A stretch of DNA of 64,000 nucleotides from Psychroflexus lacisalsi (GTDB lineage Bacteria; Bacteroidota; Bacteroidia; Flavobacteriales; Flavobacteriaceae), in contig NZ_JAIQYZ010000001.1 in the NCBI RefSeq assembly GCF_020164495.1, forward strand, positions 868,001-932,000, written 5' to 3'. The position numbers and the translations under genes were made by a program. The notes under the pieces are model-generated. The model was not told where the DNA came from and ran no database searches. It was given only the letters and a program-made list of their open reading frames with translations. Every line of letters begins with the position of its first letter. Within the stretch, counting starts at the first letter, position 1. Of this stretch, positions 1 to 64,000 are shown piece by piece.

Positions 1-727
1 ACCACCAGATCTGGCAAAATCCCAGTTAATGTCAGATGGATTGATGTCGATTTCAATGGTGTCATCTACTAGTGGATACACATAAACTGAAGCAAATGAA
101 GTGTGGCGTTTAGCATTACTGTCAAAGGGAGAAATCCTGACTAATCGATGTACGCCGTTTTCACCTTTCAGCCAACCAAAAGCATATTCCCCCTCAATTT
201 CCAAGGTGACTGTCTTAATTCCAGCCACATCGCCAGATTGGTGATTGAGTTCTCTTACTTTAAATCCTTTTCGTTCAGCCCACATGATGTACATTCTCAT
301 TAGCATTTCTGCCCAGTCACAGCTTTCGGTACCACCTGCTCCAGCTGTGATTTGAAGAATTGCTGTGAGCGGGTCACTATCTTCAGAAAGCATGTTTTTG
401 AACTCTAAGTCTTCAATGAGGTCCAGGGCCTCGCTATATCGCTCTTGAATTTCCTCTTCTGACACATCACCTTCTTCATAAAATTCAAACAAAACGTTGA
501 CATCTTCTACCTTAAGTTTGGCTTCATCAAAACTTTTGATCCACTGTTTTTCATCATTGATGGCTTGCATCAATTTTTGAGCCTCTTGAGGTTTATCCCA
601 GAAATCTGGAGCAAAGGTTTTTTCTTCTTCGTTGGAAACTTTTACGCGTTTAGCATCTAAGTCAAAGATACTGGTTTAGGGAAGTGATACGCTCGTTAAT
701 GGTCTTTATGGAGTCTGAATTGATCAT
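1..727 (-). CDS. prfB: Peptide chain release factor 2 (partial, +1 frameshift)
   Basis: RF2 recognises UGA and UAA stop codons and triggers peptide release on the ribosome. Reading the minus strand from ATG at 727, the first 21 codons end in CTT followed by an in-frame TGA (664-662). Shifting +1 onto GAC opens the rest of the gene, beginning DLDAKRVKVSNEEE. The stop-codon recognition tripeptide SPF is encoded at 132-124. The window ends within a stretch reading WDFARSGG, so the catalytic GGQ loop lies just outside. About 242 codons are present, against roughly 365 for the family. Because of the frameshift a plain ORF search breaks the gene in two. It is divergent from the threonine aldolase gene and has its own promoter at 743-773. 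Confidence 0.95.
661..670 (-). promoter_or_regulatory. Programmed +1 frameshift site of prfB
   Basis: The minus strand reads TAT CTT TGA C, the canonical RF2 autoregulatory slip site CUU-UGA-C after codon 21. When RF2 is scarce the ribosome pauses at UGA and slips forward one base; when RF2 is abundant translation stops early. The bases just upstream (CTAAACCAG) do not contain the AGGGGG Shine-Dalgarno-like element that stimulates the shift in E. coli. Confidence 0.93.
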
Positions 728-742
728 AGTTAGAAGTTTTGT

Positions 743-773
743 CAAATTTAGAAATTATCTCGGTGGTCATCAA
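743..773 (-). promoter_or_regulatory. Predicted Bacteroidetes-type promoter of prfB
   Basis: On the minus strand TTG (773-771) is followed after 20 bases by TAAATTTG (750-743), matching the Bacteroidetes sigma-factor consensus of a -33 TTG and a -7 TAnnTTTG. The box lies 15 bases before the prfB ATG, so the leader would be very short. This is a sequence match only. Confidence 0.55.
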
Positions 774-808
774 TCTAATTATGTTTATTTTCGAATAAAA
801 GTACTTAA

Positions 809-1843
809 ATGAAAATTGATTTAAGAAGTGATACAGTGACACGGCCAACCAAAGAGATGTTGGATTATATGATAAATGCAGAAGTTGGCGATGATGTGTA
901 CAAAGAAGATCCGTCCGTCAATCAGCTGGAAACGTATCTAGCCGATTTGTTTGGTATGGATGCCGCTTTGTATTTCCCAACAGGATCCATGTCCAACCAG
1001 GCTGCCATCAAGCTGCATACGCAACCTGGCGAACAATTGATTTGTGATAAATGGGCTCACGTTTATAATTATGAAGGCGGCGGCGTTTCCTTCAACAGCG
1101 GAGTATCCTGCAAACTTGTAGACGGTGATAAGGGTAAAATCACAGCCAATTTGGTTGAAGAAGCCATTAATCCGCCAGATTTTTACCACAGTCCCTTAAC
1201 CTCCTTGGTGTGTTTGGAAAACACGACCAACAAAGGTGGCGGTGCTTGTTATGACTTAGAAACCATTCGATCTATACGTACAGTCTGCGATAAGCACGGC
1301 TTAGGATTACACCTTGATGGTGCCAGACTTTATAATGCCATTGTTGCTAACAACCACGATCCAAAAGATTTCGGGAAAGAATTTGATACGATTTCATTAT
1401 GTCTATCCAAAGGTCTTGGCGCACCCATGGGCACAGTTTTGATGGGAAATGACGACCTGATGAAAAACGCCATAAGAGTAAGGAAAGTGCTTGGTGGCGG
1501 AATGCGACAGGTGGGTTATATGGCTGCTGGGGCCTATTATGCCTTACATCATCATGTCGAGAGATTGAATATTGATCACCAAAGAGCCAAAGATATCGAG
1601 AAGGTTTTGAATAAGCATCCGTTGATCAAAGCTGTGGATCACGTTGAAACTAATATTGTTATCTTCAATTTACAGCCACATATAGATGAGGTTAAGTTTA
1701 TGAGAGATCTCGAAGAAAAAGGTATCCGAATCAGTAATATGGGAAATGGCAAAATGCGATTGGTCACACATTTGGATTACACTCAAGAACAGCATGAGTA
1801 TTTTCTGGAAACTATCACAAGCATGGAAATGCAAACTGCTTAA
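809..1843 (+). CDS. ltaE: Low-specificity L-threonine aldolase
   Basis: A cytosolic PLP enzyme of fold type I that cleaves L-threonine or L-allo-threonine to glycine and acetaldehyde. The 344 residues start with the family signature MKIDLRSDTVTRPT. The conserved HLDGARL (Asp170 to the PLP ring nitrogen) and the Schiff-base lysine Lys201 in CLSKGLGAPMG are both present, and the length is normal. It is a single-gene unit, divergent from prfB. Together with glyA at 6.6-7.9 kb it gives two glycine-producing enzymes in the window. The beta-eliminating lyase family is related, but the N-terminal signature favours the aldolase. Confidence 0.92.
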   Translation: MKIDLRSDTVTRPTKEMLDYMINAEVGDDVYKEDPSVNQLETYLADLFGMDAALYFPTGSMSNQAAIKLHTQPGEQLICDKWAHVYNYEGGGVSFNSGVSCKLVDGDKGKITANLVEEAINPPDFYHSPLTSLVCLENTTNKGGGACYDLETIRSIRTVCDKHGLGLHLDGARLYNAIVANNHDPKDFGKEFDTISLCLSKGLGAPMGTVLMGNDDLMKNAIRVRKVLGGGMRQVGYMAAGAYYALHHHVERLNIDHQRAKDIEKVLNKHPLIKAVDHVETNIVIFNLQPHIDEVKFMRDLEEKGIRISNMGNGKMRLVTHLDYTQEQHEYFLETITSMEMQTA

Positions 1844-1850
1844 CTTTTTT

Positions 1851-2015
1851 GGAGCTTCCCGCACCTAAAAAGGCGCGGTCGGGCTTTCCGTTTCAATGCT
1901 TCGACCCAAAAGCATAAAACTAAAAAGTCCAGCTCGGCTTCTTAGGTCGCCAGCTGGACTTTAGTTTTATAAGCTTTTAGGCTTGCAGGATTTCTACTAC
2001 AATCCCTAAGCCGGG
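1851..2015. other. Structured intergenic element with long hairpin
   Basis: The gap between the threonine aldolase and fsa genes is much more GC-rich and structured than other gaps. A left block contains GCGCGGTCGGGCTTTCCG, a right block contains GGATTTCTACTACAATCCC followed by TAAGCCGGG, and between them sits a long hairpin: AAAACTAAAAAGTCCAGCT (1916-1934) pairs with AGCTGGACTTTAGTTTT (1952-1968), with two unpaired A's. I recall similar CGGGCTTTCC...GGATTTC...ATCCCTAA frames in other flavobacterial intergenic regions, but could not check this here. It may be a dispersed repeat, a structured RNA, or a terminator for the threonine aldolase gene. Confidence 0.6.
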
Positions 2016-2026
2016 TTAAACGAAAG

Positions 2027-2060
2027 AAAGGTGTTCTCAAATTAATTTGAGAACACCTTT
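2027..2060. terminator. Perfect 34-base palindrome, likely bidirectional terminator
   Basis: AAAGGTGTTCTCAAATT (2027-2043) is followed directly by its exact reverse complement (2044-2060), giving a 17-bp stem with no loop mismatch. It lies 34 bases beyond the fsa stop on the minus strand and at the end of the threonine aldolase unit on the plus strand. The A- and T-rich stem ends fit a bidirectional terminator. Confidence 0.65.
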
Positions 2061-2094
2061 CAAGTTATATTAAGTAATCATTTTCGACTAATGA

Positions 2095-2748
2095 CTAGTT
2101 ATTTTTATTATAATCAGCTAAGAATTTTTCCAATCCACTATCGGTTAGAGGATGTTTTAAAAGTCCTTCAATAGAAGACAATGGTCCAGTCATAACATCA
2201 GCACCAAGTTTAGCACAGTCAATGATGTGCATGGTGTGTCTTACTGAGGCTGCCAAAATTTGTGTTTCAAACATATAGTTATCGTACACCAATCTTATTT
2301 CTTCGATCAGATTCAAACCATCTGTAGAAATATCATCCAAGCGACCAATAAATGGAGAAACGTATGTAGCTCCAGCTTTGGCTGCAAGAAGCGCTTGCCC
2401 AACAGAAAACACAAGCGTACAATTAGTTCTGATTCCTTTTTCTGAAAAATATTTAATGGCTTTTATACCTTCTTTTATCATTGGAACTTTTACTACGATC
2501 TGGTTATGAAGTTTTGCAAGAGCTTCACCTTCTTTTACAATCCCTTTAAAATCAGTAGAAATAACTTCGGCACTTACATCGCCGTCTACAATTTCACAAA
2601 TTTTGATGTAGTGATTTTTAATATTTTCTTCACCAGTGATTCCTTCTTTAGCCATTAAAGATGGATTGGTAGTTACCCCATCTAGAATCCCAAGATCCTG
2701 AGCCTCTTTGATCTGGTCAATATTTGCTGTATCAATAAAAAATTTCAT
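2095..2748 (-). CDS. fsa: Fructose-6-phosphate aldolase / transaldolase-like
   Basis: A small class I aldolase of the transaldolase family. It either splits fructose-6-phosphate to dihydroxyacetone and glyceraldehyde-3-phosphate or acts as a short transaldolase in the pentose phosphate pathway. The 217 residues match the short FSA/TalC subfamily. The signature [10 protein letters not shown] and GVTTNPSL are at the N-terminus and the Schiff-base Lys87 lies in NQIVVKVPM, matching Lys85 of the E. coli enzyme. A TAAATTTG -7 box (2774-2767) lies just upstream and overlaps the end of the SDR gene. Which of the two activities dominates cannot be read from the sequence. Confidence 0.9.
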
Positions 2749-2771
2749 ATGAATGTGTTTTAATTACAAAT

Positions 2772-3575
2772 TTACAGTTTATAGTGTTTAAGCAGCATTT
2801 TTTCAAAAACTTTATCAGGAAGAATATGTTTGAGAAAAACTGATATTTTTTGAGTAAAATCGCCAACTTTATAATGGATTTTTGGATTCGATTTTTGCAT
2901 GATGACATGTACACTTTTTGCCATGAGACTTGGATCTTTTCCATGATCCACATGCTCGTCCATAAGCTTCAAGCTTTTCTCATAAACTTCATTATAAGGA
3001 GAGTTTTTTTGAATCGGAGCATGGTATCTTCCTGTAGCAATGTTGGTCGCAAAATCTCCAGGAGCAACATTACACATTTTGATGTTGAAAGCTTTCAATT
3101 CCATCCGGTAAGCCTCAGTAGTCAACTCTAACGCACCTTTAGTGGCAGAATAAAATCCTCTAAAAGGAAGTCCCATATGGCCAGCAATGGAGGTAATATT
3201 AATAATGAAACCTTCTTTATTTGACCTCATATGCGGTAATACAGTGTTTATGACTCTTAAGGGTCCAAAATAATTAGTTTCAAAAATATTCTTTTGCTCT
3301 TCCTCAGGAATTTCTTCCATTGGTCCGGTGATTCCAACGCCAGCATTATTGATAAGAAAATCTATTCTTCCTTCTTTCTTAATAAGAATATCAACTGCAG
3401 ATTTTACACTTTCTGTATTGGTTACGTCAAGTTTCAGGAAATGAATTCCGTTGATTTCATCTTGCTTAGGCTGTCTTGAAGTTCCGTAGACTTTGTAGTT
3501 ATGTTTGGCTAAATATTCGCCAATAGATTTTCCGATCCCTGAAGAGGCTCCAGTAATCAATACGACGTTTTGCAT
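2772..3575 (-). CDS. SDR family oxidoreductase
   Basis: A classical short-chain dehydrogenase/reductase of 267 residues; the substrate is unknown. The Rossmann motif TGASSGIG lies at residues 9-16, NNAG at 76-79, the catalytic Ser129, and the YxxxK pair Tyr142/Lys146 in FYSATKGAL. I chose the ATG at 3575 rather than an upstream in-frame ATG at 3596 because the nucleotide-binding strand then begins at residue 3, as is usual. The C-terminal ~50 residues resemble lipid- or retinol-type SDRs. It is followed on the same strand by fsa, 23 bases on, and is probably in one transcript with it. Confidence 0.88.
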   Translation of the reverse strand: MQNVVLITGASSGIGKSIGEYLAKHNYKVYGTSRQPKQDEINGIHFLKLDVTNTESVKSAVDILIKKEGRIDFLINNAGVGITGPMEEIPEEEQKNIFETNYFGPLRVINTVLPHMRSNKEGFIINITSIAGHMGLPFRGFYSATKGALELTTEAYRMELKAFNIKMCNVAPGDFATNIATGRYHAPIQKNSPYNEVYEKSLKLMDEHVDHGKDPSLMAKSVHVIMQKSNPKIHYKVGDFTQKISVFLKHILPDKVFEKMLLKHYKL

Positions 3576-3642
3576 TAAGTTTACGTTTTTACGCAAATAT
3601 CCAACTTAAAGGCTTAAGAAAAAAATGAGGGAAAGGTTTGGG

Positions 3643-3652
3643 AATAAAAAAA
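3643..3652 (-). terminator. T-run terminator of SRP RNA
   Basis: On the minus strand the closing helix of the SRP RNA (ending in CTTGCC) runs directly into TTTTTTTATT, giving a typical Rho-independent end. Confidence 0.7.
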
Positions 3653-3746
3653 GGCAAGCTACCTACATCACACCGCTACAACTATCTACCCTTGCTGCGT
3701 TCCCGCCCTGGGGGATTCGAAAGGAGCTGGTTGTGTAGGACTTGCC
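3653..3746 (-). ncRNA. ffs: Small bacterial SRP RNA (4.5S)
   Basis: RNA core of the signal recognition particle, binding Ffh/SRP54 for co-translational membrane targeting. On the minus strand the ~94-nt RNA begins GGCAAGTCC and ends GCTTGCC, so the two ends pair. The apical domain reads CAGGGCGGGAACGCAGCAAGGG: a GCG/CGC stem closed by a GGAA tetraloop and followed by the conserved AGCAAGG asymmetric loop. A promoter ends 6 bases upstream and a T-run follows directly, which fixes both ends well. It lies between the SDR gene and the glutamine cyclotransferase gene. Confidence 0.95.
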
Positions 3747-3751
3747 GGTTG

Positions 3752-3781
3752 CAAATATACAATCTTATTTAACTTCAACAA
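3752..3781 (-). promoter_or_regulatory. Predicted promoter of the SRP RNA gene
   Basis: On the minus strand TTG (3781-3779) is separated by 19 bases from TATATTTG (3759-3752), an excellent match to the Bacteroidetes -33/-7 consensus. The predicted start, about 6 bases after the -7 box, coincides with the first paired base of the RNA. Confidence 0.75.
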
Positions 3782-3834
3782 GTTGTTTTCTATTCTAATT
3801 CCCTATTTTTACTTTGTATTTCAAATTGAAAATT

Positions 3835-4881
3835 ATGCGAAATTTTAAGTTGTTGGTATTCATATTTTTAACATTAATTCTTTTTTCTTGTGATGAAGAT
3901 TTATCTAAAGATTTTAAAATTCAGTTAGATAATAAATCCAAAACTTTAAATAATAGCGAGGTGCTTAAAGGAAATATAAAAGCATTGAAAGATCACGAGG
4001 TAAATTCAGTACAAATTAGATTTCAAAATGAAATTATATCAGACCTCAAATTATCAGAGTCCTTTTCTTTTGATTTATCTCAAGTAAAATTAGGAAATCA
4101 TAGCCTAGAGATACTTCTTGAAGTTAATGGAGAAGAGGTAAAATTTTCTGAAACCATCAAAATTTTGAATAGTAAAAAACCATTGTTATACACGTATGAA
4201 GTTGTAAATACATACCCACACGATATTTTGGCGTATACTCAAGGATTGGAGTTTCACGGTGATACTCTTTATGAAAGTACAGGACAGCGTGGAGAGTCGA
4301 GTTTAAGAAAAGTAAATTATGAAACAGGGGAGGTTCTTCAAAAAGTGGAATTGGATCAATTTTATTTTGGAGAAGGGCTTACAATCCTAAATGATAAGAT
4401 TTATCAGTTGACCTGGCAATCTCAGGAAGGTTTGGTCTATGATCTCGAAACTATGAACATGCTCAATAAATTTGCTTATTCTGAAAGTAAAGAAGGTTGG
4501 GGGCTTTGTAATGATGGTGAAAAACTTTACAAAAGTGACGGCACCGATAAAATTTGGATCTTAAATAAAGAAAGCCTCGAAGAAGAATTTTATATCCAGC
4601 CTACGACCAACAACGCTATTTTAAATCAAGTTAACGAGTTGGAGTGGGTTGAAGATAAGATTTATGCCAACACTTATCAAAAGGACGGCGTGGTAATCAT
4701 AAATCCTAAAACCGGTGCTGTTGATGGTGTTGTTGACTTTAGAGGACTCAGGGACAAAGTTAAGCAGCATTCAAGATTGGATGTGTTGAATGGAGTTGCT
4801 TACCATAAAAACTCCGATAGACTTTTTGTAACAGGTAAGAATTGGGATAAACTTTTTGAAGTGAAACTCACTGAAAAATAA
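3835..4881 (+). CDS. Glutaminyl-peptide cyclotransferase-like lipoprotein
   Basis: Member of the plant/bacterial glutamine cyclotransferase family, which converts N-terminal glutamine of peptides to pyroglutamate on a five-bladed propeller fold. The start at 3835 (348 residues) places a lipoprotein signal first: a hydrophobic stretch ending LFSC with lipidated Cys19. An upstream in-frame ATG at 3814 would add seven residues before the signal. The catalytic half begins near residue 130 with YTQGLEFHGDTLYESTGQ, followed by FYFGEGLTILNDKIYQLTW, both family blocks. Residues 20-115 look like a separate beta-sandwich domain. It is likely anchored in the periplasm or on the cell surface. The next lipoprotein gene follows 38 bases on. 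Confidence 0.85.
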   Translation: MRNFKLLVFIFLTLILFSCDEDLSKDFKIQLDNKSKTLNNSEVLKGNIKALKDHEVNSVQIRFQNEIISDLKLSESFSFDLSQVKLGNHSLEILLEVNGEEVKFSETIKILNSKKPLLYTYEVVNTYPHDILAYTQGLEFHGDTLYESTGQRGESSLRKVNYETGEVLQKVELDQFYFGEGLTILNDKIYQLTWQSQEGLVYDLETMNMLNKFAYSESKEGWGLCNDGEKLYKSDGTDKIWILNKESLEEEFYIQPTTNNAILNQVNELEWVEDKIYANTYQKDGVVIINPKTGAVDGVVDFRGLRDKVKQHSRLDVLNGVAYHKNSDRLFVTGKNWDKLFEVKLTEK

Positions 4882-4919
4882 ATTCACAATTACTAGCATC
4901 CAATTCCTTATACAAATTT

Positions 4920-6461
4920 ATGAAACAGTTTTTTCTTTTAGTCTCAATTCTAATGTTCATAGTCTTGAGTTCATGTAGGGATGATTTTGAGTCCGAACCT
5001 AGCTTTGGAGAACTGGAATTTTCTCAGGATACGCTTTATCTTGATACGGTGTTTACCAATATTGGTTCTAGTACTTATAGCTTTAAAGTCTACAATAGGA
5101 GTAGTCAGGACATCATTATTCCCACGATTCAACTAAATGAAGGAGGGAATTCAAATTTTAGATTAAATGTAGATGGAGTAGCTGGTAAAACCATAAATAA
5201 CATTAATATATTATCTAGAGATAGCATTTTTGTGTTTGTGGAAGTTACTGCAGATATTCAAGAATTGAGTCAAAATCAACTTTCATTTTTATATACGGAT
5301 CAAGTCAATTTTGATTCTGGGGCAAATCAGCAAAAAGTGGAACTTGTAACTTTGATCCAGGATGCTAATTTTTTATTTCCGGAGAGGTTTCAAGACGGAT
5401 CCACAGAAACCTTGAGTCTTGGTCTTGATGCTGAAGGAGAAGAAATACAAATAGATGGATTTATTTTAGATCAAGAGCATTTGACGTTTACCAATGAAAA
5501 GCCCTACGTGATCTACGGTTTTGCGGGAGTACCTTCAGGAGAAACCTTAACAATAGAGCCTGGAGCGAGAGTTCATTTTCATGAAAATAGTGGTATTATA
5601 GTTTCCAACGGTGCATCTTTGAAAGCAAAAGGAAGTTTAAGCTCAACTGATCTCTTGGAAAACGAAATAATTTTTGAAGGAGATAGACTTGAACCTGAAT
5701 TTTCTAATGTTCCAGGACAATGGGCTGCTATATGGCTTACTGAAGGTAGTACTGGTCATGAATTTGACTATGTGACTATAAAAAATTCGACAGTTGGTAT
5801 TCTAATGGATTCCAATGATGGATCCTCAGAACCAACTTTGAAAATTAAAAATACACAAATTTACAACTCGGCTAATGTTGGATTATTGGCTCGAACTGGC
5901 TTCGTAGATGCAGAGAATTTAGTGATTAATAATAGTGGGCAGTCCTCTTTAAATCTTTCTCTTGGGGGTCGATATAATTTTAGGCATTCAACATTTACCA
6001 ATTATTGGAGAAATAGTTTTAGACAATTCCCTGCAGTTCTTATAGAAAATAATTTGGAAGCAGGTGAAACTCTTTTTGTTTCAGATCTTGATGTCAATTT
6101 TAGTAATTGTATCATTTATGGTAATGAATCCATAGAATTACTTTTTAATAAATCAGATCAAGCTGAGTTTAATTATAAGTTTCAGAATACTCTATTACGT
6201 TTCAACGATATCAATAATCAGTATACGGACAATGAACTATATGACTTTGAAAATCCAGATTTATTTGAGAATTTAATTACTAATGAAGCACCTCAGTTTC
6301 AAAACACTGAAGAAAACCAAATGATTATTGGTGAAGAATCAGCTGCGAATGGAGTTGGAAACCAGGATACAGCGAACATAGTACCCTTTGATATTTTGGG
6401 GAAAGATAGAACTCAAAATCCAGATTTAGGTGCATACCAGAGTATTCAGTTTGAAGATTGA
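4920..6461 (+). CDS. Lipoprotein with right-handed beta-helix region
   Basis: A 513-residue lipoprotein whose signal ends LSSC (Cys19). Residues about 30-150 look like a beta-sandwich (short strands, phrases such as LDTVFTNIGSSTYSFKVYN). From about residue 180 on the chain shows repeating turns typical of a parallel beta-helix, for example GETLTIEPGARVHFHENSG, IIVSNGASLKAKG and TLKIKNTQIYNSANVG. The end (DILGKDRTQNPDLGAYQ) is a motif often found closing such helix proteins. No catalytic residues can be assigned; polysaccharide binding or lysis is possible for this fold. It probably shares a transcript with the upstream cyclotransferase gene. Confidence 0.8.
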   Translation: MKQFFLLVSILMFIVLSSCRDDFESEPSFGELEFSQDTLYLDTVFTNIGSSTYSFKVYNRSSQDIIIPTIQLNEGGNSNFRLNVDGVAGKTINNINILSRDSIFVFVEVTADIQELSQNQLSFLYTDQVNFDSGANQQKVELVTLIQDANFLFPERFQDGSTETLSLGLDAEGEEIQIDGFILDQEHLTFTNEKPYVIYGFAGVPSGETLTIEPGARVHFHENSGIIVSNGASLKAKGSLSSTDLLENEIIFEGDRLEPEFSNVPGQWAAIWLTEGSTGHEFDYVTIKNSTVGILMDSNDGSSEPTLKIKNTQIYNSANVGLLARTGFVDAENLVINNSGQSSLNLSLGGRYNFRHSTFTNYWRNSFRQFPAVLIENNLEAGETLFVSDLDVNFSNCIIYGNESIELLFNKSDQAEFNYKFQNTLLRFNDINNQYTDNELYDFENPDLFENLITNEAPQFQNTEENQMIIGEESAANGVGNQDTANIVPFDILGKDRTQNPDLGAYQSIQFED

Positions 6462-6524
6462 CCTTGTTATTTTAAATTTCTAAATGGCCTAAGTTAATCC
6501 AAAATGTCAAAGGGCTTTATAAAT

Positions 6525-6564
6525 AAAAACACCCTGCTTTAAGTTACTAAGGCCGGGTGTTTAA
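6525..6564. terminator. Bidirectional terminator between lipoprotein gene and glyA
   Basis: AAACACCC (6527-6534) pairs with GGGTGTTT (6555-6562), flanked by A-rich and T-rich stretches on both sides. It sits between two convergent genes and would serve both. Confidence 0.75.
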
Positions 6565-6594
6565 TTTTTATAAGTATTCTGCAATTTTATTGAC

Positions 6595-7878
6595 CTAACT
6601 CTTCACTGTTTCAGCAAATAAAGGTTTCTGACTCATCATAGAATGAACTTGCTCCCTGATAGATTCAAGATGGGATGTGTTTTCAAAGTTTTTGATAACA
6701 TCATCAATCAAGTTAACTATTTTTTCCATTTCATTTTCCTGTAAGCCTCTTGTAGTTATAGCAGGAGTACCAATTCTAATTCCTGAAGTTACAAATGGTG
6801 ACTTATCATCAAAAGGAACCATGTTTTTATTAACTGTAATTCCAGCCACACCAAGTGCTTCTTCAGCTTGCTTACCTGAAATATTTTTATTTCTGAGGTC
6901 AATCAATATCATGTGATTATCTGTTCCACCTGAAATAATTTTATAATCTCTTTCCATAAATGCTTTAGCTAAGGCTGAAGCGTTTTTGATCACTTGCTTT
7001 TGGTAATCTACAAATTCGTCTGTCAAAGCTTCGCCAAAAGCAACTGCTTTTGCAGCGATAATATGTTCTAAAGGTCCCCCTTGATTTCCAGGAAAGACTG
7101 AACTGTCCAGCATGCTCGACATTTTCTTTAGATTTCCATTTTTGAGTTTTTCGCCAAATGGGTTTTCAAAATCTTTGCCCATTAAAATAATTCCTCCGCG
7201 GGGACCACGTATGGTTTTATGTGTTGTAGAAGTTACAATATGGCAATATTCAATAGGACTTTGTAACAATCCGGCAGCAATGAGTCCTGCAGGATGGGCC
7301 ATATCTGCCAATAAAATTGCACCAACTTCATCTGCAATTTCTCTAAAGGTTTTATAGTCGATTTCTCTGGAGTAAGCAGAGGCACCAGCGATAATCATTT
7401 TTGGTTTTTCTTTGTGTGCAACTTTCCTTACCATATCGTAATCGATAAGACCAGTTGATTCTTTAACTCCGTAAAAAACAGGATCATAAAGCTTACCAGA
7501 AAAGTTAACAGGAGAACCATGCGTAAGATGACCACCATGAGAAAGATCAAATCCTAAGATTTTATCCCCAGGCTTTAAACAAATAGAAAAAACTGCGGTG
7601 TTTGCCTGAGAACCGGAGTGAGGTTGAACATTGGCATATTCTGCGCCAAATAATTTTTTTAATCGTTCTCTTGCGAGGTCTTCAACTTTATCTACTACTT
7701 CGCAACCACCATAGTAGCGTTTGCCCGGATAACCTTCAGCATATTTGTTGGTAAGAACAGATCCTGCAGCATCCATCACATCTTGGCTTGCAAAATTCTC
7801 ACTTGCAATCAATTCCAAACCATTGGTTTGTCTGTTTTTTTCCTCAAGAATTAAGTCTGAAATAGCCTTATCTTTCAT
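6595..7878 (-). CDS. glyA: Serine hydroxymethyltransferase
   Basis: Cytosolic PLP enzyme interconverting serine and glycine with transfer of one carbon to tetrahydrofolate; the main source of one-carbon units. The 427 residues are the normal length. Visible motifs are ELIASENF near residue 22, the active-site lysine Lys221 in [14 protein letters not shown], and [10 protein letters not shown] with the PLP-contacting Asp192. It is transcribed alone, divergent from fumarylacetoacetase and convergent with the beta-helix lipoprotein gene across a shared terminator. All key residues appear intact. Confidence 0.98.
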
Positions 7879-7918
7879 CTTTATATTTTAAAGTTAAATG
7901 TGATTCAAAATTAACTAA

Positions 7919-7953
7919 TTTGGATGGTTAATACAGTTAAAATAATATATTTG
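7919..7953 (+). promoter_or_regulatory. Predicted promoter of the fumarylacetoacetase gene
   Basis: TTTG (7919-7922) and TATATTTG (7946-7953) are 23 bases apart, at the upper limit of usual Bacteroidetes spacing. The -7 box is 43 bases before the ATG at 7997. Confidence 0.45.
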
Positions 7954-7996
7954 AAGGAAGTTTTAAGATTAATTTGAAATCCCTAAACCTTAACTT

Positions 7997-9277
7997 ATGT
8001 CCTTAAAAGCAAATGATCCCTCAAGACAAACGTGGTTGGATCTTCCAGATAACACTGATTTTCCAATTCAAAATATCCCTTTTGGCGTTTTTCTTACTCG
8101 TGATGACATCATCACAATTGGAACTCGTATCGGCGATTATGCTATAGATTTAGGGGCTTTGCACCAGTTAGGGTACTTTAAAGATATCCCGCTTACAGAT
8201 GATATTTTTCTTCAAGATAGTCTAAATGACTTTATTGCAGATGGGAGAAAAACATGGAGAGCGGTTCGGAATAGAGTCGCAGAGTTATTTGATGTCAAAA
8301 ATGATGAATTGAAATCGAATACTAAAGACAAGGAAACTATCCTTTTTACTTTGAACGAAATCGAAATGCAGATGCCTGTTCAGGTTGGGGATTATACAGA
8401 TTTTTATTCCAGTAAAGAACATGCTACAAATGTTGGTAAAATGTTCCGTGATCCAGACAATGCATTACTACCTAACTGGTTACACGCACCTATAGGTTAC
8501 CATGGAAGAAGTTCATCCATTGTGCCAAGTGGAATTCCAATTCATAGACCTCAAGGTCAAAAATTACCAAAAGGATCTGACGAGCCTATTTTTGGCCCAA
8601 CACGGCATTTGGACTTTGAACTTGAAATGGCATTTATCACCACAGCCAGCAATGTTTTAGGTGAACCTATCCCAGCAGCAGAAGCAGAGAACTATATTTT
8701 CGGAATGGTTCTTTTTAATGATTGGAGTGCGAGAGATCTCCAAAAATGGGAGTACCAGCCTTTAGGACCTTTTTTAGGCAAAAACTTTGGTTGTTCAATT
8801 TCACCTTGGATTGTCACTTTGGATGCTTTAGAACCCTTCAGAGTTGAAGGACCTTCTCCAGTTAAAAAGTTATTACCATATCTTGAAACAATTGGCAAAA
8901 AGAGTTTTGACATCAGTTTGTCGGTGTCAATTCAACCAGATAAGGGCGAAGAAACTACGATTACTAAGTCCAATTTTAAGTACATGTATTGGAATATGAG
9001 TCAGCAATTGGCTCATCACACAGTAAATGGATGTCCTGTAAATAGTGGGGACTTGATGGCTAGTGGAACTATTTCCGGTCCAACACCAGAATCCTATGGT
9101 TCAATGCTGGAATTATCTTGGAATGGTTCTAAGCCTATAAAACTTAAAGGTGGACAAGAGCGCAGGTTTATTGAAGATAATGATACTGTGATACTACGTG
9201 GTTATTGTCAGAACTATGAAGTTAGAATTGGATTTGGAGAGGTTTCAACTAAAATTCTTCCAATATTTAAATCTTAA
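7997..9277 (+). CDS. fahA: Fumarylacetoacetase
   Basis: Last enzyme of tyrosine and phenylalanine breakdown: hydrolyses fumarylacetoacetate to fumarate and acetoacetate in the cytosol. At 426 residues the numbering is offset by about nine from the human enzyme, and the metal and catalytic set is complete: Asp135 in DFYSSKEHATNVG, His142, Glu208 and Glu210 in DFELEMAF, and Asp242 in NDWSARDLQKWE. An N-terminal SH3-like domain precedes the catalytic domain at about residue 125. Other genes of the pathway are absent nearby. It ends one base before the convergent DCC gene, with no terminator in between. Confidence 0.97.
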   Translation: MSLKANDPSRQTWLDLPDNTDFPIQNIPFGVFLTRDDIITIGTRIGDYAIDLGALHQLGYFKDIPLTDDIFLQDSLNDFIADGRKTWRAVRNRVAELFDVKNDELKSNTKDKETILFTLNEIEMQMPVQVGDYTDFYSSKEHATNVGKMFRDPDNALLPNWLHAPIGYHGRSSSIVPSGIPIHRPQGQKLPKGSDEPIFGPTRHLDFELEMAFITTASNVLGEPIPAAEAENYIFGMVLFNDWSARDLQKWEYQPLGPFLGKNFGCSISPWIVTLDALEPFRVEGPSPVKKLLPYLETIGKKSFDISLSVSIQPDKGEETTITKSNFKYMYWNMSQQLAHHTVNGCPVNSGDLMASGTISGPTPESYGSMLELSWNGSKPIKLKGGQERRFIEDNDTVILRGYCQNYEVRIGFGEVSTKILPIFKS

Positions 9278-9694
9278 TTAAGTATCTAGAAATCTCGATT
9301 GTTCATCTTCTGAGGGCATCGGACATGTTTCTGACTTTCCGAACCATTGGTAACGATTTCTTGCTACATAGTCATAAATAACATTTCTAAAGCCTTCTGG
9401 TAAAAATAAAAAAAGACTTAATGCGGGGTATAATCCGCTTAGGTCTTTACTAATTTCTAAAGCGGCTGTTGATTTAATATAATAGGCATTTCCTGGGTCT
9501 ATTACAATTATAGAATCAATTTTTGAAGTGTTAATTCCACGTTCTGAAGTTAATTTTTGACCTAAATCACTCTGTAATGAAGCAAACCTGAAAATATCTT
9601 TTTTATCCCTTTTCATGATAAACCTTACCGAAGCATTGCAGAAATTGCAAACACCATCAAAAAGAACAACTTTTTTATCTTCTGGTAAATCCAT
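9278..9694 (-). CDS. DCC-family thiol-disulfide oxidoreductase (DUF393)
   Basis: A 138-residue thioredoxin-like protein of the DCC/YuxK family. The signature DGVCNFC at residues 13-19 supplies a CxxC redox pair (Cys16, Cys19). RDKKDIFRFASLQSD further on is also family-typical. No signal peptide is visible, so it is cytosolic. Its ATG overlaps the mutS2 stop codon by one base (TAATG), so it is translationally coupled to mutS2. The substrate is unknown, and a disulfide-reducing role is inferred from the family. Confidence 0.87.
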   Translation of the reverse strand: MDLPEDKKVVLFDGVCNFCNASVRFIMKRDKKDIFRFASLQSDLGQKLTSERGINTSKIDSIIVIDPGNAYYIKSTAALEISKDLSGLYPALSLFLFLPEGFRNVIYDYVARNRYQWFGKSETCPMPSEDEQSRFLDT

Positions 9695-11868
9695 TATTTT
9701 GCTCGCTTTACAAGTTCTAATTGGTCATCGGAAACACTGGTGGTAAACATTCCATAGTTGACGACTACTTTTCCTTTTTCAAATTTATCGATTGTTCCCA
9801 CAGCTCTTCCGTCGTAAATTCTTACGGAATCTCCTTCTTTCAGTACAGGTTTATCAGGAGTTTTGGAAGCATTATTTTCTTCCTTTATCTTCTCTTTTTT
9901 CTTTTTAGTTCTTATTTTTTCGACTTTTTCTTGAGCCTCCTCTTTTATTCTCTTCTCCTTTTCTCTTTGAATTTTCTCATCCTTTCGAGTTTGCTTGATT
10001 CGTTTTGAATTCTCACGCTCGATGATTTTTAAGATATTGGAATAGAGTTGGTTTTTATTTTTATTGTTAAAATATTGTAGGCCAATTTTATCAACCTTTT
10101 CACCAATACCAATCATGCGTTGGTTGCTATCATAAAGCTCTTGATAACTTTCCAGTTTCTGTTGAATTTTAGAATTGATTTCATCAAGCTTTTCTTGTTC
10201 TTTTCGGGTTTCGTCGGTTTTTGACTTTAATTCTGAATTTGTTTTTGCAAGCTTAGAACGTTCCATTTGCAACTTGGCGATACTTTTATCAAACCTGATT
10301 TTGCCACGTTCAACTTTTTTCTTAGCCCTGTTGATTAAGCTGAAAGGAATTCCGTTTTTCTGAGCGACCTCAAAAGTAAATGAGCTCCCTGCTTCTCCAA
10401 GTTTAAGTTCAAATAATGGCTCCATGGTATAACTATCAAAAGCCATATTGGCATTAACAATTTCTGGATTTTCATTAGCCATCATTTTCAAATTGGCGTA
10501 ATGTGTTGTAATAATGCCATAGGCTTTTTTCTCATGAAAAACTTCAAGAAAAGTTTCAGCTAAAGCACCTCCAAGTTCAGGATCGGAACCTGTTCCAAAT
10601 TCATCGATTAGGAACAATGTTTTGTCATCGCATGTTTTTAAGAATTTTCTCATGTTCTTCAAGCGATAACTGTAGGTGCTTAAATGATTTTCTATGCTTT
10701 GATTGTCGCCAATATCTGTGAGTATTTTATCGAAAAAACAAATTCTGGAATATTCATGCACTGGGACCAACATACCAGCTTGGAGCATGATTTGTACTAG
10801 ACCAATAGTTTTCAAGGTGATACTTTTTCCGCCTGCATTAGGACCAGAAATCACGATGATTTGTTGGGAGTCATCTAATGTAATATCCTGTGGATAAGTT
10901 TTTTCACCAATTTTGTTGTGATTTATCAGTAAAAGAGGGTGATAAGCGTCCTTGAGGTAAATCTCTTTTTCAGCTGTAATTTTTGGAAGTAAGCCGTCGT
11001 AAAGTTCAGCGTATTTTACTTTTGCTGAAATTAAATCAACCTCACTTAAGTAATTTTGATATTGTTTCAAAAGATCTACGAATGGTCTTAAATAATTCGT
11101 GAGTGCTTTCAGAATCTTATTGATTTCCTCTTTTTCCTCGTATACAGCTTCATCCAATTCTCTCTCAGACTGTTGAGTCTCCTCGGGTTGGATGTAAACA
11201 ATATTCCCAGACTTTGAGCTTCCCAACATAGCCCCTTTCACTTTTCGCTTGTGCATAGCAGTAACTGCCAAAACTCTAACGCTGTCTACAACAGACTCTT
11301 TTATATCATCAAGATAACTGTAACTGCTATATTTGGATAATGCTTTTGAAAAACTCGAGTTGATTTTTCCTTTTGCAACATTTATCGTCTTCCTAATCCT
11401 GAATAATTCAGGTGTAGCATCATTTCTAATATCTCCAAATTTGTCAATAATTCGATGTATCTCATCTACAATCGCTGTAGTGTATTCGATTGGCTGAGTA
11501 GACCTGTAAAGGTTTGGATACAATTCTTTATATTTTTGAAAATACTTGATGTGAATATTACAGGTTTCAGAAAGATTCAAAATTTTCCTAAATCCGTTCA
11601 ACTCCATGACAGAGCCTTCAATGTTTAAAATTTTGATGGCTTCATCGACACTCTCAAACCCATGGTTAGGAATAGGTTTTTCCTGTAAAGCAGACGATTT
11701 ATATTCTTCTGTCTGGTTAAGGTGAAAGTGAATGGATTTATAAGAAGAGTATGGAGTAAGCTTTAAAGCTTTTTCTTGTCCCTTGTTTGTTATACAGTAG
11801 TGACTCAATTGTGAGCAAACTGCTGGAAATTCTAAATCTATTAAGGCTTTTTCGCTTATGTTTATCAT
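9694..11868 (-). CDS. mutS2: MutS2-family ATPase without Smr nuclease domain
   Basis: MutS2 proteins bind branched DNA and suppress recombination, and in some bacteria rescue collided ribosomes. The 724 residues contain core and clamp helices, Walker A GPNAGGKS at 342-349, Walker B LFLIDEF at 418-424, and a highly charged coiled coil at about 520-660. The C-terminus is a short KOW-like segment (EGDSVRIYDGRAVGTIDKF). The usual C-terminal Smr endonuclease domain, with its LDLR and HGxG motifs, is missing, which makes the protein about 60 residues shorter than typical MutS2. A TATTTTTG -7 box (11902-11895) lies upstream. It forms an operon with the DCC gene. Confidence 0.92.
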   Translation of the reverse strand: MINISEKALIDLEFPAVCSQLSHYCITNKGQEKALKLTPYSSYKSIHFHLNQTEEYKSSALQEKPIPNHGFESVDEAIKILNIEGSVMELNGFRKILNLSETCNIHIKYFQKYKELYPNLYRSTQPIEYTTAIVDEIHRIIDKFGDIRNDATPELFRIRKTINVAKGKINSSFSKALSKYSSYSYLDDIKESVVDSVRVLAVTAMHKRKVKGAMLGSSKSGNIVYIQPEETQQSERELDEAVYEEKEEINKILKALTNYLRPFVDLLKQYQNYLSEVDLISAKVKYAELYDGLLPKITAEKEIYLKDAYHPLLLINHNKIGEKTYPQDITLDDSQQIIVISGPNAGGKSITLKTIGLVQIMLQAGMLVPVHEYSRICFFDKILTDIGDNQSIENHLSTYSYRLKNMRKFLKTCDDKTLFLIDEFGTGSDPELGGALAETFLEVFHEKKAYGIITTHYANLKMMANENPEIVNANMAFDSYTMEPLFELKLGEAGSSFTFEVAQKNGIPFSLINRAKKKVERGKIRFDKSIAKLQMERSKLAKTNSELKSKTDETRKEQEKLDEINSKIQQKLESYQELYDSNQRMIGIGEKVDKIGLQYFNNKNKNQLYSNILKIIERENSKRIKQTRKDEKIQREKEKRIKEEAQEKVEKIRTKKKKEKIKEENNASKTPDKPVLKEGDSVRIYDGRAVGTIDKFEKGKVVVNYGMFTTSVSDDQLELVKRAK

Positions 11869-11912
11869 ACTAAAATTCTACATTCGTAGTTCCACAAAAA
11901 TACGTATAATAA

Positions 11913-12578
11913 ATGGAGGTTCAGATTGAAGCAAATTGGAAAAATATCTTAAAAGATGAGTTCGAAAAACCTTATTTTGAGTCGCTTATTAAGTTTGTGA
12001 AATCAGAATACAAGATCAATAAATGTTATCCCAAAGGCTCAGATATTTTCAATGCATTTGAGTTTTCTCCATTTGATGAAACCAAGGTGGTTATTCTAGG
12101 TCAGGATCCTTATCATGGACCAGGTCAAGCTCATGGGCTTTCGTTTTCTGTTCCAAAAGGAGTTGCTGTGCCACCTTCCCTACAGAATATTTATAGAGAA
12201 ATGAAAGACGACTTAAATGTTGATTCTCCAAATCACGGAAATTTAGAAGATTGGGCGAAACAAGGCGTTTTACTGCTCAATGCCACCCTAACTGTAAGAG
12301 CACATGAAGCTGGAAGCCATCAAAATAAAGGATGGGAGATTTTTACAGACGAAGTTATCAAGAAACTATCCGCAAATAAGGAAGGGATTATTTTTTTGCT
12401 GTGGGGTGGATTTGCCAAAAAGAAATCAAAACTTATCGATTCTAGTAAGCATCATATTTTAACCTCTGGTCATCCGTCACCTTTAAGCGCTAACCGTGGA
12501 TATTGGTTTGGTAATAAACATTTTAGCAGCACCAATCAACTTTTACAGGAACAAGGCGATGATGCAATTCGATGGTAA
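11913..12578 (+). CDS. ung: Uracil-DNA glycosylase (family 1)
   Basis: Removes uracil from DNA to start base-excision repair. All 221 residues fit the family length. The water-activating loop GQDPYHG holds catalytic Asp65, and HPSPLSANRGYWFG holds His187; the LLLNATLTV block is also present. It is divergent from mutS2, with only 44 bases between the starts, so the two repair genes share a promoter region. It ends one base before the convergent 62-residue membrane protein gene. Confidence 0.98.
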   Translation: MEVQIEANWKNILKDEFEKPYFESLIKFVKSEYKINKCYPKGSDIFNAFEFSPFDETKVVILGQDPYHGPGQAHGLSFSVPKGVAVPPSLQNIYREMKDDLNVDSPNHGNLEDWAKQGVLLLNATLTVRAHEAGSHQNKGWEIFTDEVIKKLSANKEGIIFLLWGGFAKKKSKLIDSSKHHILTSGHPSPLSANRGYWFGNKHFSSTNQLLQEQGDDAIRW

Positions 12579-12579
12579 C

Positions 12580-12768
12580 TTATTTATCGGCAAAAACAGG
12601 ATCTGATTTCTTTTGGGACTGAGACCAGATTTTTTGCGTGTTAATTTTTATTTTCTTTTTGGTTGATTTTTTTTGAGAGTCACCGCAATCACAACTGTAC
12701 CTTAATAGAAGGAAGTTAATAATTATAAGCCAGGCTATAGCAATTACATAAATCATATAAAAGATCAT
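12580..12768 (-). CDS. Small membrane protein with lysine-rich tail
   Basis: A 62-residue hypothetical protein. One membrane helix spans residues 2-23, followed by RYSCDCGDSQKKSTKKK, which carries a Cys-x-Cys pair, and then a basic cytosolic-looking tail. It fills the space between ung and the binding-protein gene without overlapping either, which favours a real gene. I do not recognise the family. An alternative start is the second Met at residue 5. Function is unknown. Confidence 0.5.
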   Translation of the reverse strand: MIFYMIYVIAIAWLIIINFLLLRYSCDCGDSQKKSTKKKIKINTQKIWSQSQKKSDPVFADK

Positions 12769-12826
12769 TTAGGATGAATAATTCTTTCAATTATAAGATG
12801 TACAAAAAATAAATTGGTTGCGTGTT

Positions 12827-13672
12827 TTAAAAAATAAATTCAGAATATTTCTTTTCTTGATTGATAAGATTTAGATCTTTAAGCTTTTTCTGAGTGAAAT
12901 AAACATCATTTTCAGAAAGCTGATGCTGACTCCATTCAGTGATTTTAAGCCACTCTTTTACATCCTTGATTTTTAGGTGATAACGTTTAGAAATGAGTTC
13001 CTCAATATGATTCAAACTTTTTAAAGTTTTACTTTTTTGATTTAGAGGTTTTAATAATTTCTCAATCACTTCAGAATTATCTTCCAAAAATCCGTCTGTA
13101 GTTACAATAACAAAGCAAGGCCAGGGCGTGGGTTCGTCTCCAAGTCTTCTGAAAATTCCATTATCAACTAACGGCTTTGTAGTAAAATGTTCCCAGAGGA
13201 AATAATCTGATGTTCCTTCAGTGAGGGATTTTTTTGCCCCAGCAAGATTTTGCGTTGTTTTGAAATCTAATTTACTTGTATTCCAGTTTTGATGATTTGC
13301 ATGGACGTAGGTCATAAGATGAGATCCAGAACCGAAACGGCTTATGGCTGCGGTTTGATTTTTCAAATCTTCAATTTTCTTAAAATCTGAATCTGCATGA
13401 ACGTGAATACCCCACATGAGTGGACTTTTCACATAGGTTTGAATAATTTTGAAAGGACTGCCATCACAAATTTCTTTTATGGAGCCTTCGGTGAGCATAA
13501 CAGCTACGTCTATATCTCCATTTTTTAAAGCTTCGCTCATTTCACCGGTGCCTCCGTGAAAATCTGTCCAAGTGACGTCAATGCCACTCTCTTCAAAATT
13601 TCTATCTTCAATACATAAATGCCATGGCAAATTGAAATGTTCTGGAACTCCACCAACTTTTATCTTTGTCAT
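12827..13672 (-). CDS. Cytosolic periplasmic-binding-protein-like protein
   Basis: A 281-residue protein with a type 2 periplasmic-binding-protein fold, resembling the NMT1/THI5/TauA-like group. Its N-terminal part reads VGGVPEHFNLPWHLCIEDRNFEESGIDVTW and continues with GDIDVAVMLTEGS, which is how such folds line their ligand cleft. There is no signal peptide or lipobox, and no ABC permease or ATPase gene is nearby, so a transport role is doubtful. It follows the nucleoside phosphorylase gene by nine bases and is probably co-transcribed with it. A ligand sensor, or an enzyme of the Thi5 type, is possible; the sequence does not decide. Confidence 0.75.
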   Translation of the reverse strand: MTKIKVGGVPEHFNLPWHLCIEDRNFEESGIDVTWTDFHGGTGEMSEALKNGDIDVAVMLTEGSIKEICDGSPFKIIQTYVKSPLMWGIHVHADSDFKKIEDLKNQTAAISRFGSGSHLMTYVHANHQNWNTSKLDFKTTQNLAGAKKSLTEGTSDYFLWEHFTTKPLVDNGIFRRLGDEPTPWPCFVIVTTDGFLEDNSEVIEKLLKPLNQKSKTLKSLNHIEELISKRYHLKIKDVKEWLKITEWSQHQLSENDVYFTQKKLKDLNLINQEKKYSEFIF

Positions 13673-13681
13673 AAATCTTTT

Positions 13682-14554
13682 TTAATACTTGGCAAGCTTG
13701 TTTAGCGTTAATTGTATGAGTGAATCGACAGCAGCTTTTGGATTTTTACTAAAATTTCCTGTGGATCTATTAGCAATGATTGCATTCATTGACAAAGCAC
13801 CATGACCAAGAAGTTTTGCTAGTCCATAGATAGCGCTGGTTTCCATCTCTAAATTGGTTATTGTTTTTCCATTAAAATTAAAATCAACCAATTGATCAAT
13901 AAATGTCGGATCTTGAGTTTCTAGCCTAAGGGTCCTGCCCTGAGGGCCATAGAAGCCTAAGTTAGTTCCTGTAAAACCAGAAATAACGTTTTCTTCAGTT
14001 TTAAAAAGATTAATTAAGTCAGCATCTCCACCTACAATGTAGGGTTGAGGCTTTTTTGAAGAAATCTTTAGATGTTTACAAAGTGCTTCTGTAGCCTGAT
14101 CATTTAAAATATCGTTCTTGTAGTAATGGATTAAACCATCAAAACCAACTCCAGCTTCACTCATTATAAACTTATCAAGTTCAGCATGAGGTTGTATTCC
14201 CCCGGAAGTTCCAATTCTGATAAAATTCAATTTTTGATGTTTTGGTTTAATTTCTCGAGACTCAAGATCAATATTTACCAAGGCATCCAATTCATTTATG
14301 ACTATGTCTATATTGTCTATTCCAATCCCTGTAGAAATAACGGTCATTTTTCTCCCCTTGTAAAATCCAGTTTGGGTTTTGAATTCCCTTTTCTGAGTTT
14401 CAAAGATAATCTCGTCAAAATAGGAAGTCACTTTTGCAACTCTATCCTGGTCTCCTACGGTTATAATGATATCAGCGATATCTTCTGGTTTTAAGTTAAG
14501 GTGGTATATACTTCCGTCTGGATTTAATATCAATTCTGATGATGCTATAGGCAT
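13682..14554 (-). CDS. Nucleoside phosphorylase (uridine phosphorylase-like)
   Basis: Phosphorolysis of nucleosides to free base and ribose-1-phosphate in nucleoside salvage. The 290 residues carry TVGDQDRVAKV near residue 32, GTSGG at 115-119 for phosphate binding, and NLEMETSAIYGL around 235-244, where the glutamates hold the ribose. Uridine phosphorylases share this pattern, but purine specificity cannot be excluded, and the length is about 35 residues above the E. coli enzyme. It is the first gene of a pair with the binding-protein-like gene downstream. The 112 bases before it hold no gene, only a weak A/T-rich hairpin. Confidence 0.85.
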   Translation of the reverse strand: MPIASSELILNPDGSIYHLNLKPEDIADIIITVGDQDRVAKVTSYFDEIIFETQKREFKTQTGFYKGRKMTVISTGIGIDNIDIVINELDALVNIDLESREIKPKHQKLNFIRIGTSGGIQPHAELDKFIMSEAGVGFDGLIHYYKNDILNDQATEALCKHLKISSKKPQPYIVGGDADLINLFKTEENVISGFTGTNLGFYGPQGRTLRLETQDPTFIDQLVDFNFNGKTITNLEMETSAIYGLAKLLGHGALSMNAIIANRSTGNFSKNPKAAVDSLIQLTLNKLAKY

Positions 14555-14666
14555 ATTTTATATTTTGAAAAGGCTTGAGTAAAAGGACTCTCGCCGTTAT
14601 TTTATTGTTTTTTGGAAAAAACCAATCTTACCAAAAAGTCTCAGCAAGAAAATAATTTAATCCAGA

Positions 14667-15002
14667 TTAACCTCCAACGCGTTTCACGTTGAAACCAAGA
14701 TCTTTTAACAGCTCCATGATTTGATCTCTATAGTCCCCTTGTATGATAATCTCTTCATTCTTGTGGCTACCACCAACACCAATATCCTTTTTAAGGTATT
14801 TTGTAAGGTTTTGAAAATCTTTTTTGGCTCCTGTGTAGCCTTTTATTATCGTATTGGCTTTTCCTTTTCTTTTGGAAAACTCACAGATTAATGGATCTGC
14901 TTGTAACCAGATATCAAGTTCGTCAGTTTTAGAAGTCGATTTCTCTTCTGCCTGAGGTTCATGATCTGGGAATAAGTCTTTAAGTTGGTCTTTTAGATCC
15001 AT
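14667..15002 (-). CDS. SUI1/YciH-like translation factor
   Basis: A 111-residue homologue of eukaryotic initiation factor eIF1 (SUI1) and of bacterial YciH, which tests initiation fidelity on the 30S subunit. The C-terminal 80 residues form the SUI1 fold, with KGKANTIIKGYTG and VGGSHKNEEIIIQGDYRDQ as the conserved blocks. The N-terminal 30 residues are charged and probably flexible. It begins 4 bases after the end of the dioxygenase gene upstream, so the two form an operon. The cellular role in Bacteroidetes is not established. Confidence 0.88.
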   Translation of the reverse strand: MDLKDQLKDLFPDHEPQAEEKSTSKTDELDIWLQADPLICEFSKRKGKANTIIKGYTGAKKDFQNLTKYLKKDIGVGGSHKNEEIIIQGDYRDQIMELLKDLGFNVKRVGG

Positions 15003-15005
15003 GTT

Positions 15006-15962
15006 TTATTCTTTTATCAGTCCTATTTCAACTAGTCGCTGATGCAGAAATTCTCCAGCAGTAATGTCTTCATAGTGCTTTGGATTTTCTTTATCAATAC
15101 ATTCTTCAAGACAATCCAGTCTCATATCGCTTCTAGGATGGAGGAAAAAAGGTATGGAATATCTAGGCTTGTCCCATTCTTCTTTAGGTGGATTTACAAC
15201 CCTATGAATAGTAGATCTCAACTTATTATTGGTATGTCTCTCGAGCATGTCACCTACGTTGATCACGAGTTCATCTTCTTTAGGTACAGCGTCAATCCAT
15301 TCACCATCCTTACGCTTAACCTGTAATCCTCCTGCAGATGCACCCATCAATAAAGTGATCAAATTGATATCTCCGTGCGCTCCGGCTCTCACTGCACCTT
15401 TAGGTTCTGTTTCGATAGGCGGATAATGAATTGGTCGTAAAATGGAATTACCATTACTTGCCCAATGGTCAAAGTAATATTCGTTCAGACCTATATATAG
15501 CGCTAGCGCTCTTAATACATAAATACCAGTTTTTTCCAGCATTCTGTAGGCTTCCATCCCTACCTCATTAAATGCAGGTAATTCATCCACCTTTATATTT
15601 TCTGGATATTCCTCAATCAGTTTTGCATCTTTCTCGGGCTCTTGCCCGAAATGCCAAAACTCTTTAAGATCACCTTCTTTTTTACCTTTAGCATGTTCCT
15701 TTCCAAAAGAAACATAACCGCGTTGCCCTCCCAAATCTTCTCTTTCGTATTTCTTTTTGGTGTCTTCTGGGAGGTTGAAAAAGGTTTTAATCTGACTATA
15801 TAATTCTTCTACTAGTTTTTCATTTAAAAAATGATGATTCAATGCTACAAAGCCTATCTCTTCATAGGCTGAACCTATTTCATCAACAAATTTTTGCTTT
15901 CTTTTTGGATCCTCTGATAAAAAATCTGATAGATCTACACTTGGGATATTTGTAATGGACAT
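15006..15962 (-). CDS. Isopenicillin-N-synthase-like Fe(II) dioxygenase
   Basis: A 318-residue non-haem iron oxygenase of the 2-oxoglutarate/IPNS family. The iron ligands are His196 and Asp198 in AGAHGDINLITLL and His253 in STIHRVVNPP; Arg267-x-Ser269 in PRYSIPFFLHP would bind the co-substrate carboxylate. The N-terminal DIOX_N domain starts with IPSVDLSDF. Homologues are widespread in bacteria with unknown substrates. It lies in front of the SUI1 gene and is divergent from the branched-chain E1 gene. No biosynthetic genes flank it, so antibiotic synthesis is unlikely. Confidence 0.88.
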   Translation of the reverse strand: MSITNIPSVDLSDFLSEDPKRKQKFVDEIGSAYEEIGFVALNHHFLNEKLVEELYSQIKTFFNLPEDTKKKYEREDLGGQRGYVSFGKEHAKGKKEGDLKEFWHFGQEPEKDAKLIEEYPENIKVDELPAFNEVGMEAYRMLEKTGIYVLRALALYIGLNEYYFDHWASNGNSILRPIHYPPIETEPKGAVRAGAHGDINLITLLMGASAGGLQVKRKDGEWIDAVPKEDELVINVGDMLERHTNNKLRSTIHRVVNPPKEEWDKPRYSIPFFLHPRSDMRLDCLEECIDKENPKHYEDITAGEFLHQRLVEIGLIKE

Positions 15963-16078
15963 GCTTTTAAATTTAGAAAAACAAATTTAATGAATTTTAT
16001 TCAACAAGAATTTTAGTAATCTACATAATTAAAAGTTTTCATTATAATACATTTGGTGAGACAATTAATATGTAATCT

Positions 16079-18055
16079 ATGAATTTTGAAGATCCTACTT
16101 TATCCAAAGAACAACATGTAGATTTATTCAAAAGTATTTTGAAGCCACGACTTATCGAAGAAAAAATGCTTGTGCTTTTACGACAAGGCAAAATCTCGAA
16201 GTGGTTTTCAGGAATTGGTCAAGAAGCGATAGCTGTAGGAGTAACTAAATCTTTAAAATCTGAAGAATACATTCTACCAATGCATAGAAATCTTGGAGTG
16301 TTCACTGAAAGAAAGATTCCTTTGCAACGCCTGTTTTCTCAATGGCAAGGAAAGTTAAACGGATTCACTAAAGGTAGAGATCGCAGCTTTCATTTTGGAA
16401 CACAGGAGTACAAAATCATTGGAATGATTTCTCATCTGGGCCCACAACTAGGAGTCGCAGATGGTATTGGTCTGGCGCATAAATTGAAAAATGAAAAATC
16501 TGTAACCGCAGTATTTACGGGTGAAGGTGGAACAAGTGAAGGTGATTTTCATGAAGCACTCAATGTCGCTTCAGTGTGGGATCTTCCGGTATTGTTTTGT
16601 GTGGAAAATAATGGGTATGGACTTTCCACGCCAACCAGTGAACAGTTTAAGTGTGAACATATCGCCGATAAAGCCTTAGGCTATGGGATGGAGTCGCACA
16701 TTATTGATGGCAATAACATCGTAGAAGTTTATACTAAAGTCAATGAGATTGCAAAAAGTGTAAGACAAAACCCAAGACCTGTATTGCTTGAATTCAAAAC
16801 CTTCAGAAGAAGAGGACACGAGGAAGCTAGCGGCACTAAATATGTGCCCGCCGAGCTCATGGAACATTGGGAAAAGTTAGATCCTGTTAATAATTATGAG
16901 TTGTTTATTTTGGAATCTGGCATTTTAAATCGTGATGAGATTGATTCAATTAAAACTGAAATAAAATCAGAAATAGATGAACACCTTAAAATAGCAAATA
17001 AGGAGCTTGAAGTTGAAGCTGATCAAACCAAAGAATTACAGGATGTTTTTCAAGGGTATGAGTTCAAACCTCAAATGCCCTCTTCAAAAAAAACAGAGCT
17101 ACGCTTCATCGACGCTATTTCTGATGGTTTGAGACAAAGCATGGAAAGACATGATGATCTAGTCATTATGGGACAGGATGTGGCTGAGTATGGTGGAGTC
17201 TTTAAAATTACAGAAGGGTTTGTAGAGAGATTTGGCAAAGATAGAGTGAGAAATACACCAATATGTGAGTCGGCTATCGTCACAACAGCTATGGGGCTTT
17301 CTATTAAAGGAATGAAGTCCGTCGTAGAAATGCAGTTTAGCGATTTTGTAAGTTCTGGATTCAATCCTATTGTAAATTATTTGGCCAAAGTTCATTACAG
17401 ATGGGCGCAAAATGCAGATGTAGTGATTCGAATGCCTTGCGGTGCAGGAGTAGGAGCAGGACCTTTTCACAGCCAGACCAATGAAGCTTGGTTCACCAAA
17501 ACTCCTGGCTTGAAAGTCGTCTATCCTTCAACTCCTCAGGAAGCTAAAGGCTTATTGATAGCATCTATTGAAGATCCAAACCCAGTCTTATTTTTTGAAC
17601 ATAAAGCATTATACCGAAGCATAAGGGGGGAGGTTTCCGTTGATTACTTTACAATTGAACTAGGGAAAGCCAATTTGATACGTGAAGGAAATGATCTTAC
17701 GATCATCACTTATGGTGCTGCAGTTCATTGGGCTACTGAACTACTTAAGAAATATCCTGAAATTTCAGCAGATCTTATTGATCTGAGGACATTGTCACCA
17801 CTGGATGAAGAGGCTATTTTTAAATCTGTCAAGAAAACAGGAAAAGTTATTATCCTTCAGGAAGACTCTATATTTGGTGGGATTGCGTCGGATATTTCAG
17901 CTTTGATTTCAGAAAATTGCTTTGAATATTTAGATGCACCTATAAAACGTGTGGCAAGTTTACCAACTCCAATTCCTTTTTCCAAAAATCTTGAAGATCA
18001 ATATCTAGGTAAAGAAAAATTCGAAAGTGCATTACTTACTTTAAATAATTATTAA
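16079..18055 (+). CDS. Fused E1 alpha/beta of branched-chain 2-oxoacid dehydrogenase
   Basis: Thiamine-diphosphate E1 that decarboxylates branched-chain 2-oxoacids and loads the acyl group on the lipoyl domain of E2. The 658-residue chain fuses both subunits: alpha at about 1-330, with the ThDP/Mg block GEGGTSEGDFHEALNVA and VENNGYGLST, and beta at about 340-658, starting KKTELRFIDAISDGL, with AEYGGVFKITEGF and PCGAGVGAGPFHSQ. E2 and E3 genes are not in the window. The product could supply branched acyl-CoA primers for iso-fatty acids, which Flavobacteria use widely. A TACATTTG -7 box (16048-16055) precedes it without a clear -33 element. Confidence 0.92.
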   Translation: MNFEDPTLSKEQHVDLFKSILKPRLIEEKMLVLLRQGKISKWFSGIGQEAIAVGVTKSLKSEEYILPMHRNLGVFTERKIPLQRLFSQWQGKLNGFTKGRDRSFHFGTQEYKIIGMISHLGPQLGVADGIGLAHKLKNEKSVTAVFTGEGGTSEGDFHEALNVASVWDLPVLFCVENNGYGLSTPTSEQFKCEHIADKALGYGMESHIIDGNNIVEVYTKVNEIAKSVRQNPRPVLLEFKTFRRRGHEEASGTKYVPAELMEHWEKLDPVNNYELFILESGILNRDEIDSIKTEIKSEIDEHLKIANKELEVEADQTKELQDVFQGYEFKPQMPSSKKTELRFIDAISDGLRQSMERHDDLVIMGQDVAEYGGVFKITEGFVERFGKDRVRNTPICESAIVTTAMGLSIKGMKSVVEMQFSDFVSSGFNPIVNYLAKVHYRWAQNADVVIRMPCGAGVGAGPFHSQTNEAWFTKTPGLKVVYPSTPQEAKGLLIASIEDPNPVLFFEHKALYRSIRGEVSVDYFTIELGKANLIREGNDLTIITYGAAVHWATELLKKYPEISADLIDLRTLSPLDEEAIFKSVKKTGKVIILQEDSIFGGIASDISALISENCFEYLDAPIKRVASLPTPIPFSKNLEDQYLGKEKFESALLTLNNY

Positions 18056-18115
18056 AAAAATCTTAAAGCCAAAGTTTCGCCGTACCTTAGATACTGAATT
18101 ATAAAATTCAAAATT

Positions 18116-18277
18116 ATGATACGATGGATAATCACATTTCTTATTATTGCTTTAATAGCAGCTGTTTTAGGATTTGGCGGAATCGCTGAAGGTGCTGCAG
18201 ATATTGCAAGAATAATTTTTTACATTTTTATTATCTTATTTGTTATTTCTTTAATTGGAAAGCTATTCAGACGATAA
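18116..18277 (+). CDS. DUF1328-family mini membrane protein
   Basis: A 53-residue ORF starting at ATG 18116 and reading [20 protein letters not shown], then [20 protein letters not shown] and ending KLFRR. It has two membrane helices separated by the [12 protein letters not shown] loop that defines the DUF1328/YtjA family. Homologues are stress-related membrane proteins of unknown mechanism. It stands between the E1 gene and a clear terminator at 18289-18326, so it is an independent short transcript or the last gene of the E1 unit. Confidence 0.88.
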
Positions 18278-18288
18278 AAAAAATAATT

Positions 18289-18326
18289 AAATCCGTAGTT
18301 TTGTTAAATCAAAAACTATGGATTTT
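18289..18326 (+). terminator. Rho-independent terminator after DUF1328 gene
   Basis: AAATCCGTAGTTTTG (18289-18303) pairs with CAAAAACTATGGATTT (18310-18325) with one mismatch and one bulge, and the 3' arm runs into further T's. It ends 22 bases before the lipocalin gene. Confidence 0.75.
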
Positions 18327-18347
18327 TAATAATCTTAAATACTACTT

Positions 18348-18821
18348 ATGAAATACACACTTACATTGATTGTTGCTTTTCTACTGATTTCCTGTGGAAC
18401 TTCATATCAAGCAAATCAAGTCGAGAAAGAATTTATAGGCGACTGGATTTTGGAATCAGTTACCTATCCAGATTCTTCTGGTTTGTTTGATGTCGAACTT
18501 TTTAATGTTGCAGATGCTTCTTGTTTTGACAATTCAACCTGGAAATTTATTCCAAATAATAGTACAGGAAGTTTCATCCTGGATGGAAATGATTGTACTA
18601 AAACCGAGCAGCAATTTACATGGTATATTGATAAAACTACAGCTAAGAACATTAATCCTGAAATACTCCTAAAAGTTACTACTGGACAAAAAGCTAGAAA
18701 AGTCGATACAGGTACGCGGATAAAAATTAAATCTTTGTTAGCGGATCAAATGATTTGGGAACAAAACGTTATGTTTAACGGTAAGCAAATAAAAATACAA
18801 ATGACATTTTCAAAATTTTAG
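18348..18821 (+). CDS. Lipocalin-like lipoprotein
   Basis: A 157-residue lipoprotein with signal ending LISC (Cys16). The mature part opens with FIGDWILESVTYPDSSG, the GxW lipocalin-type start, and continues as alternating strands ending IKIQMTFSKF. This matches the lipocalin-like (DUF4923-type) small lipoproteins common in Flavobacteria. Two further cysteines (in DASCFDNSTW and GNDCTK) could form a disulfide. The ligand is unknown. It is separated by 2 bases from the OmpA gene and is certainly in the same transcript. Confidence 0.82.
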   Translation: MKYTLTLIVAFLLISCGTSYQANQVEKEFIGDWILESVTYPDSSGLFDVELFNVADASCFDNSTWKFIPNNSTGSFILDGNDCTKTEQQFTWYIDKTTAKNINPEILLKVTTGQKARKVDTGTRIKIKSLLADQMIWEQNVMFNGKQIKIQMTFSKF

Positions 18822-18823
18822 AC

Positions 18824-19519
18824 ATGAAAAACTTTCAAAGTAATTTTTTAATAATTTTAGTGGCTTTCGCTTTCTTGTTTAGTTCTTGTGAAGCTACCAA
18901 GAACACTAACAAAACTCAACGTGGAGGTGCTATAGGCGCTGCAAGTGGTGCTGTAATCGGTGGTGTAATTGGAAATAATACTGGTGATGGTGACAACTCT
19001 GTACTTGGAGCAATTATTGGCGGTGTAGTTGGTGGTGCAGCCGGTGCATACATTGGGAACCGAATGGACAAACAAGCTAAAGAAATAGAGGAAGAGATTC
19101 CTGGAGCAGAAGTAACAAGAGTTGGTGAAGGTATCAATGTGACTTTTGATGAAAATTCTGGAGTTTATTTTGCAACCAACAAATCCAATATTGAAGGAAA
19201 ATCTGAAATTTCATTACTGAAACTTATCAATATTTTCCAGAAGTACCCTAAAACTAATATTATTGTAGAAGGTCATACTGATTCTTCAGGTAGTGATACT
19301 TACAACATGAACCTTTCCAAAGAACGTGCTCAGTCGGTATCTTACTATTTGACCAGTAATGGAATTGACAGTTCAAGAATTCAAACCAATTGGTTTGGTG
19401 AAGATCAACCAAAATATGATAATTCTACAGCAGAGGGTCGTTCCAAAAATAGAAGGGTAGAATTGGCTATTGTTGCTAATGAAGAATTGAAGGAAGAAGC
19501 TAAACAAAAGGCTGAATAA
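18824..19519 (+). CDS. OmpA-family lipoprotein with glycine zipper
   Basis: A 231-residue outer-membrane lipoprotein. The signal ends LFSSC (Cys22). Residues about 34-80 are a glycine-zipper segment (GGAIGAASGAVIGGVIG and GAIIGGVVGGAAGAYIG) able to insert in a membrane. The C-terminal OmpA domain at about 110-220 carries VEGHTDSSGSDTYNMNLS, KERAQSVSYYL and SKNRRVELAI, which bind peptidoglycan. It likely tethers the outer membrane to the cell wall. It ends the lipocalin-OmpA operon, which has its own terminator. Confidence 0.94.
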   Translation: MKNFQSNFLIILVAFAFLFSSCEATKNTNKTQRGGAIGAASGAVIGGVIGNNTGDGDNSVLGAIIGGVVGGAAGAYIGNRMDKQAKEIEEEIPGAEVTRVGEGINVTFDENSGVYFATNKSNIEGKSEISLLKLINIFQKYPKTNIIVEGHTDSSGSDTYNMNLSKERAQSVSYYLTSNGIDSSRIQTNWFGEDQPKYDNSTAEGRSKNRRVELAIVANEELKEEAKQKAE

Positions 19520-19540
19520 ACCTTAAAAAATCAATACGGA

Positions 19541-19570
19541 AAATCCTAATGCTACATTAGGATTTTTTTT
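19541..19570 (+). terminator. Rho-independent terminator after OmpA gene
   Basis: AAATCCTAATG, the loop CTA, then CATTAGGATTTTTTTT: an 11-bp stem with a strong T-run. It separates the lipoprotein operon from the polyketide operon that starts 17 bases on. Confidence 0.9.
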
Positions 19571-19587
19571 ATGCCTAAATTTCAGCA

Positions 19588-20703
19588 ATGAAAATTTATG
19601 ATGTAATTATTATCGGAGGAGGACTCGCAGGTTTGACGTCAGCTATAGATTTGTCCTCAAGTGGTTTTGAAGTCCTACTCATAGAGAAAGACGAATATCC
19701 CAAGCATAAAGTATGTGGAGAATATGTTTCCAATGAAGTGTTACCCTACTTTAATCGTCTCGGAATTGATATCAATCAAACTAAGGCAGATCAAATCAAC
19801 CGTTTAACATTGAGTAATCGAAATGGTGAAACTGTAAATGTCGGGTTACCTTTGGGTGGTTTTGGAATGTCAAGATACGCTTTAGACCATCTGCTTTATG
19901 AGAAAGCAAAATCTAATGGTGTCCAATTTAAGTTTGAGACCGTAACGGGTGTTGAATTTGAAAATGAGCAATTTTGTATCACAACAAACCAACAAAATTA
20001 TTATTCTGAATTAGCTATTGGTAGTTTTGGAAAACGCTCCACCTTAGATAAAAAACTAGGCAGATATTTTATTAATAAAAAGACTCCTTGGATTGGAATT
20101 AAAGCGCATTACCAGAGTGATGATTTCCCTAATGGCGAAGTACAACTCCATAATTTTGAAGGTGGGTATTGTGGTCTTTCAAAAACAGAAACCGGAGCGG
20201 TCAACTTTTGCTATTTAGCACATTATGACAGCTTCAAAAAAGAAGGTTCTGTTGAAAATTTCAATCAACATATATTAACCAAAAATCCCAAGCTGAAATC
20301 ATTTTTGAAGAATTCTGAAATGCTTTTCGATAAGCATTTAGCGATTTCACAAGTGTCCTTTCAGAATAAAAATGCTGTAGAGAATCACATGTTGATGGCT
20401 GGAGATTCTGCAGGGCTTATTCATCCACTTTGCGGTAACGGTATGGCTATGGCGATACATTCAGCTAAATTACTTTCAGAAGAAATAAAAAAATACAAAA
20501 CTTTTAAAAGCAGAAATCAGTTGGAAGAAAACTATACGGCTATCTGGGAACAGACTTTTCGTAAAAGGCTTATTTTTGGATCGGCATTTCAAAAGATACT
20601 TTTACAACCCAAACTAACTAATTTAGGGATGTCATTAGTTTCAAAATCTCCATTTTTGATAAAAAAAATGATTCAGCAAACCCACGGTAAACCCATTTCA
20701 TGA
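19588..20703 (+). CDS. FAD-dependent oxidoreductase of the type III PKS operon
   Basis: A 371-residue flavoprotein of the geranylgeranyl-reductase / aromatic-hydroxylase-like group. FAD is held by YDVIIIGGGLAGLTSAIDL at the N-terminus and by LMAGDSAGLIHPLCGNGMA near residue 270. The stretch YPKHKVCGEYVSNEV after the first FAD fingerprint is typical of geranylgeranyl-reductase-like and halogenase-like enzymes. It is first in the polyketide operon, and its TGA overlaps the methyltransferase ATG (ATGA). In this setting ring hydroxylation or oxidation of the polyketide, or reduction of an alkyl chain, is inferred rather than shown. Confidence 0.85.
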   Translation: MKIYDVIIIGGGLAGLTSAIDLSSSGFEVLLIEKDEYPKHKVCGEYVSNEVLPYFNRLGIDINQTKADQINRLTLSNRNGETVNVGLPLGGFGMSRYALDHLLYEKAKSNGVQFKFETVTGVEFENEQFCITTNQQNYYSELAIGSFGKRSTLDKKLGRYFINKKTPWIGIKAHYQSDDFPNGEVQLHNFEGGYCGLSKTETGAVNFCYLAHYDSFKKEGSVENFNQHILTKNPKLKSFLKNSEMLFDKHLAISQVSFQNKNAVENHMLMAGDSAGLIHPLCGNGMAMAIHSAKLLSEEIKKYKTFKSRNQLEENYTAIWEQTFRKRLIFGSAFQKILLQPKLTNLGMSLVSKSPFLIKKMIQQTHGKPIS

Positions 20704-21410
20704 AATATATTTCAACCAAAATAAGAAGTCGGGAAGATGAAATTATGGATGAGTTTGACTTTAAAGGAGAAGAGCTCAAAAAGGTACTCCGTACTATTGA
20801 TAAAATCAACACCAAGCTTGGCGGGCATCGGGTGACTAGAAAAGGTATTCAGGAATTATTAGAGAACAACTCCAAGAAACATCTAGTCATTGCAGACTTA
20901 GGATGTGGAAGCGGTGATGCTTTGAGACAAATCTCGAAATGGGCAAACAAGCAAGGCCTCAATGTTCAACTTATAGGTATAGATGCCAATCCTTATACGA
21001 TCGAGATTGCTAGAGAATGGTCAAGAGATTATAAGAATATTTCATACCGAGTTATTGATGTTTTTAGTGAAGATTTTGAGGACTTTGAAGCTGATATCAT
21101 TACTTGTTGTCTCACACTTCACCATTTTGATGATCAATCCATAGCAAAACTTTTACCGATTCTTTCAGAAAAAGCAAGTTTGGGATTGGTGATCAATGAT
21201 CTGCACAGACATAAATTAGCATACCAATTATTCAAGCTATATTGCTTAGTGTTTGTAAATTCAGATATTGCAAGAAAAGATGGACTCACTTCAATTCTGA
21301 GAGGATTTAAGTCAGTAGATTTAGATAATTACGCAGAACAATTAAATTTAAAGCACCACATTTCATGGTATTGGGCATTTCGATACCAGTGGATCATATA
21401 CAGCTCATGA
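20700..21410 (+). CDS. SAM-dependent methyltransferase of the type III PKS operon
   Basis: A class I methyltransferase of 236 residues. Motif I ADLGCGSGDAL lies at 65-75, the acidic SAM ribose contact is in IGIDANPYTIEIA, and LTLHHFDDQ matches the post-III block of UbiE-like enzymes. It overlaps both neighbours by 4 bases (ATGA at each end), so its level is coupled to the oxidoreductase and the PKS. The probable substrate is the aromatic or pyrone product of the PKS, by analogy with methyltransferases next to other type III PKS genes. C- or O-methylation cannot be told apart. Confidence 0.87.
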   Translation: MKYISTKIRSREDEIMDEFDFKGEELKKVLRTIDKINTKLGGHRVTRKGIQELLENNSKKHLVIADLGCGSGDALRQISKWANKQGLNVQLIGIDANPYTIEIAREWSRDYKNISYRVIDVFSEDFEDFEADIITCCLTLHHFDDQSIAKLLPILSEKASLGLVINDLHRHKLAYQLFKLYCLVFVNSDIARKDGLTSILRGFKSVDLDNYAEQLNLKHHISWYWAFRYQWIIYSS

Positions 21411-22459
21411 GTGTAAAAATAGAAACAGTAGCAACACAAACACCCCAATATTATAAGGAAACCAAAGATATTATTCCTTTTGTTGAGATGTGGCTTGCCG
21501 ATGAAGATGAAAGGTTCCGAAGGAAAGTTGTAAAAATTTACGAAGGCGCTCAAGTGGATAAGCGGTATTCCATTATGGATCCTGAAGAAGTATTTGAAGC
21601 TACCTCTTTTGAAGATAAAAACCGAATCTATACTCGGGAAGCTAAAATCCTGGGTAAAAAAGTTTTGGAAAAAGCATTACGACAGGCTGACTGGTCTCCG
21701 CAGAGTTTAGATTATATCATCACTGTGAGTTGTACGGGAATTATGATTCCTTCCTTAGATGCTTTTCTTATCAACGATTTGGATTTGCGACAAGATATCG
21801 TGAGGCTTCCAGTAACCGAAATGGGTTGCGCAGCAGGAATTTCTGGGATGATTTACGCCAAGCAATTTTTGCAAGCAAATCCTGACAAAAGAGCGGCGAT
21901 AGTCTCTTTTGAAGCACCAACTGCCACCTTTCAGCTTAGCGATAAGTCGATGGCCAATATGGTGAGTTCTGCCATTTTTGGAGACGGTTCTGCCTGTGTG
22001 TTGATGAGTTCTGAAGAAACTTCCACTGGTCCAAAAATCCTTGGAGAATCCATGTATCATTTTTACAACGACACTCACATGATGGGGTTTGACTTGACCA
22101 ATTCTGGCTTGAAAATGGTTCTTGATATTGATGTTCCGGAGAAAATAAGTGAGCATTTTCCTCAAATTATCCATCCATTTTTGGAAGCAAATCAAACTAA
22201 TATAGAAGATATAGATCATCTAATTTTTCATCCTGGAGGCAAGAAAATCATCAATACAGTGGAAGCTCTTTTTGGTGCAATGGGTAAAAATATAGACGAC
22301 ACTAAAGAAGTCTTAAGACTATTTGGGAATATGAGCAGCGCTACAGTGCTCTATGTATTGGAACGCATGCTCCAAAAAGACATCAAAAAAGGAGAAAAAG
22401 GCTTGATGCTAAGTTTTGGACCTGGCTTTTCAGCACAACGGATTCTTTTGGAGTGGTAA
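21407..22459 (+). CDS. Type III polyketide synthase (chalcone/stilbene synthase family)
   Basis: A homodimeric condensing enzyme that extends an acyl starter with malonyl-CoA and cyclises it, usually without an acyl carrier protein. The start at 21407 gives 350 residues and an ATGA overlap; an upstream in-frame start would read into the methyltransferase gene. The whole catalytic triad is present: Cys141 in EMGCAAGISG, His275 in IFHPGGKK and Asn308 in LFGNMSSATV. The active-site-closing loop LSFGPGFSA lies near 335-343. Product type (resorcinol, phloroglucinol, pyrone) is not predictable from motifs. The surrounding ketosynthase, dehydratase, enoyl reductase and ACP suggest a fatty or otherwise carrier-bound starter. 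Confidence 0.95.
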   Translation: MSVKIETVATQTPQYYKETKDIIPFVEMWLADEDERFRRKVVKIYEGAQVDKRYSIMDPEEVFEATSFEDKNRIYTREAKILGKKVLEKALRQADWSPQSLDYIITVSCTGIMIPSLDAFLINDLDLRQDIVRLPVTEMGCAAGISGMIYAKQFLQANPDKRAAIVSFEAPTATFQLSDKSMANMVSSAIFGDGSACVLMSSEETSTGPKILGESMYHFYNDTHMMGFDLTNSGLKMVLDIDVPEKISEHFPQIIHPFLEANQTNIEDIDHLIFHPGGKKIINTVEALFGAMGKNIDDTKEVLRLFGNMSSATVLYVLERMLQKDIKKGEKGLMLSFGPGFSAQRILLEW

Positions 22460-22511
22460 TTTTTTCTGAATTTGATTCAAGCAAGACTTAATTTTTAAAG
22501 ATATTCAGCTT

Positions 22512-23294
22512 ATGACTAATCAATCGCTTAAACATTTCGCCCTGGTTTTGGGAGGAAGTCAGGGTTTGGGATATGCTTCAGCATTGAAGTTGGCTCAAAA
22601 TGGCTGGAATTTACTCATCATTCATAGAGATCGAAGAAGTGATTTACCTGACATCGAAGCTAGATTTGATGTTTTAAGGCAATGTGGTGTTGATCTAAAA
22701 TCATTTAATCTGGACGCGACAAATTCAGAAAAAAGGAAAAATTTTATAAAACAACTTCCAGAATTACTAGGTGGATCTGGAAAAATAAAACTGCTTCTTC
22801 ATAGCATCGCTAAGGGAAACCTGAAAGCCATGACCGGAGATTCTCCACTTAATCAAACAGACTTGCAAATTACAGCCAACGCGATGGCTTACAGTTTTTA
22901 TGATTGGGCTAAAGATCTTTTAGAAGCGGGTTATTTCGCGAAAAACTCGAAACTTTTAGCCTTTACAAGTGAGGGAAATCAACGGGTTTGGAAACATTAT
23001 GCTGCTGTTTCTGTGGCCAAAACAAGCCTTGAAACACTCATGAAATATATGGCAACGGAATTTGCTGAGTATGATATTACTGCGAACTGTATTCAGGCCG
23101 GAATGGTAGAAACCCAATCTTTCCAAATGATTCCAGGTCATGAACAATTGAAAGAAGCTGCTGTAAAGCGAAATCCCTTTCAGCGCTTAACGCAACCTGA
23201 AGATATTGCTAATGTGGTCTATTTATTAAGTCTAGAAGAATCCAATTGGATCAATGGCTCTGTCATCAAAGCTGATGGTGGAGAAAGTTTATAA
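22512..23294 (+). CDS. FabL/FabI-like enoyl-ACP reductase (SDR)
   Basis: A 260-residue SDR. The nucleotide-binding loop is GGSQGLG (14-20), and the catalytic pair is Tyr163 and Lys170 in HYAAVSVAK. This Y-x6-K spacing marks FabI and FabL enoyl-ACP reductases; ordinary SDR ketoreductases have Y-x3-K. LLHSIAKG (95-102) corresponds to the FabI LVHSIA block and the C-terminus VIKADGGESL resembles FabL. It would reduce trans-2-enoyl groups on the operon's ACP. No ketoreductase with classical spacing is in the operon, so that step would need housekeeping FabG. The gene starts 52 bases after the PKS stop. Confidence 0.78.
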   Translation: MTNQSLKHFALVLGGSQGLGYASALKLAQNGWNLLIIHRDRRSDLPDIEARFDVLRQCGVDLKSFNLDATNSEKRKNFIKQLPELLGGSGKIKLLLHSIAKGNLKAMTGDSPLNQTDLQITANAMAYSFYDWAKDLLEAGYFAKNSKLLAFTSEGNQRVWKHYAAVSVAKTSLETLMKYMATEFAEYDITANCIQAGMVETQSFQMIPGHEQLKEAAVKRNPFQRLTQPEDIANVVYLLSLEESNWINGSVIKADGGESL

Positions 23295-23305
23295 GATATC
23301 AACGC

Positions 23306-23746
23306 ATGAAATCATCCAAAATCATTTCAAAATTACCATATCAGGAGCCTTTTCTTTATGTAAAAACCATTGATGAGGTGTCGGAGAACTTTATAAAAGG
23401 AAGTTATACTTTCAAAGCTTCTTCCTGGTTTTATAAAGGGCATTTCAAAAATAACCCGATTACGCCAGGTGTTATTCTCACTGAATGTGCCGCTCAAATT
23501 GGTTTGGCAAGTTTTGGGTTTTACCTTTTATCTCAAAAAGAAAACATTAATCTTGAGCAAGTAAAATTGGCAATGACGTCAACCAATGTTGAGTTTTTAA
23601 AACCCGTTTTACCTGGAGACAAAGTCCTAGTAGAAGCTGAAAAAGTATATTTTAGATTTAATAAATTAAAAGTATCCGTAAAAATGTTTGATTTATCTGG
23701 AGATTTAGTCCTTCGCGGTGAGCTTGCTGGAGTGATATTACCTTAA
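23306..23746 (+). CDS. FabZ-like 3-hydroxyacyl-ACP dehydratase
   Basis: A 146-residue hot-dog protein. The active-site signature GHFKNNPITPGVILTE gives catalytic His46 and Glu60, matching His and Glu of FabZ; PYQEPFLYV at the N-terminus is also FabZ-like. Length is normal for a single hot-dog domain. It would dehydrate 3-hydroxyacyl-ACP before the enoyl reductase encoded just upstream. It lies 11 bases after that gene and 2 bases before the ketosynthase gene. Housekeeping fabZ is presumably elsewhere, so this is a dedicated paralogue. Confidence 0.87.
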   Translation: MKSSKIISKLPYQEPFLYVKTIDEVSENFIKGSYTFKASSWFYKGHFKNNPITPGVILTECAAQIGLASFGFYLLSQKENINLEQVKLAMTSTNVEFLKPVLPGDKVLVEAEKVYFRFNKLKVSVKMFDLSGDLVLRGELAGVILP

Positions 23747-23748
23747 TT

Positions 23749-25023
23749 ATGAAAAAAACAAGAGTTGTAATCACTGGAATGGGAATCGTTGCTCCCAATG
23801 CTACAGGTCTTTCTCAGTTTGAGCAAGCTATAAAAGTAGGTAAAAGCGGAATTGAATTTCATCAGCAACTAAAAGATTTAAAATTTAGTTGTCAGATTGG
23901 AGGTATCCCTGAAATATCTCAGGTAATTTTGGATAACAACTTCACTGCTTTGGAACAGCGAGGACTTTTAGCTACGGGATTGATTTATGGAGGTATTGCC
24001 GGACAAGAGGCCTGGAAAGATGCTCAACTGGAAATCAATGACGAACTCGATACAGATACTGGAATCATTTTCGGAACTGGTGTTCTTGGTGTTGAAAAAT
24101 TAAGAGAAGCGTTTAATAAAATAGATGATAAGCAAGTCAGGAGATTGGGAAGTACCAGCGTTTTGCAAACTATGGCCAGTGGGATTAGCGCCTTTTTAGG
24201 TGGAAAACTAGGCTGTGGCAATCAGGTAACATCCAACTCATCAGCTTGCACCACAGGCACAGAAGCTCTGTTAATGGGATGTGAACGTATTCAATACGGA
24301 AAAGCTAAGCGTATGCTGGTAGGAAGTTGTAGTGATTCCGGACCTTATGTCTGGGGCGGTTTTGATGCCTTACGAATTTTACCTTATCAATATAACGATA
24401 CTCCAGAATTGGCGTCTCAGCCCATGTCGGCAACAGCTTCAGGCTTTGTGCCGTCGAGTGGGGCAGGAGCGCTAATGTTGGAAAGTTTGGAATCTGCTTT
24501 AGAAAGGGGCGCAAACATTTATGCCGAAGTTTTAGGTGGACATATCAACTCTGGTGGTCAGCGAGAGCATGGAAGTATGACGGCTCCCAACTCCACGGCC
24601 GTTAAGAGCTGCATCTCGCAAGCAGTAGTGGATGCAGGAGTAAATTCAGAAGAAATTGACCTTATTAACGGACACCTGACAGCGACAGCCATGGATGCTA
24701 CCGAAATTGAGAATTGGTCTCAGGCTTTAAGGTTAAAAGGAAAAGATTTTCCTTATATCAATTCACTTAAAAGCCATGTTGGTCATGCTTTGGCGGCGGC
24801 CGGTAGTCTTGAATTGGTGAGTTCTGTTTTGGAATTAAAAGGGGGATTTATCTTTCCTAACCTCAATTGCGAGATGGTCCATCCTGATATTCTTAAACTC
24901 ATCGACGAAGATAAAATTCCCAGAAAACTTATTGAAAAAAAGATCAATCTTTTAGCGAAGGCTAGTTTTGGATTTGGGGACGTCAACGCCTGTGTAATTT
25001 TAAAATCGTATACCAATGAATAA
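23749..25023 (+). CDS. Beta-ketoacyl-ACP synthase (FabF-like)
   Basis: A 424-residue condensing enzyme. The thiolase-fold residues are Cys167 in SNSSACTTG, His309 in INGHLTATAMDA, and Lys341 and His346 in SLKSHVGHALAAAG, so the C-H-H set is complete. GHLTATA departs from the usual THGT(S/G)T of housekeeping FabF, marking a divergent, specialised member. It would elongate an acyl-ACP with malonyl units. The active-site cysteine argues against a chain-length-factor role. The last 8 bases overlap the following membrane-protein gene. Confidence 0.9.
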   Translation: MKKTRVVITGMGIVAPNATGLSQFEQAIKVGKSGIEFHQQLKDLKFSCQIGGIPEISQVILDNNFTALEQRGLLATGLIYGGIAGQEAWKDAQLEINDELDTDTGIIFGTGVLGVEKLREAFNKIDDKQVRRLGSTSVLQTMASGISAFLGGKLGCGNQVTSNSSACTTGTEALLMGCERIQYGKAKRMLVGSCSDSGPYVWGGFDALRILPYQYNDTPELASQPMSATASGFVPSSGAGALMLESLESALERGANIYAEVLGGHINSGGQREHGSMTAPNSTAVKSCISQAVVDAGVNSEEIDLINGHLTATAMDATEIENWSQALRLKGKDFPYINSLKSHVGHALAAAGSLELVSSVLELKGGFIFPNLNCEMVHPDILKLIDEDKIPRKLIEKKINLLAKASFGFGDVNACVILKSYTNE

Positions 25024-25246
25024 ACAACAACTCAAAAAGCGCTATTGGATTTTTGGTGGACTAGGAACTGGTTTGCTTGGATTCGGCCTTTCTGCGCTAG
25101 TGGAAAGTGGGTTTTTGAAGCACAGCGAAGCACCGGCCTGGCAGTGGATACTGGCCGGAACTTTATCTTTAATTTTGATCATGACAGGCATTAATTTCTT
25201 GTTTGAAAGTTTTAGATGCAAACAAGAAGTGAATAATAATTTTTAA
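25016..25246 (+). CDS. Small two-helix membrane protein in the PKS operon
   Basis: A 76-residue protein with two predicted membrane helices, about residues 11-31 (WIFGGLGTGLLGFGLSALV) and 43-64 (WILAGTLSLILIMTGINFLF), joined by a short polar loop. The N-terminus is basic and the C-terminus is polar. It overlaps the ketosynthase gene by 8 bases, so it is coupled to it and very probably real. I do not recognise the family. It might anchor the pathway enzymes or the lipid product at the membrane; that is a guess from position. Confidence 0.75.
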   Translation: MNKQQLKKRYWIFGGLGTGLLGFGLSALVESGFLKHSEAPAWQWILAGTLSLILIMTGINFLFESFRCKQEVNNNF

Positions 25247-25343
25247 GAAGTTCATTTTCTTTTCTTCTGAATTTGATAGTGGAAAGCTTGATGTTTTGAG
25301 ACTTGATTATAAAAACTAATTAGTAAATTGCTCTCAAAAATAT

Positions 25344-25598
25344 ATGACTTCTGAAGCTATTCAAGAACGACTAAAAACCATAGTTAAGCCCTACATCAAC
25401 AATCAAGAGAACTTCGAAAAGTTATCAAAAGAGTCAGATTTCATTAACGATCTTGAAATTAATTCGGCTAATTTGGTAGATATTGTACTAGATGTTGAGG
25501 ATGAATTTGACATTAGGATTGAAAATGATGATATGGAAAAAATGACTAATGTAGAAGCAACAGTGGAGGTGATCCAAAAGAAACTTTCAGCAAAGTGA
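25344..25598 (+). CDS. Acyl carrier protein of the PKS operon
   Basis: An 84-residue acidic carrier protein. The phosphopantetheine site is Ser41 in DLEINSANLVDIVLDVEDEF, where the usual D-S-L is replaced by N-S-A. The following helix, VDIVLDVEDEFDIRI, is typical of ACPs. A gap of 97 bases before it is the largest in the operon and may hold an internal signal, although I see no clear promoter. Its stop codon overlaps the GTG start of the phosphopantetheinyl transferase gene. It is a dedicated ACP; the housekeeping acpP must be elsewhere. Confidence 0.88.
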   Translation: MTSEAIQERLKTIVKPYINNQENFEKLSKESDFINDLEINSANLVDIVLDVEDEFDIRIENDDMEKMTNVEATVEVIQKKLSAK

Positions 25599-26116
25599 TC
25601 GGAAACGACATTGTCGATTTAGTCAAAGCAAAGCAGGAGTCGAATATTTTCCGGCCTCGTTATCTTGAAAAAGTTTGTTCACCTGAAGAAATTGATCTTG
25701 TACTTTCGAGCTCAAATGCAATCAACACCTTCTGGAGAATCTGGACGATGAAGGAATCTGCCTATAAAGCCTTTCAAAGAGATCTAAGCTTCAAAACTTT
25801 TTTTAATCCATTTGCTTTTACTTGTCAGTTTAAGGACTCAGATTTTGGGGAGCTTAATTATAACGGACATCAACTTTCAACAAAAACAATTCAAACTAAG
25901 GAATTTATCTATTCTGAAGTAGTTAATTTTAGAACAACACAGAGATTTTTTGGCTCTTCATCTGATTTTTTAAAAAAACTGAAAACAGAGTTGAATCTAA
26001 AATCGCATCCAGAACTGACAAAAACAAAAGATGGTCTTCCAGTTTTGGACTTAGCGCATAAAATGTCACCTATTTCCAAAACTCATCATGGAAACTTCCA
26101 AGCCTTTCAGTATTAA
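25595..26116 (+). CDS. 4'-phosphopantetheinyl transferase
   Basis: A 173-residue enzyme that would load the phosphopantetheine arm on the ACP encoded just upstream. The Mg/CoA motif MIGNDIVDL at 1-9 and WTMKESAYKAF around residues 50-60 (W-x-x-K-E-S/A) define the superfamily. The start is GTG at 25595, overlapping the ACP stop as GTGA; no ATG gives the conserved N-terminus. Length is between AcpS (about 120) and Sfp (about 220). It closes the nine-gene operon, and its coupling to the ACP makes the pair a self-contained activation unit. Confidence 0.87.
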   Translation: MIGNDIVDLVKAKQESNIFRPRYLEKVCSPEEIDLVLSSSNAINTFWRIWTMKESAYKAFQRDLSFKTFFNPFAFTCQFKDSDFGELNYNGHQLSTKTIQTKEFIYSEVVNFRTTQRFFGSSSDFLKKLKTELNLKSHPELTKTKDGLPVLDLAHKMSPISKTHHGNFQAFQY

Positions 26117-26141
26117 TTATTTAATAAAGATTAGGTGTGTA

Positions 26142-26173
26142 TTGCATTTCATGCTCATAGTTTAATATATTTG
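26142..26173 (+). promoter_or_regulatory. Predicted promoter of the 214-residue secreted protein gene
   Basis: TTG (26142-26144) is separated by 21 bases from TATATTTG (26166-26173), a good match to the Bacteroidetes consensus. The ATG at 26179 is only 5 bases further on, so the transcript would be almost leaderless. It makes the next gene independent of the polyketide operon. Confidence 0.5.
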
Positions 26174-26178
26174 TTAAT

Positions 26179-26823
26179 ATGAGCTATTTTAAATACATTT
26201 TTTCACTTTTCTTATTGAGTTCAATAGTGCTTAGTGCTCAAAATCGGGATTTTCCAACCCGTGGGTCTGAAGTGATCAATAATCCGAAGTTTAAATCTTC
26301 GAATTCTACCTCAGGTTTTAATCGACTTGGCGTACCCAATCGAAGCAAAGTCAAAGACATATTTGCTAAAAATGAAGAAGGGGTAGATTTCAAACCTAAA
26401 ACTCAGTATACAAATCCAAGTGAAATCTGGACGGATAAGCTCAACAAAAAGCCTGAAGATGAAAACAAAGGCATGAAGGAGGAATGGGCTGAAGATATGA
26501 GTCTTGGTGATTTTGTGACCTCATCAGATAAAATGACATTCATATGTCGAGATCATATGATGTTTGATGGTGATAGAGTTCAGATAAAGGTAAATGGTCA
26601 AGTCATTGTTCAAAACTTACTTTTAGAAAATGCTTACAAAGAGATAACAATACCTCTTGAAATAGGTTTTAATAAAATTGAATTCATAGCTCTCAACCAA
26701 GGTGAAGCTGGTCCTAATACTGCAGAATTAAAAATAATTGATGGTTCAAAGTTATTATCAAGAAATGTTTGGAATTTGTTGACCGGCGTGAAAGCGAGTA
26801 CAGTCATAGTCAAAAACGAATAG
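26179..26823 (+). CDS. Secreted protein of unknown function
   Basis: A 214-residue exported protein with a signal peptide whose cleavage is likely after LSA in SSIVLSAQNRDF. Residues about 25-105 are polar and low in structure, while the C-terminal ~100 residues look like an all-beta domain (FICRDHMMFDGDRVQIKVNG, NKIEFIALNQGEAGPN), similar to folds that bind carbohydrate or protein. I recognise it only as a type common in Flavobacteria. It has its own promoter and converges on recQ, whose stop lies on the next base. Confidence 0.7.
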   Translation: MSYFKYIFSLFLLSSIVLSAQNRDFPTRGSEVINNPKFKSSNSTSGFNRLGVPNRSKVKDIFAKNEEGVDFKPKTQYTNPSEIWTDKLNKKPEDENKGMKEEWAEDMSLGDFVTSSDKMTFICRDHMMFDGDRVQIKVNGQVIVQNLLLENAYKEITIPLEIGFNKIEFIALNQGEAGPNTAELKIIDGSKLLSRNVWNLLTGVKASTVIVKNE

Positions 26824-28911
26824 TTACATTTCCAAAACTGCCAGTGCCAATCTTATTTTCTCATAACTCAATTTTTCATTTAGCTCTTCATAAATAGGCT
26901 TCAGAACTCCTTCATAAGGTGCTTTTTTAAGACTGTTCTCCACCATTTTCACTTCAGTTTTCGATACGAGTTCACTTAGATCTATAGGTTTGCTTTTGGC
27001 TACTAAGGTGCATAAATGAGAAACTATGGTCGTTGGTTTTAGATTACGCTCTTTTGCTATTTCATCAATACTTTTTCCTTTTTGATAAAGTTCGTAGGTT
27101 TCGTCATAAGTAGATACTTTTTTCTTTCTCTTCTTCTTGTTGAATAACTTAATTACGTCTATAAATTCATCCGCATACTTTTCAGCTTTCAAGCTATTTA
27201 CACCGCTTATATATTTGAATTCTACCTCATTCTGTGGTCTTTCTTTTTCTATTTCTTTGAGTGTTGCATCGTTGAATACAAGGTAAGGAGGGATATTTTC
27301 TTCCACAGAAATTTCCATTCTCAATTTTTTCAGTTGATTGAATAAATTGGAAGTTTTTATATTTTTTTTACTTTCTACAAAACCAGGCTGATCGGCTTTA
27401 GGTTTGGTGAGCCAAACTTGTTCGTTTTCAAAAAGAACTTTTTTAGCCAAAGGCGAAAATTCCAAAGCATTTTTTCTGTGAAATGCAATTTCGATATAGC
27501 CTAAATTGATGAGTTGTAAAATATAATGTTGCCAGTCCTTCCAGCTGATGTTAGTTCCGATTCCGAAGGTCTTGAGATCCTGATAACCTTTATCGTAAAT
27601 ACCAGCATTTTTGGCTCCTCTTAAAATATCGATGATGACACCAATGGGTTCTTTTTGTTTGACTCTTGCTACTGCAGAAAGTGCTTTTTGGGCAATAACT
27701 TTAGCATCTATAAATCTCGGTGGATTTTTACATACATCACAAAATCCGCAATTTTCAGTGAGGTGTTCACCAAAATAACCTAGTAAAATTCTTCTTCTGC
27801 ACGAGGTAGCTTCAGCAAATTGCTTCATTCGCTCCAGCTTAGCTTCCTGAACTTCTTTGTTTTTACCATCCTCGATAAAGCGTTTGTACTGAATGACGTC
27901 GGCATACGAATGAAACATCAGTGCATTGGCAGTGAGTCCATCTCTTCCAGAACGACCGATTTCCTGGTAATAGCTTTCTATGTTTTTGGGCATATTATAG
28001 TGAATCACCCACCGTACATTAGACTTATCAATACCCATCCCAAATGCAACCGTAGCACAAATAATTTGAGTTTTGTCGTAAACAAATTCTTCTTGGATTT
28101 TAGACCTTGTTTCAGAATCCAGGCCAGCATGATATGCCTTAGCTTTAAAACCTTTTTGAGTCAAGTCTTTTGCTAGTTTCTCGGTAGATTTCCGACTCAA
28201 GCTATAAACAATTCCTGCTTCATCTTTTCTTTTCAGCAAGAAATCTTCAATTTGCTTCATGCGCTCGTTGGCGTTTCTCACTTCCAAAAAGATGTTCTCT
28301 CTGTCAAATGAAGACAAGAATACTTTAGCTCTCGGAATGCTAAGTTGTTTTAAAATATCTTTTCTTGTGGTCTTATCTGCCGTTGCTGTTAAGGCTAAAA
28401 CCGGCGTGTTGGGTAAAGATTTTTTTAAAAAACCAAGCTGTTGATACGAAGGTCTGAAGTCGTGCCCCCACGACGATATGCAATGTGCTTCATCTACAGC
28501 AACACAACTGATGTAGTTTTCATTTAAGATTTCCTGAAGTCCAGACAGGCTTTCTGGGGCTGTATACAGTAGTTTAAGTTCCTTATTAGCGACTTTTGAT
28601 TTGATAATTTGCTGTGTCTCTGGCGTCTGTGTTGAATTAAAAAAATCTGCTTCAATTCCATTGCTTCTAAGCCCATCCACCTGATCTTTCATCAAAGCAA
28701 TAAGTGGAGAAATTACAAGCGTAGCACCCTCAAATTCCAGAGCTGGTAACTGAAAACACATAGATTTCCCACCACCTGTAGGCATAACAACAAGTCCATC
28801 GTTTTTATTAAGAACATGTTCAATAATTTCAGACTGATTCTTTCTGAAACTATCATAACCAAAATAAGTTTTTAGGTGTGAAAGGCTGTTCTGAATCAGT
28901 TCTAAAGACAT
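26824..28911 (-). CDS. recQ: RecQ-family ATP-dependent DNA helicase
   Basis: A 3'-5' helicase for recombination and fork repair. The 695 residues include Walker [16 protein letters not shown] near 40, the DEAH box [17 protein letters not shown], motif [14 protein letters not shown], and the zinc-binding cysteines in [14 protein letters not shown] and NCGFCDVC. A winged-helix region and an HRDC domain (about 525-600) follow. The C-terminal ~90 residues, with [19 protein letters not shown], form the helix-turn-helix tail seen in longer RecQ proteins. It is a single gene, divergent from the Rrf2 regulator gene. Confidence 0.95.
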
Positions 28912-28992
28912 GTTTATTATTGAGGAATTGAAGATGCAAATTACAATTTCAATTTCAGTTTTTTAAAGTTGAATAATGATATATTTGTTGAA

Positions 28993-29430
28993 ATGATATC
29001 CAAAAAGACAAAATACGCCATCAATGCCTTAGTTTTTTTAGCTAAAAGAACTGGGGAAGGACCAATAGTTATAAGTGAGATTGCTGAAAAAGAACGTATT
29101 CCAAGAAAATTCCTAGAATCTATATTGCTTAGCCTGAAAAAAGCAGGGCTTCTCGCCAGTAAAAAGGGGAAAGGTGGTGGCTATTTTCTTCTTCAAGATC
29201 CGGAAGAAATCAATTTAGCTGATGTTATGCGTCTTTTTGACGGTCCCATTGCTTTTTTACCTTGTGTGACTTATAAATATTACGAACGTTGCGAAGAATG
29301 CAAGGATGAAGAGACTTGCGGAATTCGTGATGTGTTTTTTGAGGTCAAACAGAAGACTGTAGAACTTCTTAAGCAGGCAAGTTTGAGTGAAATTATAAAA
29401 CGAGAAAGTAATTTAATTTCTCATTTGTAA
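28993..29430 (+). CDS. Rrf2-family transcriptional regulator
   Basis: A 145-residue winged-helix regulator of the IscR/NsrR family. The N-terminal domain reads MISKKTKYAINALVFLAK, with the wing KKGKGGGYFL. The cluster region holds four cysteines, Cys91, Cys100, Cys103 and Cys109 (CVTYKYYERC, EECKDEETCG), so iron-sulfur sensing is likely; IscR itself uses three. The start at 28993 is the usual family start; an upstream ATG would overlap the TATATTTG -7 box (28980-28987). Target genes are not obvious, as no isc/suf genes are close. Confidence 0.87.
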   Translation: MISKKTKYAINALVFLAKRTGEGPIVISEIAEKERIPRKFLESILLSLKKAGLLASKKGKGGGYFLLQDPEEINLADVMRLFDGPIAFLPCVTYKYYERCEECKDEETCGIRDVFFEVKQKTVELLKQASLSEIIKRESNLISHL

Positions 29431-29494
29431 TAAATCTTATCTCATTAAGAAGTTATGCTTTTAATATAGGGTTAAAGTATATTTTTTAAGTGTT

Positions 29495-29535
29495 AGACCT
29501 CACAGATTTCCAAAACTGGTGAGGTCTTGGAAATC
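29495..29535. terminator. Interleaved inverted repeats downstream of Rrf2 gene
   Basis: AGACCTCAC (29495-29503) pairs with GTGAGGTCT (29519-29527), and GATTTCCA (29505-29512) pairs with TGGAAATC (29528-29535). The two stems interleave, so they exclude each other in a simple fold. It probably ends the Rrf2 transcript. The AGACCTCAC...GTGAGGTCT core resembles palindromes I recall as dispersed in flavobacterial genomes; not verified. Confidence 0.55.
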
Positions 29536-29674
29536 AATTTTGTAACACAACAACTTTCTTTTATATCCTATTTTAAATAATAATGACTTCAACCTCATAT
29601 TATTCGAATAAAATTTATTTATATAAAGTCTATAGATTTGGTAGACTATTCTATATTTGGCAAAAATATTTTCA

Positions 29675-31471
29675 ATGACCACTGCCGCTATAATTACTAT
29701 TTGTGTCATTATTCTTGCTATCATTCTATTTGCTACTGAAGCTTTACCAATCGATCTTGTCGCCATCTCGATAATGATCATTTTAGTATTAACAGGAGTG
29801 ATTACCCCACAGGAAGGTGTAGAAGGTTTTAGCAATAAGGCTACAGTTACCGTTGCTTTTATGTTCGTTTTGAGCGCTGCTCTGCTCAAAACGGGTGCTC
29901 TTCAAGTTTTAGCTCATCGTTTGTCAAATATATTTAGATACAATTTCAACAGTGGTATTTTAATGATGATGTTTATGATTGCGATTATTTCCGCATTCGT
30001 TAATAATACTCCAGTAGTTGCTGTTTTTATTCCTGTTGTTATTCAGATTGCTCATACCTCAGGGCAGAGTCCCTCAAAGATGTTAATCCCACTTTCGTTT
30101 GCTTCCATATTTGGGGGAATGTGTACACTTATTGGGACGTCAACAAATATTTTGGTAAGTGGTATTGCTGAAAAGGAGGGAGAAAAAGCAGTGGAAATGT
30201 TCCAAATGACTCCTGTAGCTGGAATTCTTTTAGTGGTAGGGGTGGTTTATATGTCCATCTTGGGCATTCGGCTACTTCCAAAAACCAGACGTACCAAAGA
30301 TCTAAAAGATAAGTTTGAAGTGAATAATTATATCACCTTAGTGGAGTTGTTATCAAATTCAACTTCAATAGGAAAAAAAATTATGGATTCTGAACTGGTT
30401 ACAGAATTCCAAATGGATATCATTGAAGTGCGACGTGATGGAGGCCAGTTCACACTCCCCCCCGGTGATTTTGAACTCAATGAAGGTGATATTTTAAAGG
30501 TAAGATGTGATGTTGAAAAGTTGAAATCTCTGAAGGGAAAAACTAAGACGCTGACGGTTTCCCCTTTGAAAATTGGCGATAATGATTTGTCAGGTAAAAA
30601 TTCTGCTTTGGTTGAAATGGTGATTACATCGTCTTCAGAAATTCATGGAAAAACTTTGAGGGAACTCGATTTCAGAAGACGATTTAGAGCAATACCACTT
30701 GCCATAAAGCACAGAGAAGACATACAGCATAACGATTTATACGATGTCAAACTTAGCGCTGGTGATGTCATCCTAGCTGAAGTAAAATCACATTATATAA
30801 AAGAATTAAATAAGCTGGAGGCTGGACAAAATACGCCCTTTGTCCTATTATCTGAAAATCACCTTACAGAATTTGACAAAAAGAAATTTGCAATAGTAAT
30901 CTCTCTCATTGCGATTATGGTTGTTCTGGCTAGTCTTGGAATTTTAGATATCATGGTAGGCTCTATTTGTGCTGTGATCATTTTAGTTTTGGCCAAAATT
31001 CTTAGCATGAAGGAAATATATAAAGCCATCAACTGGAAGATTATTTTTTTGCTGGTTGGTGCTTTGAGTTTGGGCCTGGCTATTTCGAAAACAGGACTAG
31101 ATATTTTAATTGCCGAGGCCCTTTTGAATAAATTGCAGCCTCTTGGAATCATAGCCGTGATTTCTGGATTGTATTTGGTGACATCGCTGCTTACAGAAGT
31201 TATGTCCAACAATGCTTCTGCAGCACTCATGACCCCGATTGCTATTGCCATTGCTCATACTTCTGGAGTTGAAGTCTTGCCTTTTCTCATCACTGTAATG
31301 ATAGCAGCTTCAGCTACTTTCATGACCCCAATAGGTTATCAAACTAATACTATGGTCTATAGTGCAGGAAATTATAAGTTCAGAGATTTTTTTAAAGTAG
31401 GTTTTCTTTTGAATATTATATTTTGGATCATTTCCAGCTTTACGATTCCATGGTACTTCGAACTCGTCTAA
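29675..31471 (+). CDS. SLC13-family permease with RCK_C domains
   Basis: A 598-residue inner-membrane transporter of the divalent anion/Na+ symporter (or arsenite-permease-like) group. Two hydrophobic halves, residues about 5-195 and 395-595, flank a cytosolic insert of two TrkA-C domains (about 215-285 and 300-380, with [14 protein letters not shown] and [14 protein letters not shown]). Re-entrant loops [13 protein letters not shown] and [14 protein letters not shown] follow the family pattern. The start is ATG 29675; a TTG 18 bases earlier is in frame but less likely. Its stop codon shares CTAA with the convergent DoxX gene. Substrate could be sulfate or a dicarboxylate. Confidence 0.87.
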
Positions 31472-31827
31472 AACAGATCGAATAAGCTAAAAAACCTGAA
31501 AGCTACGAATAGATTCAAAAGGGCAAAAAACAAAGAGGGGAAGGACAGAATGAAATTATCTTTAATTTTAATCCTCACCCCAAATCCCAAGCTCATCAAA
31601 ACCGAAAGTCCAATTGCGGCAACAAAACCTAAAATTGGCTCAAAATAGAATCCAGCTACTAGCCCAGCTGCTCCGAGTACTTGGAAGAAACCTGTAAGTT
31701 TCCTTTGAGCTGGAGTTAGTCCAAACCTCTCAAATTCTTCGAACATTTTGGGATTATAAAAGCACCCTAACCCATAAAAAAAGAATGAAATACTTATAAA
31801 TAAGACTAAGATTTGTAAGATGATCAT
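31468..31827 (-). CDS. DoxX-like membrane protein
   Basis: A 119-residue protein with four membrane helices and the FYNPKMFEEFERFGLTPAQRKLTGFFQV loop after the first helix, as in DoxX/DUF4870-like quinone-associated proteins. Function is unknown for most members; some associate with thiosulfate or quinone oxidation. It is last in a three-gene membrane set (CD225, DUF2752, DoxX) with gaps of 6 bases or less. It ends on the shared CTAA with the SLC13 gene. Confidence 0.75.
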   Translation of the reverse strand: MIILQILVLFISISFFFYGLGCFYNPKMFEEFERFGLTPAQRKLTGFFQVLGAAGLVAGFYFEPILGFVAAIGLSVLMSLGFGVRIKIKDNFILSFPSLFFALLNLFVAFRFFSLFDLF

Positions 31828-31833
31828 ATTGCG

Positions 31834-32241
31834 TTATGGCGCTAAAATTTGAAACGGTTCCAAAGGTATGTTTCTTAAAATCCAAAACCCTAAGACTAAA
31901 GCTAAAATTAACCAAGGTGCAACTTTATTTTGTAAAAGATTTTCAGTTTTCTTTTCCGGAGATTCTTTTATATAAGAAGTGTAAGCTTTGTAGGAGGCAA
32001 TAAAGATTAAAAATAGAATTAAAAAGTTGTGTTGTAAACCGATCCAGATATTTCCGTGTAAAATTTCATGAATTGCGCGTTGGGAGCCACAACCAGGACA
32101 GTGAAAGCCTGTTAAAAGATGAAAAGGACACTTTGGAGTATATGCAGAAGTACTTGGGTTAATAGCATAATAAAATATACCCGTAGCAAGAATTACCACG
32201 GGTATACTTATTTTTAAAAACAAATGATTTTTACTCAGCAT
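31834..32241 (-). CDS. DUF2752 membrane protein
   Basis: A 135-residue membrane protein. After a first helix comes the defining block CPFHLLTGFHCPGCGSQRAIHEILHGN, with Cys38 and the pair Cys48/Cys51, then two more helices. The CPGCG motif could bind metal or form a disulfide; no function is established. It abuts the CD225 gene (start 32241, upstream gene ends 32242) and precedes the DoxX gene by 6 bases, so the three are one operon. Confidence 0.85.
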   Translation of the reverse strand: MLSKNHLFLKISIPVVILATGIFYYAINPSTSAYTPKCPFHLLTGFHCPGCGSQRAIHEILHGNIWIGLQHNFLILFLIFIASYKAYTSYIKESPEKKTENLLQNKVAPWLILALVLGFWILRNIPLEPFQILAP

Positions 32242-32586
32242 TTATCTATTAGCCTTTTCCAATTCTTTCTGATATTCTTCCATAAATTTATCCATAAATT
32301 CTTCTCCAAAAGCAGAAGTGAATAGGATTATACCTATAATAAATAGGACCACTATTGATACAATAGTTACTATCCACCAGGTTTTTGCATTTTTTGAAGC
32401 CCTCACAGCACCTTCATAATCTTGCATATTGTACTTTGAATTTACCTTAGAAGCATAAACAATACTTATAATACCAAAGATGGTAGAAGGAATAATACTA
32501 CAAGCAATAACTGAAATTACAGTTGAAATAATAGCCATTGGCATATGGCTATTCGGTTTGGGCGGTTGAGTTTGGTTAGTTTCCAT
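32242..32586 (-). CDS. CD225/dispanin-family membrane protein
   Basis: A 114-residue protein of the interferon-induced transmembrane (CD225) superfamily. Two helices, about residues 17-40 and 70-91, are joined by YASKVNSKYNMQDYEGAVRASKNAKTWW, the cytosolic loop that defines the family. Bacterial members have no settled role. It opens the CD225-DUF2752-DoxX set, and the 66 bases between it and hemL show no obvious terminator, so read-through from hemL is possible. Confidence 0.85.
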   Translation of the reverse strand: METNQTQPPKPNSHMPMAIISTVISVIACSIIPSTIFGIISIVYASKVNSKYNMQDYEGAVRASKNAKTWWIVTIVSIVVLFIIGIILFTSAFGEEFMDKFMEEYQKELEKANR

Positions 32587-32652
32587 GAAATGATTTTTTA
32601 ATTTGGATAAAATTAACTTTTTCAGTCAAACTACCTAAAATTTTATTTAAAA

Positions 32653-33942
32653 TTATTTCAATTCATGAACAAATTCAGAAAGAGCTTTTACCGTGTGGTC
32701 AATGTCTTCATAAGATAATGCATCGTTCAAGAAATAGCTTTCAAAGGCACTTGGAGGCATATAGACTCCACGATCCAGCATGCCATGAAAATAAGCTTTG
32801 AATTTGTCATTGTTACCATGGGCAGCAGACTTAAAGTCAGTTACAGGATTTTCACAAAAGTGAATTGAAATCATAGAGCCAATTCTATTGATTTGATGAA
32901 CAATCCCAGCATCATCAAGGACTTTTTTCATGCCTTCATGAAGATACTCGGTTTTCTTACTCAAACTTTCAAAAACGTCTCTGTTGGAATTTAGTTCGGT
33001 TAACATGGCATAACCTGCTGCCATAGCCAAAGGATTTCCACTCAAAGTACCAGCCTGATATACAGGTCCATCTGGTGCAAGATGATTCATCACCTCTGCC
33101 TTTCCAGCAAAAGCACCTACAGGTAAACCTCCACCTACAACTTTACCGAAAGTTACTATATCAGCTTTTACTCCCAAGAGCTCCTGTACTCCGCCAGGTG
33201 CCAATCTAAAACCAGTCATAACTTCATCAAAAACCAAGAGAATATTGTTATCATCGCAAAGTTGTCTCAAACCCTCCAGGAAGCCTTTTTTCGGGATAAT
33301 GCATCCCATATTACCGGCTACAGGTTCTATAATGATACAGGCAATATCACCTTCGTTTTCCTTGATAACTGTTTTCACACTTTCAAGGTCATTATAGTGT
33401 GCTAAAAGTGTGTCTTTAGCTGTTCCTTTGGTAACTCCGGGCGAATTCGGTTCTCCGAAAGTTACCGCTCCGCTTCCTGCCTGTATCAGGAATGAATCAC
33501 TATGACCATGATAGCAGCCTGCAAATTTTATGATTTTATCTTTTCTGGTGTAGCCTCTTGCCAATCTTACTGCGCTCATACAGGCTTCAGTACCACTATT
33601 GACAAATCGAATTTTATCGATGTTGGGTACCATTTCTACAGCTAGTTTGGCAATTTTAGTTTCCAATGCTGTTGGTATTCCAAATGAAGTTCCTTGTTTA
33701 GTTTTTTCTACAACAGCCTCTACAACAGAAGGAAAAGCATGTCCCAAAATCATTGGACCCCAGGATGAAATATAGTCTATTAATTTATTGCCATCTTCAT
33801 CATGCAGGTAGGCACCTTTTGCTTCTTTAACGAAAATTGGATCTCCTCCAACTGCATTGAAAGCCCTTACCGGAGAATTGACACCTCCAGGAATGTATTT
33901 TTTGGCTTCATCAAATAATGCACTACTTCGTTTATATATCAT
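32653..33942 (-). CDS. hemL: Glutamate-1-semialdehyde 2,1-aminomutase
   Basis: Converts glutamate-1-semialdehyde to 5-aminolevulinate, the C5 route to haem. The 429 residues have the full family length. PLP Lys267 sits in [18 protein letters not shown], the gating segment in [18 protein letters not shown], and FDEVMTGFR holds the Asp239 PLP contact. It follows the glucosaminidase gene by 4 bases, so it lies in a three-gene unit with it and the ACC-deaminase-like gene. hemA is not in the window. Haem supply fits with the cytochrome c maturation gene at 61 kb. Confidence 0.97.
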
Positions 33943-33946
33943 AATA

Positions 33947-34795
33947 TCAGTTTTTAACTTTTAGTTGTTGACCAATTTGAATGAGGTCATGCCCCAATTT
34001 ATTAATTACTTTCAATTCTTCAACTGAGATACCGAATTTTTCAGAAATATTATAAAGTGTATCTCCTTTTTTTACATTGTAAAATTCTGTTCCTGTGCTT
34101 ATTAATCTTTTAGGTTTAGGCAAAGGAATATTTGCTGTTTTACCCAAAACGGCTCTATCAAACTCGTTAAGTTGATAGCGCTCTATTAGGCTTATTAATT
34201 TTTCAGGATATCTTGGGTCTGTTGCATACCCAGCTTTTCTTAAGCCTCTGGCCCAAGCTTTGTAATTATCGCTATCATAATCAAATAGGAAATTATAACG
34301 TGTTCTCTCAAATAGAAATAAAGAGTGATCTCTAAATGAGAATTGAGGATTCGTATATTTCCTGAAGCATTCTTGAGCTTCATCATCATCGTGATACACT
34401 TTCTCACCCTCCCATCCGTTGCACTTTATCCCAAAATGATTGTTGGAACGTCGAGTTAAATTCCCGTTACCAGAGCCAGACTCAAGAATTCCTTGAGCTA
34501 TAGTAATGCTCGCGGGAATGCCGTACAATCTCATTTCTTCCTGAGCTATTCCGGCATAATTATAAATATACAGCTCAACTGCATTTAGATTGGTCAGGTC
34601 CTCATCTTGGATATCTTCATCCAGGTGATCTTCCAAATCAATATATTTATTGGGTTCGGATTGTTTTTCCTCAGTTTGGGTTTTTCGGTACTGATCTCGG
34701 TTTTTTTCTACTGAAGCTGTTTTCGCTTTCTTTGATGTTCCACAAGACATCATCATAAGCAGAAACAAAAAACTAAAAACGAAAGTATATTTCAT
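33947..34795 (-). CDS. Glucosaminidase lipoprotein with LysM domain
   Basis: A cell-wall hydrolase of 282 residues. The lipobox ends MMMSC (Cys18). The glucosaminidase (FlgJ/Acm2-like) domain at about 75-215 holds the catalytic glutamate in [10 protein letters not shown] and [14 protein letters not shown] single LysM repeat, [19 protein letters not shown], closes the protein at about 237-282 and binds peptidoglycan. It would act in the periplasm on glycan strands. Its start overlaps the stop of the upstream PLP-enzyme gene by 4 bases (ATGA). Confidence 0.93.
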
Positions 34796-35727
34796 AAGCT
34801 ATTAATAGTTTGTAATCCTTTTTGTTTTAAAGTTTGATTCATACCATCGACACCTTGAAGTCCTCCAGTATGAACCGCTAAAATACGAGTATTTTTAGGA
34901 AAAAACCCGGATTGAATCATGTCAAAAATGCCATAAAACATCTTCCCTGTATAAATAGGGTCGAGCGGAATATTGTAATTGCGTTGGAAAGTGTTAATGA
35001 ACTCAATCAATTCTGAAGTTACTTTTGCATAGCCTCCAAAATGATAATCAGTCTGAAGTGACCAGTTAGTTTTTTTTGTCCACTTTGAAACTTCTTTTTG
35101 AAGAAAATCACCCTTCAAAGCACTAAACCCTATACAGTGTTGATGGCTCTTAGAACCTTCAATTAGTCCGGCAAGAGTTCCGCCAGTTCCAACAGATGAA
35201 CATATCACGTCAAAATCATCTTCCTTTTCTATAATTTCTTGGCATCCTCTTATAGCAAGTAAATTGGTTCCCCCTTCAGGAATTATAAAAATTGATGGGT
35301 TCTTTTCGATCAGTGATTTTACAACTGGGATATTTTCTTTATTCCTATAATCACTTCTAGTGACAAAATAAAACTGCATCCCTTTTTGATGAGCGTAAAC
35401 CAAAGTCGGATTAGTCGATAAGGTTTTTTCTAAGTCCTTTCCCAATTCTTCCCCACGAATTATTCCAAAAGATTCAAGTCCTAAAATTGAACAAGCTTCT
35501 GCTGTCGCTGCAATATGATTAGAAAAAGCTCCCCCAAAAGTCAATATTTCTGAGTTTTTTCTTTTTTTAGCCTCAAGAAGATTATACTTTAATTTTCTAA
35601 ACTTATTTCCTGAAATTACGGGATGAATGAGGTCTTCACGTTTTATACACAAATCAATTCCATTAAAATTTCCAATACACTCTGTAACAGAATCATAGTT
35701 TTTTTCAAAAAAAGAAATTGAACTCAT
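34792..35727 (-). CDS. ACC deaminase / D-cysteine desulfhydrase family
   Basis: A 311-residue PLP enzyme of fold type II. The PLP lysine Lys42 is in VISGNKFRKLKYNL and the phosphate loop is in SSVGTGGTLAGL. True ACC deaminases and D-cysteine desulfhydrases share this fold, and the specific residues that separate them cannot be judged by eye; the family annotation is therefore kept broad. A TAATTTTG -7 box (35756-35749) lies upstream. It leads the operon with the glucosaminidase and hemL genes. Confidence 0.87.
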   Translation of the reverse strand: MSSISFFEKNYDSVTECIGNFNGIDLCIKREDLIHPVISGNKFRKLKYNLLEAKKRKNSEILTFGGAFSNHIAATAEACSILGLESFGIIRGEELGKDLEKTLSTNPTLVYAHQKGMQFYFVTRSDYRNKENIPVVKSLIEKNPSIFIIPEGGTNLLAIRGCQEIIEKEDDFDVICSSVGTGGTLAGLIEGSKSHQHCIGFSALKGDFLQKEVSKWTKKTNWSLQTDYHFGGYAKVTSELIEFINTFQRNYNIPLDPIYTGKMFYGIFDMIQSGFFPKNTRILAVHTGGLQGVDGMNQTLKQKGLQTINSL

Positions 35728-35801
35728 AATAACTTATAAAATAAAACTCAAAATTAAAGCCTTATCTTCGATTTAAAGAAAGGTTTAATTAAATTTGATA
35801 G

Positions 35802-35975
35802 ATGAATTACTTTAAAAAGCAAATTCCGCTCGAGGAAGGTGATTTTTATTTAACAAAAGAAGGTTACAGGTGTTTTACAGAACAATATCATTTAAAAAGA
35901 GGGTATTGCTGTAAAAGCGGATGCAGGCACTGTCCATACGGTTATGATAAGAAAAAACAAAACAATTGCAATTAG
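35802..35975 (+). CDS. DUF5522-family small protein
   Basis: A 57-residue protein starting at ATG 35802, five bases after a TAAATTTG -7 box (35790-35797). It reads MNYFKKQIPLEEGDFYLTK, then EGYRCFTEQYHLKRGYCCKS and GCRHCPYGYDKK. Five cysteines in YRCF, GYCCKSGCRHCPYGY suggest a small metal or iron-sulfur site, as in DUF5522 proteins. No function is known. It is divergent from the ACC-deaminase-like gene and too short for usual ORF cut-offs. Confidence 0.85.
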   Translation: MNYFKKQIPLEEGDFYLTKEGYRCFTEQYHLKRGYCCKSGCRHCPYGYDKKKQNNCN

Positions 35976-36059
35976 ATTTATCTAATTGCAACAAACGGCA
36001 TACTAATTGTTTTGTATTATTCAATAAATAATGAGATTAATCAATTAAAATATTAAAAC

Positions 36060-36596
36060 ATGAAACTATTAAAAGTAACATTAATTTTAATAAGTATAAT
36101 TTCATTCACTTCTTGTTCTTCTATAAAAGTCGCAACAGATTATGATAAAGAAATAGATTTTAATTTATATAATTCTTTTGCGTTTTATAAGCCAGGAATT
36201 GATGCTGCAGAGATTTCAGATTTAGATAAAAAAAGAATTCTTAGAGCTATTGAAAGAGAATTGGTAGCTAAAGAAATGGTAAAAACCACTAACCCTGATT
36301 TGTTGGTAAGTATTTTTACTGAAACTAGAGAAAATGTAAATATTTATCAGAATAATTTTGGATACGGTTGGGGCTGGAATCCATATTTCTGGGGACCGGG
36401 AGGTTTCAATACTGTATCTTCCAACATTGAAGGAACACTTTATATTGACTTAATAGATGCCAAAAAAAATGAGTTGGTTTGGCAGGGTTTAGGTACTGGG
36501 ATTTTAAGTCTAGACATGGATAAGAAAGAAGAAAAGATTAATGAAATAGTAAATAAAATAATGGAGAAATATCCTCCAGAAAGAGATCAGAAGTAA
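36060..36596 (+). CDS. DUF4136 lipoprotein
   Basis: A 178-residue lipoprotein (lipobox FTSC, Cys19). The DUF4136 domain follows: KVATDYDKEIDFNLYNSFAFY at the start, AIERELVAKEMVKTTNPDLLVSI in the middle, and EGTLYIDLIDAKKNELVWQG at the end. A Gly/Trp/Tyr-rich loop (GYGWGWNPYFWGPGG) lies at about 103-117. Members are outer-membrane lipoproteins without known function. It is alone, with a strong terminator after it. Confidence 0.88.
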   Translation: MKLLKVTLILISIISFTSCSSIKVATDYDKEIDFNLYNSFAFYKPGIDAAEISDLDKKRILRAIERELVAKEMVKTTNPDLLVSIFTETRENVNIYQNNFGYGWGWNPYFWGPGGFNTVSSNIEGTLYIDLIDAKKNELVWQGLGTGILSLDMDKKEEKINEIVNKIMEKYPPERDQK

Positions 36597-36625
36597 GTTC
36601 ATGGTTGTTTATTTAGTTTGTTAGG

Positions 36626-36668
36626 TAAAGCTGTACAAAAATGAAATCTTCATTTTGTACAGCTTTAT
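36626..36668 (+). terminator. Long terminator hairpin after DUF4136 gene
   Basis: AAAGCTGTACAAAAATGAA (36628-36646) pairs with TTCATTTTGTACAGCTTT (36649-36666) around a 2-base loop, with one bulged A, and is followed by ATTTTTTAA. The stem is long and nearly perfect. Confidence 0.8.
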
Positions 36669-36802
36669 TTTTTAAGCCTATATCAAAGGTTTGTCTTGAT
36701 TTTATTAAACAGACCTAAGCAACTTTTAAAGATTTTAATATAAATAAGTTCTAAGGCCTACCGTTATAAATTTCAGAGTTAGAGAGTTTTAAAAATATAT
36801 GT

Positions 36803-37297
36803 ATGAGTAGAGGATTTGTAAAAGAAAGTGATCAGGAAGAACCAATAGTTGTTCCTCCAAGAGCATCATTGCCAGATAATGAAATAAATTACGTGACTCC
36901 ACACGGAAAAAAGCTTTTGAATGAAGAGAAAAATTCTCTAGAGAAACAACGTGTAGAACTTGAGGTAAAAGATGAAACTGAGCGAAGACGTGAATTATCT
37001 TTAATAGATGGTAAACTCAAATTGTTGATGGAAAGATTAAAAACTGCTCAAATAATTGAACCTAAAAGTCAAAATCAGAATGAAGTAAGATTTGGTTCTA
37101 CGGTAAAGTTTAAAATGTACGGGAATTTACAAGAGTTCAAAATCGTTGGAGTAGATGAAGCCAATGTAAAGCTGAAAAAGATAGCATTTATATCTCCATT
37201 AGCTAAAGCGATGACTTCAAAAAAAGAAGGAGATAAATTTGATTTCAAACTCGGCGAAGAACGACGTCCAATAGAAATCATAAGCATCAAGTACTAA
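36803..37297 (+). CDS. GreA/GreB-family elongation factor
   Basis: A 164-residue transcript-cleavage factor that would enter the RNA polymerase secondary channel. The N-terminal coiled coil covers about 30-85 (THGKKLLNEEKNSLEKQRVE, RRRELSLIDGKLKLLMERL), and the C-terminal FKBP-like domain at about 90-164 has VRFGSTVKFKMYGNLQEF and ISPLAKAMTSKKEGD. The SPLAKAL-type block is clear. It is probably a second Gre-like protein besides a housekeeping GreA elsewhere. It is a single gene, convergent with the esterase gene. Confidence 0.87.
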   Translation: MSRGFVKESDQEEPIVVPPRASLPDNEINYVTPHGKKLLNEEKNSLEKQRVELEVKDETERRRELSLIDGKLKLLMERLKTAQIIEPKSQNQNEVRFGSTVKFKMYGNLQEFKIVGVDEANVKLKKIAFISPLAKAMTSKKEGDKFDFKLGEERRPIEIISIKY

Positions 37298-37357
37298 ACT
37301 TTATTTAAGACTTACCTTTTTATTCTTTTTAAATCTAAAAAATGATTCCTCATAAAT

Positions 37358-37999
37358 TTACATTTCAGAAATTTTCTTGATACTTTCTGGATGTACCACA
37401 TGTTTTCCATTGAATTTAATCACCTCTGGGACGTTAGGAAAGATTTGTCTTGCCAGTTGAAGTTGGGAATAAATCCTATCTTTTGTTAGGTATTCATCCT
37501 GAGTTCCGTAGATGATTGATGTTTTTAAGTTGGGAAGATATGCAAAGCTGGTTGAGTCAAATTCACTAGGAATGCTCCCTGAATGGATCACCAAATGATC
37601 ACAATTAACTTTATGTTGTGCCAGCCAACGAGTCACCACAGAAACTCCTTGTGAAAACCCCAAAAGAATAATGTTTTTACCCTCTGGCAATTTCTCTGTT
37701 TGTAATATTGCGTCAAGATAATTCAGAACATTTTCAATCTCCTGCTCTCTATTTTCTTTGGTAAGCCATGAGGCGCCGACATATTTGTAAGCTTTTGTTT
37801 GATAATACTTTGAAGGCGCTTGTGGTGCAATGACATAGTTTAATTCTGGGTCAAGATTTTCGAAATAACTGATAAAAAATTTACTCAAAAAACCAATGCC
37901 GTGGCAAGCTATCCAAACATTTTTGGTTTCTTGAGTAAGTGTGTTAAGAGTAGAGTAGGTGTTTGTGGTTTCATAATTAACGTTTTTAGTAAGGCTCAC
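37358..37999 (-). CDS. Alpha/beta hydrolase (carboxylesterase-like)
   Basis: A 213-residue cytosolic esterase of the phospholipase/carboxylesterase group. The triad reads Ser116 in LLGFSQGVS, Asp168 in YGTQDEYL and His200 in FNGKHVVHPES. The oxyanion region is ACHGIGFLSKFF. Substrate is unknown; small acyl esters are likely for this family. It is divergent from the GH113-like gene, with 55 bases between the starts. Confidence 0.87.
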   Translation of the reverse strand: MSLTKNVNYETTNTYSTLNTLTQETKNVWIACHGIGFLSKFFISYFENLDPELNYVIAPQAPSKYYQTKAYKYVGASWLTKENREQEIENVLNYLDAILQTEKLPEGKNIILLGFSQGVSVVTRWLAQHKVNCDHLVIHSGSIPSEFDSTSFAYLPNLKTSIIYGTQDEYLTKDRIYSQLQLARQIFPNVPEVIKFNGKHVVHPESIKKISEM

Positions 38000-38054
38000 T
38001 TCACTTAAAATTTAAAAATTTTCAAACCAAAGTAAATGTTTAATTTTGTTTGAC

Positions 38055-39074
38055 ATGAAATTTTCAAGACTTTATCTTATCATATTTTTCATGCTCAACA
38101 ATTTTCTGTTGGTATTTGCTCAAGACAAGTCCTTGACTAAAATTAATGGAATGAGCATGGTAGCTTCAAGATCAACTATAAATGATGCTAATGCTAAAGA
38201 CCTTCGAGATATTGGAAGTAATTATATAGCTGTAATGCCTTATGCTTTCATGCCTAAAGCAGAAAAAGCTCAACTATTTTTTGATACCAAAAGACAATGG
38301 ATTGGAGAAACCCTTGCAGGAATAGAATCTGATGTGGAAACCCTACAAGCATTGGGATTGAAAGTTATGATAAAGCCTCATATCTGGATTGCAAGCGGGG
38401 CTTTTACAGGCAATATTGCAATGACTTCTGAGGAAGATTGGATCCAATTCGAAGAGAATTACAAAGCCTATATTTTAGCATTTGCAAGTATGGCTGAAAA
38501 AAATAAAGTTTCACTTTTTTGTTTAGGAACAGAATTGAACAGTTTTGTTTCGGAAAGAACAGAATTTTGGTGTGAGCTTATTGAAGAAGTGAAATCCATT
38601 TATTCTGGAAAGCTAACTTATGCCGAAAATTGGGATAAATATGATGATGTTATATTTTGGGATAGTTTAGACTACATTGGAATTGATGCCTATTTTCCAA
38701 TCTCTGAAAATAAAACTCCAAGTGTAGAGAAAGTCAATTTTGCTTGGCATGGATTGAAAAGTGCTTTAAAGTCCTTTTCTAAAGATTATAATTCTAAAAT
38801 ACTTTTTACTGAATATGGTTATAGGAGTATTGATTATGCAGGTAAAGAGCCCTGGGAGTCTTCAAGAAAAGAAGTCTCAGGCAATGAAACAGCGCAGCTT
38901 AATTTATTAAAAGGCTTACATCAAAGTATTTGGGATGAAGATTGGTTCGCAGGTGGTTTTTTATGGAAATGGTTTCCGAATTATAATTCCGATTCTAACA
39001 GGCATCATAATCGCTTTACGACTCAGGGAAAAATCTCTGAAAGCTATTTGAAGTCTTTTTTCAAAAAAATATAA
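38055..39074 (+). CDS. GH113-like glycoside hydrolase
   Basis: An exported TIM-barrel enzyme of 339 residues. The signal peptide is likely cut after FAQ in NNFLLVFAQDKS. The candidate acid/base Glu160 lies in FCLGTELNSFV and the nucleophile Glu253 in ILFTEYGYRS, both at beta-strand ends as in GH113 beta-mannanases. I chose ATG 38055; the in-frame TTG 9 bases earlier lies inside the TAATTTTG -7 box (38041-38048). Mannan or a related glycan is the expected substrate from the family, though no polysaccharide-utilisation genes flank it. Confidence 0.82.
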   Translation: MKFSRLYLIIFFMLNNFLLVFAQDKSLTKINGMSMVASRSTINDANAKDLRDIGSNYIAVMPYAFMPKAEKAQLFFDTKRQWIGETLAGIESDVETLQALGLKVMIKPHIWIASGAFTGNIAMTSEEDWIQFEENYKAYILAFASMAEKNKVSLFCLGTELNSFVSERTEFWCELIEEVKSIYSGKLTYAENWDKYDDVIFWDSLDYIGIDAYFPISENKTPSVEKVNFAWHGLKSALKSFSKDYNSKILFTEYGYRSIDYAGKEPWESSRKEVSGNETAQLNLLKGLHQSIWDEDWFAGGFLWKWFPNYNSDSNRHHNRFTTQGKISESYLKSFFKKI

Positions 39075-39170
39075 ATCTAAACTAAATTCCATAAAAGTCT
39101 TTTAAAATATTCTGTATTAATAGCAGTGATGGCTTTGCTTTCGTAATTTTGTGAATTCAATTTTTGAAAA

Positions 39171-39590
39171 ATGGATAAACAAAAGATATTAGAGCAGTGC
39201 AATGCTTATACCAAAAATACGTTGATGGAAACCCTAGATATTTCCTACGTAGATGTAGGTGAAGATTTCCTTGTTGCAAGGATGCCAGTGACCCCAAAAG
39301 TACATCAGCCGGATGGAGTTCTACACGGAGGAGCCATGGTAGCTCTCGCAGAAAGTGTTGGAAGCGCCGCTTGTTTTGTTTTTTTGGACACTAAAAAATT
39401 CATGATTCGTGGTTTGGAAATTTCTGCAAACCACGTGAGGAGTTTAAGTTCAGGTAATGTGTTTGCCACTGCAAAGTTTATTCATAAGGGGAGAACCACT
39501 CAGGTTTGGGATATCAAGTTGACAGATGTTGAAAACAGACTTATTTCAGCAGTAAAGTTGACAACCATTGCTCTACCTAAAGCAAGCTAA
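39171..39590 (+). CDS. PaaI/MenI-like hot-dog thioesterase
   Basis: A 139-residue thioesterase. The active-site block HQPDGVLHGGAMVALAES places the catalytic glutamate at Glu61, the layout of E. coli MenI (YdiI). Followed directly by menF and menD, it most likely hydrolyses 1,4-dihydroxy-2-naphthoyl-CoA in menaquinone synthesis; a phenylacetyl-CoA-type role is the alternative. Its TAA overlaps the menF ATG by one base. A TAATTTTG -7 box lies at 39144-39151. Confidence 0.85.
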   Translation: MDKQKILEQCNAYTKNTLMETLDISYVDVGEDFLVARMPVTPKVHQPDGVLHGGAMVALAESVGSAACFVFLDTKKFMIRGLEISANHVRSLSSGNVFATAKFIHKGRTTQVWDIKLTDVENRLISAVKLTTIALPKAS

Positions 39591-40690
39591 TGCAAAAACT
39601 ACGGGAACATATTGAGGAGGCCTGGACTTCACAATTGCCTTTTGTGGCTTATCATCTCCCAAACGCAAGTGACGTCCGCTGTTTTTTTCCAAAGGATTCA
39701 GAGCTACGTCACCTTCAGCGTTACGATGAGTCTGGATTTATATTCTCGGCTTTTGAGCCTTTATCCCAACCCATCGTCTTTCCTGAAGCTATTTCTGAGG
39801 TTTTAAAGTTTGAGCTCATCGATTATGAAGTGGAATCGCAAAGCAAATTCAGAATAAAAGAAGATCCTGGCGAAAAAGATGAATACATAAAACTGGTAGC
39901 CAATGCGATAGATCAAATTAAGACTGATGAGGTAAGAAAGATTGTGGTTTCTAGAAAGATCTCTGCAGACTATGATTTGCAAAATCCGGTTGAATTATTG
40001 CTGAAATTGATACAGTTCTATCCCGAAGCTTTTACCTATGTTTGGTTTCATCCTGAAGTAGGATTGTGGGCCGGCGCATCTCCGGAATTTCTTGCTAAAA
40101 CTCACAGAACACAGTTTAAAACTATGGCGCTGGCTGGAACTAAGCGAGTAGGGGAAGACAGAGATTGGACCGAAAAGGAGCTGGATGAGCAACAAATCGT
40201 GACTGATGAAATTGTAAACGGGCTAAAAAAACATACAAAAACCCTTGAGGTTTCTGAGCGAAATACAGATAAAGCAGGAGAGCTTCTGCATTTAAGAACG
40301 GATATTACGGCGACTCTGGAATCATCGAATCTGGGGGATGTTTTAAAACAGTTACATCCTACTCCGGCAGTTTGCGGTTTGCCTAAAGAAAAGGCTTATC
40401 AGTATTTGAAGGCTAATGAAAATTATGAAAGGCAGTTTTATGCTGGATATTTTGGAGAGCTCAACATGCCGTATCATAACCAAAGATCCAGTAGAACCAG
40501 GAATCAAGAAAATCAAGCTTATAAATCTATAGTTAGGGCTTCCAATTTGTACGTTAACTTGCGCTGTATGAGTTATGCAGACGAAAAAATTAATATATAT
40601 GTGGGCGGTGGCATCACAAAAGACAGCAATCCCGAAGATGAATGGACAGAAACAGTCAATAAATCTAGGACGATGTTAAAAGTGCTATAA
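39590..40690 (+). CDS. menF: Isochorismate synthase
   Basis: Converts chorismate to isochorismate, the first step of menaquinone synthesis. The 366 residues end in the chorismate-binding domain, with KIVVSRKI, LAGTKRVGEDRDWTEKELDEQ, LHPTPAVCGLPKEKA and YAGYFGELN, the standard family blocks with the Mg-binding glutamates. The N-terminal ~100 residues are shorter than in E. coli MenF (431), as is usual in Bacteroidetes. It is coupled to the upstream thioesterase gene and 51 bases ahead of menD. Salicylate or siderophore use is less likely in this context. Confidence 0.92.
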   Translation: MQKLREHIEEAWTSQLPFVAYHLPNASDVRCFFPKDSELRHLQRYDESGFIFSAFEPLSQPIVFPEAISEVLKFELIDYEVESQSKFRIKEDPGEKDEYIKLVANAIDQIKTDEVRKIVVSRKISADYDLQNPVELLLKLIQFYPEAFTYVWFHPEVGLWAGASPEFLAKTHRTQFKTMALAGTKRVGEDRDWTEKELDEQQIVTDEIVNGLKKHTKTLEVSERNTDKAGELLHLRTDITATLESSNLGDVLKQLHPTPAVCGLPKEKAYQYLKANENYERQFYAGYFGELNMPYHNQRSSRTRNQENQAYKSIVRASNLYVNLRCMSYADEKINIYVGGGITKDSNPEDEWTETVNKSRTMLKVL

Positions 40691-40741
40691 TAAATTGTAA
40701 GACTATAGCTATTTAGAAATCTCCCCTCTTATTTTAGCATT

Positions 40742-42499
40742 ATGAATCAGATCTATTCTAGCATTCCAACAGCTCAACTAATCGTCGAACTTTGTGTTTT
40801 GAATGGCATAGAGCATGTAGTAATCTCGCCAGGTTCCAGAAATGCACCTTTAACGATAACACTAGCAAATCATCCCAAAATAAATGCCTACAGTATTGTT
40901 GATGAACGTTGTGCTGGTTTTTTTGCACTTGGCATGACTCAGCGTTTCAATGCTCCTGTGGCTGTGGTTTGTACTTCTGGTTCAGCGCTATTGAATTATT
41001 ATCCAGCAGTATCAGAAGCATTCTACAGCAATTTACCCTTGGTAGTGATATCTGCAGACAGGCCTCCGCACTTAATAGATGTCGGAGATGGACAAACCAT
41101 AAGACAGCCAAATGTTTTTAAAAATCATATTTTGTACTCAGCTAACCTAAAATCTGATTTTCATAATTCTGGAGATCAATCTATTTTAGATTTCAATACT
41201 AAAGAAACTCACAAAGCACTTCAAACTGCTATATGGAATCAGGGACCAGTCCACATAAACGCTCCTTTTGATGAGCCACTTTACAATAAAACAGATCAGT
41301 TGGATTTTACAATCCCCAAATTGGCGTCTTTGAAACCAAATAGTGCTAAAATCGATGTTTCAGATTTTATTAATTCTTGGAATACTTCGTCTAAAAAATT
41401 GGTTTTAGTAGGGGTGAATTTGGATGAAAAAATTGATGAAAGTTTCCTCGAACTGTTTTCGGAAGACCCTTCTGTTATTGTCATGACTGAAATTACTTCT
41501 AATATATCAGACAGAAATTTCTTTACAAATATAGACTCAATTTTAGCTCCTATCGAGTCAGAAGCTAATACTGAAAAATTATTTGAGGCGCTACAGCCAG
41601 ACATGCTTATTACCTTTGGAGGATTAATTGTATCCAAAAAGATTAAAAAGTTTCTAAGACAATTTCAGCCTAAAAAGCATTTCCATATCGATCCAAGAGA
41701 AGCAAATGATACCTTTTTCTGCTTGACTCAGCATTTTGAAACTTCGGTCAATTCTTTTTTTGAAAAATCTAATTCATCACTAACCAAAATCGAGTCTTCC
41801 TATTTTGAAAGCTGGAATGCCATTCGATTGAAAACTCTGTTGTATAGAAAACATTATAAAAATGAAATTGGATTTACTGATTTTGCTTTTTACTATAGTT
41901 TATTTGAGCATTTACCTCAAGATGAAACAGTTCATTTTGCCAACAGTTCCAGTATTCGTTATGCAAATTTGTTTGATTCCAGACGAGAAATCAAGGCTTT
42001 TGCCAACAGGGGAACTAGTGGCATAGATGGAAGCACCTCTACAGCCATTGGCTATGCAGTCGCCAGCCAAGAGCCAACGACATTGGTAACTGGCGATCTT
42101 AGTTTTTTCTATGATTCCAATGCACTTTGGAATAACTATATTCCTAAAAATTTTAAAATCATTCTTCTTAATAATTCTGGCGGTGGTATTTTTAGAATAC
42201 TTCCTGGAAATAAAGATGAAGACTATTTTGCCAATTATTTTGAAACTACGCATAACCTCAACGCCAAACAACTGTGTGAGATGTATCAATTACAGTATAC
42301 AGTAGCGCATGATTTAGTGGATGTTGACAGAGAATTACCTTTATTTTTTAAAAGAAATAGATCTCCACAATTGATCGAAATCTTCACACCAAGATTGGAA
42401 AATGATAAAGTGCTTCTTGGGTATTTTGACTATCTGAGAAAGCATATTGACTTCCAGTCGGTTTTAAATTTTAAAACAACAGAGTCCACTTCAAACTAA
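40742..42499 (+). CDS. menD: SEPHCHC synthase (MenD)
   Basis: Thiamine-diphosphate enzyme that joins isochorismate with the succinic semialdehyde unit of 2-oxoglutarate in menaquinone synthesis. All 585 residues are in family range. The Pyr domain begins with VISPGSRNAPLTI, the Mg/ThDP block is VTGDLSFFYDSNALWNN with LLNNSGGGIFRILPG, and the C-terminus is as expected. menB, menC and menE are not in the window, so the pathway is completed elsewhere. The following S1-domain gene is 51 bases downstream. Confidence 0.95.
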   Translation: MNQIYSSIPTAQLIVELCVLNGIEHVVISPGSRNAPLTITLANHPKINAYSIVDERCAGFFALGMTQRFNAPVAVVCTSGSALLNYYPAVSEAFYSNLPLVVISADRPPHLIDVGDGQTIRQPNVFKNHILYSANLKSDFHNSGDQSILDFNTKETHKALQTAIWNQGPVHINAPFDEPLYNKTDQLDFTIPKLASLKPNSAKIDVSDFINSWNTSSKKLVLVGVNLDEKIDESFLELFSEDPSVIVMTEITSNISDRNFFTNIDSILAPIESEANTEKLFEALQPDMLITFGGLIVSKKIKKFLRQFQPKKHFHIDPREANDTFFCLTQHFETSVNSFFEKSNSSLTKIESSYFESWNAIRLKTLLYRKHYKNEIGFTDFAFYYSLFEHLPQDETVHFANSSSIRYANLFDSRREIKAFANRGTSGIDGSTSTAIGYAVASQEPTTLVTGDLSFFYDSNALWNNYIPKNFKIILLNNSGGGIFRILPGNKDEDYFANYFETTHNLNAKQLCEMYQLQYTVAHDLVDVDRELPLFFKRNRSPQLIEIFTPRLENDKVLLGYFDYLRKHIDFQSVLNFKTTESTSN

Positions 42500-42550
42500 G
42501 TCAGTTTCAATTTTAAATTTGATTACTTTTGCATTCTAAATTATTTTTGA

Positions 42551-43390
42551 ATGTTAGACTTAGGCGTAAAGCATACCTTAACTATTGATAGAGATACCCC
42601 TCCTGGATTATTTTTAAAAAATGAAGCTGGAGATGAAGTTCTTCTTCCCAACAAATACAAACCAAGTCATTTTGAAATTGGAGATGAGCTTGAGGTGTTT
42701 GTTTACTTGGATTTTGATGAGCGTCCTGTAGCTACTTCGCTGGAGCCAAAAGTAATGCTAGACGAATTTGCTTATCTCACTTGTGTAGATAGCAATGATT
42801 TTGGAGCTTTTCTGGATTGGGGACTAGAAAAACATCTTTTTGTTCCGCACATGGAGCAAGCTTATAAAATGCTGAAAGGAGAGCAATATCTTATTTTTTG
42901 TTACCTGGATGAGCAAACCAATCGTCTTGTGGCTTCAAGTCGCGTTAATAAATTTGTTGATAATTCAATTTTAACGGTGGAGCACTTTGATGATGTGGAT
43001 TTAATCGTAACTAACCCAACAGAAATGGGTTATAATGTAATCATTAATGAAATCCATATTGGATTACTCTACAAAGATGAGGTTTTTCAAGATTTGAAAA
43101 CTGGGGATCGTCTTAAAGGTATCATTAAAAAAATAAGACCTGATAATAAGATTGATGTTTCTCTGCAGCGTCCTGGTTATAGAGGTATTGAGCCAAATGC
43201 CCAAAAAGTCATGGAAGTATTGGAAGCAACCGAAGACGGCTTTCTACCATTACATGATAAATCCAAACCTGAGTTGATTTATGATACTGTCCATCTAAGT
43301 AAAAAGGCTTTCAAAAAAGCAATTGGTACTTTATACAAAGAGCGTCAAATTACTATTGAAAATGGCGTTGGAATTTTTCTTACAAAGTAA
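42551..43390 (+). CDS. CvfB-like S1 RNA-binding protein
   Basis: A 279-residue RNA-binding protein. Three S1-like beta-barrels (about 5-65, 68-140, 142-210) precede a winged helix (about 215-279); DFGAFLDWGLEKHLFVP and GDRLKGIIKKIRPDNKIDVSLQ are the typical S1 strands, and KSKPELIYDTVHLSKKAFK begins the last domain. The Gram-positive CvfB protein of this type affects virulence gene expression. It lies after menD and may share its transcript, but a TACTTTTG box (42524-42531) could start it separately. Confidence 0.88.
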   Translation: MLDLGVKHTLTIDRDTPPGLFLKNEAGDEVLLPNKYKPSHFEIGDELEVFVYLDFDERPVATSLEPKVMLDEFAYLTCVDSNDFGAFLDWGLEKHLFVPHMEQAYKMLKGEQYLIFCYLDEQTNRLVASSRVNKFVDNSILTVEHFDDVDLIVTNPTEMGYNVIINEIHIGLLYKDEVFQDLKTGDRLKGIIKKIRPDNKIDVSLQRPGYRGIEPNAQKVMEVLEATEDGFLPLHDKSKPELIYDTVHLSKKAFKKAIGTLYKERQITIENGVGIFLTK

Positions 43391-43391
43391 T

Positions 43392-43898
43392 CTACCGGCT
43401 CAGGTAAAACATTGGTCTTGAACTTCTTCTGTATGGTGAAAGTTGATAAAATGGAGACATTCTGCTAAATTTGTCACCAAGATCTTCATAAGCCGAATTC
43501 TTTATGCGATTGAGATCGGAATAAATGGGCTGCTGATGGTAAGAGGGTGACCATGGAGATGTAGAAGTATTATCAAACTTTGGTTTAAAGTTACCAAACA
43601 TAGCCGACTGTCTTTCTACAAAAGAGAATTGCTGTTCTTGCTGTTGTTGAGCTCTGTAGGCCTTTCTATTTGCAGCTGCTACCATGTTTACTTCTGGACG
43701 TTCTGCGAATTTATCTTTAAAAATATTCACTTCTGGTAGATTGAATTCTTTTCCTAGTGTAAGAACGCTGAAAGGGTCGGAGTTAAGACTTAATGAAACA
43801 ATAGATCTAACCTCGAAAATTTCAAAGTCAGTTTGAGCTTTAATTTTAGAAAAGCTCAGTATCAGGATGAAACTAAAAATAACTTTCAATGCGTTCAT
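43392..43898 (-). CDS. Secreted protein of unknown function
   Basis: A 168-residue protein with a signal peptide (cleavage likely after IKA in SFSKIKAQTDFEI). The mature chain is polar, rich in Gln, Ser, Tyr and Arg, with a QQQEQQ stretch near residue 97 and an Arg/Ser/Tyr-rich end (SPYRRSSRPMFYLSR). No domain is recognised. The two genes around it are on either side without overlap. It could be co-transcribed with the tryptophan dioxygenase-like gene, 19 bases upstream. Confidence 0.65.
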   Translation of the reverse strand: MNALKVIFSFILILSFSKIKAQTDFEIFEVRSIVSLSLNSDPFSVLTLGKEFNLPEVNIFKDKFAERPEVNMVAAANRKAYRAQQQQEQQFSFVERQSAMFGNFKPKFDNTSTSPWSPSYHQQPIYSDLNRIKNSAYEDLGDKFSRMSPFYQLSPYRRSSRPMFYLSR

Positions 43899-43917
43899 AT
43901 TACAAAAATAGCAAATA

Positions 43918-44820
43918 TTATACCCAATCTAAGATTTCTAGATCTTTCCATAAGCCAGGGAAAAAACTGCGCTGTTGGTGTTTGGGATGAAGGTATTTTT
44001 TCCATGGAGATCCTCCGGTACCTTCTTTAGTTTCTCCTTTTTTCTCTAAATATTTTTTTGCTGTATTGAGATGAGTTTTGGGCCATTTGACATTATACTG
44101 ATGATCAAAATCCCTCATTCTAAAAATTAAATTATCGGAAGGCTTTTCAAATTTCTGAAACTGCTCCCAGACAGTATTTCCAGCTACTTCTGCAGTAAGG
44201 TCTTTGAAACTTTCTAAGTATTTTTGTTCAAAAGCCATTAGAGTATGAGAGGTTTTGCCAGTTTCTCTATTATAACCTGCGTCTCTCCAATAGATGTTTT
44301 CAAAAATTTCATCCATAGAAGGTTGTTTAGAAAGCCTCTTATGTCCTTCTTTGTTAACGAGATTTAAAACGGGTGTGCACATTATCTCTAAATATCGAAA
44401 TTGAGCACTTTGTATTCCACTAGCCGGAGTAAGTGACATTCTGAATTTATTGTAGTCATCATAATTTAAACCATCAGTCATTACTTCAAATGAAGTAATG
44501 AGCATATCCGTGTATCTTACAAGTCTTCTTATTTTTTCAATAAAAAAACTTTCCGTATGAAAGGTTTTAATTCTTAAAAGTTGTTTGATCTCATGGATCA
44601 TGAGCTTAAGAGTAAGTTCTGTAATTTGGTGATAAACAATAAATACAGTTTCGTCTTCAAAATTGGTTTTAGGTTTTTGTAAAGATAAAAGAGTATCAAC
44701 CTCAATATAATCCCAATAGTTTACTGGTTTTGTATAAAGAAGTCCTTTGAGATAATTATCGGGATTTTCTCCAAGGGCTTTATATTTTTCTTCAAGCTGC
44801 TTTAAAAGCTCATTATTCAT
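43918..44820 (-). CDS. Tryptophan 2,3-dioxygenase family protein
   Basis: A 300-residue haem dioxygenase opening the indole ring of tryptophan to N-formylkynurenine. The substrate-binding stretch VYHQITELTLKLMIHEI and PASGIQSAQFRYLEI match the family, and GTGGSPWKKYL near the C-terminus is the loop that closes the active site; the haem-binding His lies in the DHQYNVKWPKTHLNT region. Other kynurenine genes are absent nearby. Some Bacteroidetes members are divergent, so substrate should be confirmed. A TAAATTTG box (44844-44837) precedes it on the minus strand. Confidence 0.88.
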   Translation of the reverse strand: MNNELLKQLEEKYKALGENPDNYLKGLLYTKPVNYWDYIEVDTLLSLQKPKTNFEDETVFIVYHQITELTLKLMIHEIKQLLRIKTFHTESFFIEKIRRLVRYTDMLITSFEVMTDGLNYDDYNKFRMSLTPASGIQSAQFRYLEIMCTPVLNLVNKEGHKRLSKQPSMDEIFENIYWRDAGYNRETGKTSHTLMAFEQKYLESFKDLTAEVAGNTVWEQFQKFEKPSDNLIFRMRDFDHQYNVKWPKTHLNTAKKYLEKKGETKEGTGGSPWKKYLHPKHQQRSFFPGLWKDLEILDWV

Positions 44821-45022
44821 CTGGTAAGATTTTACTCAAATTTATTAAAATAAGTCAAGTTTATTATTGTCTTTAATATTTAAGTAAACTTAATTTCCAA
44901 TTTTAGTTCAAACATAACTACTCATTTTTAATAAGATCTTGTTATAGTTATATGTTAACAAGGAATTTAATCATCTATAAGTATCCTAAAAAACTTGTTA
45001 TCTTTGTTTAAAATTAAAAGTT

Positions 45023-46006
45023 ATGTCAGAGAATATAGAACGTATAAAATGTCTCATCATAGGTTCAGGACCTGCTGGATATACCGCAGCGATATATGCA
45101 GCAAGAGCAGATATGCATCCCGTTATCTATACAGGAATGGAACCAGGTGGCCAACTTACAACCACAACAGAGGTTGACAATTTCCCTGGTTACCCAGATG
45201 GAATTGATGGACCAAAGATGATGGTTGAGTTACAACAACAAGCTGAGCGTTTTGGAACCGATGTCAGAATAGGTATGGTGACCAAAGTTGAATTGTCAGA
45301 TAAAGTTGGTGGTATACATAAAGCACAAATAGACAATAAAACTTGGGTTGAGGCCAAAACAGTGATAATTTCTACTGGTGCTTCTGCAAAATATCTTGGT
45401 TTACCAAGTGAGCAACGTTTAAGAGGCGGAGGGGTTTCTGCCTGTGCGGTTTGTGATGGATTCTTTTACAAAGGACAGGATGTTGCTATTGTTGGTGGTG
45501 GAGATACCGCCTGTGAAGAGGCAACGTACCTAGCCAATATTTGTACGAAAGTGACCATGTTAGTAAGAAAAGGAGAAATGAAAGCATCAAAAGCGATGCA
45601 ACATAGAGTAAAGAATACTAAAAATATCGATTTACGCTATCACAGTGAAGTTGATGAAGTTTTAGGAGATCAGGTTGTTGAAGGTTTGAGAATTGTAAAC
45701 AGTAAAACTGGAGAGAAAGACGAAATTAAGATCACAGGTTTGTTTATTGCAATTGGACATAAACCAAATACCGACATATTTAAAGGATATTTGGATATGG
45801 ATGATGTAGGTTACATTATTACCAAACCAAAAACTACAAATACCAATTATCCAGGTGTGTTTGCATGTGGAGATTCTCAAGATAAAGTTTACCGTCAGGC
45901 AATTACTGCAGCAGGAACCGGATGTATGGCAGCTTTGGATGCAGAACGCTATTTAGCAAATTCAGAGTCAATTGAACGCTCAGAACCACAAGCTGCGTTA
46001 AGTTAG
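45023..46006 (+). CDS. trxB: Thioredoxin-disulfide reductase
   Basis: NADPH-dependent flavoenzyme keeping thioredoxin reduced in the cytosol. The 327 residues include FAD motif GSGPAGYTAAIYAA at 15-28, the redox disulfide Cys141-A-V-Cys144, NADPH motif VGGGDTACEEATYL, and the FAD contact FACGDSQDKVYRQAITAAGTG. The C-terminus has an extra ~10 residues compared with E. coli. A -7 box TATCTTTG (44999-45006) lies 17 bases before the ATG, in a 202-base gap that holds no other feature. Its terminator lies in the convergent aroB gene. Confidence 0.97.
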   Translation: MSENIERIKCLIIGSGPAGYTAAIYAARADMHPVIYTGMEPGGQLTTTTEVDNFPGYPDGIDGPKMMVELQQQAERFGTDVRIGMVTKVELSDKVGGIHKAQIDNKTWVEAKTVIISTGASAKYLGLPSEQRLRGGGVSACAVCDGFFYKGQDVAIVGGGDTACEEATYLANICTKVTMLVRKGEMKASKAMQHRVKNTKNIDLRYHSEVDEVLGDQVVEGLRIVNSKTGEKDEIKITGLFIAIGHKPNTDIFKGYLDMDDVGYIITKPKTTNTNYPGVFACGDSQDKVYRQAITAAGTGCMAALDAERYLANSESIERSEPQAALS

Positions 46007-46024
46007 GTTACACGAAAATAAATG

Positions 46025-47098
46025 CTACGAAAGGCTTTTGTAATACGCAAAAGCCTTTTTTATTTGGTCATCACTTACTTTACAATTGATCTTTGGCTGA
46101 CCAATATCTTCCAGTAGAACAAAATTAATATTACCAGCAGAGTTCTTTTTATCGTGCTTTAGATATGTTTTTATATTCGAGATGTCGTTATCTGAAAATT
46201 CAACAGGTTTGAAATATGTTTTTATAACCTGACTCGCTTTATCACATTTTACGCTATCGAATTCAAGAACTTCAACAGATAATTTTAAGGCTAAGATCAT
46301 ACCAATAGCAACAGCCTCTCCATGTAGTAATTTTGTTTTTTCTGAAGACTCCATATGATAGGATTCTATCGAATGCCCTAAAGTATGTCCGAAGTTGAGA
46401 GCCATTCTGAGTCCGTTTTCAAATGGATCTTTTTCAGAGATTTTTGTTTTCACCTTTATAGAGTCTCGAATTAGTTCAGGTAATTTCTCCACCTGAAACT
46501 GAGACAAATCTTCAAAAGCAAAGAAGTCGTCTGCATTGGCAATCAATCCATGTTTAAGCATTTCGGCAAGACCACTTCTCATTTCTTCTTGAGGAAGTGT
46601 GGCCAAATAACCAACGTCAACCATGACCAATTTTGGAGGTCTTATGATGCCAATTTGATTTTTTAAACTATCTAGATTTACACCGTTTTTTCCGCCAATA
46701 GCAGCATCAACCATTCCAAGTAATGTGGTAGGTATATGAACAAAGTCGATACCTCTTTTGAAACAGGAAGCAGCATACCCTCCAATATCTGTTACAATGC
46801 CACCACCAAGATTAATAAGTAAAGATTTTCTGTCTGCACCATTTTCAGAAAGTGTTTTCCATATTTCGTTACATGTTTGTAGGGTTTTATGTTCTTCTCC
46901 TGGTTCGATTTCAATCCACTCTATATTGACATCAGCTTCAATTTTTTCTGAAAGGAATTTAGAACAAAACTCATGAGTATTGGAGTCTACCAAAATAAAT
47001 AGTGAAGAATAAGATTGAGATTTGATGAGTTCATTTAACTCGATGTAAGCTGTATCTTGAAAAGCTATCTTGTAAGTTTCTAATTGTAGGGTGTTCAT
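46025..47098 (-). CDS. aroB: 3-dehydroquinate synthase
   Basis: Second enzyme of the shikimate pathway, converting DAHP to 3-dehydroquinate with NAD+ and a metal. The 357 residues are standard. NAD-binding GGGIVTDIGGYAASCFKRG near 103 and VHIPTTLLGMVDAAIGGKNGVN near 120 are clear, and the metal ligands are in HGEAVAIGM and NFGHTLGH. The last codons overlap the trxB terminator hairpin. It feeds chorismate to menaquinone synthesis, whose first genes lie at 39-42 kb. Confidence 0.96.
   Translation of the reverse strand: MNTLQLETYKIAFQDTAYIELNELIKSQSYSSLFILVDSNTHEFCSKFLSEKIEADVNIEWIEIEPGEEHKTLQTCNEIWKTLSENGADRKSLLINLGGGIVTDIGGYAASCFKRGIDFVHIPTTLLGMVDAAIGGKNGVNLDSLKNQIGIIRPPKLVMVDVGYLATLPQEEMRSGLAEMLKHGLIANADDFFAFEDLSQFQVEKLPELIRDSIKVKTKISEKDPFENGLRMALNFGHTLGHSIESYHMESSEKTKLLHGEAVAIGMILALKLSVEVLEFDSVKCDKASQVIKTYFKPVEFSDNDISNIKTYLKHDKKNSAGNINFVLLEDIGQPKINCKVSDDQIKKAFAYYKSLS
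46030..46063 (+). terminator. trxB terminator inside the 3' end of aroB
   Basis: AAAGGCTTTTG (46030-46040) pairs with CAAAAGCCTTT (46048-46058) around TAATACG, followed by TTTATTT on the plus strand. It begins 24 bases after the trxB stop and covers the last codons of aroB, which must keep both the coding and the folding signal. Confidence 0.8.
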
Positions 47099-47189
47099 CC
47101 TTTATTAGCTGTGTTAAGATTATTAGAATTGACTACTGAATATGCAAAAATACTACATCAATAACTATATTTGACCACATTTAAAAACT

Positions 47190-48383
47190 ATGATCGACAC
47201 TAAAATATTTAACGACACAAAACATGCCTTTGTTTTAAAATCTGATGAAGATTTAAAACGTGCATTGTTTCTTTTTTCAATGATGAATGTGCCATATTTT
47301 GTTCCTGTTTCTACAGCTTTAACAAACTTTGCACTCAATATAAAACTTCCTATAGAACCTTTGGTTAAGGCGACGATTTTCAAACAATTTTGCGGAGGAG
47401 TAAGTCAAGATGATTGTATGCCTCTTGTCAAAAAAATGCATAAAGAAAATGTCTACACTGTTTTGGATTATTCAGTAGAGGGTAAAGAATCTGAGGAAGA
47501 GTTTGATAAAGCTGCAAACACCAAAATTGAAATTATAAAATATGCTTCAGGTGTGAAAGAAATTCCATTTGCTGTTGCCAAACCTACAGGTCTGGGCCGT
47601 TTTGAAATTTGGGAAAAAGTTACTGCAAATGATACTCTTACCGATGAGGAACAAGCAGAATGGGGTAGAATAAAGGTCAGATTTGAAAAGGTTTGCCAGG
47701 CAGCTTATGATAATGACACCAAGCTTCTTATTGATGCCGAGGAAAGCTGGATGCAAGATGCTGCAGATAATCTCATTGAGGATATGATGAGAAAATTCAA
47801 CAAAGAAAAAGCGATCATATTTAATACTTTACAATGTTACCGTTGGGATCGTTTGTCCTATGTAAAAGCTATTCACGAAAGAGCACAGGAAGAAGGGTTT
47901 AAGCTTGGTTTTAAGACTGTGCGCGGAGCGTATATGGAGAAAGAAAATGCAAGAGCAAAAAAGCATGGTTATCCAACACCAATCTGTGAAGATAAGGAAG
48001 CAACAGATGTCAACTTTAATGCGGTGATGTGTTACTGCATTGACAATGTTAACGATATTTCACAGTTTATAGGGACACACAATGAGGTGAGTAGTTATAT
48101 GGCTCTTCAATTGATGAGTCAGAAAGATCTTCACTTATCGGACGATAGAATTTGGTTCGGTCAGCTATATGGCATGAGTGATCACATCAGTTTCAATCTT
48201 GGTAGAGAAAATGCCAATGCCATAAAGCTTATGCCATTTGGGCCCATTAAAGATGTAATTCCTTACTTAATCAGAAGAGCTCAGGAAAATTCTTCAGTAC
48301 AAGGTCAAACCGGAAGGGAACTGGCTTTACTTAGAGAAGAAAAACACAGAAGAGATGGTCAATATGTAAAACGTGTTGAATAA
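47190..48383 (+). CDS. Proline dehydrogenase
   Basis: FAD-linked oxidation of proline to 1-pyrroline-5-carboxylate, feeding electrons to the quinone pool. The 397-residue monofunctional protein carries KLGFKTVRGAYMEKENARA and EVSSYMALQLMSQKD, and the substrate-binding Arg pair in PYLIRRAQENSS at the C-terminus. It lacks the P5C dehydrogenase half of PutA. A TATATTTG box (47166-47173) sits 16 bases before the ATG. It starts a run of four plus-strand genes (DinB, xseA, xseB). Confidence 0.93.
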   Translation: MIDTKIFNDTKHAFVLKSDEDLKRALFLFSMMNVPYFVPVSTALTNFALNIKLPIEPLVKATIFKQFCGGVSQDDCMPLVKKMHKENVYTVLDYSVEGKESEEEFDKAANTKIEIIKYASGVKEIPFAVAKPTGLGRFEIWEKVTANDTLTDEEQAEWGRIKVRFEKVCQAAYDNDTKLLIDAEESWMQDAADNLIEDMMRKFNKEKAIIFNTLQCYRWDRLSYVKAIHERAQEEGFKLGFKTVRGAYMEKENARAKKHGYPTPICEDKEATDVNFNAVMCYCIDNVNDISQFIGTHNEVSSYMALQLMSQKDLHLSDDRIWFGQLYGMSDHISFNLGRENANAIKLMPFGPIKDVIPYLIRRAQENSSVQGQTGRELALLREEKHRRDGQYVKRVE

Positions 48384-48908
48384 ATGACAAGCAAACAAGA
48401 TATTTCAAATAAAGAATACAAACCCTATTATGATTTATATCTTAATAGGGTTTCTTCAAAAACAATACTTTTTGAAGCCCTAGAACAGCAAAGCGAGTTA
48501 ATTGACTTTTTTAATTCTATTCCTTTAGATAAACATGAATTTCGCTATGAACCAGAAAAGTGGACTCCAAAACAGATTCTTCAGCATCTTATAGACACTG
48601 AGCGTATTTTTGTCAATCGCGCCTTAAGGTTTGCAAGAGAAGATTTTACAGAGCTTCCAGGCTATGATGAAAATTATTACGCAGAACATTGCTTTTCAAA
48701 TCAGCGATCTATGGATGACTTATTGGAGGAATTTAAAATAGTCAGGTCCTCGAGTATTCTTCTTTATAAAAGTTTTGATAATAAGGTGCTGACCCATACA
48801 GGGCAGGCTAGCGGTGGACCGTTTTCTGTAAGGGTTATTCCATTCATTTTGTGTGGACACCAGAAGCACCACATTCATATTATTAAAGAACGCTATCTCA
48901 AAAAATAA
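48384..48908 (+). CDS. DinB-family protein
   Basis: A 174-residue four-helix-bundle protein of the DinB/YfiT group, with metal-binding histidines in QILQHLIDTERIF and in the C-terminal CGHQKHHIHIIKERY. Members include thiol-dependent transferases; none of those substrates is indicated here. The ATG follows the proline dehydrogenase stop with no gap, and xseA starts 2 bases after its end, so it is in one operon with them. Confidence 0.88.
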   Translation: MTSKQDISNKEYKPYYDLYLNRVSSKTILFEALEQQSELIDFFNSIPLDKHEFRYEPEKWTPKQILQHLIDTERIFVNRALRFAREDFTELPGYDENYYAEHCFSNQRSMDDLLEEFKIVRSSSILLYKSFDNKVLTHTGQASGGPFSVRVIPFILCGHQKHHIHIIKERYLKK

Positions 48909-48910
48909 AA

Positions 48911-50311
48911 ATGTCTTCCACTTCTAAAACTTCTGTTTTTACACTTTTGGACATCGGCCGAAGTTTGCAGAGGATGATTACAACCCATTACAACAAGCCC
49001 TACTGGATCAAAACCGAAATTGCCAAACTAAACGCCTATACCAAAAGCGGGCATTGTTATCCAGATCTTGTAGAAAAGCAAAACGGACAGGTTTTAGCTC
49101 AAATGCGAGCTACAATTTGGGCCGATACATACAAGCGCATAGCTCAGCAGTTTGAGGAGATTACCAAAAAACCAATTGCTGAAGGCATGACGGTGTTGAT
49201 CTTAACCAAAGTCAATTATCATCCTAATTACGGTTTTTCCCTCAACATTCTGGATATTGATGCTAGCTTCACACTCGGTGAAATGGCAAAAGAAAAACTA
49301 GAAAGTCTTAAACGCCTTAAGGCAGAGGGAATTTTTGACTTAAATAAATCGCTCAATTTCCCGAAAATTCCAAAGCGTATAGCTGTCATTTCTGTACAAA
49401 CAAGCAAAGGTTATCAGGACTTTATAAATATCATCACTGAATCTTATTCTTATTTAAATTTTGAAATAGAACTATTCCCTGCTTTATTACAAGGAGATAA
49501 AGCCATAACCTCCATAGCAGAAGCCTTGGAATGTATTGAAAGCAGGAAAAAAGAGTTTGACGTGGTCACTATTATAAGAGGTGGAGGAGGAGACGTGGGA
49601 CTCAGTTGCTACGATAGTTTTGTACTAGCTTCCAAAGTAGCAAGGTTTCCACTACCAGTGATTTCTGGAATAGGACATTCTACCAATGAAACCCTTGTAG
49701 AAATGGTGACTTACGCTAATAAAATCACCCCTACAGATGTGGCTTATTTTTTCATCAAAATATTTCAGGAACGCCTAGTTGAGCTCAAAAACCTGAATTT
49801 GCAAATCCAAAGTTTAGTTAAATTCAAACTGAAAGAAGAACAGCTAGACCTAAAGCATCAACATCAGGAATTTAAAACACAAGTCAATATTCTTTTACAA
49901 AATCATAGATATAATCTGAAGGAGCAAAGGCAACGTATCAAATCCACGATTCCTTCCCTTTTGAAAGCAAAACTCGATGGTCTGTCTCGCTCTAGTTATC
50001 AACTTAGCTGGCTTTCCAAACAAAAGTTTCAGAAACAAGACCAGGACTTAGTCCTGATATCCAGGACTTTAGATAAAGAGTCAAAAAATAAAATTAAAAA
50101 TCAATATCAATACTTAAATCACTTATCCTCCACACTCAATCTTTTATCTCCAGAGCGTTTACTCCAGCGTGGATATACTTTGAATTTGGTAAACGATAGA
50201 ATTATAAAATCTTCGACAGAACTAAAACCTGGGGATCGATTAAAAACGATATTTGCAGACGGTTATGCTGAAAGTAATGTTATAAAAATTGAACCTAATG
50301 AAAAAAACTGA
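48911..50311 (+). CDS. xseA: Exodeoxyribonuclease VII large subunit
   Basis: Catalytic subunit of a single-strand DNA exonuclease used in repair. The 466 residues start with an OB-fold (about 10-110, IKTEIAKLNAYTKSGHCYPDL); the catalytic domain has VISVQTSKGYQDF, IIRGGGGDVGL and GIGHSTNETLVEMV. A long coiled coil covers about 270-410. The C-terminus RGYTLNLVNDRIIKS matches the family. Its last 14 bases overlap xseB. DNA-end binding residues are intact. Confidence 0.95.
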   Translation: MSSTSKTSVFTLLDIGRSLQRMITTHYNKPYWIKTEIAKLNAYTKSGHCYPDLVEKQNGQVLAQMRATIWADTYKRIAQQFEEITKKPIAEGMTVLILTKVNYHPNYGFSLNILDIDASFTLGEMAKEKLESLKRLKAEGIFDLNKSLNFPKIPKRIAVISVQTSKGYQDFINIITESYSYLNFEIELFPALLQGDKAITSIAEALECIESRKKEFDVVTIIRGGGGDVGLSCYDSFVLASKVARFPLPVISGIGHSTNETLVEMVTYANKITPTDVAYFFIKIFQERLVELKNLNLQIQSLVKFKLKEEQLDLKHQHQEFKTQVNILLQNHRYNLKEQRQRIKSTIPSLLKAKLDGLSRSSYQLSWLSKQKFQKQDQDLVLISRTLDKESKNKIKNQYQYLNHLSSTLNLLSPERLLQRGYTLNLVNDRIIKSSTELKPGDRLKTIFADGYAESNVIKIEPNEKN

Positions 50312-50516
50312 AAGCTACGAAAGCGCTTTACAAGAACTTAAAATCATAGTCTCTGATATAGAAAACGATTCCGTTTCTGTAGACGAGCTTACAAAAAAAG
50401 TAAAGCGGGCTTCAGAGTTGATTAAATTTTGTAAAAATATCCTTACCAAAACGGAGACTGAAGTTAACTCCGCTTTGGATGATATGATTGATCTCAATGA
50501 AGAAAAAGAGGACTAA
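50298..50516 (+). CDS. xseB: Exodeoxyribonuclease VII small subunit
   Basis: A 72-residue helical partner of XseA needed for the stable holoenzyme. It starts MKKTESYESALQELKIIV, with the family's helix-loop-helix; VDELTKKVKRASELIKFC is the second helix. I use ATG 50298; a TTG nine bases earlier is also in frame. The stop overlaps the kdsA stop by 4 bases in the convergent CTAA arrangement. Confidence 0.93.
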   Translation: MKKTESYESALQELKIIVSDIENDSVSVDELTKKVKRASELIKFCKNILTKTETEVNSALDDMIDLNEEKED

Positions 50517-51331
50517 AACTGATTGATGGTTTTTCTGATTTTAACCAGTCTTGTCAACAGGCCTTCCAGCAATTCCAGGTCAAGCATATTAGCTCCATCA
50601 CTTTTTGCAGAACTAGGATCAAAATGAGTTTCTATAAATAGACCATCGACGTTGTTTACAATTCCTGCTCTGGCAATGGTTTCAATCATTTCCGGTCTTC
50701 CGCCAGTCACTCCAGAAGATTGATTGGGCTGTTGCAGAGAATGCGTAACATCCAGAACTGTTGAAGCATAACGTCTCATCGTAGGAATCCCTCTGAAGTC
50801 AACAATCAAATCCTGGTAACCAAACATAGTTCCACGATCAGTAATCATCACTTTATTATTTCCAGAATCCTTTATTTTTTGAGCAGCGTGTTGCATGCTT
50901 TCAGGGCTCATAAATTGTCCTTTCTTAAGATTTACCACCTTTCCAGTGTCTGCTGCAGCTACCAAAAGATCGGTTTGTCTTACCAAAAACGCTGGAATCT
51001 GTAAAACATCTACATAAGCAGCGGCCATCGCAGCATCGCTTTCCTGATGGATATCTGTCACTGTAGGCACATCAAATGTATTACTTACTTTTTCAAGAAT
51101 CTTAAGTGCCTTTTCATCACCTATTCCTGTAAAACTGTCTATCCTGCTTCGGTTTGCTTTTTTGAAAGAACCCTTAAATACAAAAGGAATTTCCAGTTTG
51201 TCAGTTATTTTGACAATTCGCTCAGCTATTTTTAAAGCCATTTCTTCACCCTCAATGGCACAAGGACCAGCAAGAAGAAAAAAGTTGGAAGAATTATTAT
51301 GTTTTAACTTTGGAATAAGATTTAGATCCAT
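50513..51331 (-). CDS. kdsA: 3-deoxy-8-phosphooctulonate synthase
   Basis: Condenses phosphoenolpyruvate with arabinose-5-phosphate to make Kdo-8-phosphate for lipopolysaccharide. The 272 residues are standard. LLAGPCAIEGEEMALKIAERI lies at the N-terminus, FKGSFKKANRSRIDSF and DVLQIPAFLVRQTDLL in the middle, and VTGGRPEMIETIARAG near the C-terminus. kdsC, the next enzyme of the pathway, is at 59.7 kb. It is a single gene, convergent with xseB. Confidence 0.97.
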   Translation of the reverse strand: MDLNLIPKLKHNNSSNFFLLAGPCAIEGEEMALKIAERIVKITDKLEIPFVFKGSFKKANRSRIDSFTGIGDEKALKILEKVSNTFDVPTVTDIHQESDAAMAAAYVDVLQIPAFLVRQTDLLVAAADTGKVVNLKKGQFMSPESMQHAAQKIKDSGNNKVMITDRGTMFGYQDLIVDFRGIPTMRRYASTVLDVTHSLQQPNQSSGVTGGRPEMIETIARAGIVNNVDGLFIETHFDPSSAKSDGANMLDLELLEGLLTRLVKIRKTINQF

Positions 51332-51460
51332 TTTGAAAATTTTTCACAAAGATAAGTATTTAGAAAAGCTTATTCCATTACTATTTTTCAAGATGTCAGA
51401 TTTTTGATCTACTTAAATTCTTATCTTTCAGAATAAATAAATTTAAATACAGATTCAGAC

Positions 51461-52303
51461 ATGAAAACAATTTTTACAGTACTTACATTGGTATTTTCAG
51501 TTTTTGCATATTCACAAATTGAAACTCCTCAACCCAGTCCTAACTCTACTTTAACCCAAAATGTTGGCCTTTCAGAAGTTATGGTTGCTTATTCTAGACC
51601 ATCAGCCAACGAAAGAGTGGTTTTTGGGGAACTTGTACCATTCGATAAAAAATGGCGAACTGGTGCTAACGAAAACACAATTATTACTTTTTCAGATGAT
51701 GTGGAAGTTCAAGGTCAACTGCTTACTGCAGGAAGCTATGCAGTTTTTAGTATTCCAAAAAAAGACAGCTGGGATGTCTTTTTTTATGAGGACATTGACA
51801 ACTGGGGATTGCCAGTAACCTGGAACGAGGATGCAGTAGTTGCAATGATCAATGTTCCCACAAAAACTCTAAACCACCATGTAGAAACCTTTACCATAGG
51901 TTTTGACAATATCAATTTGGAAAAAGCCCATCTGAAGATATCCTGGGAGAAAACAATGGTAGAAGTTCCAATCGATTTTCCAACAGATGAACTCGTAATG
52001 TCGAATATCAACTCAGTTATGGATGGCCCTTCTGCAAACGATTATTTCAATTCTGCTATTTACTATTTAAGTGCAAATAAAGACCTAGCCCAAGCTGAGG
52101 AATGGATGGAAAAAGGTATGGAAATGTTCGAAAATAAACCATATTGGATGCTAAGACAGCAATCACTTATCTATGCTGCCAATGGGAAAAAGGATAAAGC
52201 TATTGAGACTGCAAAGGCTTCATTAGCTGGAGCGAAAAAAGCTGGTAATGCAGATTACATAAAAATGAATGAAGATTCATTAAAAGAATGGGGAGCTAAA
52301 TAA
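51461..52303 (+). CDS. DUF2911 secreted protein with TPR-like tail
   Basis: A 280-residue exported protein, signal likely cut after VFAYS in SVFAYSQIE. The DUF2911 domain (about 20-180) starts QTPNSTLTQ-like (QPSPNSTLTQNVGLSEV) and has VAYSRPSANERVVFG and WRTGANENTIITFSDDV, typical for the family; function is unknown. The last ~90 residues look like two or three TPR helices (AQAEEWMEKGMEMF, KDKAIETAKASLAGAKK). It is common in Bacteroidetes and ends in a terminator that overlaps the next gene's end. Confidence 0.87.
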   Translation: MKTIFTVLTLVFSVFAYSQIETPQPSPNSTLTQNVGLSEVMVAYSRPSANERVVFGELVPFDKKWRTGANENTIITFSDDVEVQGQLLTAGSYAVFSIPKKDSWDVFFYEDIDNWGLPVTWNEDAVVAMINVPTKTLNHHVETFTIGFDNINLEKAHLKISWEKTMVEVPIDFPTDELVMSNINSVMDGPSANDYFNSAIYYLSANKDLAQAEEWMEKGMEMFENKPYWMLRQQSLIYAANGKKDKAIETAKASLAGAKKAGNADYIKMNEDSLKEWGAK

Positions 52304-52323
52304 TAAAAAGTATTTTCATATTT

Positions 52324-54021
52324 CTACACCGATTCAATATTTTGAGTCGGTTTTTTTGTGAAAAATTGTATCAGAATAGCAATGCCAATCACAAGGGCGC
52401 AACCAAATAAATTCAACCATAAATAAGGCATCCAATCTTCAGAATAGCCAATGATTACAATGATTTGTGTGAGTATGGCTGCAATAAACACGGCGCGGCT
52501 TTTTACGTAAGTGATAAAAAATGCCAATAGAAAAATGCCTAAAACGTTACCATAGAATATAGAACCAATAATGTTGACCAACTGAATCAAGTTGTCAAAT
52601 AGGCTGGCTGTACAGGCGAATATAATTGCAAAAATCCCCCAGCCTAAAGTGAATAGCTTGGTAGAGTTGACATAATGCTTATCACTCATAGCTCCTTTCT
52701 TATTCCTTTTATACAAATCGATAGTTGTTGTAGAAGCTAAGGCATTCAATTCGGATGCTGTAGATGACATAGCCGCTGAAAGGATGACGGCTAGCAACAA
52801 TCCAACCAGACCTTTTGGTAAATTATTTATGATGAAATGGATAAACACGTAGTCTTTATCGTTGGTTTCAATTTTTTCATCCACTTTCGTAATGATGGCT
52901 TTAGCCTCATCTCTCAATTCAACTTCTTCAGCGTTTAGTTGACTGAGTTGTGTTTGTAAATTATCACTTTTTGCAGTAGATAATTCATTAGCAAATTGAT
53001 TGGCTAAGGTTGTTTTTTTATCCTGAATGCTAATGAGTTGTGACTCTAAAGCTTCAAATTCAGATTTATATTCCGAAGCTGTAACGGCATCTTTGGCTGC
53101 TGGATTGAAATTGATGGGGGAGTAGTTGAATTGATAAAACACAAAAACCATTACACCAATGAGTAAAATGAAAAACTGCAAAGGCACTTTTAAGATGGCA
53201 TTGAAAATTAGACCCATCTGACTTTCTCGTAGACTTTTTCCTGACAAGTACCTTTGTACCTGGCTTTGGTCTGTCCCGAAATAGGATAAAGCCAAAAAAC
53301 TCCCGCCAATGATGCCGCTCCAAAATGTATAGCGGTTATCAAAGTTGAAAGAAAAATCCAACACATCTAGTTTATTATTTGCTCCAGCAATTTTCATTGC
53401 TTTGTTGAAGGTTATCTCGTCCGGCAAGTAGGAGAATATTAGCATGAAAGCAGTGATTAAACCAAGAAAAATTACTGCCATTTGTTGCTTTTGAGTAACA
53501 TTGACCGCCTGTGTTCCTCCAGTCACCGTGTAAATGATGACTAATATCCCGATCATTATGTTAAGATAAAACAGGTTCCATCCTAAAACTGCAGACAAAA
53601 TGATTGAGGGTGCATAGATGGTAATCCCAGCTGCCAAGCTTCTTTGTGTTAAAAACAGACCAGCAGTAAGACTTCTAGTTTTTAGATCGAAGCGGGATTC
53701 TAAATACTCATAGGCCGTGTAAACTTTGAGCCTGTGGTAAATTGGAAGGAAAACCAAACAAATAATAATGATTGCAATGGGTAGACCAAAATAAAACTGA
53801 ACAAAACCCATCCCGTCGTGAAACGCCTGGCCAGGAGTCGATAAAAACGTGATGGCACTGGCTTGGGTTGCCATAACAGACAGACCAACAGTCCACCACC
53901 GAGATTTATTTCCGCCCTTTATGAAATCATCTACATTGGCGTTTTTCCTGGATTTCAGACTCCCGTAGATAACGATAAAAGCAAGAGTCGCAAACAAAAT
54001 GATAAAGTCTAAAGTGTCCAT
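52324..54021 (-). CDS. Sodium:solute symporter (SSS family)
   Basis: A 565-residue Na+-coupled transporter with about 13-14 membrane helices. The N-terminal half has SRWWTVGLSVMATQASAITFLSTPGQAF, and the Na+-site region TAFMLIFSYLPDE and SLALSYFGTDQSQVQRYL-like block are present as in the family. A long hydrophilic loop at about 315-385, largely coiled coil, is unusual for the family's core. It follows the 37-residue membrane protein gene by 9 bases and the PIG-L gene, suggesting uptake of a product of that deacetylase. Substrate is unknown. Confidence 0.9.
   Translation of the reverse strand: MDTLDFIILFATLAFIVIYGSLKSRKNANVDDFIKGGNKSRWWTVGLSVMATQASAITFLSTPGQAFHDGMGFVQFYFGLPIAIIIICLVFLPIYHRLKVYTAYEYLESRFDLKTRSLTAGLFLTQRSLAAGITIYAPSIILSAVLGWNLFYLNIMIGILVIIYTVTGGTQAVNVTQKQQMAVIFLGLITAFMLIFSYLPDEITFNKAMKIAGANNKLDVLDFSFNFDNRYTFWSGIIGGSFLALSYFGTDQSQVQRYLSGKSLRESQMGLIFNAILKVPLQFFILLIGVMVFVFYQFNYSPINFNPAAKDAVTASEYKSEFEALESQLISIQDKKTTLANQFANELSTAKSDNLQTQLSQLNAEEVELRDEAKAIITKVDEKIETNDKDYVFIHFIINNLPKGLVGLLLAVILSAAMSSTASELNALASTTTIDLYKRNKKGAMSDKHYVNSTKLFTLGWGIFAIIFACTASLFDNLIQLVNIIGSIFYGNVLGIFLLAFFITYVKSRAVFIAAILTQIIVIIGYSEDWMPYLWLNLFGCALVIGIAILIQFFTKKPTQNIESV
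52328..52357 (+). terminator. DUF2911 terminator inside the 3' end of the SSS gene
   Basis: ACCGATTCAA (52328-52337) pairs with TTGAGTCGGT (52342-52351), with one G-T pair, followed by a T-run to 52357. It covers the last codons of the convergent SSS gene, which ends at 52324. Confidence 0.78.
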
Positions 54022-54030
54022 GAATCTGTT

Positions 54031-54144
54031 TTAATTTTGAAACCAATTCATGAAAATATAAAAGCCAAGAATATAAATCGCATTACAGATAAGAATCCAA
54101 GTGTAGGCAGATTTCCAAACGTATTTTTCAGGCTTTTCAGACAT
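54031..54144 (-). CDS. 37-residue membrane protein coupled to the SSS gene
   Basis: On the minus strand, one base after the PIG-L stop, an ATG at 54144 opens a 37-residue ORF: MSEKPEKYVWKSAYTWILIC then NAIYILGFYIFMNWFQN. It has a short polar N-terminus and one membrane helix (about 16-33), with aromatic residues bordering it. It ends 9 bases before the SSS ATG. Small proteins such as YhdT pair with SSS transporters like PanF, so a partner subunit is a fair guess. It is too short for most gene callers. Confidence 0.72.
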   Translation of the reverse strand: MSEKPEKYVWKSAYTWILICNAIYILGFYIFMNWFQN

Positions 54145-54145
54145 A

Positions 54146-56626
54146 CTATTCTATCGAAATTAAGTTGGCCATCAATTTGTAAGCTCCTGCTACTCCTGCA
54201 GGTAGCTCTCTAAAAAAACTTAAGCCTGTGTAAACATAATGACCTTTCCCATACTTGCCTACTAAAATGCTGCTTTGTTTGGGAGATTCGTTTTTGTCAT
54301 TCATTGATAAAATAGAGGTCAAGTTATCAGACCATTGATCCGGAAAGTATAAGCCGCGTTCTTGGACCCAGCCTTCAAAATCTTCTTGTGCTATTTTGTT
54401 TGGAAAATTAAGAACAGGATGTTCTGGATTGATAAATCTTACTTTTGCTTTTTCCTCTGTTACTCGATCACGAGAAATTCGCATTGGAAATGGAGCAACA
54501 TTCTTAGTTTTTAGGCCTCGGTTAGTATTATACTGAACAATCATGGTTCCACCATTTTCAACAAACTCAAACAAGATATCCTGTTTGTAAGCTAATACAT
54601 CATAAATATTGTAAGCTCTAATTCCCATGATAACCACATCAAAGTCTTTCAATAATTCTTCAGAAATCGTTTCAGGTGAAAATTCTTCAATATTAAAGCC
54701 AAGATCTCCAAGATTTGCAGCAACACTTGAACCTGCTCCATGGATGTAAGCAATCTTTTTATTACTGATTTTTATATCAAGATTAACGAACTGAGCAGAA
54801 GATTCTTCAATAATATTATGAGTTCCGATATGGTCATAATCTAGCGTAGAAACTTTATAGGAAAGAGTTTTATCTTTTAGTTTTAAAATAGGTTTTACTT
54901 TCACTTCCCCAAATGACTTTGGTGTGACTTGAAACGAAAAAGTTTTACTTTCGCCTTTATTTGTTAAACTGACGTTATGAAATTTTGGGGAGATGTCCCA
55001 ATTTTCAGAACTATTCAATTCAAGTTTTCCACTTAAATTATCAGCATAGGCCTTCACATCAACATCTATTGTTTTTTGACTTGAATTTTTGAAGATGTAA
55101 ACGGATTCCTTCAGGCTAAGAGAAGCTTCAGGTAGGATTTCAAAATCCTGATAAACTTCCCCTTTTACAGGATCATTATACTTAAAGATAAGAGGTTTGG
55201 TAAGAGCAAAAGCTTCTCCGTTAATATCAAATTCGAAGTTGAATAGAATCGGTTTTGGAGTCTCTGGTAAACCTATTAGGTTTTGATCATTTACAGTATA
55301 AATTCCTAGCTCAGCCTTATTTTCAAGCCAATATGGCGTTGTGAAACTCTCTTCTGAATTTAATTCTAACTGACTTGAAAATTTGTAGTCATTATTATTT
55401 TTCAGTTGAGTTGAGTTGATATCAATCTCCTGACCTGAATGAGAAATTGACTTCAATTGAATATTTGTGGGGCTACGATTGATAATTTCAAATTCCAAAT
55501 CCAAAATATCACCTGGTGTAGCGTAAGCTAGCTCACTTTTTGCTTCTACAAAAAGACCAAGACAGGCCGTAATCACTGACTTTATCTGTTCACTTTTTTG
55601 TTCTCTCCAGAATTTATCATTGATTCTATCTATCAATTTTTTAGCTTTCAATAATTCTGGAACAACTTTCCACGGTTGCTTAAAATCATAGTCTTTTTCT
55701 ACTTGGTATAAAATTTCACCAATGTTTTTCCCTTCAGGTATTCGGTTCCAGGAGGTGTCTATTCCAGCGAAAGGATTATTCCCATCAATAGATTCTCCGT
55801 TGATCAGTTCAATGTATTCAACTTTATCACCACGAGAACCAGTATTCCCAAATCCTTGAGACTTATGCTGACTCCGACTTAAAGCAGAAATTTCATTATT
55901 GGATAAGCCTTCGAGTGGGTAGTATTTATTAATTTCCAATTCGATAAAATTGGATTTATCAGCTTTTTCAAAAGCTTCCTGACTGCCATAAAACCACCAG
56001 GAGGTATTAAAAAAGCTACGTTTTGGAGACCAAGGCTCTACATAATCGAGCTGAGAAGTAAACTGATCTTTTTCTCCTGCAAGGCTGAAAGCTTCCATGC
56101 TCAAAAGCGCTGACGAGGTATGGTGACCATGCGTACTGCCAGAAGTCCTGTGGTCAAAACGATTAATTATCACATCTGGTCGGTGTTTTCTGATGGCCCA
56201 TATGACATCTGAAAGAATTTTTTCTTTATCCCAAATCTTTAGAGTCTCTTCTGGGGTTTTAGAATATCCAAAATCTATAGCTCTGGAAAACCACTGTCGT
56301 CCATTGTCAATTTCTCTAGCATTGAGCAGTTCTTGAGTTCGAATAATACCTAGCTCTTCACCAAGTTCAGGACCTATAAGATTTTGTCCTCCGTCACCTC
56401 TTGTTAAAGAGAGGTAGGTAGTTTTAGCATTAACTTCTTTAGAAAAATAAGTGATTAAGCTTGTGTTTTCATCATCTGGATGAGCAGCGATATAAAGGAC
56501 ATTTCCTAGAAAGTTTAGTTCTTTAAGGTTTTGGAAAATTTCTGATGAAGACGGTTTGTCCGGTGCTTGTGCATATGAAGAGTAGCTTATTAGAATTAAA
56601 AAACTGCAGACAATAGATCTTATCAT
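54146..56626 (-). CDS. PIG-L/LmbE-family deacetylase with long C-terminal region
   Basis: An exported zinc-dependent N-deacetylase. A signal peptide is likely cut after YAQ in SYSSYAQAPDK. The catalytic domain at about 40-300 has AHPDDEN at 48-54, which holds the zinc His and Asp ligands, and STHGHHTSSALLS, which contains a further His. Residues about 350-600 look like beta-sandwich domains; the last ~200 resemble a ThuA/glutamine-amidotransferase-like fold (ENGGTMIVQYNTNRG). 826 residues is long for the family. It leads an operon with the small membrane protein and the SSS transporter. Confidence 0.9.
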   Translation of the reverse strand: MIRSIVCSFLILISYSSYAQAPDKPSSSEIFQNLKELNFLGNVLYIAAHPDDENTSLITYFSKEVNAKTTYLSLTRGDGGQNLIGPELGEELGIIRTQELLNAREIDNGRQWFSRAIDFGYSKTPEETLKIWDKEKILSDVIWAIRKHRPDVIINRFDHRTSGSTHGHHTSSALLSMEAFSLAGEKDQFTSQLDYVEPWSPKRSFFNTSWWFYGSQEAFEKADKSNFIELEINKYYPLEGLSNNEISALSRSQHKSQGFGNTGSRGDKVEYIELINGESIDGNNPFAGIDTSWNRIPEGKNIGEILYQVEKDYDFKQPWKVVPELLKAKKLIDRINDKFWREQKSEQIKSVITACLGLFVEAKSELAYATPGDILDLEFEIINRSPTNIQLKSISHSGQEIDINSTQLKNNNDYKFSSQLELNSEESFTTPYWLENKAELGIYTVNDQNLIGLPETPKPILFNFEFDINGEAFALTKPLIFKYNDPVKGEVYQDFEILPEASLSLKESVYIFKNSSQKTIDVDVKAYADNLSGKLELNSSENWDISPKFHNVSLTNKGESKTFSFQVTPKSFGEVKVKPILKLKDKTLSYKVSTLDYDHIGTHNIIEESSAQFVNLDIKISNKKIAYIHGAGSSVAANLGDLGFNIEEFSPETISEELLKDFDVVIMGIRAYNIYDVLAYKQDILFEFVENGGTMIVQYNTNRGLKTKNVAPFPMRISRDRVTEEKAKVRFINPEHPVLNFPNKIAQEDFEGWVQERGLYFPDQWSDNLTSILSMNDKNESPKQSSILVGKYGKGHYVYTGLSFFRELPAGVAGAYKLMANLISIE

Positions 56627-56689
56627 TTCAAAAATTTTTAATCAAATATACTAGCCTCAATGGTTAATACAGAACTATTTCAATGCTTT

Positions 56690-57238
56690 TTAACGATCTA
56701 TATTTTCATCCCGTTCCAGTAAAGCATCTTTTTTGAGCAATGTCACTGGTTTTTGTAAGAATAGATTGTTAGGATAAGTCACTAATTCACCTTTATCTGT
56801 TCTTAGATGTAATTGAAAAGCTTTTATGTCTTCAATAATGACATTGTCTATTGGCGAATCCTTGTCGTGAATTTTAATTTTATCTCCAATTTTATAAGGA
56901 AAGGAAAAAAACATGATGACTCCTGAAGTGATATTACTTAAGATTGACCATACAGCAAAAAGACCAATTCCTATAACCGCAAAAACAGAGGAGAAAATCA
57001 GGGTAAGCTCGTGAACTTCCACACCCCAAATAAGAAGTAAAGAGAACAAAGCTATGAAGGATACCAGAACATTTATGTATTTGAAAATAAGTCTGGTTCT
57101 TGCAAAGTTAAGCTCATCTCTTTTGGCAATACGTTTTGCAGATTGTTTGAGTCCTAATCTCAACAGCAGTAATCCAACCACTACGACAGTAGTCCAGATG
57201 ATTTGATATTCGTATTCAAAAAAAATGTCTTTTATCAT
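56690..57238 (-). CDS. Small MscS-type mechanosensitive channel
   Basis: A 182-residue channel with about three membrane helices (IIWTTVVVVGLLLLRLG, YINVLVSFIALFSLLLIW and LIFSSVFAVIGIGLFAVW) followed by the conserved SNITSGVIMFFSFPYKIGDKI pore-lining and beta-domain start. The chain ends about 30 residues beyond the beta domain, without the C-terminal alpha/beta part of E. coli MscS (286 residues). It starts 4 bases after the upstream lipoprotein gene's stop, so it is in the same operon. It would release solutes under osmotic down-shock. Confidence 0.87.
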   Translation of the reverse strand: MIKDIFFEYEYQIIWTTVVVVGLLLLRLGLKQSAKRIAKRDELNFARTRLIFKYINVLVSFIALFSLLLIWGVEVHELTLIFSSVFAVIGIGLFAVWSILSNITSGVIMFFSFPYKIGDKIKIHDKDSPIDNVIIEDIKAFQLHLRTDKGELVTYPNNLFLQKPVTLLKKDALLERDENIDR

Positions 57239-57242
57239 GAAG

Positions 57243-58127
57243 TTATAAGCTTAAACTATCGCGCAAATGTAAATATTTGTTGGAGTTTTGCTGCCAGTAT
57301 TTGGTTTTAAGCGTTTTAATTTTCTTTGCAGTAGAAATCAGTGTATCCGCCTTATTAATTTCAATTTCCTCCCATTTTTCAATAGCAAAAGGGAAGGTTT
57401 TTTCTTGATAGATCTTAAGTATCCTTCCAAGATTATCATAATTAATAGTGGTTTGAATGTATTTAGCTTCAGTTTGATCTATAAGTGCCTCATAAGCTTT
57501 GATCTCTTTGTGATTAAGTTGAAGGAAAGAAAAGTCAGGGAATAGTTTGTGCTTTCCAGGCTTTATTTGTTTTGGATTTATTCTTAATTGTATCCACAGT
57601 TGGTTTTCAGACAGTGTTGGTTTTATCCTGAAACTTGAATCTGCTTCACCTTCAAAATAAGAATGAGTTTCCAGTTCGAAATCTTTTTTGTGATTGAGTT
57701 GGGCATAGGATTGTCCGCACCATTCCTGAACGCTTGAAGTGATTTTCAGAACTGGGGTTTCCTTTTCCAAAGGCAAAAAAGTACTTTGCATAACGCTGTA
57801 AGGATAAATTCCAGTATTGAATTTTTTTGTGGAATTCAGTTTCATTACTGAAACAGTTTGGTTTGATTTTGAGTTGGCTTTGACCTGAGTCTCAGGCAGA
57901 AAATCTTCTGTAACAAAGATCATCATGGCTTTTCCATTTCGTTTTTCGCCATAGCGGTAAAATTCAAGTTCGTAACTTGTAAGTTCTGCTTTACCATCAT
58001 ACCAATAAGACTTAAAGGTTTCAGATAAATTTCGCAGCTCACCATCTGCATGAGGTTTAGACTCGGGTTGAGGTTCTGTCTTGCAACTGTAAGTGACAAC
58101 AAATAATAAGATTAGAATGTATTTCAT
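57243..58127 (-). CDS. Lipoprotein between maf and mscS (not a true Maf)
   Basis: A 294-residue lipoprotein (lipobox YSC, Cys15). Blocks such as LRNLSETFKSYWYDGKAELTS and LELETHSYF-like DFELETHSYFEGEAD indicate a beta-rich periplasmic protein; I see no known catalytic motif. Databases have often called such neighbours "septum formation inhibitor Maf" only because they lie beside maf; the sequence does not support Maf activity. It follows maf by 99 bases and precedes mscS by 4. Function is unknown. Confidence 0.72.
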   Translation of the reverse strand: MKYILILLFVVTYSCKTEPQPESKPHADGELRNLSETFKSYWYDGKAELTSYELEFYRYGEKRNGKAMMIFVTEDFLPETQVKANSKSNQTVSVMKLNSTKKFNTGIYPYSVMQSTFLPLEKETPVLKITSSVQEWCGQSYAQLNHKKDFELETHSYFEGEADSSFRIKPTLSENQLWIQLRINPKQIKPGKHKLFPDFSFLQLNHKEIKAYEALIDQTEAKYIQTTINYDNLGRILKIYQEKTFPFAIEKWEEIEINKADTLISTAKKIKTLKTKYWQQNSNKYLHLRDSLSL

Positions 58128-58226
58128 AAGTTTTATTTTAATTCCTCATAGAGAGTTCTAGTCCTTAATTGAAAAACTCTAATTTAAAAAATATTTCTAT
58201 TGCAAATAATTTGAACTTCTCCTAGA

Positions 58227-58808
58227 TTATAAGATTTTGGAAAGCTTCTCGTAAACCAAATGAATGGGAAATCCCATGACCGTATAGAAAGAGCCTTTTA
58301 TTTCTGAAATGCCAATCTGGCCAATCCATTCTTGTATGCCATAAGCTCCAGCCTTGTCGAAAGGAGAGTAGTTGTTGATATAATGCCAAATTTCATCGTC
58401 GGTGAGTGGCTTGAATTTGACTTCAGCAGAATCAAAAAAGGTTTCAGTTTTTTCAACAGTCTTGATGCAAAAAGAAGAGATGACTTCGTGAGAAGTGTTT
58501 GATAGGGATTTCAGCATTTGATAAGCCTCTTCGGGATTACCTGGCTTGTTCAGTGCTTTGTTATTATGCCAAACTATAGTGTCACCGGTGATTAAAATTT
58601 GATTGGTTTTTAAAATATTAAATTGATCTGCTTTTAGTTCTGCCAGGTAATCACTAATTCCATGGTGCCTTAGTTTTTCACTGAAAATTTCATCAACAGA
58701 GCGAAGTTCGATCCTAAAATCGACACCAATAGATTTGAGAATTTCTTGTCTCCTTGGTGATCCTGAAGCTAAAATAACTTCTTTGTCCTTCAAATTGTCT
58801 AAAATCAT
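58227..58808 (-). CDS. maf: Maf-family nucleoside triphosphate pyrophosphatase
   Basis: A 193-residue house-cleaning enzyme that hydrolyses non-canonical nucleoside triphosphates such as dTTP/UTP or modified bases. The Maf motif ASGSPRRQEILKSIG at 14-28 and GDTIVWHNNKALNKPGNPEEA around 95 are complete, and DKAGAYGIQEWIG closes the active site. It overlaps the UbiA gene's stop by 4 bases (ATGA), so it is translationally coupled. The pyrophosphatase label rests on family work. Confidence 0.93.
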   Translation of the reverse strand: MILDNLKDKEVILASGSPRRQEILKSIGVDFRIELRSVDEIFSEKLRHHGISDYLAELKADQFNILKTNQILITGDTIVWHNNKALNKPGNPEEAYQMLKSLSNTSHEVISSFCIKTVEKTETFFDSAEVKFKPLTDDEIWHYINNYSPFDKAGAYGIQEWIGQIGISEIKGSFYTVMGFPIHLVYEKLSKIL

Positions 58809-59698
58809 AAAATTAAAAATGTTAGCATGGAGCAGAGCCCGGTTAAAAATACAAGTTTTAAATTGAAACTAATTTTTCTGTAATCCTTTGCAGATTCTGC
58901 TTCCAAGGTTTTTTTTGAAATCAATATCAGCGGTAAAATTATAAGTGTAAACACGTAGAATATTAGAATATTGAGGTTTAGGAAATAAGCCAAAACTATC
59001 GAAAGTAAAACTAAAATTGTGAAGGATAGCATCCCGAATATAACGTAGTTACTTCGTTTTTTCCCTATCAAAATAGGAAGGGTTTTCATATGACAAAAAT
59101 AGTCACCTCTTACATCTTCTATGTCTTTAATGAGTTCCCTGCAAAAATTAAGAAGGAAAGCAAGAAGAGAGTAAACTACCAATGTAAAAAAAGCTACAGG
59201 ATGATTAGCCTCATCTACTAAAGCTATTCCCAAACAAAACAAGCTTAATCCTACCAATAAACTTACGAGTAAATTTCCTAAAATGGCAATGCGCTTCAAC
59301 CAGATGGAGTAGGCGGCAAGGGCAAGTGGAGAGAAGATAATGATGTAAAACACCAGCCAAATTTGTTCAAATGGCTGTATGATAAATAGGTAGAATGCAA
59401 TTCCTAGCCCAAAAACATTTAATACGAAATAAAGTCTTAAGGCCTGTTTTCTGTGTATTAGTTGATCAATAATTAGTCTATCTGGTTTGTTGATGCTGTC
59501 GGTGGTTACATCAAAAAAGTCATTGATGATATTTCCTCCAGAAGCGACTAAAACTATAGATAGAGCGAGGAGACTGTAATGAAAAAGGTTCAATTCTATC
59601 GGGATCCCAAAACCTGGCACCAGAGCAAATCTTATAAGTCCTGCAGTAAATATTAAGAGCAGTAAATTTTTCCATCTTATAAGATTGAGAATATGCAT
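58805..59698 (-). CDS. UbiA-family prenyltransferase (GGGP-prenyltransferase type)
   Basis: A 297-residue inner-membrane prenyltransferase with about eight helices. The first aspartate motif NDFFDVTTD lies at 59-67 and a second, DIEDVRGD, near residue 195, both binding Mg-diphosphate. SINKPDRLI following the first motif is typical of enzymes annotated as geranylgeranylglycerol-phosphate geranylgeranyltransferase, known from archaeal lipid synthesis. In Bacteroidetes the acceptor is uncertain; menaquinone MenA is a different branch. It lies between kdsC and maf. Confidence 0.85.
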   Translation of the reverse strand: MHILNLIRWKNLLLLIFTAGLIRFALVPGFGIPIELNLFHYSLLALSIVLVASGGNIINDFFDVTTDSINKPDRLIIDQLIHRKQALRLYFVLNVFGLGIAFYLFIIQPFEQIWLVFYIIIFSPLALAAYSIWLKRIAILGNLLVSLLVGLSLFCLGIALVDEANHPVAFFTLVVYSLLAFLLNFCRELIKDIEDVRGDYFCHMKTLPILIGKKRSNYVIFGMLSFTILVLLSIVLAYFLNLNILIFYVFTLIILPLILISKKTLEAESAKDYRKISFNLKLVFLTGLCSMLTFLIL

Positions 59699-59716
59699 AA
59701 GCCTATCGATTTGTGC

Positions 59717-60220
59717 TTAAAACTTCCACTTCCCCTGAGTTTTTAGCACTTGCTCTATAAGGTCTCTCACACAACCTTCTCCACCTTTTCTATGAGAAAC
59801 ATAATCTGAAATAGCTTTTACTTCTGGTACTGCATCTTGTGGACAGGTGGCCAAGCCAACCATTTTCATCGGGTAAATATCAGGAATATCATCTCCCATG
59901 TAGGCTACGTGTTCGGGTTTAATGCCATAAACGTCTATAAACTCTTCCAGACATTCAACTTTGTCTGCAACCCCCAGGTGAATGTTGGTCACGCCCAAAT
60001 CTCTGAGTCGGGTCCTTACCATTTCATTAGTTCCACCAGAAATAACAATAATTTCGTATCCTGCTTTCAGGGCTTCTTTTACGATGAAGCCATCCTTAAC
60101 ATTCATGGTTCTTATAAGGTCCCCAGAGGTAGATATTTGTAGAGAACCATTAGTGAACACGCCGTCCACATCGAAGGCAAATGTGGTGATGTTATTAAGT
60201 AATTCTTTATAATTAGTCAT
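59717..60220 (-). CDS. kdsC: Kdo-8-phosphate phosphatase
   Basis: A 167-residue HAD-superfamily phosphatase that removes phosphate from Kdo-8-phosphate in lipopolysaccharide synthesis. The nucleophile Asp17 and acid/base Asp19 are in FAFDVDGVFTNG; VISGGTNEMVRTR and AYMGDDIPDI carry the other motifs, and HRKGGEGCVRDLIEQ is the C-terminal KdsC lid. Tetrameric capless type by length. Its last ATG-proximal bases overlap the DUF2520 gene by 8 bases. kdsA is 9 kb away. Confidence 0.94.
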   Translation of the reverse strand: MTNYKELLNNITTFAFDVDGVFTNGSLQISTSGDLIRTMNVKDGFIVKEALKAGYEIIVISGGTNEMVRTRLRDLGVTNIHLGVADKVECLEEFIDVYGIKPEHVAYMGDDIPDIYPMKMVGLATCPQDAVPEVKAISDYVSHRKGGEGCVRDLIEQVLKTQGKWKF

Positions 60221-60959
60221 GCTTTTGTATAATTGATTGTGTAAGAAGTTGATAAATATCTTTATGTGTTTTATTATTTAACTGACCCAAGTGCCTTTTA
60301 ATCGTGCTTTGATCTCTCCTGATAGCAGGGCCGGTCTGAACATCGGAAGGAGAATTGGACTCAATCTTTTTCGAAGTTTCCTGTATCAGTGCTTTCAAAA
60401 TGTCGAAAGGCATGTCATCTTCTTTGCAAATCGATTCTCCAATAGAGTAGAGGTGATTGGTGAAATTGCAAACGAAAACTGCGGAGAGGTGTAAAGTTTG
60501 ACGTTGAGTAGAATTAATTTCAAAAATTTCTGTAGAAATACATTTTGCAATAGCTTTCAGAATTTTCAAATTTTCTTCTGAATTTGCCTCCAGACATATT
60601 GGAATTTTAGAATAACCTAGTTTAGAACCTTTAGAAAACGTTTGAAGCGGGTAGAAGACTCCGGAATCAGCTGATTTCATTATAGATTGACTTCCAGAAG
60701 TGTGTGCAATAATTCCAGAATTTGTTTCAATTTGGTTTGCCACAGCTTCGATGACATCGTCTTTTAAACAAAGTAAGTATAAATCTGCTTGTTCTAGTTC
60801 GGATAAATTTGTTGTCGTTGCTGTAAATTTTCCAAAGGTTTGCAAAGAATCAGGTTGATGATTATAAACCTGAATCACAGAGCATTCACCTGAAGCTTGA
60901 AACGCCTGAAACATGTGGGTAGCCACATTGCCTGTTCCTAAAATGACTATTGAAAACAT
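60213..60959 (-). CDS. DUF2520 / Rossmann-like oxidoreductase
   Basis: A 248-residue protein with an N-terminal NAD(P)-binding Rossmann domain (ILGTGNVATHMFQAF, residues 6-20) and a C-terminal helical DUF2520 domain (about 120-245; HLSAVFVCNFTNHLYSIGE). The arrangement resembles pyrroline-5-carboxylate reductase and ketopantoate reductases, but no function is known for DUF2520. It leads the operon kdsC-ubiA-maf-lipoprotein-mscS and overlaps kdsC by 8 bases. A TACCTTTG -7 box (60992-60985) precedes it. Confidence 0.88.
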   Translation of the reverse strand: MFSIVILGTGNVATHMFQAFQASGECSVIQVYNHQPDSLQTFGKFTATTTNLSELEQADLYLLCLKDDVIEAVANQIETNSGIIAHTSGSQSIMKSADSGVFYPLQTFSKGSKLGYSKIPICLEANSEENLKILKAIAKCISTEIFEINSTQRQTLHLSAVFVCNFTNHLYSIGESICKEDDMPFDILKALIQETSKKIESNSPSDVQTGPAIRRDQSTIKRHLGQLNNKTHKDIYQLLTQSIIQKHD

Positions 60960-61234
60960 TCACTGTAAGTTTAATTCTCTCAAACAAAGGTAGTGTTCAT
61001 TTTTAATTCTAAAATAGAAACTTAAGAATCCCATAATTAATATTTACAGTAATTCTTAAAAGAAAATGGTGTAATTAAACTTTAATCTTTAGCGTTGATA
61101 ACTATTTAAAATATTAACATCAAGTATTTGGATTTTAGAGTTTTTAATTAACACAACTTCAACGTTCGTAACCAGGTCTATACTTTAAAAATCCTCTTGT
61201 ATTGAGTATCTTTGCAGTTCCTATTTAAGAAACT
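60960..61234. other. Divergent intergenic region upstream of ccsBA
   Basis: A 275-base AT-rich gap, the longest in the window. It holds the TACCTTTG box of the DUF2520 gene on the minus strand and a TATCTTTG box at 61207-61214 before ccsBA on the plus strand. I see no clear -33 partner, hairpin, ORF or RNA in it. Confidence 0.5.
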
Positions 61235-64000
61235 ATGCTAGAGAAAAAAATCAAAGATATATTGTTTTCAACACGATTGATGGCAGTACTTTTTATCATT
61301 TATGCGGTTGCTATGGGTGTTGGTACTTTTATTGAAAATTCTTACACAACTGTTACCGCCAGAGAATGGATATACGACGCCTGGTGGTTTGAGGTGATTA
61401 TGGTATTTTTTGTCATCAACTTCATTGGGAATATCTTCAGATATAAATTGTTGCGGAAAAAGAAATGGACCACGCTACTACTTCACTTATCATTCATCTT
61501 GATTTTAGTAGGTGCTTGGGTGACACGTTACATTGGAGAAGAAGGTATTATGCCAATTCGGGAAGGTGAAGTTGAAAATACAATGCTTTCAGAGAAAACT
61601 TATTTGTCAACTTTTATCGATGGTGAGATTGATGGAGAACCTTTGCGAAAAAAGCAAGATTTCAATATTAATCTTGGACCTGCGATCACTGCGGGAAAAA
61701 CGATTAAGACAGATTACAATGGAACGCCAGTTAAAATAGAATTTCTTGAATTTATTCAGGGTGCAGAAGAAGGAGTTGTAGAAGACGAAACAGGAGACTA
61801 TTTCCTTAAGATTGTTGAAGCTGGAGAAGGCAATAGACATGATCACTTTTTGAAAGCTGGTGAAGTTGCCAATATTCATAATATTCTATTTGCTTTCAAT
61901 AAACAAACAGATGGAGCCATCAATATAGTAGGGAATAATGAGGTAGGTTTTACCATCACTTCACCATTTGAAGGGGACTGGATGCGAATGGCTGATCAGG
62001 AGAAGGGACAGCTGACTGTAGATTCTATTCAGGATTTACAATTGCGATCTTTATATAACGTTGGAGGAATGCAGTTTGTGATTCCCGATCCAGCAATCAA
62101 GGGACGATACGATTTAGTTCAAAAAGAAATGGTAACCAAAAATGATCCTGATGGTATTTTCGTTCAAGTGACCGCCAACGGCGAAACTAAAAAATTAGGA
62201 TTGCTTGGAGGCAAAGGTTATCAGATGGATATGAAAAAACTAAGTGTTGGTGATTTTGAAGTTTATATGAGTTATGGCAGTAAAGATGTAGAACTCCCAT
62301 TTGCTTTAAAACTCAACGATTTTATCGCTAAAAAGCATCCTGGAACTGAAGGCAGGCCACAGCCAAGTTATGAGTCCTTTATGAGCCAAGTGGAAGTTGT
62401 AGATGGCAGCAATTCTTATCCTTATGATATTTATATGAATCATGTTTTAGACCATAAGGGCTATCGTTTTTTCCAATCTTCTTTTGATCCTGATGAAGGA
62501 GGAACCATCTTATCTGTAAACAATGACTGGTGGGGCACTTGGATAACTTATATAGGTTACTTTTTATTATACCTAGGAATGATGGCTATATTGGTGGATA
62601 GAGGTTCGAGATTTGGAGATTTAAGGAAAAAATTAGATAAAATCAAACAGAAGAAAGCAAAATTAGCTAGTTTATTTATTTTGTTGTTTGGAATGACTGG
62701 TTTTGCTCAAACTCAAAATGGTAATGTTGTTGAGGAGCCTAACCAAGCTCAAGATAGCATAGCAAATGTGGATCACGGACATGAAATGATTCCTGAAGTC
62801 GATTATGACAAGGTCATCAAAATGATTCAGGCCAATAAAGTAGACAAGAAGCATGCTGCCAAATTTGGTAAACTTATCATCCAAGATTATGGTGGTAGAA
62901 TGAAACCTATCAATACGTATTCTTCGGAGTTACTTAGAAAACTTGGTAAAAAAGATGAGTATAATGAATTGAATAGTGATCAGGTTTTGCTTTCAATGGT
63001 GGAGAATCCCAATATCTGGTATTCGGCACCTCTTATTTCAATTAAGGCTAAAAATGACAGTTTACATCATGTTCTTGGTGTTAAAGAAGAAATAGAATAC
63101 GTTTCTTTAACTGATTTTTTCGAACCTAAAACTGCAGAATATAAACTAGGAAAGTATCTGGACGACGCATACAAAGCAGCTGTCCCAAATCAATTTCAAA
63201 AAGACTTTATCACCGCAGATGAAAAGGTGAATTTGATATACAATACTTTACTTGGCAAGCAATTCAAAATATTCCCGATACCAGATCATCCGAATAATAA
63301 GTGGGTAGCTTTTACAGAGCTCGATGAGGAAAGATATTTTACTGGTGTTGATACGCTTTACACTAAGCAAATCTTACCACTCTACATGCAGTCCTTAAGG
63401 AGTGCTAGGCAAACAGGCGATTATGAACAATCAAATGAACTGCTTTTAAGTCTTAAGTCATTTCAAAAAAAGTATGGCGAAGAAGTTATGCCAGCTGAAG
63501 ACAAGGTGAAAGCTGAAATTCTTTATAATAAAATTGATATTTTCAATATCCTTTTCCAACTGTATCTTTACGTGAGTTTGATCATGATCGTATTTGTAAT
63601 CATGAGAATTTTTAAAGAAAATAAGCTCAATAAATATGTAATTATCACGAGTAAAGTTTTTCTCATTATTTTATTTATTGCTCACACTGCTGGACTTGCT
63701 GCGCGTTGGTATATTTCAGGACATGCTCCTTGGAGTAATGCATATGAAAGCATGATTTATGTGGCTTGGGCTACCATGTTTTTTGGTTTGGCGTTTGGAC
63801 GTAAAAGTGATCTGACGATGGGGTCTACTGCCTTTGTAACTTCCATTATACTTATGGTAGCGCACTGGAACTGGTTAGATCCAAGCATTGGTAATTTGCA
63901 ACCTGTTTTAGATTCTTATTGGTTAATGATTCATGTGGCTGTTATTGTAGGAAGTTATGGTCCGTTTGCATTGGGAGCCATAATTGGTTTAGTTTCTCTC
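61235..64000 (+). CDS. ccsBA: Fused cytochrome c maturation protein CcsBA (partial)
   Basis: System II cytochrome c synthase that moves haem across the membrane and attaches it to apocytochromes. From ATG 61235 the ORF runs 922 codons to the window end without a stop. The N-terminal ResB/CcsB part starts with helices (LFSTRLMAVLFIIYAVAMG, WWFEVIMVFFVINFIGNIF), then a large periplasmic domain up to about 430. An internal signal-like helix (residues 474-492, ending LFGMTGFAQTQ) follows. The C-terminal CcsA part has the haem-handling tryptophan-rich block HAPWSNAYESMIYVAW at 830-845, then further helices. The C-terminus is outside the window. Confidence 0.93.
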   Translation, partial: MLEKKIKDILFSTRLMAVLFIIYAVAMGVGTFIENSYTTVTAREWIYDAWWFEVIMVFFVINFIGNIFRYKLLRKKKWTTLLLHLSFILILVGAWVTRYIGEEGIMPIREGEVENTMLSEKTYLSTFIDGEIDGEPLRKKQDFNINLGPAITAGKTIKTDYNGTPVKIEFLEFIQGAEEGVVEDETGDYFLKIVEAGEGNRHDHFLKAGEVANIHNILFAFNKQTDGAINIVGNNEVGFTITSPFEGDWMRMADQEKGQLTVDSIQDLQLRSLYNVGGMQFVIPDPAIKGRYDLVQKEMVTKNDPDGIFVQVTANGETKKLGLLGGKGYQMDMKKLSVGDFEVYMSYGSKDVELPFALKLNDFIAKKHPGTEGRPQPSYESFMSQVEVVDGSNSYPYDIYMNHVLDHKGYRFFQSSFDPDEGGTILSVNNDWWGTWITYIGYFLLYLGMMAILVDRGSRFGDLRKKLDKIKQKKAKLASLFILLFGMTGFAQTQNGNVVEEPNQAQDSIANVDHGHEMIPEVDYDKVIKMIQANKVDKKHAAKFGKLIIQDYGGRMKPINTYSSELLRKLGKKDEYNELNSDQVLLSMVENPNIWYSAPLISIKAKNDSLHHVLGVKEEIEYVSLTDFFEPKTAEYKLGKYLDDAYKAAVPNQFQKDFITADEKVNLIYNTLLGKQFKIFPIPDHPNNKWVAFTELDEERYFTGVDTLYTKQILPLYMQSLRSARQTGDYEQSNELLLSLKSFQKKYGEEVMPAEDKVKAEILYNKIDIFNILFQLYLYVSLIMIVFVIMRIFKENKLNKYVIITSKVFLIILFIAHTAGLAARWYISGHAPWSNAYESMIYVAWATMFFGLAFGRKSDLTMGSTAFVTSIILMVAHWNWLDPSIGNLQPVLDSYWLMIHVAVIVGSYGPFALGAIIGLVSL

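Follow-up and report, generated by a model that had tools for sequence, protein, structure and literature searches.

A type III polyketide synthase operon with a putative ACP-based elongation line in Psychroflexus lacisalsi and other Flavobacteriaceae

Organization of the operon and its products

The window, a 64,000-nucleotide stretch of the Psychroflexus lacisalsi genome, contains nine open reading frames (ORFs) on one strand (+) between positions 19588 and 26116. These encode, in order, an FAD oxidoreductase, a methyltransferase (MT), a type III polyketide synthase (PKS), an enoyl reductase (ER), a dehydratase (DH), a ketosynthase (KS), a small membrane protein, an acyl carrier protein (ACP) and a phosphopantetheinyl transferase (PPTase). 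Checking of the ORF coordinates in the window bore out this nine-gene run, which had been proposed in an earlier, sequence-only reading of the same DNA. That reading had also called the first three genes translationally fused; the overlaps are real, but the genes are separate ORFs and are correctly described as overlapping. The FAD oxidoreductase and MT genes have a common ATGA at 20700-20703. As the start codon of the PKS (ATG, 21407) shares bases with the MT stop codon (21408-21410), the PKS is best taken as 21407-22459; a second in-frame ATG is present at 21365. The KS and membrane protein genes overlap by 8 bases, the ACP and PPTase genes have a common GTGA at 25595-25598, and the other four junctions are gaps of 2, 11, 52 (PKS-ER) and 97 bp (membrane protein-ACP). 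HMM searches of the window placed every domain on its own ORF, with no multidomain type I FAS or PKS. Scans of the window gave 30 sigma-70 promoter-like sites, where 36.1 were expected (sd 5.5), and 13 terminator-like sites, where 8.2 were expected (sd 3.0).

The first gene (19588..20703, +) was assigned by HMM and an AlphaFold model to an FAD-dependent oxidoreductase of the monooxygenase/halogenase/geranylgeranyl-reductase fold, with matches to FAD_binding_3 (1.8e-14) and GG-red-SF (2.3e-32; 113 bits, cut-off 159). The solved folds nearest to the model (pLDDT 88.5) were PltA (Z 36.0, rmsd 2.9, 359 aligned) and other flavin halogenases, followed by squalene epoxidase, 3HB6H and PHBH; because hydroxylases and epoxidases of this fold reach Z 30-33, fold alone decides nothing. 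Flavin-dependent halogenases carry the motif WxWxIP. Although the fold search favours halogenases, this identity was rejected for the FAD enzyme, in which the motif is replaced (GWVWMIP of CmlS aligns to GGYCGLS). The second gene (20700..21410, +) encodes a class I SAM methyltransferase, UbiE/Coq5-like (Methyltransf_25, 5.8e-13), whose model (pLDDT 93.2) has BpumL, CouO, Coq5 and NovO as its top structural matches and which may act as either a C- or an O-methyltransferase.

The type III PKS (21407..22459, +; Chal_sti_synt_C, 7.4e-21) has the triad Cys140-His274-Asn307, counting the Ser encoded at 21410 as residue 1. At least 97% of the 86 aligned orthologue rows, window included, have the same residues as the window at these positions, and a Cys-His-Asn triad is found in 86/86 rows of the clade and in 31/31 other Bacteroidota type III PKSs. 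Residue 227 is Phe in the clade and Trp in 31/31 of the other PKSs. The best sequence matches among solved structures include THNS, CylI, Steely1 and Pks11, the last of these, named an alpha-pyrone synthase, being the top PDB match. Arg or Lys occupies positions 35, 38, 39 and 42 in 85, 86, 86 and 85 of the 86 orthologue rows, compared with 8, 15, 19 and 9 of the 31 other type III PKSs. Positions 35-42 presumably line the CoA entrance by chalcone-synthase numbering, and the patch, considered as proof of ACP docking, was demoted to a weak hint since CoA would bind there equally well. A DarB-type beta-ketosynthase (flexirubin/dialkylresorcinol) was not found in the operon by HMM, the StlD/DarB model giving 16.4 bits against a cut-off of 450.

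The remaining genes resemble those of fatty acid elongation. The ER (22512..23294, +) is an SDR with Tyr163-x6-Lys170 (75 orthologue rows), and Tyr-x6-Lys, rather than Tyr-x3-Lys, marks FabL-type enoyl-ACP reductases. It matched the FabL model NF005975 at 7.4e-41, and 3oic/3oid was its sole PDB sequence match at 1e-18 or better; the FabL-type match and the motif rule out a ketoreductase. Because its NCBIfam score is 140 bits, below the curated cut-off of 328, it is not filed as a FabL, and we infer that it works like one. It is followed by a FabZ/FabA-like 3-hydroxyacyl-ACP dehydratase (23306..23746, +; FabA-like, 1.7e-14) with His46 and Glu60 (82 rows), and by a beta-ketoacyl-ACP synthase (23749..25023, +; FabF model, 2.2e-76, 257 bits, cut-off 494) with Cys167-His309-His346 and Lys341 (81 rows), which is divergent from the FabF of its own genome. 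The small membrane protein (25016..25246, +) has a hydrophobic stretch at about residues 41-64 and gave no match in Pfam and NCBIfam profile searches. The ACP (25344..25598, +; PP-binding, 4.1e-5) has its phosphopantetheine site at Ser41 (80 rows), and is one of two PF00550 matches in the P. lacisalsi genome (E <= 0.01), the other adjoining a housekeeping FabF. The last gene (25595..26116, +) starts with GTG and encodes an accessory 4'-phosphopantetheinyl transferase (ACPS, 7.5e-14). In each of these alignments the residues named are the same as in the window in at least 97% of rows, the window included, and two of the 85 locus rows duplicate genomes already in the set. From family knowledge we take the residues listed for the PKS, KS, SDR, DH and ACP to be the catalytic positions.

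Conservation in the Flavobacteriaceae

A sample of 199 family genomes, nearly one per genus, was searched for orthologues of the PKS and of the KS, the latter at E <= 1e-90. The PKS was present in 63/199 genomes, about a third, and the KS in 62/199. All 62 KS-positive genomes were PKS-positive, so that the KS occurred in 62/63 PKS-positive and 0/136 PKS-negative genomes (62 both, 1 PKS-only, 0 KS-only). The Fisher p of 2.5e-51 assumes independent genomes and overstates the link, since the genomes are related. In two genomes (G144 and G190) the operon is split and DH-KS-ACP are grouped at a second locus; because the halves co-occur though split, the link between PKS and KS is more than one of neighbourhood. 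The sampled PKS orthologues form one clade, on one side of a branch with SH-aLRT 99.

Across the 62 loci besides that of the window, the FAD, MT and PKS genes were present at all 62, DH, KS and ACP at 58 each, ER at 54, PPTase at 18 and the membrane protein, which occurs in Psychroflexus loci and a few others, at 3; short or divergent copies of the last two may fall below the thresholds used. The KS, DH, ER and ACP genes are thus conserved with the PKS, contrary to the lack of conservation that would have told against the sequence-only reading, and the same gene order, which the sequence-only reading had proposed to seek in other Flavobacteriaceae, was found repeatedly. The order FAD-MT-PKS-(ER)-DH-KS-ACP recurs over the displayed loci, Taibaiella genomes among them, with the MT and FAD genes co-directional with the PKS. 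Because the PPTase and membrane protein are so often missing, the conserved core is this set of six to seven genes, not nine. The proposal of a nine-gene unit with its own carrier and activating enzyme therefore stands for the carrier, KS and DH, but does not extend to the PPTase or the membrane protein. The ER is an optional member, missing at 10/65 loci with at least 8 state changes on a quick tree; one genome (G138) keeps PKS and ER, with no KS found, and another (G031) keeps the ER alone at the operon site.

The unit had also been described as lacking a ketoreductase, an acyltransferase and a thioesterase, and none was seen inside the 57 loci at which PKS and ACP occur together. These loci hold 12 intervening genes outside the nine operon families, of which the 8 examined by Pfam gave unrelated families or no match. 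One FabG above cut-off is encoded elsewhere in the P. lacisalsi genome. Judged by gene content, the elongation line is only half private, because the ketoreductase and malonyl-transfer steps would have to be supplied by the host.

Upstream, a lipoprotein-like ORF and a glycine-zipper/OmpA protein (18348..19519, +) are conserved neighbours. They were rejected as pathway members and are probably a landmark of the neighbourhood, since the OmpA gene is present in 119/199 family genomes and in G053 (locus L187), which is without the PKS, the OmpA-to-RecQ stretch has no operon gene. Five further PKS-less OmpA loci comprised four with no operon gene (L188, L189, L191 and L192) and one with the ER alone (L190). 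A YceI-cluster gene was likewise considered as a partner of the operon and set aside: it lies within the displayed span at 22/63 loci, but at just 4 is it the immediate upstream neighbour in the same orientation.

Beyond the family sample, a scan of genome contigs, a method that reaches close relatives only, gave 20 loci, all with names taken as Bacteroidota. In plasmid records, no PKS among the matches listed (25 and 60 out of 215 records) exceeded about 34% identity.

Related loci and known systems

In the Steely hybrids of Dictyostelium, an FAS-like ACP passes an acyl chain to a type III PKS within one giant fused protein, whereas the P. lacisalsi operon encodes separate proteins. The statement in the sequence-only reading that type III PKSs usually use CoA starters and need no ACP has published exceptions, with hand-over from ArsA to ArsB/C, from hexanoyl-ACP to Gcs and SCO7671, and to CylI in the portions of the literature available to us (PMC6274091, PMC8086630). 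ArsABCD of Azotobacter vinelandii likewise encodes an FAS with its type III PKSs and passes the chain directly from ACP to PKS, but the ACP there is a domain of the synthase ArsA, while in P. lacisalsi the proteins are separate and MT and FAD genes are added (PMC6274091, in part). The cylindrocyclophane cluster (CylB/CylD/CylH/CylI) is described as having a free-standing ACP from which the chain is handed to the type III PKS, but elongation is by type I PKSs, and halogenation and dimerisation are present (PMC8086630, in part). In the present operon the ACP and elongation enzymes are encoded with the PKS, as seen at the 58 of 62 loci with ACP and KS. ACP-fed type III PKSs are thus already known (Ars, Cyl, Gcs), and it is the dissociated, operon-encoded line that seems to be new.

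The operon also has two features of the hierridin/Srs/PkQ type, a PKS with the catalytic triad and adjacent MT and FAD genes. Hierridin hidABC of picocyanobacteria and a planctomycetal trio similarly combine PKS, adjacent MT and oxidoreductase in one operon, using a long alkyl starter, but their gene order differs, and the available portions of these sources describe no KS, DH, ER, ACP or PPTase gene (PMC8086630, PMC10896814); the terms 'bacteroid', 'ketoacyl' and 'dehydratase' have zero occurrences in PMC10896814. SrsABC and pkqABC (Streptomyces, Mycobacterium smegmatis) pair a PKS with an MT and a hydroxylase/oxidoreductase and yield alkyl benzoquinones, but a dedicated acyl carrier is not described in the available text, where 'acyl carrier' occurs 0 times (PMC9927152).

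For comparison within the phylum, 31 other Bacteroidota type III PKS loci were picked by hand; the pool comprised the 154 genomes (187 less 33) that encode a different PF02797 protein. DH, KS and ACP were found at 0/31, a count that divergent ACPs could escape, whereas MT and FAD homologues were present at 19/31, with 8 of the 19 FAD matches weak (23-36 bits). MT and FAD genes beside the PKS are the layout of the hierridin, SrsABC and polyketide-quinone operons. Most likely, the present unit arose by a single addition of a type II elongation line to an alkylresorcinol/quinone operon, and this line would feed acyl-ACP to the PKS.

Proposed pathway and alternatives

It is fairly probable that the operon directs the biosynthesis of an aromatic (phenolic or quinone) lipid, the PKS, MT and FAD enzyme being joined to a type II line that feeds the PKS from the ACP. 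From the gene content, active-site residues, gene order, co-occurrence and single sampled clade we infer the reactions and product class as follows. An ancestral trio of type III PKS, MT and FAD oxidoreductase, such as produces alkylresorcinols and alkylquinones in other organisms, would have acquired a type II line for fatty-acid elongation made up of separate proteins. The operon ACP would be activated by the adjacent PPTase in P. lacisalsi, and at loci without a PPTase gene by one supplied by the host. The operon KS would extend the ACP-bound chain with host malonyl-ACP, followed by reduction by host FabG, dehydration by the operon DH and saturation by the operon ER, or by a host ER where the operon ER was lost. 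The finished acyl-ACP would dock on the type III PKS and transfer its chain to Cys140; the PKS would add malonyl units and close the ring, after which the MT would methylate and the FAD enzyme hydroxylate it. A resorcinol is the most likely ring product, though not a certain one, because Pks11, the top match in the PDB, is named an alpha-pyrone synthase.

It is possible, but rather unlikely, that the PKS is fed by ordinary acyl-CoA, like the alkylresorcinol synthases that use CoA starters, and that the ACP line serves to make another acyl group, later joined to the ring as in a flexirubin-like ester. Such feeding would agree with the 19/31 loci above, at which other type III PKSs of the phylum have MT and FAD neighbours but no elongation line, and planctomycetal PKSs expressed singly in Corynebacterium are reported to have yielded alkylresorcinols (PMC10896814, in part); against it, the 8/12 intervening genes examined in the stretch from PKS to ACP included no recognisable acyltransferase, and the ER sits between PKS and DH in the displayed loci with an intact ER. 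We consider a little less likely still an alkylpyrone decorated by the FAD enzyme and MT. The Pks11 match and the pyrones described as formed from hexanoyl-ACP by Gcs and SCO7671 point that way, but wherever the product of a PKS, MT and oxidoreductase trio is known in the sources available, it is a resorcinol or quinone, and the MT model lies close to ring C-methyltransferases and Coq5. That the genes are mere neighbours belonging to different pathways is highly improbable, since repeated loss of the ER and one genome with the ER only would fit such a reading but the co-occurrence (62 versus 1 and 0), which includes distant halves in some genomes, argues against it.

Under the preferred reading of an ACP-fed PKS, a more speculative and on balance doubtful extension is that the product is a second fatty-tailed respiratory or antioxidant quinone in Bacteroidota, with a tail made by the private ACP line and handed directly to the PKS. 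If true, the Steely and Ars systems, which are fused, would have a free-standing counterpart in this operon, and the private-ACP polyketide quinone would be an alternative to menaquinone of wide distribution. Open-access PubMed Central searches, in the text they covered, found neither a product nor any Bacteroidota type III PKS linked to KS/ACP genes. In the available portions of two Flavobacteriaceae surveys, such clusters make up 10.74% (PMC10734526) and 9% (PMC7440613) of clusters, with no product given. Should the PKS indeed draw on the ACP line, this common class of orphan clusters would gain a testable product class, the CoA-pool rule for type III PKSs would have a widespread exception made of separate proteins, and those separate proteins would be convenient material for studies of docking between ACPs and type III PKSs.

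Gene content and proposed pathway of the operon

The window sequence bears out the nine forward-strand ORFs of the operon (19588-26116) exactly as listed and placed in the sequence-only reading. HMM searches identified an FAD enzyme, a class I methyltransferase (MT), a type III PKS, a FabL-like reductase (ER), a FabZ-like dehydratase (DH), a FabF-like ketosynthase (KS), an ACP and a PPTase, and returned no match for the small protein. Catalytic positions of the PKS, KS, reductase, DH and ACP are conserved in at least 97% of aligned rows (n = 75 to 86), and the window PKS shares 82-96% identity with the named Psychroflexus loci.

The operon KS matches FabF/FabB structures. The genome encodes a separate FabF of its own, on another contig, that scores above the FabF cut-off. 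The two PP-binding matches in the genome (E <= 0.01) are the ACP beside that FabF and the operon ACP, and a FabG above cut-off is encoded elsewhere. Given this distinct KS, second ACP and separate FabG, the operon KS, DH, ER and ACP would build the chain together with host FabG and, we infer, host FabD. The modelled FAD enzyme has a monooxygenase/halogenase fold and the halogenase motif is absent from it, which makes hydroxylation or a different oxidation the more likely activity. For the MT model the plantazolicin methyltransferase is the first match; CouO and NovO, which C-methylate rings, are also among its matches, as are Coq5 and others, so the MT may methylate either C or O.

The premise that type III PKSs need no ACP has to be qualified by published exceptions: according to the available parts of two papers, SCO7671 and Gcs accept hexanoyl-ACP, ArsB and ArsC use chains from the ArsA synthase, and CylI is likewise ACP-fed (PMC6274091, PMC8086630). 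Searches of open-access PubMed Central turned up no type III PKS operon described as encoding a dissociated KS/DH/ER/ACP line. Surveys of Flavobacteriaceae, in the portions seen, count T3PKS clusters and do not name a product (PMC10734526, PMC7440613).

Co-occurrence and layout in relatives

The PKS search covered 199 genomes from the family, counting the window's own and amounting to approximately one per genus; it gave 64 matches, or 63 PKS-positive genomes once the G072 match was set aside as a paralogue (33% identity). The KS search of the same 199 gave 62 matches at E <= 1e-90, all within these 63 and missing only G138. The Fisher tests of this co-occurrence assume independent genomes, which these are not. 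The 55 ER matches at E <= 1e-60 comprised 54 of the 63 PKS-positive genomes and G031; among the nine missed, the G080 locus carries a more divergent ER and that of G103 an ER remnant (53 bits).

At 62 loci, the window's own left out, FAD, MT and PKS genes were each present throughout, DH, KS and ACP each at 58, ER at 54, the PPTase at 18 and the small membrane protein at three. The DH-KS-ACP genes are at second loci for L090 (L167, in G190) and L109 (L166, in G144); L096 (G066) reaches a contig end and DH-KS-ACP-PPTase continue on another contig (L183). L103 has KS and ACP, and no DH was recognised at this locus. Among 20 named loci, including L048 and L051, which end early at contig ends, FAD, MT, PKS and DH were each found at 20, ER and KS at 19, ACP at 18, PPTase at 13 and the membrane protein at 10. 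The PKS of L113 (G150) is split over two frames near residue 113, by gene damage or sequencing error.

Between PKS and ACP, 57 loci contained 12 genes outside the nine operon families. Pfam searches of eight of them classed seven, as DsbA-like, aspartyl protease, transposase, transglutaminase-like, DUF218/hemopexin, MepB-like and GIY-YIG proteins, and left one unmatched; none of these eight therefore provides the missing ketoreductase, acyltransferase or thioesterase. Outside the family, the layout occurs at the named Taibaiella loci, on a Saprospiraceae contig ending at DH, and in three genomes from two other families of the class, two of them without ER.

The observed coupling was right, and stronger than could be known from the window. 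KS is tied to PKS across relatives. The interpretation that the operon line builds an ACP-bound chain for the type III PKS is probably right in outline, with the hand-over, its decisive step, as a hypothesis.

Flanking genes

A conserved stretch precedes the operon (window 16079-19519), encoding an E1 dehydrogenase alpha/beta fusion, a lipoprotein-like ORF and an OmpA protein. At L187 of G053 this stretch leads on to RecQ with no operon genes, and the site looks empty. At L190 of G031 an enoyl reductase stands alone at the corresponding chromosomal place, as the only operon gene found. An MMPL-family transporter gene (Pfam on the L099 copy), possibly a lipid exporter, directly follows the PPTase at L073, L078, L099 and L111. 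A YceI-like gene lies near the operon at 22 of 63 displayed loci, a figure with no control count (e.g. L064, L073 and L098; Pfam on the L064 copy); in the 'S. ferox' operon a lipid/isoprenoid-binding protein gene precedes the PKS (PMC10896814). At many loci without a recognised PPTase, the gene 3' of ACP encodes a roughly 144-aa membrane protein that lacks a Pfam match (e.g. L072:7342-7776) and belongs to a cluster of 15 members. Farther along the window, two ORFs (39590-42499) are by eye candidates for menaquinone-pathway isochorismate synthase and MenD.

Origin of the operon

Of 395 genomes from the phylum, 187 encode type III PKS-family proteins and 33 a member of the window PKS orthologue group. 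At 31 hand-picked loci of other PKSs in the phylum, MT and FAD homologues lie beside the PKS at 19 (eight of these FAD matches being weak), and the profiles used found DH, KS or ACP at none. A PKS-MT-oxidoreductase trio is also found in hierridin, planctomycetal, SrsABC and polyketide-quinone operons, as described in the available parts of the sources (PMC10896814, PMC8086630, PMC9927152). A quick PKS tree was built from 33 clade rows (the window and 32 loci) together with 31 other PKSs and an outgroup. The clade forms one side of a branch (SH-aLRT 99) with a long stem of 2.48 changes per column, where the method warns of long branches meeting. PKS position 227 (window 22088-22090) is Phe in 86/86 clade rows and Trp in 31/31 other Bacteroidota PKSs, a difference that could matter for the shape of the cavity or for cyclisation. 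Presence of ER requires at least eight changes of state over 65 loci. The simplest reading is that the elongation line was recruited once to a PKS-MT-FAD trio, and that ER was then lost repeatedly.
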